DNA of 33,991 nucleotides from Salinivirgaceae bacterium (lineage in GTDB: Bacteria; Bacteroidota; Bacteroidia; Bacteroidales; SZUA-534). The notes below the pieces were generated by a model. That model did no database searches. It saw nothing but the letters and a program-made list of their open reading frames with translations, and had not been told where the DNA came from. A program made the position numbers and the translations under genes. Below are positions 1 to 33,991 of this stretch, piece after piece (within the stretch, counting starts at the first letter, position 1; every line of letters begins with the position of its first letter). The stretch covers positions 1-33,991 of the forward strand of contig JAQICC010000180.1 of NCBI GenBank assembly GCA_027858735.1. The letters are read 5' to 3'.

Positions 1-1
1 T

Positions 2-391
2 TACGAACGTTTTTACGATGGCCAAAATACTTTTGAGAAAATAAAATGGGATGCAGAATATTTATTGTACTATTTTAAAAACGAAGATGCATTCTGGGAT
101 ACTGATGGTTTATCTCTAACTGGTCACTGGTGGATTGAATTAACCTTACCTAAGATAAGAAAAGGTACTTATGTATTAAATCCGTATTGGTTTGGAGGCG
201 GTAATGTATCAATGTATATTGATGGGGTTTTTTTTAGAGAAATAGATTTGAACGCAACATTTACTTGGAATGATTATACTGAATTACTTGAACCTATTAT
301 TTTTACTGAAACAGAAGAGCATACTCTAAAATTAAAAACAAATACAAGTAGTAGTATTTGGTGGGATAGGATAAGATTTACACCAATTTAA
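2..391 (+). CDS. 3' end of a SusCD-associated surface protein (partial)
   Basis: The reading frame is open from base 2, so the gene starts upstream of the window; about 129 C-terminal residues are present. The fragment is rich in aromatic residues and alternating hydrophobic positions, with several Trp and Tyr (GHWWIELTLPKI, NPYWFGGG, SSSIWWDRIRFTPI). This suggests a beta-sandwich, carbohydrate-binding-like fold. A terminal IRFTPI-like strand is, from memory, common in the C-terminal domains of fasciclin-type or glycan-binding lipoproteins that sit beside SusC/SusD pairs. It lies 97 bp upstream of the susC-like gene on the same strand with no terminator visible between them, so it is probably part of the same operon. 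The role as an outer-membrane accessory binding protein is inferred from context; the family is not established. Confidence 0.6.
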   Translation, partial: YERFYDGQNTFEKIKWDAEYLLYYFKNEDAFWDTDGLSLTGHWWIELTLPKIRKGTYVLNPYWFGGGNVSMYIDGVFFREIDLNATFTWNDYTELLEPIIFTETEEHTLKLKTNTSSSIWWDRIRFTPI

Positions 392-488
392 AACATCAGT
401 ACCTCAAATATAAATCATAATTATAAAAAAGGTAAAGCCAAATTAAATAAATAACAATATAGATCACAAACAATTAAATTCCGATTAC

Positions 489-3400
489 ATGACAAATTTT
501 AACCAACCCGTTCGGTTTCTTAGTATTTTACTAATTACCCTTATAGCTAGCCTAAACGGTTTATTAGCTCAGGAAAACGAGTACTCTGTTTCCGGTACAA
601 TATTAGAATCGGGATCAGGTATTCCTATTACGCGAGCCGTATTATCGGTTGCTTCTAATGGTGAATTTACAAACTCCGATATTGAAGGTAAATTTATCAT
701 AGAACTACCTTCTAAAGCTGAAGTATTAACCTTTAGTTATCCTGGGTATCATACTACCGAGTATTACACCAGTGGGGAAAAAGAAATTATTGTGTATCTA
801 ACTGAACTTAAATACAATTCTGACGATGAAGTTTATACAACACCATTTGGTACAGAAAAATTAAAAAATGCTACCAATGCAGTAACATTGCTGTCTAATT
901 CCGTATTTGAAAACTCAGCTTCTTCTTCTTTCGATCAGACCATGGTTGGGAAAGCTGCAGGTATGCATATGATAGAACATTCAGGAATGGCAGGCCATAA
1001 ATCATGGATTAATTTACGCGGAATTTCATCGATATATGCTCGTAACGAGCCTTTAGTATTTATTGATGGTATGATTCACGAAATTAATTATCCCAACAAT
1101 CAAATTATTGAGGGGCATAGTTTAAACCCTATGGATTTGATTGATGTGGATGATATTATTAACATTTCAGTTATTAAGGCTGGTGAAGGCTATCTTGGAA
1201 GTGCCGGTTCAAACGGAGTTATAAATATTAACACAGCCGAAAGTGATAACACCAGTGCTGCAATTTTAGTAAAAATGTATGGCGGTATTTCATTCCCATT
1301 TGCTAAGCAAGATGTAATGGATGCAGGTCAATTTAAAAATTATTATACAGATTTGCTTGCAAGCGAAGGGAAAAGTTCTAGCGCTCCATCATGGTTAAAT
1401 GGTGGCAGTTCCGATCTGGAATACTATCGTTATAACAACAATACCGATTGGCAATCAGAATTGTCTCGACCATCTGCTTTGCAAAAGTATTACATTTATT
1501 TAACCGGGGGTGATGACATAGCCACATATAACATATCATCAGGATACACACGACACGGTGCTGCTTACGATGAATGGAATTCATCTAGATACAATCTTCG
1601 TTTAAATGGGAAGGTTAATATTTCAAAGAATCTTTATATTGTTCCTAATACAAAATTGTCACTATCAGATACCTACTTATCAAACATGGGTCCAACATCA
1701 GAAAGAAACCCAATTGTAGCGAGTTTACAAAAATCACCTATGATGTTCCCCAATGAAAGAAGTCCAATTGATGGTTCAACTTTATATCCTATTGATGATG
1801 TTGGTGACTTTAATATAAGTAACCCTGCTGCTATAATACAAAATTCACTAGGTTCAGCCCGTAGTTTCCAATTATTAAGCTCTGTAAAAGCTGGTTATGT
1901 AATAAACTCGAATTTTACAGTATCACACCTTATTGGAATTAGTGTAAATAACGACCGACAGAACATTTTTGTTCCAAATGTTGGGCTTGTACAGCTAGAT
2001 TCAGCTAAAAATAACCCAATGGATATGGTTACTGAATTTAGATCGACTCAAAATCATACAACTTTAACCTATAAAAACACCTTTAACAAAAACCATCACA
2101 TTGTTGCCTATGGTGGTTTACGTACCATGAACAATCTTTATAAAAATAACTACGCTGTCGATTTAAATACTGCTTCCGATGATTTTAGAAGTCTGGGAGC
2201 TGGCAGTCAGTACAGCTACCTTAGATCAAATGATGGAGAAATAAGCTCGCTAAACTGGATGTCAGTTTTTGCGGATGTGAATTATCAATTTGACGAAAAA
2301 TACTATCTTAGGGCATCATTGTCTTTTGATGGTTCTTCCGCTTTTAACAAGAAAAATCGCTATAATTTCTATCCTTCAATTTTTGGTGCTTGGCGTGTAA
2401 GCTCATCAGAGTCAATTAATTTACCCGCATGGATAAACGATTTAAAATTGAGAGCTTCAATTTCGCAAACCGGTAATATGTTCAGTAGTGCATATCTGCG
2501 CTCAAAAACTACCTACACTGGTAGAAATTACACGGGCTTAGGAGTACCTGTTCGCGATTATATTACCAATGAAGATTTATCGGCCGAAAAGAAATTTTCA
2601 GTTAATACAGGTTTTGATTTATCATTTAACAAAAAGGCTTACAATATACATCTTGATTATCATATGTCAAGAGTTAATAATCTTATAATAAATCAGGACT
2701 TGCCTTATAACTATGGTTTTACTGATTATTATGACAATGGCGGTTCGCTTGCTATAAATGGAGTTGAATTGGCTACAGACGGTCGTTGGATTCTTGGTGA
2801 ATCAGTATTGGTTGTTGATGCCTCAGTAACTTACCAAGCGAGTAAAGTAAAAAAGCTTGACTTTATAAATCCAGAAACTGAATCAATTATAACTGAAGTT
2901 CCAGGAGCCGAATACATTGCATCAATTGATAATCCTTTAAATGCTTTTTACGGATTTAAAACCAATGGGATTTACAGTACAGATGCCGCCGCTGGTGGCA
3001 TGATTGGGCCAGCAGGTAAACCAATGGGTGGCGGCGATGTTTCTTTTGTTGATGTTGATGGTAATGGTACTATTAACGAGAATGACAAACAAATTATTGG
3101 TAATCCAAACCCTGATTTATTTGGTTCACTGTCTGGTGCTTTAACCTATAAGCGATTTACATTTTCAACCATATTTACCTATAGTGTTGGGAATGATGTA
3201 TTCAACTATGTAAAATATAAAAATTCTTCTATGGATAGCTATGCTAACCAAAGCATTGATGTATTAGACAGATGGCAGTCCGGATCAACTAATACTACAT
3301 TACCTAAGGCAGCTATTGGCGATCCTAATGGAAATAATGTATTTTCTGACAGATGGATTGAAGACGGATCATACCTCAGAGTGAAGCAATTTATGGTTAG

Positions 3401-3599
3401 TTATAAAACTCCACGAGTATTTATGTTAGAAAAGGAAGCTACTTTTTATGTAACCGGAACTAACTTATTAACTTTGACAAAATACACCGGATACGATCCA
3501 GAAAGTATGTACCAAAGTGATCCGTACTATATGGGCATCGATTATGGAAAACTTCCATTAGCCCGATCAATAATATTTGGAATTCAATTAAGCTTGTAA
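489..3599 (+). CDS. SusC/RagA-family TonB-dependent outer-membrane transporter
   Basis: Large TonB-dependent importer of 1036 residues, the usual SusC size. Residues 1-28 form a Sec signal peptide ending GLLAQ. Residues 33-106 are a CarboxypepD_reg-like beta-sandwich (VSGTILESGSGIPITRA start). A plug domain follows at about 120-250 with the SusC signature WINLRGISSIYARNEPLVF followed by IDG. The remainder is a 22-strand-type barrel, ending in the LPLARSIIFGIQLSL terminal strand. A DVDGNGTINENDK loop resembles the calcium-binding loops of other SusC proteins. It should work with the SusD-like lipoprotein encoded 12 bp downstream to bind and import an oligomeric nutrient across the outer membrane. 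The imported substrate cannot be deduced because no degradative enzyme is in the window. The ATG at 489 is the natural start because it gives a complete signal peptide. Confidence 0.95.
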   Translation: MTNFNQPVRFLSILLITLIASLNGLLAQENEYSVSGTILESGSGIPITRAVLSVASNGEFTNSDIEGKFIIELPSKAEVLTFSYPGYHTTEYYTSGEKEIIVYLTELKYNSDDEVYTTPFGTEKLKNATNAVTLLSNSVFENSASSSFDQTMVGKAAGMHMIEHSGMAGHKSWINLRGISSIYARNEPLVFIDGMIHEINYPNNQIIEGHSLNPMDLIDVDDIINISVIKAGEGYLGSAGSNGVININTAESDNTSAAILVKMYGGISFPFAKQDVMDAGQFKNYYTDLLASEGKSSSAPSWLNGGSSDLEYYRYNNNTDWQSELSRPSALQKYYIYLTGGDDIATYNISSGYTRHGAAYDEWNSSRYNLRLNGKVNISKNLYIVPNTKLSLSDTYLSNMGPTSERNPIVASLQKSPMMFPNERSPIDGSTLYPIDDVGDFNISNPAAIIQNSLGSARSFQLLSSVKAGYVINSNFTVSHLIGISVNNDRQNIFVPNVGLVQLDSAKNNPMDMVTEFRSTQNHTTLTYKNTFNKNHHIVAYGGLRTMNNLYKNNYAVDLNTASDDFRSLGAGSQYSYLRSNDGEISSLNWMSVFADVNYQFDEKYYLRASLSFDGSSAFNKKNRYNFYPSIFGAWRVSSSESINLPAWINDLKLRASISQTGNMFSSAYLRSKTTYTGRNYTGLGVPVRDYITNEDLSAEKKFSVNTGFDLSFNKKAYNIHLDYHMSRVNNLIINQDLPYNYGFTDYYDNGGSLAINGVELATDGRWILGESVLVVDASVTYQASKVKKLDFINPETESIITEVPGAEYIASIDNPLNAFYGFKTNGIYSTDAAAGGMIGPAGKPMGGGDVSFVDVDGNGTINENDKQIIGNPNPDLFGSLSGALTYKRFTFSTIFTYSVGNDVFNYVKYKNSSMDSYANQSIDVLDRWQSGSTNTTLPKAAIGDPNGNNVFSDRWIEDGSYLRVKQFMVSYKTPRVFMLEKEATFYVTGTNLLTLTKYTGYDPESMYQSDPYYMGIDYGKLPLARSIIFGIQLSL

Positions 3600-3611
3600 A
3601 TACCTAAAACG

Positions 3612-5102
3612 ATGAATAAAATTAAATACTTTACCAGGCATATAGCCATTTCAGCATTAGTTGTTAGTCTTTTTGCTTCATGCAGCGATGATTTTTTTGA
3701 AGCTGAAATGGGAGCTCGCATCACTCCAGACCAACATTACAAATCATATGAAGATGTTGATCTATCTTATCTGGGATGTAAGGCTCACCTTCAAGACATT
3801 GCAGAAAACCATGTTTTGGTTGATGGTTTACGCTCTGACCAAATGGATATAACAGAATATGCTGATCGTGATATGATTGATATTAATAGGCATGAACTCA
3901 CATCAGATAATAAATATTTTGATCCTTCTAATTATTATAAAATGATCATTAATATTAATGAAATGCTCCCTTATTTACCACAAGTTTTGGAGATAGATCG
4001 TGATTTTGATTCACTCGCTTTCGAAGCCTATAATGGGCTACTAGTTACTCTGCGAAGCTGGGCCTATTTTAATCTAGTTAGATTGAATGGTGAAGTAGCA
4101 ATAGTAGATGCTGATGATCCTTCAAAAGCTCCTGAATATCTTTCAAAGAGTCAAACTCTTGATCGCCTTATTAGTGAACTCTTGCCCTTTTATAGCGAAG
4201 AGGATATTTATAGATATGATATTGATCACTATGTTTTGCTTGGTGAACTTTATTTAGAAAAAGGTGATTATGCAAATGCCGTTAAATATCTAAAATATTC
4301 CATTGATGGTCCTGCATTTGCTCAAACCGGCAGCAATATATGGTATATGGTAGACAATGTTTTTCAAGAGGAAAGTTGGAAAAATATTTTCATTAACTCT
4401 GAGGATCAAAATACAACAGTTCGCACTAAGGTGCGATATTCTTTCGTAACCGGGCAGGGCAACACGCTTGAACAATGGATGCACCAATCTTTTAAGCCGG
4501 ATGTAAAACCTACTGCAATTTTAATAGACGCATTTAAAAATGAAACACAGCAGAACGGTGACCCGGCAGATGTTTATAGAGGACTTGGGGCTAGCTATGA
4601 TACTACTGCTTCAGGTGACTATTTTATAAACAAATACTCGATAGATACAGAATTGCCTCATGGTGCCGATGTTATATTATATAGGGCTGCTGACATTCAT
4701 TTGTTACTCGCTGAAGCGCTTAATAGAAATGGCGAAAGTGCTCTTGCTCTTGCTCTTCTAAATAAAGGCTTGGGTGGCATGACTGACAGACCAGGTGAAT
4801 ATTCTAAATGGTCAGCAAATGCAGGTGTGCGTGGTAGAGTATATTTGGCAGATGTAACAGCTGATGGCGTTGAAGCAATTGAAGATTTAATTATTGCTGA
4901 ACGTGCCAAAGAACTTGCCTTTGAAGGTAAAAGATGGTTTGATTTAGTTAGAGTTGCTGAAAGAAGAATTAAAAAAGGGACTGGAGACGAATCGTATTTA
5001 GCTGATAAAGTTGCTTCAAAATTTGACGATGCAGAAACGGCTAAACTGGTAAAAGATAAGTTGATGGACAAAGAAAATTGGTATTTACCAATTCCTAGAT
5101 AA
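3612..5102 (+). CDS. SusD/RagB-family nutrient-binding outer-membrane lipoprotein
   Basis: SusD-like lid protein of 496 residues. The N-terminus is a type II signal peptide with lipobox FASC and predicted lipidated Cys24. The following SDD is the acidic surface-export signal typical of Bacteroidota lipoproteins. The C-terminal SusD hallmark ERAKELAFEGKRWFDLVR is present, as is the ending NWYLPIPR, close to the yLPIP terminus common in the family. TPR-like helices are seen at about 200-235 (LLGELYLEKGDYANAVKYL). The gene starts 12 bp after the SusC-like gene, so the two are almost certainly cotranscribed. The product would cap the SusC barrel on the cell surface. A strong terminator follows at 5122-5156, closing the operon. 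Ligand unknown. Confidence 0.94.
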   Translation: MNKIKYFTRHIAISALVVSLFASCSDDFFEAEMGARITPDQHYKSYEDVDLSYLGCKAHLQDIAENHVLVDGLRSDQMDITEYADRDMIDINRHELTSDNKYFDPSNYYKMIININEMLPYLPQVLEIDRDFDSLAFEAYNGLLVTLRSWAYFNLVRLNGEVAIVDADDPSKAPEYLSKSQTLDRLISELLPFYSEEDIYRYDIDHYVLLGELYLEKGDYANAVKYLKYSIDGPAFAQTGSNIWYMVDNVFQEESWKNIFINSEDQNTTVRTKVRYSFVTGQGNTLEQWMHQSFKPDVKPTAILIDAFKNETQQNGDPADVYRGLGASYDTTASGDYFINKYSIDTELPHGADVILYRAADIHLLLAEALNRNGESALALALLNKGLGGMTDRPGEYSKWSANAGVRGRVYLADVTADGVEAIEDLIIAERAKELAFEGKRWFDLVRVAERRIKKGTGDESYLADKVASKFDDAETAKLVKDKLMDKENWYLPIPR

Positions 5103-5121
5103 TAAACAATATTTTAAATAT

Positions 5122-5156
5122 AAAAAGCAATCTCATTTTGAGGTTGCTTTTTTTTT
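5122..5156 (+). terminator. Rho-independent terminator after susD-like gene
   Basis: An inverted repeat (AAAGCAATCTC / GAGGTTGCTTT with one G-U pair) around an ATTTT loop is followed by a run of nine T. It lies 20 bp after the susD stop and closes the SusCD operon. Confidence 0.88.
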
Positions 5157-5350
5157 AACCAAATAAAACTACAGCGATGCCTTAAATAGGGAATAACAAT
5201 TCGATCTATTTTGCCTTTTCAAGTATTTATGCAGTATATAATACTATTTACAATTAACCTGATTTCAGGTTTGTACAATTTGTCACATTACTCCTATCGA
5301 AAAATCTAACCATCTATTCTCTATTAATAGCTTCAACTTATTATCTCACC
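5157..5350. other. Gene-free spacer between SusCD terminator and the IS
   Basis: AT-rich non-coding spacer. The only structure I see is a short 6-bp inverted repeat AACCTG/CAGGTT (5256-5271), too weak to assign. With 7307-7590 it is the pre-insertion intergenic region, now split by the insertion sequence. Confidence 0.5.
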
Positions 5351-5356
5351 TTACAA

Positions 5357-5375
5357 CGGGTTTTACTTCAGTAAA
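5357..5375 (+). repeat. Left terminal inverted repeat of the IS
   Basis: Starts cgggttttactt. It matches the reverse complement of 7282-7300 at 17 of 19 positions and is directly bordered by TTACAA. Confidence 0.88.
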
Positions 5376-5477
5376 TCCCTATCTATCAATCAACAAGCTC
5401 ATTATTATTGATATATGTAGCAACTAAACTATATTTAATTAATACATGTAATATGTTAAATATGAATTATATATGTA

Positions 5478-5509
5478 TTTGTAATTGTAGGAACTAATAC
5501 ATATCTTTG
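5478..5509 (+). promoter_or_regulatory. Bacteroidota-type promoter for the transposase
   Basis: TTTG at 5478-5481, then a 20-nt spacer and TATCTTTG at 5502-5509, an exact fit to the TTTG / TAnnTTTG promoter pattern of Bacteroidota. The predicted transcription start falls within a few bases of the ATG at 5514, so the message would be leaderless or nearly so. Confidence 0.6.
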
Positions 5510-5513
5510 CAAT

Positions 5514-7235
5514 ATGTACATACAAAGAAATAAGGCAGCAGGTAAAAATGACAAGACATATACTTCAACCCTGCTCTGCAGCAAATATCGACAGGAAGGC
5601 AAAATTAAAACAAAAGTTGAAGCAAATCTTTCACATATGCCATCGGAACTTGTTCTTACTATTGAGAATGTTTTGAAACATGGTAAAGGCGCATTAGTTG
5701 TCGCCAAGGACATTGTTGTTAAAAAATCCATTGATTACGGACTTGCATATATACTAATACACCTACTTAACAAATTGCGCATTAGTCAAACTCTGGAAAA
5801 AATATTACCCCAACAGGCGGCAATTTTAAAAGCAATAATAATTGGCAAAATAATTACAAGAGGAAGTAAACTTGGCATTTTTAATTGGCTAAAACGCAAC
5901 GAAATGATTTGCACAAAACTTGGGTTGGATATTAAAAACCTAAAAGTTGACGATCTGTATTTCGCTTTGGCACAAGCCAACTATTCTCAAAAAGATATAG
6001 AGCGTAAGTGGTTCTTGTACAATAAAGCCAAACATAAAGAAGTTTATTTGTACGATATAACCAGTACTTATTTTGAAGGAACCCAAAACGAACTTGCGGC
6101 ATTTGGCTACAACCGGGACAAGAAAAAAGGGAAGATGCAAATTAACATCGGTTTAATCACCGATAGTGAAGGCTTTCCGTTGAAGATAGAAGTTTTTGAA
6201 GGCAATATTAACGATCACTTAACAGTATTAAACCAAATAAAAAACATTAAAGAAGAGTTTAATACAGAGCAAATTATATTTGTTGGGGATCGGGGCATGA
6301 AAATCCGCTACAATCTGGAAGAGTTGAATGAAGCGGACAGAAAAGGGATTCATTACATAACAGGTTTGACCGTGCAAGAAATAGACAACTTATTAGACCA
6401 GAATGTTATCCAATTAAAATTGTTCAGTAATGATTTGGCAGAGGTGGAATATCAAGGGGAGAGATACGTATTATCTGTAAATAAAGAGCTTCAGGAAAAT
6501 GGTTTGACTTACTTAAAAATAATCCGTGGATTTGTTGATGATGAGATATCAGAAGCAAAAGCATCTTGGGAAAAACGACGAAGGCAAAACATGGAGAATG
6601 TAGAAAAACTTGAAAATGGGCATAAAAACAAAAAACTAGTTACAGGTTTTACCGAAAAAAAACTCGATGGGTTCAAATTGCGCATCGAAAGAATATTGTC
6701 CAAGCGAAAGATGAAAAAGTACTACGAAATTACAGAAATAAGCAATGATAAATTTATAGTAGATTTTAAAGCAGAGAAATTCCAACAATCAAAAAAACTT
6801 GCAGGGAAATATGTTGTCTGTACCAATATACAAAAAGAAGAAATGCCAAAAGAAGAAGTTCGGCAACAATACAAAAACTTACAAAATGTTGAGCACGCAT
6901 TTCGTGACTTCAAGAGCGATAATATCCAGATACGTCCTGTTTATCATCGTAACAAAGCTCAAACTTGCGGACATGTTCTGCTCTCAATGTTTTCTTATGC
7001 CATTATCAAAGAAATGGAGGATAAAATATTTCCTTTCATGAAATTAAGTAACAAAGAAACAAACAATCGATTATCCTTTGGCGACATGCTTGAGGAACTC
7101 AAAGATATAAAGCTTGTAACCTTAGACTTGGGACGAAATGTTAACAGCATTAAGATAACCGAACTTAATGAGATGCAAACACAAATATTTAAACTTTTTA
7201 ATATGAAGAAAAATGACTTAGAAAGAGATTTGTAG
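5514..7235 (+). CDS. IS1634-family DDE transposase
   Basis: Transposase of 573 residues, full length for the family. The DDE triad is visible: D181 in YLYDITSTYFEG, D259 in FVGDRGM, and E460 in NVEHAFRDFKS, a YREK-like signature followed by RPVYH. The N-terminus MYIQRNKAAGKNDKTY with a nearby YRQEGK motif matches the usual IS1634 beginning, which supports the ATG at 5514 although it lies almost on the predicted transcription start. The protein cuts and joins the IS ends at 5357 and 7300. There is no frameshift or internal stop, so it is probably functional. Confidence 0.95.
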   Translation: MYIQRNKAAGKNDKTYTSTLLCSKYRQEGKIKTKVEANLSHMPSELVLTIENVLKHGKGALVVAKDIVVKKSIDYGLAYILIHLLNKLRISQTLEKILPQQAAILKAIIIGKIITRGSKLGIFNWLKRNEMICTKLGLDIKNLKVDDLYFALAQANYSQKDIERKWFLYNKAKHKEVYLYDITSTYFEGTQNELAAFGYNRDKKKGKMQINIGLITDSEGFPLKIEVFEGNINDHLTVLNQIKNIKEEFNTEQIIFVGDRGMKIRYNLEELNEADRKGIHYITGLTVQEIDNLLDQNVIQLKLFSNDLAEVEYQGERYVLSVNKELQENGLTYLKIIRGFVDDEISEAKASWEKRRRQNMENVEKLENGHKNKKLVTGFTEKKLDGFKLRIERILSKRKMKKYYEITEISNDKFIVDFKAEKFQQSKKLAGKYVVCTNIQKEEMPKEEVRQQYKNLQNVEHAFRDFKSDNIQIRPVYHRNKAQTCGHVLLSMFSYAIIKEMEDKIFPFMKLSNKETNNRLSFGDMLEELKDIKLVTLDLGRNVNSIKITELNEMQTQIFKLFNMKKNDLERDL

Positions 7236-7281
7236 CAACAAAATCAAAAAAATATATAGTTATATTGCTGAATGACTGCGC

Positions 7282-7300
7282 TTTATTAAAGTAAAACCCG
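7282..7300 (-). repeat. Right terminal inverted repeat of the IS
   Basis: Ends aagtaaaacccg and is the partner of 5357-5375. It is followed by the second TTACAA copy at 7301-7306. Confidence 0.88.
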
Positions 7301-7430
7301 TTACAACCAAATTAAAATATTTTACCCATATTACTTACATATTAAAACTAAAAAGAGTCTTTTTGTTAACATCTTTAACTAATCAGGCATTTTTTTTAAA
7401 TTTTTTAATTTAAAATATCATAAAATGTTC

Positions 7431-7523
7431 TAATTTTGTAACCGCAATTAAGAAAATAAGGATTAATTAATGATTTTACACTGGCTATTGCTAAGTTCAA
7501 TTCAATATTAATCGTTATTTTTG
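7431..7523 (+). promoter_or_regulatory. Candidate promoters of the giant-protein gene
   Basis: Two exact TAnnTTTG -7 elements lie upstream of the gene: TAATTTTG at 7431-7438 and TATTTTTG at 7516-7523. Neither has a convincing TTTG at the -33 distance. The proximal one would give a leader of roughly 60 nt that includes the hairpin at 7551-7573. The region lies downstream of the IS right end, so the native promoter was probably not separated from the gene. Confidence 0.45.
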
Positions 7524-7550
7524 TAAGATTTTATAACTGATTAAAAATAA

Positions 7551-7573
7551 CAATAGGCATGTGAAGCCTATTG
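7551..7573 (+). promoter_or_regulatory. Leader hairpin upstream of the giant-protein start
   Basis: Perfect 8-bp inverted repeat CAATAGGC / GCCTATTG with a 7-nt loop ATGTGAA, ending 18 nt before the ATG at 7592. No T-tract follows, so it is not a terminator. It could affect translation initiation or mRNA stability. Its position also argues against the in-frame TTG at 7571, inside the stem, as the start codon. Confidence 0.45.
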
Positions 7574-7591
7574 CAAATAAATAACGCTAAT

Positions 7592-10500
7592 ATGAGAATT
7601 GTAGGGAAACCAAAGCTAAAGCTACGCCAAGAAGTTCGCGATTTTATCGATTTATACCAATCATTAGGGCAAAGAGCCGAAAACTTTTTACCAAGGCACA
7701 TTATCGATAATTTAAAATCTTTTACCCGACTCTGCTACGACGAGCCTGATGATCCTATTTTACAGCAGAGAGAGATCGATCGCCAGCTTTTAGAACTTAA
7801 AGAAGCAATACCAGGGTATACCGATGTTTCTTTAATGATTTTTCCTCATGAAGAATCGAAAGCTTTTGAGTACCGTTCAAAGAAAAATGTTTTCCGCCAA
7901 AGGTTAGTATCGCTAATTGATACTGAAGCTATTAATGAAGAAGAACAAAAACAAGCAAAAAATATATTAAATACTCACGACTATTCAGTTGGAACTCCTC
8001 CTGTTACCCAAAGAAACCTAAACTTTAGGTATACCATTTTATTAGGAGATCAGGTTTCTGAATTGCGTAAATTTCGTGAAGTTCTTGGAATTAAAGATGA
8101 AGTTGAAGAAGCGCAGTGGAATTATTTGCTAGACGTATTTGACCAAATGGTGGTTCAAAGTTCGCATTATACTACAGCAGCAGAAAAAACCGACTTCCTA
8201 ACGCGTAGCGAGCAAACCATTAACTTTAAAGGACTAAATGGATTCTTGAAGACAGTGGTAAGTGGAAGCTCTGATACCGCAGTTAAACTAATTAAGGAAG
8301 AATTATTTAATCCAGTAATTGTTCAAGATCTAACCTTTACTGATGAAGAAACTCTTTTTAACACTGTAAAAGAAGATACCACTTCAATTTTTGTAATTCG
8401 CATTCCTCATATGCGTAAAAACTTGTTCAATAACCCAAAGTGGTTCCCACTATTAACACGCATGATTTTTATTGATGCTTCAGATCTTTCTAAAAGCACC
8501 AATACAAGCTTAATTTTCTGCCTACATAATCAAATTGTACAAACACTAAATAAAGTACATACCAAAAAATTGGGTGCATTGGCAAATAGTCAGCTAAACC
8601 TACGCCTAATTCTCGAAAAAGTAAGCACCAAAAACTTAGAGCATTTCAAATCACTTATTCAAGGAAAAATTAATGACTATAACACGGAAATTGACCTACT
8701 TAAAAAGGAACAATTAGGTGCAACAAATAATCTTGAAAAAGATATTGTTCTATTTAAATTCGATGAATTTTCACGTCAAATTTTGAAAGACCGTTATTCT
8801 CTTGAAAAACTTCGTGATTATATCGATATGATTTTGAATTGCACTTCAGCCGAAACTCTTAAAAAACAAAACAAACAATTAATTCAAGAATTTGAAGACC
8901 GAACCAAAAAATATTTCTATTCAGATAACAAAGAAATTGAAATTGCAACCATTGTTGAAGGAGGTGGACGTAATCAAATTAAAACTTATGGTGAATACTT
9001 ATTACAGCGCAAATTAAAGCCTGTTGATAAAGCCATTATCGATCGTTGCAGAGTAATTCTTGATATTATTCCTGATACTTTTCAGCGTACGCTGAAAAAT
9101 CATTTTCATAAAAACTTTGGAATTAACTTATTCCTAGAAAAATATAAAGAGTATTTAATTAAAGCCGAAAACGATGCCGACAACAAAGGTCGTTTCTCAA
9201 ATTTCTTAATTGACTTAGGCATTTTTGAAAAATTCAATGCTCTAAGCAAAAAAGATCAAGATATTGTAAAAGAATTCATTAGCAGTTTATCTAACTTAAA
9301 TAAAACATCAATATCTGACGATGTTCAGATGATTATTCGCGATGTATTGTTTGGCAAAGAAGATAAAACGCTAAAACCATACATTCTTTTCAACAAATAT
9401 TCGTCATGGGAATACATGGATTTATTCCCAACTGATCGTTTCGATATTAACCCATTTGATATGGAGATTGGTATTGATGAAGAAGGACGTATTGATTACG
9501 ATCGCCTTACCACACGATTGGATCGTATGAAAAATACCTTTCAGGTATTCGACGAGTCAGGCAATCTTTGGGACAGTTTCTGTGAAAACTTAACCATTGT
9601 TATTAATGATCCATCGAACCCATCGGGATATTCTGATTTTAACAACCAGAGTATGTTACGCTTCCTAAAATCGGTAAGTACCAGCAAAATTACCTTGTTC
9701 TTAGATGAGGCTTATAACGACTCTGTAAAAATAAGTAGTGAAATTGAGCCAAAATGGCGTACTATTTCAAAATATGTAATGAACAATTTAAACCAGCAAT
9801 ATGCGCGTATTAATTTTGTTTCATCAATATCAACTACCAAGAATTTAGGTGCAACAGGCGACCGTTTAGGTTCACTTGTAGCTTCTCCTGCAAAAAAAGA
9901 TGTGATAGATTTCGCACATAAACAAAATAGTGTAGAAAGTGGTAATACCAATTCACTATTTATGCTTGTAAATATTTTAGAAACTGCTCAACTATCAAAA
10001 TCTATTAAAGATAATTTAGAAGAGCGCTTACCTAAAAATGCATCGCGTAATAAAATTAAACAGCGAATAGAAACCTACATAATTGCTGAAATTGATAGTT
10101 ACCGTCGCAAGCAAAATTCAAAGAGCTCAAAAGAGTTGCTTCGCTTCTCCCCTTTTGAAGGAAGCCCTCTTCACATGTTCTTATTGAACGAATTGGTTTC
10201 GCTTGATAAACTTGATGTACTTGAGTTACCCGATGACTTTAAATACCTTGATGAACCATTCTTTACGTACTATCAAAAACAATTGGTTAAGGATATTAAT
10301 GCGTTCCGTGTAAATAAAAACTTTAGAAACGAAGCCCTATTACGCCTCAAAATTGCTAAAGAAACAGCTACTGAATTATTAAGTGGCGAGGCAGGCGAAC
10401 ATGCTAAGATAATAGCTTCAGACGGCTCTTTCTTATTCAATATTCAGTTGAAAGATTTCTTTAGCTATCAAGATCTTGAGAAATTTACTAAAAAATTAGC

Positions 10501-13500
10501 CGAAGAAAGAGGCATTGCAGTAATTCCATATCAAACGGGCTTCCTGCGATTCTCAATGGGAGATTACCTTGATGGAACTGAAAAAGGATATGATATTTTC
10601 CGCAAAGAATTTAAAAATGCGCTTGAAATAGTATTAAAATATTGGTTGCAATTCTATAATGCGAAAAATGATGTTAAGAATAAAGAATTAAGTAGCGATA
10701 AATTACTCTCAAAACTATTTGAAGCAAAATCGGACAGAATTTTCATGCGCCAGGTTTTGGAAGATTTCCATATGGTTCGTGACTTGATAAAGACCCTAAG
10801 CAACTCATTGCGTATTAATAATGTTTGGACACTATATCATGCATCAGCAGGAATGAGTGGGGTAAGCATTAATACAATTGGAAGCTCGAAAAACTCAGTT
10901 ATAGAGTTTTCAGAAGAGGTTGGAAAATGTACCGACTTAACAAGCTTTATTCGCAGTGTTGCATTTACTTCGATTTATGAAAATATGCTGCCTCAGATTT
11001 ACAAAAATATTCCTATGATCAAGCACCTTGATTTTGGAAAAGTTTTGGCACGCTATGGTAAATCAACCTTGCTTAAATATATTACTGCAAAACTTAATTA
11101 CCAACCAACCGATTATATTCTGGATGCCCCTGAGGACGATGTTATAATAGCTGAAATTTTAATTGAAATGGAAAGAATTCTATTCTCGCCTGCCAAAACA
11201 AAAGTTTTAGCAATAAACAGTACCGGAAAACATGCTGATGATATTGCTCGCCTAGAAGGTGTTAATATGGTATTACGTAAGCATATTCAAGAGCTTATGT
11301 TGCATTTCAACCTTCCATTTGAAAACGATCCGGCTGAACCATCATTAATGGAATTGGTTAATAAAGGTCTTGAAAAATTTAAATGGATAACCGGCAAAAA
11401 AACATCGAACATTGATGCGGCCTATTTACTAAAACATTTATCTATAAATATTTACGATGAATTTATAGCTAAGGACATAATTGTTGGCTCAAAACTTTAC
11501 GGCTCAATTGAAAAACTTATTAACGATAAAGTTTTAGATCCTAAAATTTCATCGGATGAAAAAATCAAGCGTCTATATTTACTCAGCCGAAAAGAGTTTT
11601 TCCATAATAAAGTAGTAGCATTGGCTGAACGATTTAACAGTAAGCTAGTGGCTCTTGATGACATGGAGATAGAAGCAATTATTGGTGAATTTTTACACAA
11701 ATCGTTACCTGCCGAAATTGAGGATATCTGGAATCAAGTCGTTGAATTAGGTAAATTGAATATTGATGGCGAAAAACTTCATCGTGAGGTACGTTGGTTT
11801 ACTTTGTTCTTAATTAATTTAATGAACCAAACCAAAAGCAATGAACATTACGACAGATATACCCATTCAATTATTCATTTAACCGAGGCTGAATTTGCAC
11901 AGCAAAACTCAGCTATAAACGAAATGGTTCAACATGGTATTTCGGTGCATCAGAATTATGACATTAAAAACCATCCTCTTGAAAAATATAATAATGGAAG
12001 CTTAAAATGGCTTGCTAGTATTATGAGAGAATGCGGCGTTGTTGGAACTGAAAAGAATGTTCAAACACATACAAGAATTGCAACCGATGCTAAAAAACGT
12101 GAATATGCTTTCTACAGAATAGATCGTTTGGTTAATGATAAAGAAAAAGCTGCAAAAGAAAAGGCTCTTGCACTTTCTGAAGAAAACTCAAACGAATACA
12201 TTAAAATACTTGATACGCGTCCTTTAGGTTCTTTCTTTGTAAACCGTCTGGCAAAATTTGCTGCCAATATGGATATGGGAGACTACCGTTGTAAAATTTT
12301 CAATGGTGGATTGGTGAACGAACTATTTATTTATCACAAAAGCTATATGAAATATATGGCTGATAACTATCGTTTGCTTGATATTCAAGATGCTTCACTT
12401 GAAGATGCTAAGAATTTTGTACCCGACACTATTTGTTTTTATGGTGCTCCAACAAAAGTAGTATCGTTCCCTCGTGTTGGATACTTTGATATTAACGGAC
12501 CAAATGGCAAAATTAAAACTGTTGTTACACCTCTTACCAATAAAGGTGATTACTACGGTAACATTAAAAAACCTCGTTTAACAATTATGAACGAAAAAGT
12601 GAAAGATATGGGTGGTATCCCGGTTCACGGTTCAATGTTTGCTGTTGAAGAGGAAGATGGAGCCATGTTTGTTGTCCAAATTGCTGGTGATAGCGGTGTT
12701 GGTAAATCAGAAATGGTTGCTGCCATGATGCTAAAATGGATGAAGAATAACCTTACTGGTGTTCGTTCATTAAAAATGATTGCCGGCGATATGTTCCATG
12801 TATTCCCTGACTCAGAGGGTAACCTTTACGGTATTGGAACAGAAGTTGGAGACTTTAGCCGTATAACCGATTTTGATCCAGATTATATTAAGTTTTACAA
12901 CTCATTATTTGAAAGTAGTGCCGATAGTAACGTTGAAGACTTAAATTCGCGTTCAACAATAAGTGGCCTTTGCGATGTAAGCATGCCATTTAAAATTGAT
13001 ATAATGCTAACCGCAAGCAACTTTGCTCGTGAGGAAGCTGGTATTACACGGTACGAGAATCCTGAGAATTTTATATTGTATCGCGATTCACATGGTGAGC
13101 GCAGAGAAAAAGCTACCAGTGGTGATAATCCACATTTCCAGCGAACCCTGATGCGTTATCCAAGCGATAAAAACATAGTTGATGTGCTTGACAAACATGG
13201 TAGCTACATTGACGATATGGTTGATTGGGAAAAAGATGATTTTACAGGTGTATTCTATTTGTGTTCATCCTACAAAATGATTGATAAAATTGATCTTAAT
13301 GAAGTAATCAATAAAATATTTGTTGAAAAAGAATTTGCTAAAAATGGTGAGAAATATACCATTAAAAGTGTAACCTTTGACATTATTAAAAACCGATTTA
13401 TTGCACTTGTTGCTAATGAAGAAAACGAAATTAGTACTGTTATTGACCGTGGTTTATTTAATCAAATTTTCAATGCATTAGCGAGTACTCCTGGTGGTCA

Positions 13501-14263
13501 ACCATTTATCGATGAAGGTGGTGAAAATGATGGAAAGAGACATTTGGTTGAAGTTCTAAAATCGGGCGAGGGTAAAAAAATTCAGTTAGGTATTCTAAGT
13601 ACCGATATTGGCCGCACTGGTAAAGAAATTACAGGACCTCAAATGGCTGCCGAAGATATGCGCAAATTAATTCGTGAAGTTCGTATTGCCAGGCCTGAGA
13701 TTAACCAGAATAAAAACATTGTTAAAAAACAAATTTTAGCTTGCTACAAGCACATATTCGATGGAGAATATGGCAACTCTGAGATTTTCCGTTACAATTT
13801 CTGGTTATGGCAAATGGAGCAAATGCGCAAAGCTAAATTCGTTAGAATTGATGATAAAAATAAACACGTTGATTTATCGAAACTTAAAGGATTTAAGCCT
13901 GAAGCCAAGGACAAAGTATTTAGTCCGTTGATTGTGACACCAAACATGAACATTGAGCTTTCTAGTTATGGTGAAACTTATTTACAGCTTATGAATCTGC
14001 CTGACATTGCTGAATTTGCTTTGGAATTTTCTGAAATTGCAGAAAACCTTTTTATAGCCGAAAGTTATAGTCAGGAAACCATAGTTAATAATATGATTAT
14101 TCAGTTACTGTTAATGAATGGCTATATTTTAAAAGAAGATTTAACACGCGGAAGTATTTTTGAGAAAGTTAATAGAGAAACCATTGCAGCTGCTAAATAT
14201 GCTGCACTTGAAATATTAAACCGTAAAAAAAACGGTAAAAAAGACCCAACTATCACAAAATAG
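7592..14263 (+). CDS. Giant protein: PLP-aminotransferase-like plus HprK/PEPCK-like P-loop domains
   Basis: Unrecognised cytosolic protein of about 2223 residues with no signal peptide or membrane segment. Numbering is from the ATG at 7592, chosen over an in-frame TTG at 7571 that lies inside a hairpin. Residues 1 to about 600 are mostly helical and unassigned. About 600-1000 looks like a fold-type I aminotransferase: NDPSNPSG (672-679), LDEAY with D705, SISTTKNLGATGDRLG with candidate Schiff-base Lys750 and phosphate-binding Arg758, and RFSMG with candidate carboxylate-binding Arg986. After another unassigned stretch, VHGSMF (from about 1678) leads into GDSGVGKSE (1699-1707, Lys1705), the P-loop form of HPr kinase and related PEPCK-fold kinases. 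IAGDMFHV (D1733) is a possible metal-binding site. The gene has its own promoter region and terminator. Reaction and substrates are unknown; the domain calls rest on motifs only. Confidence 0.75.
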   Translation: MRIVGKPKLKLRQEVRDFIDLYQSLGQRAENFLPRHIIDNLKSFTRLCYDEPDDPILQQREIDRQLLELKEAIPGYTDVSLMIFPHEESKAFEYRSKKNVFRQRLVSLIDTEAINEEEQKQAKNILNTHDYSVGTPPVTQRNLNFRYTILLGDQVSELRKFREVLGIKDEVEEAQWNYLLDVFDQMVVQSSHYTTAAEKTDFLTRSEQTINFKGLNGFLKTVVSGSSDTAVKLIKEELFNPVIVQDLTFTDEETLFNTVKEDTTSIFVIRIPHMRKNLFNNPKWFPLLTRMIFIDASDLSKSTNTSLIFCLHNQIVQTLNKVHTKKLGALANSQLNLRLILEKVSTKNLEHFKSLIQGKINDYNTEIDLLKKEQLGATNNLEKDIVLFKFDEFSRQILKDRYSLEKLRDYIDMILNCTSAETLKKQNKQLIQEFEDRTKKYFYSDNKEIEIATIVEGGGRNQIKTYGEYLLQRKLKPVDKAIIDRCRVILDIIPDTFQRTLKNHFHKNFGINLFLEKYKEYLIKAENDADNKGRFSNFLIDLGIFEKFNALSKKDQDIVKEFISSLSNLNKTSISDDVQMIIRDVLFGKEDKTLKPYILFNKYSSWEYMDLFPTDRFDINPFDMEIGIDEEGRIDYDRLTTRLDRMKNTFQVFDESGNLWDSFCENLTIVINDPSNPSGYSDFNNQSMLRFLKSVSTSKITLFLDEAYNDSVKISSEIEPKWRTISKYVMNNLNQQYARINFVSSISTTKNLGATGDRLGSLVASPAKKDVIDFAHKQNSVESGNTNSLFMLVNILETAQLSKSIKDNLEERLPKNASRNKIKQRIETYIIAEIDSYRRKQNSKSSKELLRFSPFEGSPLHMFLLNELVSLDKLDVLELPDDFKYLDEPFFTYYQKQLVKDINAFRVNKNFRNEALLRLKIAKETATELLSGEAGEHAKIIASDGSFLFNIQLKDFFSYQDLEKFTKKLAEERGIAVIPYQTGFLRFSMGDYLDGTEKGYDIFRKEFKNALEIVLKYWLQFYNAKNDVKNKELSSDKLLSKLFEAKSDRIFMRQVLEDFHMVRDLIKTLSNSLRINNVWTLYHASAGMSGVSINTIGSSKNSVIEFSEEVGKCTDLTSFIRSVAFTSIYENMLPQIYKNIPMIKHLDFGKVLARYGKSTLLKYITAKLNYQPTDYILDAPEDDVIIAEILIEMERILFSPAKTKVLAINSTGKHADDIARLEGVNMVLRKHIQELMLHFNLPFENDPAEPSLMELVNKGLEKFKWITGKKTSNIDAAYLLKHLSINIYDEFIAKDIIVGSKLYGSIEKLINDKVLDPKISSDEKIKRLYLLSRKEFFHNKVVALAERFNSKLVALDDMEIEAIIGEFLHKSLPAEIEDIWNQVVELGKLNIDGEKLHREVRWFTLFLINLMNQTKSNEHYDRYTHSIIHLTEAEFAQQNSAINEMVQHGISVHQNYDIKNHPLEKYNNGSLKWLASIMRECGVVGTEKNVQTHTRIATDAKKREYAFYRIDRLVNDKEKAAKEKALALSEENSNEYIKILDTRPLGSFFVNRLAKFAANMDMGDYRCKIFNGGLVNELFIYHKSYMKYMADNYRLLDIQDASLEDAKNFVPDTICFYGAPTKVVSFPRVGYFDINGPNGKIKTVVTPLTNKGDYYGNIKKPRLTIMNEKVKDMGGIPVHGSMFAVEEEDGAMFVVQIAGDSGVGKSEMVAAMMLKWMKNNLTGVRSLKMIAGDMFHVFPDSEGNLYGIGTEVGDFSRITDFDPDYIKFYNSLFESSADSNVEDLNSRSTISGLCDVSMPFKIDIMLTASNFAREEAGITRYENPENFILYRDSHGERREKATSGDNPHFQRTLMRYPSDKNIVDVLDKHGSYIDDMVDWEKDDFTGVFYLCSSYKMIDKIDLNEVINKIFVEKEFAKNGEKYTIKSVTFDIIKNRFIALVANEENEISTVIDRGLFNQIFNALASTPGGQPFIDEGGENDGKRHLVEVLKSGEGKKIQLGILSTDIGRTGKEITGPQMAAEDMRKLIREVRIARPEINQNKNIVKKQILACYKHIFDGEYGNSEIFRYNFWLWQMEQMRKAKFVRIDDKNKHVDLSKLKGFKPEAKDKVFSPLIVTPNMNIELSSYGETYLQLMNLPDIAEFALEFSEIAENLFIAESYSQETIVNNMIIQLLLMNGYILKEDLTRGSIFEKVNRETIAAAKYAALEILNRKKNGKKDPTITK

Positions 14264-14285
14264 TTGGCGTAGTAGTAGTTTGAAT

Positions 14286-14317
14286 AGCGCAGGGCTTAGT
14301 AGACCCTGCGCTTTTTT
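14286..14317 (+). terminator. Rho-independent terminator of the giant-protein gene
   Basis: GC-rich stem GCGCAGGG / CCCTGCGC around a 9-nt loop, followed by six or seven T. It lies 23 bp after the stop codon. Confidence 0.93.
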
Positions 14318-14527
14318 GTTAAAATGCGCAACCTTTTGCATTGTTTTCAACTCTTGAAATTCTCTATCAATTTTCGCATCTTAACCCTATTAGATGAACT
14401 AAAGACAAATGGTTCCTGTGAGAGTTTGTACTAGTTGTTTGAAAGTAGCTGACAAAACTTCAGGTGATGTAATTAATTGTTAAAACTGCCATCTTTAACT
14501 TCTGCGATGGCAGAATTATAAGTATTG
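14318..14527. other. Gene-free stretch upstream of the MITE-like element
   Basis: No reading frame of note on either strand. It holds a perfect 8-bp hairpin CTGCCATC / GATGGCAG at 14486-14513 with a 12-nt loop and no T-tract. It could be decayed sequence or part of a non-coding transcript ending at 14809; nothing firmer is visible. Confidence 0.4.
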
Positions 14528-14758
14528 ACTACTAGTGTCAAGTTAAGAATTAACGTTCGGGTTCGGAAAGAGAACAATAAAGCCAAAGCGGGCGAGTCTT
14601 CCCCTGTAGAGCCTTCCGAAATAAGTTCGGAACAGGTCGTGCCGAACTAGCTTCGGTAAAGTGCCGATAACTTGTCCCGATTTCTCGGGAGGCGAAGGGG
14701 GAATAAAGGCTAATGGCTAATTAACCCGAAATCTCATACATGACTTGACACTACTAGT
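14528..14758. mobile_element. 213-bp MITE-like element with 9-bp target duplication
   Basis: A GC-richer block (14537-14749) in AT-rich surroundings, bounded by the perfect 9-bp direct repeat ACTACTAGT at 14528-14536 and 14750-14758. Its ends are 27-bp imperfect inverted repeats (14537-14563 and 14723-14749, 20 of 27 matches) that start GTCAAGT and share TTCGGGTT internally. No ORF is present. The interior holds three small hairpins: TTCCGAA/TTCGGAA (14614-14632), CCGAA/TTCGG (14642-14656) and TCCCGA/TCGGGA (14675-14690). This is the layout of a non-autonomous transposable element mobilised in trans. The parent IS family is not identified; a 9-bp duplication fits several families. It is not derived from the IS at 5357, whose ends differ. 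Confidence 0.72.
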
Positions 14759-14770
14759 TCGGCCACAAAC

Positions 14771-14809
14771 AAAAAAGAAAGCCTGATTAATAATCAGGCT
14801 TTCTTTTTT
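14771..14809. terminator. Very strong palindromic (bidirectional) terminator
   Basis: A near-perfect 19-bp palindrome, AAAAAAGAAAGCCTGATTA paired with its complement across one base, with A-rich and T-rich flanks so it can act in either direction. It is about 500 bp downstream of the giant gene, which already has its own terminator, and upstream of the thioredoxin promoter. Whatever transcript it ends is not an annotated gene. Confidence 0.85.
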
Positions 14810-14866
14810 TGTTCTCCAATGATTAAATTATTATATTTATTTATGTACATATGTGCATTTGTGGCA

Positions 14867-14875
14867 TAAATTTTG
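14867..14875 (+). promoter_or_regulatory. Candidate -7 element of the thioredoxin operon
   Basis: TAAATTTTG resembles TAnnTTTG with one extra base. It lies 27 nt upstream of the ATG at 14903 and overlaps the in-frame TTG at 14873, which argues that the TTG is not the start. Confidence 0.4.
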
Positions 14876-14902
14876 CTTAATAAAAATAAACGCTTTACTA
14901 TT

Positions 14903-15202
14903 ATGAATAAATTTATGCAAATAATTAACAGCGACACCCCGGTACTAGTAGACTTTTATGCTGATTGGTGCGCACCATGCAAAATGATGCCTCCAATTCT
15001 AAAACAAGTAAAAGATAAACTTGGTGACAATATTAGAATTATTAAAATTGATTCAGATAAAAATCACGTGTTATCGCAAAAATATCAAATACGAAGCATT
15101 CCGACTATTATGCTTTTTCAGAAAGGTGAAGTAAAATGGCAAAATTCTGGGGTAATGCAAGCAAGTCAGTTAATATCAACCATTGAAAATTTTACAAATT
15201 AA
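14903..15202 (+). CDS. Thioredoxin
   Basis: Small cytosolic thioredoxin of 99 residues. The active site is WCAPC at 22-26 within VDFYADWCAPCKMMPPIL, with the cis-proline P67 in IRSIPTI. It reduces protein disulfides using electrons from thioredoxin reductase. The start is placed at the ATG at 14903; an in-frame TTG at 14873 would add ten residues but overlaps the likely promoter. A Cys-Ala-Pro-Cys centre differs from the standard CGPC and may shift the redox potential. The next gene, a thioredoxin-fold lipoprotein, begins 47 bp downstream on the same strand with no terminator between, so the two are probably cotranscribed. Confidence 0.92.
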   Translation: MNKFMQIINSDTPVLVDFYADWCAPCKMMPPILKQVKDKLGDNIRIIKIDSDKNHVLSQKYQIRSIPTIMLFQKGEVKWQNSGVMQASQLISTIENFTN

Positions 15203-15249
15203 TTTTATTCCGATAGGAAAATATGACCTTACACTTAAAATAATAAAAA

Positions 15250-15765
15250 ATGAAACAGTCAGCAATAATTACAATTCTCTCCTTACTTTTTTTAACTCAA
15301 TCTTGTTCAAATAAAACAAGTGACGAGAAAGATAACACCCTAAAAGAAACTACCTCAGAAAATAGTGTAGCAGTTAAAGAAACTAATCCTAAGGGTCCTG
15401 TTCATTTAACAAAAGCCGATTTTATGGAAAAAGTATGGGATTTTGAATCGAACTCTGACAAATGGGTTTATAAAGGTGACAAACCTTGTATAATTGATTT
15501 TTATGCAGATTGGTGCGGGCCATGCAAAATAGCTGCCCCTATACTTGAAGAATTGGCTTTAGAATATGCCGATGATATTTACATATACAAAATTGATACT
15601 GAAAAGGAGCTTGAATTAGCAAGTGCCTTTGGAATACAAAGCATCCCAGCTTTTTTATACTGCCCATTAAACGGAGAACCCCAAATGGCGGCCGGAATTG
15701 GAAGAACACCTGAAGATACCAAAGAAATGTTTATAGGCGTTATTAACGATTTTTTATTGAAATAG
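15250..15765 (+). CDS. Thioredoxin-fold lipoprotein
   Basis: Envelope lipoprotein of 171 residues. Residues 1-19 are a lipoprotein signal peptide with lipobox LTQSC and lipidated Cys19. A low-complexity polar linker of about 30 residues (SDEKDNTLKETTSEN) follows, then a thioredoxin domain from about 55 with WCGPC at 88-92 and cis-proline P133 in QSIPAF. The fold and CXXC predict a thiol-disulfide oxidoreductase or disulfide reductase in the periplasm, anchored to a membrane. Unusually for a periplasmic protein it has the classic cytosolic thioredoxin motif. It pairs with the cytosolic thioredoxin 47 bp upstream. Electron donor and targets are unknown; no DsbD-like transporter is in the window. 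Confidence 0.88.
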   Translation: MKQSAIITILSLLFLTQSCSNKTSDEKDNTLKETTSENSVAVKETNPKGPVHLTKADFMEKVWDFESNSDKWVYKGDKPCIIDFYADWCGPCKIAAPILEELALEYADDIYIYKIDTEKELELASAFGIQSIPAFLYCPLNGEPQMAAGIGRTPEDTKEMFIGVINDFLLK

Positions 15766-15780
15766 AATCTTCAATATTTA

Positions 15781-15825
15781 CAAAAGCAAAATACTTGGTT
15801 TTAAAAGCCAGATATTTTGCCTTTG
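15781..15825. terminator. Imperfect hairpin between convergent genes
   Basis: Inverted repeat of about 19 bp with a few mismatches (caaaagcaaaata / tattttgcctttg) in the gap between the convergent genes ending at 15765 and 15833. It lacks a long T-tract, so terminator activity is only likely. Confidence 0.5.
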
Positions 15826-15832
15826 CATAAAA

Positions 15833-16183
15833 CTACTTTTTAGTTTTAAAAAGTATTGAGGTAATAAGTTCAATTAAAATTCCATAAATTACTCCCATAA
15901 TTACAGTTGAAACAAACATAGCTGTTTTTGTGAATTCTGGATTTTCAGGAGCCATTAAGGCACTAAGACCAAGAGGTAGACTATAAAGTAAACCAATTAA
16001 CAAGCCGTGTAAAACCCAATGCATATTTATTAGGCTTATACCTATAGTAAACCCAATTAATGTTCTGCTTGCAATAATTTGCAGCGACACTGCTATTGGC
16101 AATTCACCTGAGCTACAAGCAAATCCAAAGCATACAAATCCAAATAACAATCCTGAGACAGTAGCAATAATAATTCTTTTCAT
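15833..16183 (-). CDS. Small integral membrane protein, unknown function
   Basis: Membrane protein of 116 residues, not recognised. It has about four hydrophobic segments (roughly 3-24, 32-52, 56-78 and 87-111), a short loop APENPEFTK and a basic C-terminus LFKTKK. Glycine-rich helices (SGLLFGFVCFGFACSSG, HGLLIGLLYSLPLGLSAL) suggest close helix packing. No catalytic motif is visible. It is transcribed alone on the minus strand from the ATG at 16183; the upstream minus-strand gene is closed off by the terminator at 16257-16294. It is probably an inner-membrane protein; no function can be assigned. Confidence 0.75.
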   Translation of the reverse strand: MKRIIIATVSGLLFGFVCFGFACSSGELPIAVSLQIIASRTLIGFTIGISLINMHWVLHGLLIGLLYSLPLGLSALMAPENPEFTKTAMFVSTVIMGVIYGILIELITSILFKTKK

Positions 16184-16256
16184 AATAAATAGTTTTTGTA
16201 TTAATATATATTACAAAGAAACATGTGGAGCGTGACAGCCTTATGTCAGTAGAAAT

Positions 16257-16294
16257 AAAAAAAGCTCCATTTTGAAAAGAATGGAGCTTTTTTT
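16257..16294 (-). terminator. Terminator of the 17904-16312 minus-strand unit
   Basis: Stem AAAAAAAGCTCCATT / AATGGAGCTTTTTTT with loop TTGAAAAG, directly downstream of the minus-strand gene ending at 16312. A- and T-tracts on both sides make it bidirectional. Confidence 0.9.
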
Positions 16295-16311
16295 ATTTGT
16301 TGAATATATTT

Positions 16312-17181
16312 TTATTTAGCTTTTTTAGCTTTAGCTAATTTTTTCCAATCCTTTTTCGTTAATCCTTCAGGCGCTTTATCGCTAATCATATGATAGCTAA
16401 AGTAATAAAGCTTAGCGTCGGATGCGCCAACAATTGTGTTATAACAACGGGCTTTGCGCTTTGAACCTTCAGGCCCTACTTTATGAACAAAAACTACATC
16501 TTCATTATGACTATCAATCGCTTCTTGAACCTCTTCTTTTGTTTTTAATTCAACTTTACCAGGATACATAGCCTTTATCTCCTTTATAGAGTTAAAGTTA
16601 TTTGCCAAGTCTGATTTAGTAACATAAAGAGTTTTTTCTTTTACATCGGCTGTCATATTTTTATAGTAGTATTTTAAAATATTTTTCGAATTTAATTCCG
16701 GATTTTCTTGTGTTAATTTAATATGACTCTGCAAAAAACGGCATAACATACCAAGTTTATACGCATAAAAATCTTCTTCAATACCTGAATAACAAATAGG
16801 AACTTGAGCAATATCAGGCATCTGATTTACAAATTCATAATCGCCACCTAGCTGCACACATAAATAGTCATACTTTTGCTTGGTTTTATCGCGTTCAAAA
16901 AACATTTTGTTCACAATTAAAAACGATTTATTCGGATCTAGCCTAGCTTCTTCAAATTCTTCTGACGAAAAAGTAACAAACTCAAAAGGTGTCAAATCCC
17001 AATGCTTTTCAACAGTCTCTTTAATTAAATAATTGTACTGTAACATGGGGTTGTTTTCAAGAACCACATAAGTAGTCGTTTTCATAAATTGGTCAAGTTG
17101 TTCTGGTGTTCCCACCGATGTTTGAGCTTGACTAACCCAAAATCCTAATCCCAATATAAAGGCGATAAAAATTCTTTTCAT
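16312..17181 (-). CDS. Secreted protein of unknown function
   Basis: Exported protein of 289 residues with a clear signal peptide (MKRIFIAFILGLGFWVSQAQ). The mature part has no recognised domain. It includes two similarly placed segments reading LVNKMFFERDKTKQKYDYL and LYVTKSDLANNFNSIKEI, a mid-region rich in Tyr, and a very basic tail (KKDWKKLAKAKKAK). The phrases TYVVLENNPMLQYNYLIKE and VELKTKEEVQEAIDSHNED hint at an alpha/beta fold. It is encoded 63 bp downstream of another secreted unknown on the same strand and the two probably share a transcript. Location is likely periplasm or outer membrane; function unknown. Confidence 0.75.
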   Translation of the reverse strand: MKRIFIAFILGLGFWVSQAQTSVGTPEQLDQFMKTTTYVVLENNPMLQYNYLIKETVEKHWDLTPFEFVTFSSEEFEEARLDPNKSFLIVNKMFFERDKTKQKYDYLCVQLGGDYEFVNQMPDIAQVPICYSGIEEDFYAYKLGMLCRFLQSHIKLTQENPELNSKNILKYYYKNMTADVKEKTLYVTKSDLANNFNSIKEIKAMYPGKVELKTKEEVQEAIDSHNEDVVFVHKVGPEGSKRKARCYNTIVGASDAKLYYFSYHMISDKAPEGLTKKDWKKLAKAKKAK

Positions 17182-17244
17182 ATTTAATATTTTTAGTTTT
17201 TTAGAAAAAGTCTAACAAATTTAAACTATTCCAAGTTATTAAAC

Positions 17245-17904
17245 TTAATTAATGGGAATATATAAAGGATGTTTTTCATTAAATTTTCTCAAATAGAGAA
17301 ATTTCATCTGCTTTTTCTTTTTCTTTCTCAGCGCATTATACGCATCATATAATTCAGTATCAACCATTAAAAGTAAAAGAACATTGGCAACTGTATATTC
17401 AAATATATCACCCGTTCTAAAATTCATAACAAATTGGTAAATCTCAGTTCGCGATGTGGTTGTTGGTACATTGTAGTAGCCGTATCCATAATTGGGATTG
17501 TTATATCTATCTTCATAAACCGTAACCGTTGCAATAAAATGACATGCACTCCCCATAACAGGAATTCTATTAAAATCATCGCCCCAATTGATGTAAACTG
17601 AACCACGCCTACAAAATCCCCAAAGCCTATTCACATCTATAATCTTTTTCATACCAAATTGGTCATAATAAGTAACCTTTTCCTCTGATAAAAGCATATC
17701 GAAAAAATCAAAACCTGCTTTGTTATATTTTGAAACTATTCTTTTAATAGGAATAGGACTATTATTTAATAGCTGTTGATGCGAAAGGTAAATACCATCA
17801 TTAAACCTGAAACCAGGTGAATATTTAACAAGCTTAACACTGTCTACTTGTGAGAGTGCAAGTTTTGCTAGTAAAATAAATGTTATTATAAAAAGATGTC
17901 TCAA
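17245..17904 (-). CDS. Secreted protein of unknown function, TTG start
   Basis: Exported protein of 219 residues with a signal peptide MRHLFIITFILLAKLALSQ. An in-frame TGA lies three codons upstream and there is no earlier ATG, so translation must begin at the TTG at 17904 if the signal peptide is to be complete. The mature protein contains YNNPNYGYGYYN, a Tyr/Asn-rich stretch, and a Lys-rich segment RKKKKKQMKF near the end. The hydrophobic stretch VANVLLLLMV is too short and embedded to be a convincing membrane span. The next gene (17181-16312) is also secreted and follows after 63 bp, suggesting one operon. No family recognised. Confidence 0.7.
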   Translation of the reverse strand: MRHLFIITFILLAKLALSQVDSVKLVKYSPGFRFNDGIYLSHQQLLNNSPIPIKRIVSKYNKAGFDFFDMLLSEEKVTYYDQFGMKKIIDVNRLWGFCRRGSVYINWGDDFNRIPVMGSACHFIATVTVYEDRYNNPNYGYGYYNVPTTTSRTEIYQFVMNFRTGDIFEYTVANVLLLLMVDTELYDAYNALRKKKKKQMKFLYLRKFNEKHPLYIPIN

Positions 17905-18011
17905 ATTAAATCAAGGTTTAAAGGTATTTAAAGTTAAAAATAACTTTTTCTACAACAAACAAAAATGTAAAAATACATTTAATAAAAGGCGCTCTGTTTT
18001 AAACAATATTC

Positions 18012-18019
18012 TATTTTTG
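18012..18019 (+). promoter_or_regulatory. -7 element of the mechanosensitive channel gene
   Basis: TATTTTTG, an exact TAnnTTTG match, 21 nt before the ATG at 18041. No clear -33 TTTG is seen. Confidence 0.5.
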
Positions 18020-18040
18020 CATAAACTAATTGTTAAAATC

Positions 18041-19294
18041 ATGGATAAATATATTGAAGCACTTCAAAATTGGCTTGTAAATATGGGCTTATCGACGGGT
18101 ACCGCCGATAATATTAATACTATAACCATTGTAATTGTGATTTTGCTATTGTCATTTATAGCCGATATAATTGCTAAACATATTATCATTCGGGTTATTT
18201 CAGGTTTAGTAAAGCATAGTAAAAACAAATGGGACGATATAATTCATAAGCGTAAAGTTTTTAATCGTTTGGCTCACTTTGCCCCTGCTTTGGTTATTCA
18301 TTGGAGTGTTGATTTTGCCCTAAAGGAAAATCCTGAGTTAGCAAAATTTATTCAAAATACCATTTACATTTATATGACTGTAATTGGTACTATTGTGATA
18401 AATCTGTTCTTTAAAGCACTTAACGAAATATACTTATATTCTCCAATTTCAAAAAACCGCCCAATTAAAGGATACGTTCAATTAGTGAATATTTTTGTTT
18501 TTTTCATTGCTGTTATATTAATTATCTCATTTTTGACAGGAAGTTCGCCCGGTAAACTTCTTGCAGGTTTAGGTGCTCTGGCAGCTGTGCTTATGTTAGT
18601 TTTTAAAGATACTATACTTGGATTGGTCGCTAGTGTTCAGTTATCAGCAAACAATATGGTAAAAATAGGAGATTGGATTTCTATGCCTAGTCAGAAAGCT
18701 GATGGAACAGTACTTGAAATTACTTTAAACACCGTGAAAGTTCAGAACTGGGATAAGACCATTTCAACCATACCTACTTATGCTTTGGTAAATGAAACAT
18801 TTTCTAATTGGCGTGGTATGGAAGAATCGGGTGGCCGACGAATTAAGCGATCTATAAATATTGATATGACGAGTGTAAAATTCTGTTCTGCGGAAATGAT
18901 AAATAAATTTAGAAAAATAAGATTCCTTGAAAACTATATTAATAAAAAAACGCAGGAACTTGAAAATTTTAACACTGAAAATAACATTGATAACTCAGTA
19001 TTGGTAAATGGCAGAAGAATGACGAATATCGGTACTTTCAGAAAATACGTTGAAGAGTATCTGCATAACCAGCCAAAAATTCATCAAGAAATGACCTTTC
19101 TTGTACGACAATTACAACCAACGGAAAAGGGAGTTCCTATTGAAATTTATGTTTTTAGTACTGATCAGGCATGGGCAAATTACGAAGCCATTCAAGCTGA
19201 CATATTCGATCATATTATGGCCATTATCCCGGAATTTGATCTTAAGGTATTTCAATATCCGACCACTTATAGCTTTGAAAAGCTTGTTCGTTAA
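18041..19294 (+). CDS. MscS-family mechanosensitive channel, YbdG/MscM type
   Basis: Inner-membrane channel of 417 residues, very close in length and motifs to E. coli YbdG (miniconductance channel, 415 residues). About five membrane segments lie in the first 200 residues. The pore helix region GKLLAGLGALAAVLMLVFKD (about 171-190) leads into the conserved TILGLVASVQLSANNM. The cytosolic beta domain has KIGDWISMP, TVKVQNWDKTISTIPTY and NWRGMEESGGRRIKRSI, followed by the RRMTNIGTFRKYVEEYL stretch shared with YbdG. It opens under membrane tension to release solutes during osmotic downshock. The ATG at 18041 is preferred over an in-frame TTG at 18017 because the latter lies inside the -7 element. 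It appears to be transcribed alone. Confidence 0.93.
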   Translation: MDKYIEALQNWLVNMGLSTGTADNINTITIVIVILLLSFIADIIAKHIIIRVISGLVKHSKNKWDDIIHKRKVFNRLAHFAPALVIHWSVDFALKENPELAKFIQNTIYIYMTVIGTIVINLFFKALNEIYLYSPISKNRPIKGYVQLVNIFVFFIAVILIISFLTGSSPGKLLAGLGALAAVLMLVFKDTILGLVASVQLSANNMVKIGDWISMPSQKADGTVLEITLNTVKVQNWDKTISTIPTYALVNETFSNWRGMEESGGRRIKRSINIDMTSVKFCSAEMINKFRKIRFLENYINKKTQELENFNTENNIDNSVLVNGRRMTNIGTFRKYVEEYLHNQPKIHQEMTFLVRQLQPTEKGVPIEIYVFSTDQAWANYEAIQADIFDHIMAIIPEFDLKVFQYPTTYSFEKLVR

Positions 19295-19354
19295 CATTAA
19301 CAATACATTAACATAACTATTCACACTTAAGAAGGCTTAAACACCATAATTTTT

Positions 19355-19362
19355 TATATTTG
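19355..19362 (+). promoter_or_regulatory. -7 element of the DUF1573 gene
   Basis: TATATTTG, an exact TAnnTTTG match, 29 nt before the ATG at 19392. No -33 element is convincing. Confidence 0.45.
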
Positions 19363-19391
19363 TGATCAATTGAAAAGCTAATTTTAAACAT

Positions 19392-20498
19392 ATGAAAAAA
19401 TATTTTATTACATTGATGATGGTTGCTGTTGGTATGCTTACCACAACAGCACAGCAAATTGGCCCAAGCATTTCATGGGATGAACCTACCTATAACTTTG
19501 GCGATATTAAGGAAGATGGTGGAAAAGTTACGCACAAATTTTCTTTTACTAATACAGGTAGCGAACCCTTAGTAATTACGAATGTACGTCCATCATGTGG
19601 TTGTACTTCATCGGACTATACAAAAGAGCCCGTAGCAGCCGGTGCAAAAGGTTACGTATCAGCTTCTTTCAATCCATTACGAAGAATCGGAAAAAATTCA
19701 AAATCTATTACAGTAACTACAAATGGTACCCCTCCAACGAGTACACTTCGCTTTACTGCCAATGTGCTTGCTAAGCCAAAAACTGTAGAAGACGATTACC
19801 CAAGAACCCTCGGTGATTTGAGATTAAAAACCAATCATTTGGCTTTAATGAAAGTTACTACCAACGAGGTAAAAGAGGGAGAAATTGAGGTTATTAATCT
19901 TAAAGAAAATAATTTATCTCTTGAATTTAGAAACGTTCCTGCACATATAAGCATTAAAGCTGTTCCTGAAACATTAAAACCTCAAGAAAAAGGTAAGATT
20001 TTAGTAAAATACGATGCTTCAAAGAAGAAGGACTATGGTTTTTTGATGGATCGGATATCTGTTGCGATTAATGGAAATACAAATAAAAACGCAAATAGAA
20101 TTTCAGTAAGTGCTACAATCGAAGAAGATTTCTCGAAACTAACACCAGAGCAAAGAGCAAATGCACCCAAAATTGTGTTTGACAGTAAAATATTCGATTT
20201 TGAAACCATTAAACAAGGAGAAAGTGTTGACCATGTTTTTGCACTTAAAAACGAAGGTAAATCTGACTTAATTATAAGAAAGACAAAAGCCTCATGTGGT
20301 TGCACCGTTGTTAGTCCATCAAAAGAGGTAATCAAACCTGGAGAATCTGCCGAACTAAAAGTACGTTTTAATTCGGCGGGAAAAAGAAACAAACAAAACA
20401 AAAGCATAACTGTAATTACCAACGACCCAGCAGAATCGCAAGTTGTTTTAAGAGTTAAAGGAATGGTTAATGATCCAGATATGGAAAATAAAAAATAG
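19392..20498 (+). CDS. Secreted protein with two DUF1573 Ig-like domains
   Basis: Exported protein of 368 residues; signal peptide about 1-20 (MKKYFITLMM start, TTAQQ cleavage region). It has two DUF1573 (ASH/MSP-like immunoglobulin-fold) repeats: one at about 30-125 with FGDIKEDGGKVTHKFSFTN and SCGCT at 68-72, and one at about 262-362 with FDFETIKQGESVDHVFALKN and SCGCT at 301-305. The segment between them (about 140-245) looks like a degenerate third beta-sandwich without the cysteine motif. The paired cysteines in each SCGCT could form disulfides or bind metal. DUF1573 proteins are common in Bacteroidota envelopes but lack an assigned activity. Single-gene unit closed by the terminator at 20519-20560. 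Confidence 0.88.
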   Translation: MKKYFITLMMVAVGMLTTTAQQIGPSISWDEPTYNFGDIKEDGGKVTHKFSFTNTGSEPLVITNVRPSCGCTSSDYTKEPVAAGAKGYVSASFNPLRRIGKNSKSITVTTNGTPPTSTLRFTANVLAKPKTVEDDYPRTLGDLRLKTNHLALMKVTTNEVKEGEIEVINLKENNLSLEFRNVPAHISIKAVPETLKPQEKGKILVKYDASKKKDYGFLMDRISVAINGNTNKNANRISVSATIEEDFSKLTPEQRANAPKIVFDSKIFDFETIKQGESVDHVFALKNEGKSDLIIRKTKASCGCTVVSPSKEVIKPGESAELKVRFNSAGKRNKQNKSITVITNDPAESQVVLRVKGMVNDPDMENKK

Positions 20499-20518
20499 AC
20501 TAATAAACACACAGAATT

Positions 20519-20560
20519 AAATAAATGCCACCTCATTATTTGAGTTGGCATTTATTTATT
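20519..20560 (+). terminator. Terminator after the DUF1573 gene
   Basis: Stem AAATAAATGCCA / TGGCATTTATTT, extended by CTCA/TGAG, starting 20 bp after the stop codon. Confidence 0.8.
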
Positions 20561-20616
20561 AACATTTAATTTGAATAAAAACTTTTATTAATAAATATTG
20601 TTTGTGCTTTAGTTTA

Positions 20617-20624
20617 TATTTTTG
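20617..20624 (+). promoter_or_regulatory. -7 element of meaB
   Basis: TATTTTTG, an exact TAnnTTTG match, 17 nt before the ATG at 20642. No -33 TTTG is at the usual distance. Confidence 0.45.
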
Positions 20625-20641
20625 TAAAATAACTATTTCAT

Positions 20642-21730
20642 ATGAACAGCAATAAACCCAAAGATAGCGCACTTAAAGTTAACAAAGGCATTGAGCAACC
20701 ACCTTCAGTAGATGCGAATGCTGCGAGCCGTTTTTTGAATATTCAGCGAAAAACACTAACGGTTAATGAATATGCAAATGGAATACTTAAAGGTAATCGA
20801 ACAATTTTGAGCAAAGCAATCACCTTAGTTGAAAGCTCTTTGCCTGACCATCAAAAGATTGCTCAGCAAATTATCGAAAAGTTACTGCCTCATTCAGGCA
20901 AATCAATACGAGTTGGAATTTCGGGAGTACCAGGAGCTGGCAAAAGTACCTTTATTGAAGCCTTAGGGAAACATTTAACCGCTACCAATTATAAATTAGC
21001 AGTATTGGCTATCGATCCAAGTTCAGAGCGTTCTAAAGGCAGCATTCTGGGCGACAAAACGCGTATGGAGGAGCTTAGCAATGACCCTAATGCATTTATT
21101 AGACCAAGCCCCTCGGCTGGTTCTTTGGGTGGTGTAGCCCGAAAAACACGCGAAACCGTAATTCTGTGCGAAGCTGCCGGATTTGATACTATTTTTATTG
21201 AAACAGTTGGAGTAGGACAATCAGAAACAGCTGTTCACTCCATGGTAGATTTCTTTTTACTCGTTCAAATTGCAGGAGCAGGTGATGAATTGCAGGGCAT
21301 AAAACGCGGAATTATGGAAATGGCTGATGGCATTGCTATAAACAAAGCTGATGGAAGTAACATTGAAAAAGCCAAGTTAGCTGCCGCTGAATTTAGAAAT
21401 GCGTTACATTTATTCCCATTATCGGCCTCGGGTTGGTCTCCTTTAGTGTTAACCTGTTCATCGCTTTACAACAATGGAATTACGCAAGTTTGGGATATGA
21501 TTGAAAACTATAGCCAGTTTACAAAAAAGAATGGCTACTTTAATGCTAGGCGCCAAAACCAGTCGCAATACTGGATGTACGAAACTATAAACAACAAATT
21601 ACACGATAGTTTTTACTACGATAAAACGATTGAAGAAATGCTTAAAACTCTTGAAAAAGATGTGGAGAATGATAAAATTTCGTCGTTTGAAGCAGCAAGA
21701 CAATTGCTGGAAAAATATTTTTCTAGGTAA
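20642..21730 (+). CDS. meaB: Methylmalonyl-CoA mutase-associated GTPase MeaB
   Basis: G3E-family GTPase of 362 residues. It is a chaperone that gates cobalamin loading and protects the B12-dependent methylmalonyl-CoA mutase in propionate/succinate metabolism. Motifs: P-loop GVPGAGKST at 95-103, LAIDPSS at 122-128 with the following RSKGSILGDKTRM typical of the MeaB/ArgK subfamily, RPSPSAGSLGGVARKTRE at 154-171, ETVGVGQSE at 187-195, and the guanine-specificity NKAD at 234-237. The older name ArgK (arginine kinase activity) is not supported for this family. No mutase subunit gene is in the window, so its partner must be encoded elsewhere. It ends two bases before the convergent cyclase gene, leaving no room for a terminator. 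Confidence 0.95.
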   Translation: MNSNKPKDSALKVNKGIEQPPSVDANAASRFLNIQRKTLTVNEYANGILKGNRTILSKAITLVESSLPDHQKIAQQIIEKLLPHSGKSIRVGISGVPGAGKSTFIEALGKHLTATNYKLAVLAIDPSSERSKGSILGDKTRMEELSNDPNAFIRPSPSAGSLGGVARKTRETVILCEAAGFDTIFIETVGVGQSETAVHSMVDFFLLVQIAGAGDELQGIKRGIMEMADGIAINKADGSNIEKAKLAAAEFRNALHLFPLSASGWSPLVLTCSSLYNNGITQVWDMIENYSQFTKKNGYFNARRQNQSQYWMYETINNKLHDSFYYDKTIEEMLKTLEKDVENDKISSFEAARQLLEKYFSR

Positions 21731-21732
21731 GA

Positions 21733-23448
21733 TTATAGCTGGGCCATCATCTCTCTAAAGTAATTATTTGGGGTTATTCCATCGCCATTTTCTGAAAACT
21801 CCGACTTAATTTTATGCACAAAATACATATCAATATGGCCTTTATGTTTAGCCAATATTTTACCTCGATGTTCACATTCAAAATAATCTTTAATTATTTC
21901 GTAAGTAGTTGATGACACATTAACCATTGAGGCCACACAAGCTGTTTCTATACGCTTTGCAATATTTACTGTATCGCCCCAAATATCGTAGGTCATTTTT
22001 TGCTTTCCTACTACCCCAGCAATCACGGGTCCCGAATGTATTCCGATTCTTAACTGAAGCGCTCTTCTACCTGATTCTTCGCGCTCCTTGCCAAAATCGC
22101 GAATAATACGTTGCAACTCCAATCCTACTAGCACCGTATCAAAAGGGTGACTTTTATTCCTCATGGGTATTCCTCCAACGCACAAAAAGGCATCTCCCAT
22201 AGTTTTTATCTTCTCAACAAAAAGTCTATTTACAGCATCATCAAAACGCGAAAAATACGACTGTAAATCATGAACTAACTCTTCGGGAGTTAGGTTTTCA
22301 GCAAGTTTGGTAAAATCTTGAATATCGGCAAACAAAACTGAAACACTTCTATAAAAACGCGGAGTTGCTTTTCCTTTTGTTTTTAATTCTTCGGCAGTTT
22401 CTTCAGGTAAAATATTCAATAATAACTGGTCGGCCTTCTCTTTTTCCTCCTGAATTTTATATTCTGCTTCTTTTATTCTTGTAATGTCTGATTCAACAAC
22501 AATATAATTTTTAATCACTTTTTTATCACCAAAAATTGGGGCAATATTGGTTTGTTTCCACTTTTCAATACCAAACCTATCATTTAACTTACAAAGATAA
22601 CTCTGAGGTTTTTGCTGCTTTTGAATTAAGTCAATAATATCTCCCTGATTATCAGCAATACAAAAATCCTTAATGTTTAATCCAACCTTTTCAATAAACT
22701 CCTCTTTTGAATACCCATACAAATTATGAAAGCCATTGTTAACCCAGTCAATATTACCTTCATCATTAAAAATGATAACGGAATTATTAGTTTTACTGGC
22801 AACCAATGATAATTTTCTAAGTTTATCATTTATCAGCTTCAGTTCCGACACATCAGTTTCAAGCATAATATACTGCTTAATTTTTCCTAGCTCGTCATAA
22901 ATGGGTGTAAGGTTAGTTTTTACCCATTTTGATTCTCCTGATTTAGAAGTTACGCTTGAAGTATGATGGAATGATTGTTTAAGTTCTATAGCCCGCTCAA
23001 GCATAGGAATTATATTCATCTTTTTACTTGCCGAGTAAATATCTGGTCCTATAATTTCTATTAATTCAGCTAATGAATAGCCAAACAAATCAACAAATCC
23101 TTGATTCACATAGGTAAATCTTCCTTTATGATCAGCAATAGCAACGGCAGTATCGGTTTTACTTGCCACTAACGATAAACGTTCCAATTCAACATTTAAC
23201 TCTTGAAGATGCTCTGTTTGTGCAAGAATTTCTTCTCTATGTAAATCAACTCTCTGACGTTCTTCAAGAATTTCATTTCGCAAATTATTTGTTCTGTTTT
23301 TATACAAAAACAATACTTTTCTATATTTTGAAATGTAATATCGAACCTTGCGTAATACAATGAGTAATACGATTAATAATAGTATTATGCTTATAAAAAC
23401 ATAAATTTCCACATTTAAAGCTAAAAATGTAAATAAATAAATAATCAT
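21733..23448 (-). CDS. Membrane-anchored PAS-PAS adenylate cyclase (class III)
   Basis: Signalling enzyme of 571 residues. Residues 8-33 form one membrane helix, followed by a coiled coil (about 50-92, rich in Glu/Arg). Two PAS domains each begin LSLVASKT (at 91 and 213; FTYVNQGFVDLFGYS and IDWVNNGFHNLYGYS). A second helical linker ends in the LLLNILPEETAEELK element common before class III cyclase domains. The catalytic domain has metal-binding D375 (LFADIQDFT) and D419 (TMGDAF), adenine-selecting K415 and D488 (MTYDIWGD), and transition-state N495 and R499. All residues expected for cAMP synthesis are present, so it is called an adenylate rather than guanylate cyclase. The PAS input is unknown. 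It faces meaB tail to tail with a two-base gap. Confidence 0.92.
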   Translation of the reverse strand: MIIYLFTFLALNVEIYVFISIILLLIVLLIVLRKVRYYISKYRKVLFLYKNRTNNLRNEILEERQRVDLHREEILAQTEHLQELNVELERLSLVASKTDTAVAIADHKGRFTYVNQGFVDLFGYSLAELIEIIGPDIYSASKKMNIIPMLERAIELKQSFHHTSSVTSKSGESKWVKTNLTPIYDELGKIKQYIMLETDVSELKLINDKLRKLSLVASKTNNSVIIFNDEGNIDWVNNGFHNLYGYSKEEFIEKVGLNIKDFCIADNQGDIIDLIQKQQKPQSYLCKLNDRFGIEKWKQTNIAPIFGDKKVIKNYIVVESDITRIKEAEYKIQEEKEKADQLLLNILPEETAEELKTKGKATPRFYRSVSVLFADIQDFTKLAENLTPEELVHDLQSYFSRFDDAVNRLFVEKIKTMGDAFLCVGGIPMRNKSHPFDTVLVGLELQRIIRDFGKEREESGRRALQLRIGIHSGPVIAGVVGKQKMTYDIWGDTVNIAKRIETACVASMVNVSSTTYEIIKDYFECEHRGKILAKHKGHIDMYFVHKIKSEFSENGDGITPNNYFREMMAQL

Positions 23449-23638
23449 TTAAACGGGTTATTTATTTTAAGTAAACGAAATAAAAGCTAAATGGCTACAA
23501 TATTTTTATGAATTTAATGAATTTCCTGATGAAATCACATATTAGTTGACGTAAGATGTTTTTACCAGGTTCAAATGTACTAAGATTAGTCTATAAATTA
23601 TGTAAATAATCAGCGAAATTGCCCGTATAAATTTGATT

Positions 23639-25201
23639 TTATACCTTATGAATTACTTTTCTTACCACATCAATTACCGTTCCATCAACCCACTTAATTG
23701 CCGCAACTACTTCTTCTGAAATTCTCATTTTTTCCATAGGCCCACAAATAGTTTCAGCTTCAACTTTTAATTCCTTAATCGTCTTTATCGGCAATTTTGA
23801 ATCCTTCAATATGTCAATTAAATCTTTCCGTAATGGATTAATTGCAATACCCCTCTCAGTTACTATCACATCAATTAACTCACCAGGACCACAAATAGTT
23901 GTAACTTCATCTTTTACCACTGGAATCCTATCTCGGAATAAAGGCACCGGTAAAATAACAGTTTTAGAAAATAAACAATTCTGCCAGCCGCCAATACCAT
24001 GCAATAGGTATCCATCGGAATGGGTTACAACATTTGCATTGAAATTTACATCAACTTCAGTTGCTCCCAATATCGCTATATCAACCATGCCTGCAAAATT
24101 ACCTTTACCATGATAATTATAACTGGTAAATGGACTTGTCCAAGTATGGTTTGAATTCACTCTCATTGAGCGCACTCCCTCCAAATCAAATGTTTGACCA
24201 TCCAAAATATATTGAATCAATCCTTCCTCCAATGCATCAACCAAATACTTGTTACTACCACCTCTAGCAAAACGGGCTTTAATACCTTTTCTTCTCATTA
24301 TATCAGCAAAAAAATTACCAATGGATAAAGCAGTACCTCCTGCCCCCGCCTGAAAAGAAAAACCATCCTTTATTAGCCCTGCTTCCTCACAAAATTTGGC
24401 TGTCATCTCTGCAATTAATAATCTATCAGGGCTTTTGGTTATTTGCGTGGTACCTGAAACAATTTTTTCAGGTATTCCTATTTTATCAACCTTTACTGTA
24501 AAATCAACATTATTCCCTTGTATTTGCCATGGTACACACGGAAATGGTACCATATTATCGGTTACCACTATAACTTTATCCGCATACTCTGAGTCTGCCA
24601 AGGCAAAACCCAGCAATCCACTTGCCGAAGGACCATACAAACCATTAGCATTTCCAAAAGAATCGGCACAACCAGCACCAATTACTGCAATATCAATAAT
24701 CACCTCACCATCTTGTACCGCTTGATAGCGACCACCGTGAGATCGCAATATTGCTGTTTTTTTCATTTTTCCTTCGGAGCAAAATTTACCTAAAACTCCA
24801 TTCATACTACCTTCAATATGGCTTATGGTGCCATCTTCAAGGTATTGAATTAAATGCTCGTGACATGGAAATGATGCCGATGGAAACCAACGTAAATTTT
24901 TTATTCCCATTTTTTTTGCAATATCAAATATCTCATTGGCCAATAAATCACCATTCCTAAAATGATGATGAGTTGAAATTGTCATTCCATCTTTTAATCC
25001 GCACTTTTTCAAGGCTTCACTTAAGGATTCAACCAATTTATTCCCATCAGAATTAAAATCAACACAAGAACTTATATAAGGGGCATGCTTTTTTCCATGT
25101 GGTTTATACTTACCAATACCCTTAAAAGGTATAGCTTTCACCCCATTTATAGTGGTTGGAACCATTCGACCCACTGCATTTATTTTTTGTTCAATAGTCA
25201 T
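23639..25201 (-). CDS. citF: Citrate lyase alpha subunit (citrate CoA-transferase)
   Basis: Cytosolic protein of 520 residues, full length for CitF. In citrate lyase the alpha subunit transfers the acyl-carrier-protein thioester from acetate to citrate before the beta subunit cleaves citryl-ACP to oxaloacetate. Sequence support: the GMTISTHHHFRNGD segment near 92-105, LRSHGGRYQAVQDGEV, GCADSFGNANGLYGPSA, FQAGAGGTALSIG, ARGGSNKYLVDALEEG and the C-terminal TICGPGELIDVIVTERGIAINPLR, all typical of the CitF CoA-transferase family. The ATG at 25201 follows a TATATTTG element at 25246-25253 on the minus strand. No citE, citD, citC, citX or citG lies in the window, which is unusual for a gene normally in a citCDEFXG cluster. 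It may pair with distant partners or act as a stand-alone CoA-transferase. Confidence 0.92.
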   Translation of the reverse strand: MTIEQKINAVGRMVPTTINGVKAIPFKGIGKYKPHGKKHAPYISSCVDFNSDGNKLVESLSEALKKCGLKDGMTISTHHHFRNGDLLANEIFDIAKKMGIKNLRWFPSASFPCHEHLIQYLEDGTISHIEGSMNGVLGKFCSEGKMKKTAILRSHGGRYQAVQDGEVIIDIAVIGAGCADSFGNANGLYGPSASGLLGFALADSEYADKVIVVTDNMVPFPCVPWQIQGNNVDFTVKVDKIGIPEKIVSGTTQITKSPDRLLIAEMTAKFCEEAGLIKDGFSFQAGAGGTALSIGNFFADIMRRKGIKARFARGGSNKYLVDALEEGLIQYILDGQTFDLEGVRSMRVNSNHTWTSPFTSYNYHGKGNFAGMVDIAILGATEVDVNFNANVVTHSDGYLLHGIGGWQNCLFSKTVILPVPLFRDRIPVVKDEVTTICGPGELIDVIVTERGIAINPLRKDLIDILKDSKLPIKTIKELKVEAETICGPMEKMRISEEVVAAIKWVDGTVIDVVRKVIHKV

Positions 25202-25245
25202 AATAATTAGTTATTATAAATAGAATAGCACAAAATCAACTTAAA

Positions 25246-25253
25246 CAAATATA
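25246..25253 (-). promoter_or_regulatory. -7 element of citF
   Basis: Reads TATATTTG on the minus strand, 44 nt upstream of the citF ATG. No -33 TTTG is visible. Confidence 0.4.
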
Positions 25254-25381
25254 AAAAACTAATAACTTTAATCATTTTACATTTTTAATGTTTAGTAGTC
25301 ATATTGTTTAACACATCAATGTTTTTTCTTAATTTAGTATTAAATTTACGAAGCTATTTTTTTTAATTAACTTGTAGTTAT

Positions 25382-25389
25382 TACATTTG
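25382..25389 (+). promoter_or_regulatory. -7 element of the 25411 gene
   Basis: TACATTTG, an exact TAnnTTTG match, with a TTTT tract near the -33 position (25357-25364). It is 21 nt before the ATG. Confidence 0.5.
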
Positions 25390-25410
25390 GATAAATAATA
25401 AATAAAATTT

Positions 25411-26106
25411 ATGTTCAACACTGATCTTGCACCTGTTCAGGTAATGTTTCTCAAAGCTCCTAAGAAAATTGGGATTGATGATGTATTTAGCATCATTTTA
25501 AGAGACTTGACTTTAAGGCGTATACTTAATGTTGATAAAATTAACTGTTTTCCAAACGACCGTTCACGAAAAACTCAAAAGTATTTCATGCTCGTTAGAG
25601 GCGAAAATTACGAAGGTTATGAACCCAAAGAATTTGAAAAAGGATTTATTTTACCATTTTTAGAAAGAAATCAGGTTCAAACTAAGACTCTAACCAATTT
25701 TATTTTAAGAAAATACAGTACACCTAGTGGTTTTATTGATGATAAAATTTTTCAACCTTTACATAATGAACATTATATAAGTAGTATACCCATTGTAAAA
25801 ACTTTTGGCTATTATAAGGTTTCAAATAAAGGAATGGAAATTGTTTCTGAACTCAATGAATTTATTGCAGGACAAGAAGAAAAACTTACTGGTTTAATCG
25901 ATGGTGATAAAGGTGAATTTATAAATGCCCTTGAAGAAACTGGTGTTTACATATTCCATTTTGAAAAAAATAATCCAGTATTATATAAAAACTTAATCTC
26001 AATGGTTAAAAGAGTATATGTTGGTAAACCATTTGGGCCTCAACTCGACTTAAGGCATTTTATGCAAGCCATAAATTTAGATTTAAGCTACTTTGTGGAA
26101 CATTAA
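25411..26106 (+). CDS. Cytosolic protein of unknown function
   Basis: Protein of 231 residues, no signal peptide or membrane segment, not recognised. The N-terminal half begins FNTDLAPVQVMFLKAPKKIGIDDVFSIILRD and has the hydrophobic-helix spacing of a winged-helix or similar small helical domain: helices around 19-37, then NPKEFEKGF-like acidic/aromatic stretches. The middle has YYKVSNKGMEIVSELNEFI, which looks like the wing and last helix of a winged-helix fold. The C-terminus ends DLRHFMQAINLDLSYFVEH. It stands alone between the divergent citF gene and a shared terminator with the convergent acyl-CoA synthetase gene. A DNA-binding or regulatory role is only a guess; function unknown. Confidence 0.75.
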   Translation: MFNTDLAPVQVMFLKAPKKIGIDDVFSIILRDLTLRRILNVDKINCFPNDRSRKTQKYFMLVRGENYEGYEPKEFEKGFILPFLERNQVQTKTLTNFILRKYSTPSGFIDDKIFQPLHNEHYISSIPIVKTFGYYKVSNKGMEIVSELNEFIAGQEEKLTGLIDGDKGEFINALEETGVYIFHFEKNNPVLYKNLISMVKRVYVGKPFGPQLDLRHFMQAINLDLSYFVEH

Positions 26107-26125
26107 TTTTGATATTTTCTTTCAT

Positions 26126-26157
26126 AAAAAAAGCAGGACTAAATCCTGCTTTTTTTT
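26126..26157. terminator. Bidirectional terminator between convergent genes
   Basis: Stem AAAAAAAGCAGGA / TCCTGCTTTTTTT with loop CTAAA. It serves the plus-strand gene ending at 26106 and the minus-strand gene ending at 26164. Confidence 0.92.
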
Positions 26158-26163
26158 ATGTCT

Positions 26164-28071
26164 TTAGTTATTTATGTTCTTTTCTAGCGCCTGTCTGTTT
26201 ATTTCATTGGTTATATCCTTTGCCTCAGCTGAATATAAGTAATCTATTTTTTCATGATACGTTTCTGTAATCTTGTCACGAACCATTTTCATGGTACTAT
26301 TTATCATTTTATTTTGCTCTGAAAATGGTTCTTCAACTATTCCTACTGCTGCCGGCAACCAACGTTCCGGAAACTCCCCTGCAAATTTACCTCCTTTTTT
26401 AAAGTGGTTTATTTCTTGCTGAATAAGTAATAAAGCTTCCATTTTCCCTTCATTGCTTTTTATATCAATACCCTTTTCTGTCAAACTACGCTTTATTGCT
26501 TCATTGTTTGCTACTATTAAACCAATAGTATACGGGTCTTGGTTATTATGCAACATTACTTGATCTATAAATGGCGACTTTGAAACCAACATTTCTTCAA
26601 TAGATTCCGGAGAATATTTTTCACCGTCTGAACTAATTAGTAAGCTCTTAAAACGGCCTAATACGTACAAGAAACCATCTTTATCCATATAACCTAAATC
26701 ACCTGTATGCAACCAGCCATCTTTAATAGTTTCGGCAGTGGCACTTTCATTGCGCCAATAGCCCTTCATTACATTCTCGCCATGAATTACAATTTCGCCC
26801 TTTTCACCAATTGGTCGTTCATTTCCGTCTTCATCGCAAATTTTAATATCAAGAGGATGAACCAAATAACCGCTTGAGCCAAGCTTATGCTTTTTTAATG
26901 AATTTGAAGATATTACAGGCGTGGCTTCAGAAAGACCATACCCTTGCATCATAGGTATTCCAATAGCATAATAGAAGCGCTGTAATTCAATATCAAGTAA
27001 GGCTCCACCGCCTACAAAAAAGTCAAGCTGTCCTCCAAATACCTCGCGAACTTTTGAAAATAATATTTTATCGAATAATTTTACTAAAGGCCCATAAACA
27101 AAGCTTAAACCTTTTCCTTTATTATAACCTTCTTTATTATATTTATATGAAATATTTAATGCAAAATTAAACAGACTTTCTGTTACTTTTCCTTTATCTG
27201 CAATACCTTTTTCAATATTTTTTTTAAAATTCTTTGCTAAAGCAGGAACACTTAATAATAGATTTGGCTTTACTTCCTTAATATTTATAGGTATATTTTT
27301 CAAGGTTTGCATTGGCGTATCGCCCATTTGAATAAAGGCCATACTTGCCCCATTAGCTATAAAACTATAAATACCTGCTACATGAGCAAAGCAATGATCT
27401 AAGGGCAGAATTAGCAAGGTTCTATAGGTATCAGGAATTGTCATTAAAGTTAATGCCTGTTCAACATTAGCTGTATAGTTTCTATGTGATAGAATTATAC
27501 CTTTGGGGTCGGCGGTAGTTCCTGATGTATACGTAATATTTGCAAAATCATCGCCAACAATAGCTGATTTTGTTTCTGCTACAACTTGGGGTTTTTGCGT
27601 ATTGTAATCGACACCCATTTCATATATTTTTGACCAAGCCAAATCGTTCTCTTCATATGATTCTTTATCATCAATATAAATAACCTTTTCAAGTTGAGGA
27701 AGCTCATTTCTTATGCCTTCAACTTTACTTGCTTGCCCCTTCGATACAATTATCATTCGAGCACCTGAATGCTCCAGTCTAAATTTCAATTCAGAAACCT
27801 CTAACTTTACTGACAATGGAACATTTATGGCTCCTGTATAAAGTATTGCTAATTCACTATATACCCAATCATTTCTACCTTCAGACAGCAATGCCAAACG
27901 ATCACCTTTATTTATCCCTAAATGAAGTAAGCCTGCTGCATAATTCTCAATATTATTTTTAGCTTCACTATAAGTAGTTTCCTCATATTTATCCTTTATT
28001 TTCTGCATCAATAAAGGATTATTTGGATACTTCTCTACATTTTCTTCAAAAAGTTGAATTATAGTTTTCAT
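26164..28071 (-). CDS. Long-chain fatty acyl-CoA synthetase (AMP-forming)
   Basis: ANL-superfamily ligase of 635 residues that activates fatty acids with ATP and CoA via an acyl-adenylate. Motifs: P-loop YTSGTTADPKG at 181-191, GYGLSEATP at 377-385, GWLHTGDLGYMDKDG at 452-466, and the hinge and A10-type region LGRFKSLLISSDGEKYSPES at 471-490. The length and the GRFK/KYSPE form match the FadD15-like long-chain acyl-CoA synthetases of Bacteroidota and actinobacteria rather than short acetyl-CoA synthetases. Its start ATG at 28071 is preceded by a minus-strand TATTTTTG at 28114-28121. It is separated from the upstream sugar operon by the terminator at 28203-28234, so it is its own unit. Chain-length preference is unknown. 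Confidence 0.9.
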   Translation of the reverse strand: MKTIIQLFEENVEKYPNNPLLMQKIKDKYEETTYSEAKNNIENYAAGLLHLGINKGDRLALLSEGRNDWVYSELAILYTGAINVPLSVKLEVSELKFRLEHSGARMIIVSKGQASKVEGIRNELPQLEKVIYIDDKESYEENDLAWSKIYEMGVDYNTQKPQVVAETKSAIVGDDFANITYTSGTTADPKGIILSHRNYTANVEQALTLMTIPDTYRTLLILPLDHCFAHVAGIYSFIANGASMAFIQMGDTPMQTLKNIPINIKEVKPNLLLSVPALAKNFKKNIEKGIADKGKVTESLFNFALNISYKYNKEGYNKGKGLSFVYGPLVKLFDKILFSKVREVFGGQLDFFVGGGALLDIELQRFYYAIGIPMMQGYGLSEATPVISSNSLKKHKLGSSGYLVHPLDIKICDEDGNERPIGEKGEIVIHGENVMKGYWRNESATAETIKDGWLHTGDLGYMDKDGFLYVLGRFKSLLISSDGEKYSPESIEEMLVSKSPFIDQVMLHNNQDPYTIGLIVANNEAIKRSLTEKGIDIKSNEGKMEALLLIQQEINHFKKGGKFAGEFPERWLPAAVGIVEEPFSEQNKMINSTMKMVRDKITETYHEKIDYLYSAEAKDITNEINRQALEKNINN

Positions 28072-28113
28072 AAATACTCAGTGTTTTATTAGCCCTTGTT
28101 TGTTGTTTCAACT

Positions 28114-28121
28114 CAAAAATA
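28114..28121 (-). promoter_or_regulatory. -7 element of the acyl-CoA synthetase gene
   Basis: Reads TATTTTTG on the minus strand (exact TAnnTTTG), 42 nt upstream of the ATG at 28071. Confidence 0.45.
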
Positions 28122-28202
28122 GTAAAAAACGTGAATTTATTAAATAACACAAACTGCACATAATTGTTTTACGTGTGCAATTTAGTGATAGTTTACTTAA
28201 AC

Positions 28203-28234
28203 AAAAAGGCCGATTTCGTAAAACCAGCCTTTTC
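28203..28234 (-). terminator. Terminator of the sugar-nucleotide operon
   Basis: On the minus strand an AAAAGGC / GCCTTTTT stem, with further pairing GGTTTT/AAAtC inside, ends in a T-run just after the phosphohexomutase gene. Confidence 0.7.
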
Positions 28235-28254
28235 TATATATTTTTTTTCTGCAA

Positions 28255-29994
28255 TTATACGCCTAAATCGCTACATATAGCTTTAATCTTTTCAGTTAAT
28301 TCAGCCTCAATTTTTCTATACTCCTCAGGACAACATAATTTAGCTTTTGCTCCAATATAGAACTTAATTTTTGGTTCGGTACCCGATGGACGAACAGAAA
28401 TTTTAGAACCCTCTTCTGTAAAAAATTGTAGCACATTAGATGCCGGCAAATCAATTACTTTCTCGGTTCCAGTAACTACATCCTTTTCAATTTGAGCCTG
28501 ATAGTCTTTAATTGTAACTATTTTTGAACCTGCAATTTCTACTGGAGGATTACTTCTAAAATCGGCCATCATTTGCTGAATTTCTTCGGCTCCTGACTTA
28601 CCTTTTTTAACCAAATTAACCAAAGCTTCTTTATAAAAACCATATTTGGTATACATCTCAGCTAGAACATCAAAAATTGATTTCCCTTGATTTCTAGCCC
28701 AAGCAGCAGCTTCAGCAATTAACATACATGCCATTACAGCATCTTTATCGCGAACAAATTCACCGGCCAGATAACCGTAGCTTTCTTCGCCACCTCCTAT
28801 AAACCGCTTTTTACCTTCGTTCTTTTTAATAATATCGGCAATAAATTTGAAGCCTGTTAAAACATCAAAATATTCAATACCATAGTCTTTAGCCATATCG
28901 GCAATAATTTCAGTAGTTACAATCGTTTTTACTACATATTCATTGCCTTTTAATAAACCATTTTCTTTCCACTTGGTAATTAAGTAGTACACTAAAAAAG
29001 CCCCTGTTTGATTCCCATTAAGCAATTCGTATTCACCCTTCTCATTCTTAATAGCGCAACCCACACGGTCAGCATCAGGGTCGGTTGCCATTACCAATTC
29101 AGCACCCGTTTCTTTTGCTTTTTCAATGGCCATATTCAAAGCAGCTGATTCTTCAGGGTTCGGTGATTTAACAGTTGGAAAATCGCCGCTTACTACATTT
29201 TGCTCCGGAACACTGATAATATTTTTAAAGCCTATTTCTTTCAAAATCTGAGGTACTAAAGTTACGCCAGTTCCATGAATAGGAGTGAAAACAATACCCA
29301 TATTTTCATTATTAGCGATCGCTTCAGGCGACAATGAAAGTCCTTTTAATTTATCAAGATAAAGCAGATCAAACTCCTCTCCAATAATTGTAATATCATC
29401 AGAATTACCTTTCCACTTAACTTTGTCAACGGAAGTTATTTTTTGAACTTCGCTTATGATGTTTTTATCATGCGGTGCAATAACCTGCCCACCATCATCC
29501 CAATATGCCTTATACCCATTATATTCTTTTGGATTGTGAGATGCCGTAACAACAACTCCGGTTTTACAACCAAAATGACGCACTGCAAAAGACAATTCAG
29601 GAGTTGGGCGCAAAGAATCAAATAAATATACTTTTATTCCATTTGCTGAAAATATTTGAGCTATAGTTTCTGCAAATAATTTACCATTATTTCTGCTATC
29701 ATAAGCTATAGCAGCTTTTAAATCTTTTTCACCCGGGAAATTTTTAAGCACGTAGTTGCAAAGTCCTTGAGTAGCCATTCCAACAGTATAGATGTTCATG
29801 CGGTTAGTACCTGCACCCATAATTCCTCGAAGACCTCCAGTTCCAAATTCCAAATCGCGATAAAACGATTCTATCAACTCATTCTCATCATTTTCTAACA
29901 AGTTTTTCACTTGAATCTTTGTCTCCTCATCGAAGTTGCCATCCATCCAAACTTTAGCTTTGGCTTTTACTTCAGTTAATAAATCGGCCTGCAT
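28255..29994 (-). CDS. Phosphoglucomutase/phosphomannomutase (alpha-D-phosphohexomutase)
   Basis: Enzyme of 579 residues interconverting hexose 1- and 6-phosphates through a bisphosphate intermediate; it supplies glucose-1-phosphate or mannose-1-phosphate for sugar nucleotides. The phosphoserine loop is VVTASHNPKEYNG with S152, the Mg-binding loop DPDADR is at 305-310, the sugar-specificity loop GEESYG at 402-407, and the phosphate-binding loop RPSGTEPKIK at 535-544. GTGGLRGIMGAGTNRMN near 51-67 is typical of the long PgcA/PGM2-like group. GEESYG, rather than GEmSGH, suggests glucose-phosphate preference. It starts 41 bp after rfbD on the same strand and is the likely last gene of the operon. 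Confidence 0.93.
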   Translation of the reverse strand: MQADLLTEVKAKAKVWMDGNFDEETKIQVKNLLENDENELIESFYRDLEFGTGGLRGIMGAGTNRMNIYTVGMATQGLCNYVLKNFPGEKDLKAAIAYDSRNNGKLFAETIAQIFSANGIKVYLFDSLRPTPELSFAVRHFGCKTGVVVTASHNPKEYNGYKAYWDDGGQVIAPHDKNIISEVQKITSVDKVKWKGNSDDITIIGEEFDLLYLDKLKGLSLSPEAIANNENMGIVFTPIHGTGVTLVPQILKEIGFKNIISVPEQNVVSGDFPTVKSPNPEESAALNMAIEKAKETGAELVMATDPDADRVGCAIKNEKGEYELLNGNQTGAFLVYYLITKWKENGLLKGNEYVVKTIVTTEIIADMAKDYGIEYFDVLTGFKFIADIIKKNEGKKRFIGGGEESYGYLAGEFVRDKDAVMACMLIAEAAAWARNQGKSIFDVLAEMYTKYGFYKEALVNLVKKGKSGAEEIQQMMADFRSNPPVEIAGSKIVTIKDYQAQIEKDVVTGTEKVIDLPASNVLQFFTEEGSKISVRPSGTEPKIKFYIGAKAKLCCPEEYRKIEAELTEKIKAICSDLGV

Positions 29995-30035
29995 AATAAA
30001 TTCTATTTTGAAATTGTTTATCTCTTAAATTATCT

Positions 30036-30920
30036 CTATTCTTCCTTTAAAACCTTAAGCATTTCCCTAAGGCTATCTACCCAATGCGGTATTGTAATAT
30101 CAAAGTCTTTCTTTATTTTCGATTTGTTTAACACTGAAAAATGAGGTCTTTTCGCCGGGGTTGGAAACATGCTTGAATCAACAGATTTTACATTACACTC
30201 AATTTTCTCTTGACGAAAAATTTCACAAGCAAAATCATACCAGCTGGCAACTCCTTCATTTGTATAATGATATATCTCCTGAGTAGGATTTTCTTTATCA
30301 AGCTTTATTTTGCTAATTATTTCAAGAATACTTTTAGCTAGGTCTCTTGCATACGTGGGAGAGCCTATTTGATCGAAAATTACATTCAGCTCATCACGCT
30401 CCTTACCCAATCGTAACATGGTTTTCACAAAATTATTACCAAAACCTGAATATAACCACGATGTTCTAATTATTAAAGCATTAATATCAGAATACAAAAC
30501 AAGTTTTTCACCTTCATATTTGGTATCACCGTACATCGATTCTGGTATTGCTACATCCTCCTCATCGTAGGGTGTATGTTTTGTCCCATCAAAAACATAA
30601 TCGGTTGAAATATGAATAAGACAAGCATCACACTTAGCAGCAGCATCAACTAAATAATCAACAGCAACAGTATTCACTAAAAAAGCATTATCTCTATCTT
30701 CTTCAGCCTTATCTACTGCGGTATAAGCCGCACAATTAATAATAAAATCAACAGGATTTTGCTCGGTATAAGCCTCTGCTTCACCCGATTTTGTAATATC
30801 TAAATCATCAACATCGGTAAAAACAAACTGAAAATCTGGATATTGATTCCTAAAAAACTGTAATTCTTTACCTAATTGTCCGTTGGCCCCTGTTACTAAT
30901 ATTCTAATCGGATTTCCCAT
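30036..30920 (-). CDS. rfbD: dTDP-4-dehydrorhamnose reductase
   Basis: SDR-family enzyme of 294 residues catalysing the last step of dTDP-L-rhamnose synthesis, NAD(P)H-dependent reduction of dTDP-4-dehydro-L-rhamnose. Rossmann motif GANGQLG at 11-17, STDYVFDG at 105-112, and catalytic Y130 and K134 in YGDTK. It overlaps the end of rfbC by 17 bp, indicating translational coupling. It follows uxs and rfbC in transcription order. rfbA and rfbB are not in the window, so the dTDP-4-keto-6-deoxyglucose must be made by enzymes encoded elsewhere. Confidence 0.94.
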   Translation of the reverse strand: MGNPIRILVTGANGQLGKELQFFRNQYPDFQFVFTDVDDLDITKSGEAEAYTEQNPVDFIINCAAYTAVDKAEEDRDNAFLVNTVAVDYLVDAAAKCDACLIHISTDYVFDGTKHTPYDEEDVAIPESMYGDTKYEGEKLVLYSDINALIIRTSWLYSGFGNNFVKTMLRLGKERDELNVIFDQIGSPTYARDLAKSILEIISKIKLDKENPTQEIYHYTNEGVASWYDFACEIFRQEKIECNVKSVDSSMFPTPAKRPHFSVLNKSKIKKDFDITIPHWVDSLREMLKVLKEE

Positions 30921-31470
30921 ATCTAAAATTCATTTCAGCATTATCAAAATCAGGTAAAATCTTATCTTTTGGCGAAACTAATTGCTTTTCCTTAGCAATT
31001 CCCCAATCAATATTTAATTTTGGATCGTTCAGATTGATACCTCGTTCGCTATCTGGATTATATGTGTTATCGCATTTATAGGCAAAAATCGCCGTTTCGG
31101 ATAGTACAGAATAGCCATGAGCAAAGCCCCGTGGTACAAAAAACTGCCGTTTATTATCCTCACTTAATTCAGCAGAAACCCATTGACCAAAAGTTGCCGA
31201 TTTTTTGCGTAAATCAACTGCCACATCAAGAACTTTCCCTTTAATAACCCGCACTAGTTTAGCCTGTGAAAAAGGACCTAGTTGATAATGCAACCCGCGA
31301 ACTACTCCAAAAGTTGAAAAAGCCTCATTATCTTGAATAAAGTTGGCATCAATACCAGCCTCCAAATACCGTTCCTTTTGGTAGCATTCATAAAAATAAC
31401 CTCTATCATCGCCAAATACCTTTGGCTCAATTATCAATAAATCTTCAATTTTTGTTTTTATAATATCCAT
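30904..31470 (-). CDS. rfbC: dTDP-4-dehydrorhamnose 3,5-epimerase
   Basis: Cupin-fold epimerase of 188 residues converting dTDP-4-keto-6-deoxy-D-glucose to dTDP-4-keto-L-rhamnose. The catalytic base H61 lies in VVRGLHYQ, the partner tyrosine Y131 in IFAYKCDNTY, and the conserved DVAVDLRKKSATFGQW and VPRGFAHGY segments are present; length is normal. Its ATG overlaps the upstream uxs stop codon by one base (TAATG), and its own end overlaps rfbD by 17 bp. These three genes are therefore almost certainly one translationally coupled operon. Confidence 0.95.
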   Translation of the reverse strand: MDIIKTKIEDLLIIEPKVFGDDRGYFYECYQKERYLEAGIDANFIQDNEAFSTFGVVRGLHYQLGPFSQAKLVRVIKGKVLDVAVDLRKKSATFGQWVSAELSEDNKRQFFVPRGFAHGYSVLSETAIFAYKCDNTYNPDSERGINLNDPKLNIDWGIAKEKQLVSPKDKILPDFDNAEMNFRYGKSD

Positions 31471-32435
31471 TATCTAATTGAGTTTAAACGCTCATCGTTT
31501 GTTTTTAAAAGCTCACTAAAATAAGCAACTGTTTCTTTTAACCCTTCATTTAATTGAATGTTTGGCTCCCAACCTGCAAGTTTTTCTTTTGCCAACGATA
31601 TATCAGGTTTGCGCTGTGTTGGATCATCACTGGGCATTGGCAAGTTCACTATCTTCGATTTTGAATTTGTAATTTCAATAACCTTTTGGGCCAACTCAAG
31701 TATAGTGAATTCATTAGGATTACCAATATTTACAGGTCCAACAAAATCTTTCGAATTCATCATACGAATTGCTCCCTCAACTAAATCATCAACATATTGA
31801 AAACTTCGTGTTTGAGAACCATCACCATAAATAGTAATATCTTGATTTTGCAAGGCCTGAATAATAAAATTCGAAACTACTCTTCCATCATTTGGATGCA
31901 TTCGAGGGCCATAGGTATTGAATATTCTTATGATTTTTATGTCCACTTTGTTTTGAATATGATAATCCATAAACAAGGTTTCAGCACAACGTTTTCCTTC
32001 ATCGTAGCATGAACGAATTCCAATGGGATTAACATGTCCCCAATAGTCTTCCGTTTGAGGATGCACCTCAGGGTCTCCATAAACTTCGGATGTTGATGCC
32101 TGCAGCACTGTAGCCCTAATTCGTTTTGCCAAGCCTAACATATTAATGGCTCCCATTACCGATGTTTTGGTTGTTTTAATTGGATTAAACTGATAATGCA
32201 CTGGTGATGCCGGACATGCCAGATTATAAATTTGATCAACCTCTGCAAAATAAGGCATTATTACATCATGCCTAACCACCTCAAAAAGATGATTATCCAT
32301 TAAATGCAATATATTTCTTTTGTCTCCTGTGAAATAATTATCTAAACAAATTACGTTATTACCTTCATTCAGTAGTCTTTCACATAAATGTGAGCCTACA
32401 AAACCAGCACCTCCGGTAACTAATATTTTTTTCAT
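31470..32435 (-). CDS. UDP-glucuronate decarboxylase (UDP-xylose synthase)
   Basis: Extended SDR of 321 residues. It oxidises UDP-glucuronate at C4, decarboxylates it and releases UDP-xylose (or the 4-keto-pentose). Rossmann GGAGFVGS at 8-15; the UXS-specific [18 protein letters not shown] at 71-88, [15 protein letters not shown] at 113-127 with E117, RSCYDEGKR with Y144 and K148, and [19 protein letters not shown]. This combination is diagnostic of UXS rather than RmlB or ArnA; RmlB would carry YxxxK in a different context. It is the promoter-proximal gene of the uxs-rfbC-rfbD-phosphohexomutase operon, for cell-surface polysaccharide precursors. Confidence 0.93.
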
Positions 32436-32607
32436 ACAAATTTATTATCAGTAGTCGTTCCCTACCCATTAATTGGCGGCTAAATTACAATAAAAAAGCA
32501 AAAAAATATAAGGTAATTTATATTAACTTATAAACAACAAATAAGCAAGTATACATTGGTTTTCTTTATTATTCTAAACATATTTTTTATACAATTGTAA
32601 TATTTTG

Positions 32608-32615
32608 TAGCTTTG
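32608..32615 (+). promoter_or_regulatory. -7 element of the 32679 gene
   Basis: TAGCTTTG, an exact TAnnTTTG match, with TTTT at 32585-32588 near the -33 position. The predicted leader is about 57 nt. Confidence 0.5.
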
Positions 32616-32678
32616 AAAATAATTTACATTAACCCTTGCTAAACAATTCACTTGGATTTAAAACTAAAATATTTAATT

Positions 32679-33059
32679 ATGAAATCACTATCTAAAATAA
32701 TACTGCTTGTAACAATCGTAATATTTAGTAGTAATGTAAAAGCTCAATTTTTGCCACCAGCATACGAGCCGTTGCTAAATGAAATAGTTGAGAACTTTTC
32801 TGAAATCAGGGGTACAACTTCATTAACCGAAGGAAAAAACTCACTTAGGCTTCTTGGCCAAGAAAAAATCATTATTAAGATGAAGCATAAACGAAGTGTT
32901 AAAACACTAACTTTTATTAAGAAAAAAGACGAAGAAGGTCAAAAATACTGGGTAGCAGCAAATAAACTCAGCACTGATATGGTAAATAAATATGAAGATG
33001 ACTTGACCAAAGTTTGGGATACCATGCTCGAGCTTTCACGCGAGCAAGCCAAGCAATAA
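32679..33059 (+). CDS. Small secreted protein of unknown function
   Basis: Exported protein of 126 residues. The ATG at 32679 gives an ideal signal peptide (MKSLSKIILLVTIVIFSSNVKAQ); an in-frame TTG at 32652 would place nine extra residues in front and is rejected. The mature part of about 103 residues is charged and probably alpha/beta, with EIVENFSEIRGTTSLTEGKN, KHKRSVKTLTFIKKKDEEGQKYWVAANK and a helical end TKVWDTMLELSREQAKQ. No family recognised. Single-gene unit closed by the terminator at 33085-33122; likely periplasmic. Confidence 0.75.
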   Translation: MKSLSKIILLVTIVIFSSNVKAQFLPPAYEPLLNEIVENFSEIRGTTSLTEGKNSLRLLGQEKIIIKMKHKRSVKTLTFIKKKDEEGQKYWVAANKLSTDMVNKYEDDLTKVWDTMLELSREQAKQ

Positions 33060-33084
33060 ATATTCTTAAAATATTCTTAAAAAC

Positions 33085-33122
33085 ATCCCTAGCTTATTTA
33101 ATTATACTAGGGATATTTTTTT
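33085..33122 (+). terminator. Terminator after the 32679 gene
   Basis: Stem ATCCCTAG / CTAGGGAT with a 14-nt loop, followed by seven T. Confidence 0.88.
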
Positions 33123-33269
33123 ACACTTTATCCTTTTTTCAAATATTGGCAAAAAACACATAATCTAATCTCATCATTTGGCAAAATTGACAAGATTATT
33201 TAATTACGCAAATCAATTTGATGCTTGGATACTTCCAAAAAAAATACATTACTTTGCAAAAAAAGTCTG

Positions 33270-33875
33270 ATGCTAAATAAAATCCGAAATATAATTAGTC
33301 ACGAGGCTCAAGCCATATTAAACATTCCTGTAAGCGATAGTTTTGAAAAAGCGGTATCGATAATTAAAGAGCAAGTACACTCAAAAAATGGAAAAGTTAT
33401 TACTAGTGGAATGGGCAAAGCCGGACAAATTGCTATAAACATTGCAACCACTTTAAGTTCAACTGGAACACCAGCCATTTATATTCACCCCAGCGAAGCC
33501 CAGCATGGGGATCTTGGTGCCATTCAAAAAAACGATGTTTTATTATTGGTTTCGAATTCCGGAAAAACCCGTGAAGTTTTGGAAATGTATCACCTAACAA
33601 AAAATCTTTACAAGCAAATTAAAGTTATAGGTATTGCAAGTAATACGAATTCTCCACTGGCTGACCTTGCCGAAGTAACACTTAGCACGGGTAATCCTGC
33701 CGAAGTATGCACTTTAGGACTTTCTCCAACCACTTCAACAACTGTGATGACTGTAATTGGTGATATTCTTGTTGTTTTACTAATGGACGAAATTGGTTTT
33801 TCAAAAGAAGAATACGCAAAAAGACATCATGGAGGTTATTTAGGGCAAATGTCAAGAGGCGAAGCCCGGAAATAA
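33270..33875 (+). CDS. kdsD: Arabinose-5-phosphate isomerase, SIS-domain-only (KdsD/KpsF type)
   Basis: SIS-fold sugar isomerase of 201 residues converting ribulose-5-phosphate to arabinose-5-phosphate, the first step of Kdo synthesis for lipopolysaccharide. Key residues match those of KdsD: K50 in SGMGKAG, H79 in EAQHGDLG, E102 in SNSGKTRE, E145 in NPAEVCTLGLSPTTST and H186 in RHHGGYLG. The two C-terminal CBS domains of the E. coli enzyme are missing: the protein stops right after the SIS domain. Short SIS-only KdsD enzymes are known in Bacteroidota, so this is probably complete. The ATG at 33270 is chosen over an in-frame TTG at 33225, which adds 15 unsupported residues. Confidence 0.88.
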   Translation: MLNKIRNIISHEAQAILNIPVSDSFEKAVSIIKEQVHSKNGKVITSGMGKAGQIAINIATTLSSTGTPAIYIHPSEAQHGDLGAIQKNDVLLLVSNSGKTREVLEMYHLTKNLYKQIKVIGIASNTNSPLADLAEVTLSTGNPAEVCTLGLSPTTSTTVMTVIGDILVVLLMDEIGFSKEEYAKRHHGGYLGQMSRGEARK

Positions 33876-33930
33876 TTAGTCTCAGCAAGAAAACTCCAAT
33901 AATTTCGTTACTCTTGCATTTCAACCAGTC

Positions 33931-33951
33931 ATCCCGAAGCAAGTTCGGGAC
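33931..33951. repeat. Small interspersed palindrome
   Basis: TCCCGAA gcaag TTCGGGA (7-bp perfect stem, 5-nt loop) within GTCATCCCGAAGC, at the end of the window. Its core CCGAA/TTCGG recurs in the hairpins of the element at 14537-14749. Such palindromes are often dispersed repeats in Bacteroidota intergenic regions. Confidence 0.5.
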
Positions 33952-33991
33952 TCTGATTTTCAATGCTGCGAAAGCCTCATTCTTGAAGCTT

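Follow-up and report, generated by a model that had tools for sequence, protein, structure and literature searches.

The DNA analysed (hereafter the window) is a 33,991-nt stretch from a Salinivirgaceae bacterium, and its plus strand carries a giant gene at positions 7592–14263. The open frame extends from 7571 to 14263 with no internal stop codon. Since all 46 aligned rows keep the methionine encoded by ATG 7592, this codon was taken as the biological start, giving a product of 2223 residues from one uninterrupted gene, as described in the first-pass annotation. A hairpin just 5′ of the start (7551–7573) is absent from 45 other upstream stretches, four of which contain unrelated 7-bp stems, and Rfam detected no riboswitch upstream of the gene in the window or at four loci. 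The gene has a DDE transposase 356 bp upstream. The product consists of an aminotransferase domain (residues ∼77–1025; 7820–10666, plus strand, as for all features below), a mostly helical connector (residues 1026–1449; 10667–11938) that includes the least conserved part of the protein (1281–1400), a PEPCK-like two-lobe domain (residues ∼1450–2035; 11939–13696) and a C-terminal tail without a Pfam match (residues 2036–2223; 13697–14260). A PDB sequence search with the whole protein gave no match at E ≤ 1, and Pfam scans of the helical pieces gave nothing over cut-off, the best being ribosomal S17e (E 0.0041). Structure models were made separately for residues 1–1200 and 1024–2223.

Within the N-terminal half, residues 633–808 scored 37.6 bits with Pfam PF00155 (E 1.9e-9), for which the cut-off is 19.7 bits. 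In hhalign, the giant matched a set of five aminotransferases of the same genome, chosen from 20 frames for their length and for carrying an NP[TS]G motif, with probability 95.5 and E 1.5e-8, and a PDB search with the aminotransferase profile returned three PLP enzymes. The AF2 model of the domain (pLDDT 80.8, pTM 0.80) was aligned by VIA with 2zc0_A over 377 residues at 3.4 Å (Z 14.8). Structural matches begin at residues 77 to 128 in most rows; the helical regions around this domain, previously left unassigned, seem for the most part to be inserts in a single aminotransferase. Residues ∼77–1025 look, on the model, like a single fold-type I PLP aminotransferase of ∼950 residues, compared with ∼400 in ordinary family members, the difference being due to the large helical inserts.

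Residues characteristic of PLP enzymes lie where they had been placed in the first-pass annotation. K750, the predicted Schiff-base lysine, and R758, the predicted phosphate arginine, delimit TKNLGATGDR (residues 749–758; 9836–9865). The NDPSNPSG loop (residues 672–679; 9605–9628) contains N676, the predicted PLP-ring asparagine, and DEAY (residues 705–708; 9704–9715) provides the predicted PLP aspartate D705 and Y708. R986 (10547–10549), in the small domain, is the predicted alpha-carboxylate arginine. Each of these six residues is invariant (46/46 rows), and the giant has the full PLP residue set of fold-type I aminotransferases. EGGGR (residues 456–460; 8957–8971), also within this domain, is likewise invariant in 46/46 rows. 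Alanine-glyoxylate, aminoadipate, kynurenine and aspartate aminotransferases are among the fold matches of this half; substrate specificity is not readable from such matches.

The likeness of HTKKLGALANSQLNL to TTKNLGATGDRLG raised the possibility that residues 1–440 are a degenerate second aminotransferase copy. Profile comparisons gave E 0.46 and 0.42, residues 1–345 matched ordinary aminotransferases at E 0.44 at best, and the idea was rejected for now. Separately, a 392-residue frame in one genome of the phylum weakly matches residues 802–930 (31%, E 5.0e-5); it may represent a distinct protein related to a portion of the aminotransferase half.

The C-terminal half had been likened to HPr kinase; it does belong to the HprK/PEPCK superfamily, with intact motifs, but its modelled fold is the two-lobe fold of PEPCK. 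All 50 of the Foldseek matches listed, in each of two listings, were PEPCKs, and VIA aligned the domain with 9e32 over 352 residues at 4.5 Å (Z 12.6). By profile, the giant is linked to stand-alone PEPCK-like relatives (E 1.7e-23) and these to PEPCK_ATP (E 1e-6), each E-value, here and in the next sentence, being for a single hhalign comparison. The direct match of the giant to PEPCK_ATP (E 1.1e-4 and 1e-4) depends on settings, falling to probability 0.2 and E 0.2 with other options and one extra PEPCK sequence; for PEPCK_GTP, E was 0.089. The PEPCK sets consisted of the longest frames, and one of 755 aa (L075), too long for a PEPCK, was removed after the first comparison. The giant reaches neither the Pfam PEPCK_ATP cut-off (PF01293, 11.6 against 26.5 bits) nor that of NCBIfam PEPCK (PRK09344.1-3, 16.1 against 369 bits). 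A PDB search with the PEPCK-like profile yielded nine rows, all weak (E 0.073 at best); one is Thermus thermophilus PEPCK (E 0.65), matched over the stretch that includes the KK, the HG and the first part of the P-loop.

Compared with ATP- and GTP-type PEPCKs (EC 4.1.1.49 and 4.1.1.32), the giant shares the two-lobe fold and the Tyr, Gly, Lys-Lys, His, P-loop Lys and Asp positions. YYGNIKK (residues 1654–1660; 12551–12571) corresponds to the PEPCK Y-x-G-x-x-K-K motif, presumably Y207, G209, K212 and K213 of E. coli PEPCK; H1679-G1680 (12626–12631) falls at the metal-binding histidine; the P-loop GDSGVGKSE with K1705 (residues 1699–1707; 12686–12712) follows VHGSMF, as noted earlier; and D1733 of GDM (residues 1732–1734; 12785–12793) occupies the place of the aspartate in PEPCK GDD. 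In the hhalign register, the PEPCK metal and nucleotide residues K213, H232, D269 and the P-loop lysine are kept as K1660, H1679, D1733 and K1705. Y1654, G1656, K1659, K1660, H1679 and K1705 are each invariant in 46/46 rows, and so is D1733 (column D710 of alignment A2). The Arg65 position, which in PEPCK serves the oxaloacetate carboxylate, is not clearly kept: with TRIATDAKKRE aligned by eye with TGIFTGRSPKDK, it is alanine in 38 rows and serine in eight, although three invariant basic residues, R1495, K1501 and K1502, are found next to it. R1820 lies within one residue of the R333 position in hhalign, the register there being ambiguous. What likeness there is to HPr kinase/phosphorylase we take to reside in the P-loop wording and the preceding HG. 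No HPr-kinase model (TIGR00679, PF07475) matched the giant at E ≤ 10, under HMMER filters that drop most weak matches, and the PEPCK N-lobe is present instead. We conclude from the models that residues ∼1450–2035 are a whole PEPCK fold and not an HPr kinase. Support for both folds is good; what the enzyme would act on is our inference.

The stand-alone PEPCK-like proteins of the window's order (576–587 aa) share the motif string with the giant through the terminal GP..AA (28–32% identity over ∼230–290 residues), whereas they lack the aminotransferase half and the giant's insert of roughly 100–125 residues near 1845–1970 and have their own N-terminal region. A further copy on a Limosilactobacillus fermentum plasmid (AYP99509.1, 569 aa, 27.6% identity) is annotated as phosphoenolpyruvate carboxykinase. 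Their HPr-kinase scores are weak (Hpr_kinase_C E 0.053 and 0.13; TIGR00679 E 0.033 and 0.1). Matches of a stand-alone protein to designed PPR proteins (from E 8.8e-6), with no single stretch passing, were taken as chance. PEPCK_ATP is absent from six of the eight genomes with a stand-alone relative, a figure drawn from few families (a single one accounts for four of the six), and PEPCK_GTP from all eight; both genomes of a fourth family retain PEPCK. The stand-alone relatives may substitute for PEPCK. This does not extend to the giant as a replacement of the ordinary enzyme, since 20 of its 25 carriers keep PEPCK_ATP; it is therefore not needed for the cell's bulk PEPCK. Three of the five carriers without PEPCK_ATP are assemblies of 82–87% completeness.

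Full-length relatives of the giant (51–80% identity) are scattered through the Bacteroidetes. We found 53 loci in public genomes, 45 of them with a complete gene. In the window's order, 22 of 393 genomes have it at full or almost full length, and a phylum survey with the PEPCK-like profile picked out 2 of 296 genomes, the window's own being counted in both. The order survey, which scored at most two candidates per genome, turned up complete giants, fragments of an end and PEPCK-like proteins on their own; no aminotransferase half occurred alone. Against five relatives, non-synonymous differences were 0.13–0.14 per site and synonymous ones 0.76–0.89 (saturated). The gene is under purifying selection and conserved as a fusion. 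Since K750 and K1705 are each present in 46/46 rows, the possibility that the motifs are chance matches fails; the PF00155 score and the recurrence of the whole architecture in public genomes likewise speak against chance. In one genome of the window's family (G004), all that is left is 121 codons from the 5′ end, interrupted by stop codons.

The flanking genes show no conserved operon except for one association. At 9 of 55 loci, all of one clade, the giant is closely preceded on the same strand by asparagine synthase (asnB; the L019 copy matches NCBIfam asparagine synthase B at E 2.3e-282). Beyond asnB the genes differ in some of the nine; the link is confined to one clade and is not a tight operon. 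A Rid-family gene (family assigned from the L019 copy) lies just downstream on the opposite strand at six loci, also of one clade. Nothing else was prominent in flanking-gene clustering. A role in defence is not supported: PADLOC gave a single sub-threshold match around the P-loop (mad8, E 0.0092, 13.5 bits), with no single stretch passing alone.

The protein is a new architecture made from known folds: among the matches listed from the open full-text literature, none has a PEPCK-type domain fused to an aminotransferase. PPi-type PEPCK, an enzyme of the same reaction, is described in a review as having no kinship with the ATP/GTP enzymes (PMC8100219); the giant retains a nucleotide P-loop.

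With one intact gene, two predicted folds and invariant catalytic motifs, our preferred reading, held tentatively, is a bifunctional enzyme combining transamination with PEPCK-type phosphoryl transfer. This comes close to the earlier suggestion of an enzyme that phosphorylates a substrate and processes an amino-acid-like group. The N-terminal half would work as a PLP aminotransferase interconverting an amino acid and a 2-oxo acid, with K750 holding PLP, D705, N676 and Y708 binding its ring, R758 its phosphate and R986 the substrate carboxylate. The C-terminal half would use a nucleoside triphosphate, bound through K1705, and a metal held by K1660, H1679 and D1733, converting a 2-oxo acid to a phospho-enol compound and CO2 or the reverse. 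The simplest pairing would be aspartate–oxaloacetate–PEP plus CO2, in either direction; the unclear Arg65 position counts against it. Oxaloacetate is usually considered scarce and unstable, and a covalent link would keep it local. PEPCK can work in the carboxylating direction in anaerobic Bacteroidales, where PEP + CO2 + ADP + glutamate → aspartate + 2-oxoglutarate + ATP would be a possible net reaction; aspartate so made would feed asparagine synthase in the asnB-adjacent clade. In its most specific and rather unlikely form, a single chain of ∼250 kDa in Alistipes, Odoribacter and other Bacteroidales would make aspartate from PEP, CO2 and glutamate, or run in reverse, passing oxaloacetate between the PLP aminotransferase half and a divergent PEPCK half via the helical scaffold.

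Both halves could instead act on other substrates, which we regard as a serious if somewhat doubtful alternative: the PEPCK-like half would be a kinase, perhaps a decarboxylating one, whose substrate is another 2-oxo acid or amino acid, and the PLP half would transaminate, decarboxylate or eliminate from the phosphorylated product. Its model is the Methanosarcina bifunctional L-threonine kinase/CobD, a kinase and a fold-type I PLP enzyme in one chain. The unclear Arg65 position beside a different invariant basic patch, the ordinary PEPCK of most carriers, the downstream Rid-family gene and sub-threshold NCBIfam matches of the PLP core to GntC (E 1.7e-5), to CobD (E 0.0011) and also to tyrosine transaminase (E 0.00083) are consistent with it, but the PEPCK-typical Y-x-G-x-x-K-K, His and Asp set is invariant and only asnB and the Rid gene stood out among the neighbours.

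It is improbable that the protein is a regulated single enzyme, with catalysis confined to one half and the other regulating it as a ligand-binding or structural element. The protein is disproportionately large for two active sites, and PLP folds are reusable in regulators, as those of the MocR type show (PMC6677901); however, the checked catalytic residues of both halves are invariant in 46/46 rows, and such conservation is not expected of a degenerate half. A protein-modifying kinase like HPr kinase, or a sensor kinase, is very improbable. GDSGVGKSE has what we take to be HPr-kinase P-loop wording, and the weak HPr-kinase scores of the stand-alone relatives point the same way, but the giant itself matched no such model and a PEPCK N-lobe precedes its P-loop lobe. 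The sensor kinase of the first-pass annotation is likewise unsupported, no sensor or receiver domain being found by Pfam in the whole protein or six pieces. That the gene results from faulty annotation or assembly, or is in decay or mobile, is scarcely credible despite the nearby transposase and the G004 remnant, being already unlikely given the 46-row alignment and the order survey, with equal length and order in 46 rows, low non-synonymous change and no giant in IMG/VR, the phage set or plasmids.

Few parts of metabolism are mapped as well as the PEP–pyruvate–oxaloacetate node. The stand-alone relatives may represent an unrecognised further type of nucleotide-dependent PEPCK. The giant may interconvert an amino acid and a phosphorylated compound of central metabolism within a single molecule. 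If both of its halves work, the bifunctional enzyme would be a test case for oxaloacetate channelling and would change the annotation of aspartate and CO2 assimilation in gut bacteria, Alistipes and Odoribacter among them.

The giant gene occupies a forward-strand open frame running from TTG 7571 to 14263 of the window, which covers positions 1–33991 of contig 59 in a draft genome assembly of 6.0 Mb and 452 contigs. Because all 46 aligned rows share M1, ATG 7592 was taken as the start, giving a protein of 2223 residues. These 46 rows, used for all counts of invariant residues, comprise the window and the 45 complete loci among the 53 with close relatives, the eight incomplete loci (L016, L024, L029, L044, L052, L054, L055 and L056) being excluded; a tree and a conservation profile used 48 rows, the 46 plus L029 and L008. 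A hairpin with an 8-bp stem just 5′ of the start codon (7551–7573) was not found in 45 relatives.

Pfam family PF00155 matches residues 633–808 above its cut-off (E 1.9e-9), and a profile of the giant matched five aminotransferases of the same genome (probability 95.5, E 1.5e-8) with the NPSG, DEAY and K750 loop in register. The predicted structure of residues 1–1200 (mean pLDDT 80.8, pTM 0.80) had PLP fold-type I enzymes in all 50 structural matches listed, 49 of them by title; the other, a GpsB-DapX model, is one that we take to be such an enzyme. Among the matches listed, the best had a Z of 14.8 over 377 residues at 3.4 Å, and the matches start at model residues 72–128 and end near 1016–1035. 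A fold of ∼400 residues thus appears, in the model, to be spread over ∼900–950 residues, suggesting that the helical stretches, left unassigned in the first-pass annotation, are insertions within a single domain and not domains in their own right. Y193, N672, N676, D705, Y708, K750, R758 and R986 are each present in all 46 rows, as is an EGGGR string (residues 456–460, window 8957–8971) that lies in this half outside the recognised motifs.

For residues 1024–2223 (pLDDT 75.6, pTM 0.65), all 50 matches listed were phosphoenolpyruvate carboxykinases (PEPCKs), both with Foldseek (E 8.4e-5 to 9.8e-4) and with VIA (best Z 12.6 over 352 residues, 4.5 Å, 12% identity). The matches cover model residues ∼427–1012, corresponding to protein residues ∼1450–2035, and span PEPCK residues ∼17–549, so that both PEPCK lobes are predicted to be present; the modelled domain is divergent, and its rmsd to PEPCK is high. 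Pfam PEPCK_ATP scored 11.6 bits, short of its cut-off of 26.5. Profile comparisons, all E-values being for single comparisons, linked the giant to a family of stand-alone proteins resembling this half (E 1.7e-23), and linked PEPCK_ATP both with that family (E 1e-6) and, in a direct comparison, with the giant itself (probability 56–58, E 1e-4); under other options and with one unsuitable extra sequence, the last comparison gave no match (E 0.2). The comparison with PEPCK_GTP was not significant (single-comparison E 0.089) and was collinear around the P-loop. In the profile alignments, YYGNIKK corresponds to the PEPCK Y-x-G-x-x-K-K motif, H1679 to the metal histidine and GDM to GDD, which carries a metal aspartate. 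The arginine that binds the oxaloacetate carboxylate in PEPCK, R65, is not clearly retained: in an alignment by eye, its position holds A in 38 rows and S in 8, and the adjacent R1495, K1501, K1502 and R1503 are invariant in the 46 rows.

A scan of GTDB genomes, which detects close relatives only, located the gene at 53 loci and in complete form at 45. The depositors' labels are those of various Bacteroidetes (Bacteroidales, Alistipes, Odoribacter, Rikenellaceae, Marinilabiliales, Flavobacteriia and others), apart from one locus labelled Ignavibacteria. Counting the window's own genome in each survey, the giant is full or nearly full in 22 of the 393 genomes surveyed in the window's order, probably Bacteroidales judging by the labels of the named loci, and full length in 8 of 60 near relatives; of the 22 copies, one is divided between two contigs and another is truncated where its contig ends; four of 395 genomes of the phylum gave matches, one weak and partial (L070 in G357 contig 3, a 392-residue frame against residues 802–930, 31%, E 5.0e-5). 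Beyond the 22 carriers, the order survey found a fragment at a contig end in genome G036; among the 60 near relatives, a short 3′-terminal stretch is present in G036 and in G002, where it contains a stop codon. Locus L009 (G004 contig 143) holds the first 121 codons only, 73% identical and with stop codons, and this remnant of the 5′ end suggests gene loss. Neither the viral search nor the phage set yielded a relative, and the sole relative found on plasmids is a stand-alone PEPCK-like protein. Full-length relatives show 51–80% identity over their whole length, residues 1–440 show no length change across 32 relatives measured, and comparison with five relatives gave 0.13–0.14 non-synonymous differences per site, synonymous sites being saturated. 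From these data, the gene is patchy in occurrence but tightly kept.

In the window, the giant is flanked by a DDE transposase (5514–7235, + strand), which ends 356 bp before it and separates it from a SusC/SusD-like pair, and by a thioredoxin, with no sign of an operon among the neighbouring genes; Rfam searches of the window and of four loci gave no match. Farther away lie a citrate lyase alpha subunit, CitF (23639–25201, − strand, E 4e-139), with no beta or gamma subunit recognised by eye among the adjoining open frames, and three frames of 219–289 aa without a Pfam match at E ≤ 0.001 (16312–17181 and 17245–17904, − strand; 25411–26106, + strand). Citrate lyase also yields oxaloacetate. Across 55 loci (the window, L008 and L014–L066) with very unequal flanks, asparagine synthase B (asnB; E 2.3e-282 with NCBIfam for the copy in L019) alone is a tight neighbour, being upstream and co-directional in nine loci of one clade and cut by a contig end in three of them (L018, L020 and L024). 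By longest frames, the gap is 43–307 bp, and 634 in L024, where the giant frame is broken; the seven full-length giants beside asnB are 71–85% identical. A further gene beyond asnB is common to four loci and absent in others, and in six loci of the clade a Rid-family gene lies on the other strand, no more than 500 bp downstream of the giant.

The known chemistries, the intact motifs and the retention of both sites together point to two active sites that would carry out consecutive reactions. Open-access literature searches gave no paper on a PEPCK–aminotransferase fusion among the matches listed. Oxaloacetate is the metabolite common to the commonest members of both families, and asnB, an aspartate user, adjoins the giant in one clade; on these grounds, the aminotransferase half would interconvert aspartate and oxaloacetate, and the PEPCK-like half oxaloacetate and PEP. 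The R65 position, the ordinary PEPCK present in 20 of 25 giant carriers and the wide range of aminotransferase matches count against these substrates, and a related two-step scheme acting on others is nearly as likely.

The PEPCK-like half also occurs by itself. Eight of the 393 order genomes, none with the giant, encode one or two proteins matching this half only, at 28–32% identity; among the 60 near relatives, G037 has stand-alone proteins only. The 12 examined have 576–587 residues, and a Limosilactobacillus fermentum plasmid copy, annotated phosphoenolpyruvate carboxykinase, has 569; the family comprises L010, L013, L067 and L089–L098. PEPCK_GTP is absent from all eight genomes and PEPCK_ATP from six, four of which are in one family, so that the independent evidence amounts to three families of four; for comparison, a PEPCK_ATP match was absent in 11 of 60 near relatives, and three of those 11 do have PEPCK_GTP. 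PEPCK types are among the subjects treated in PMC8100219. The stand-alone family is a candidate for a further type.
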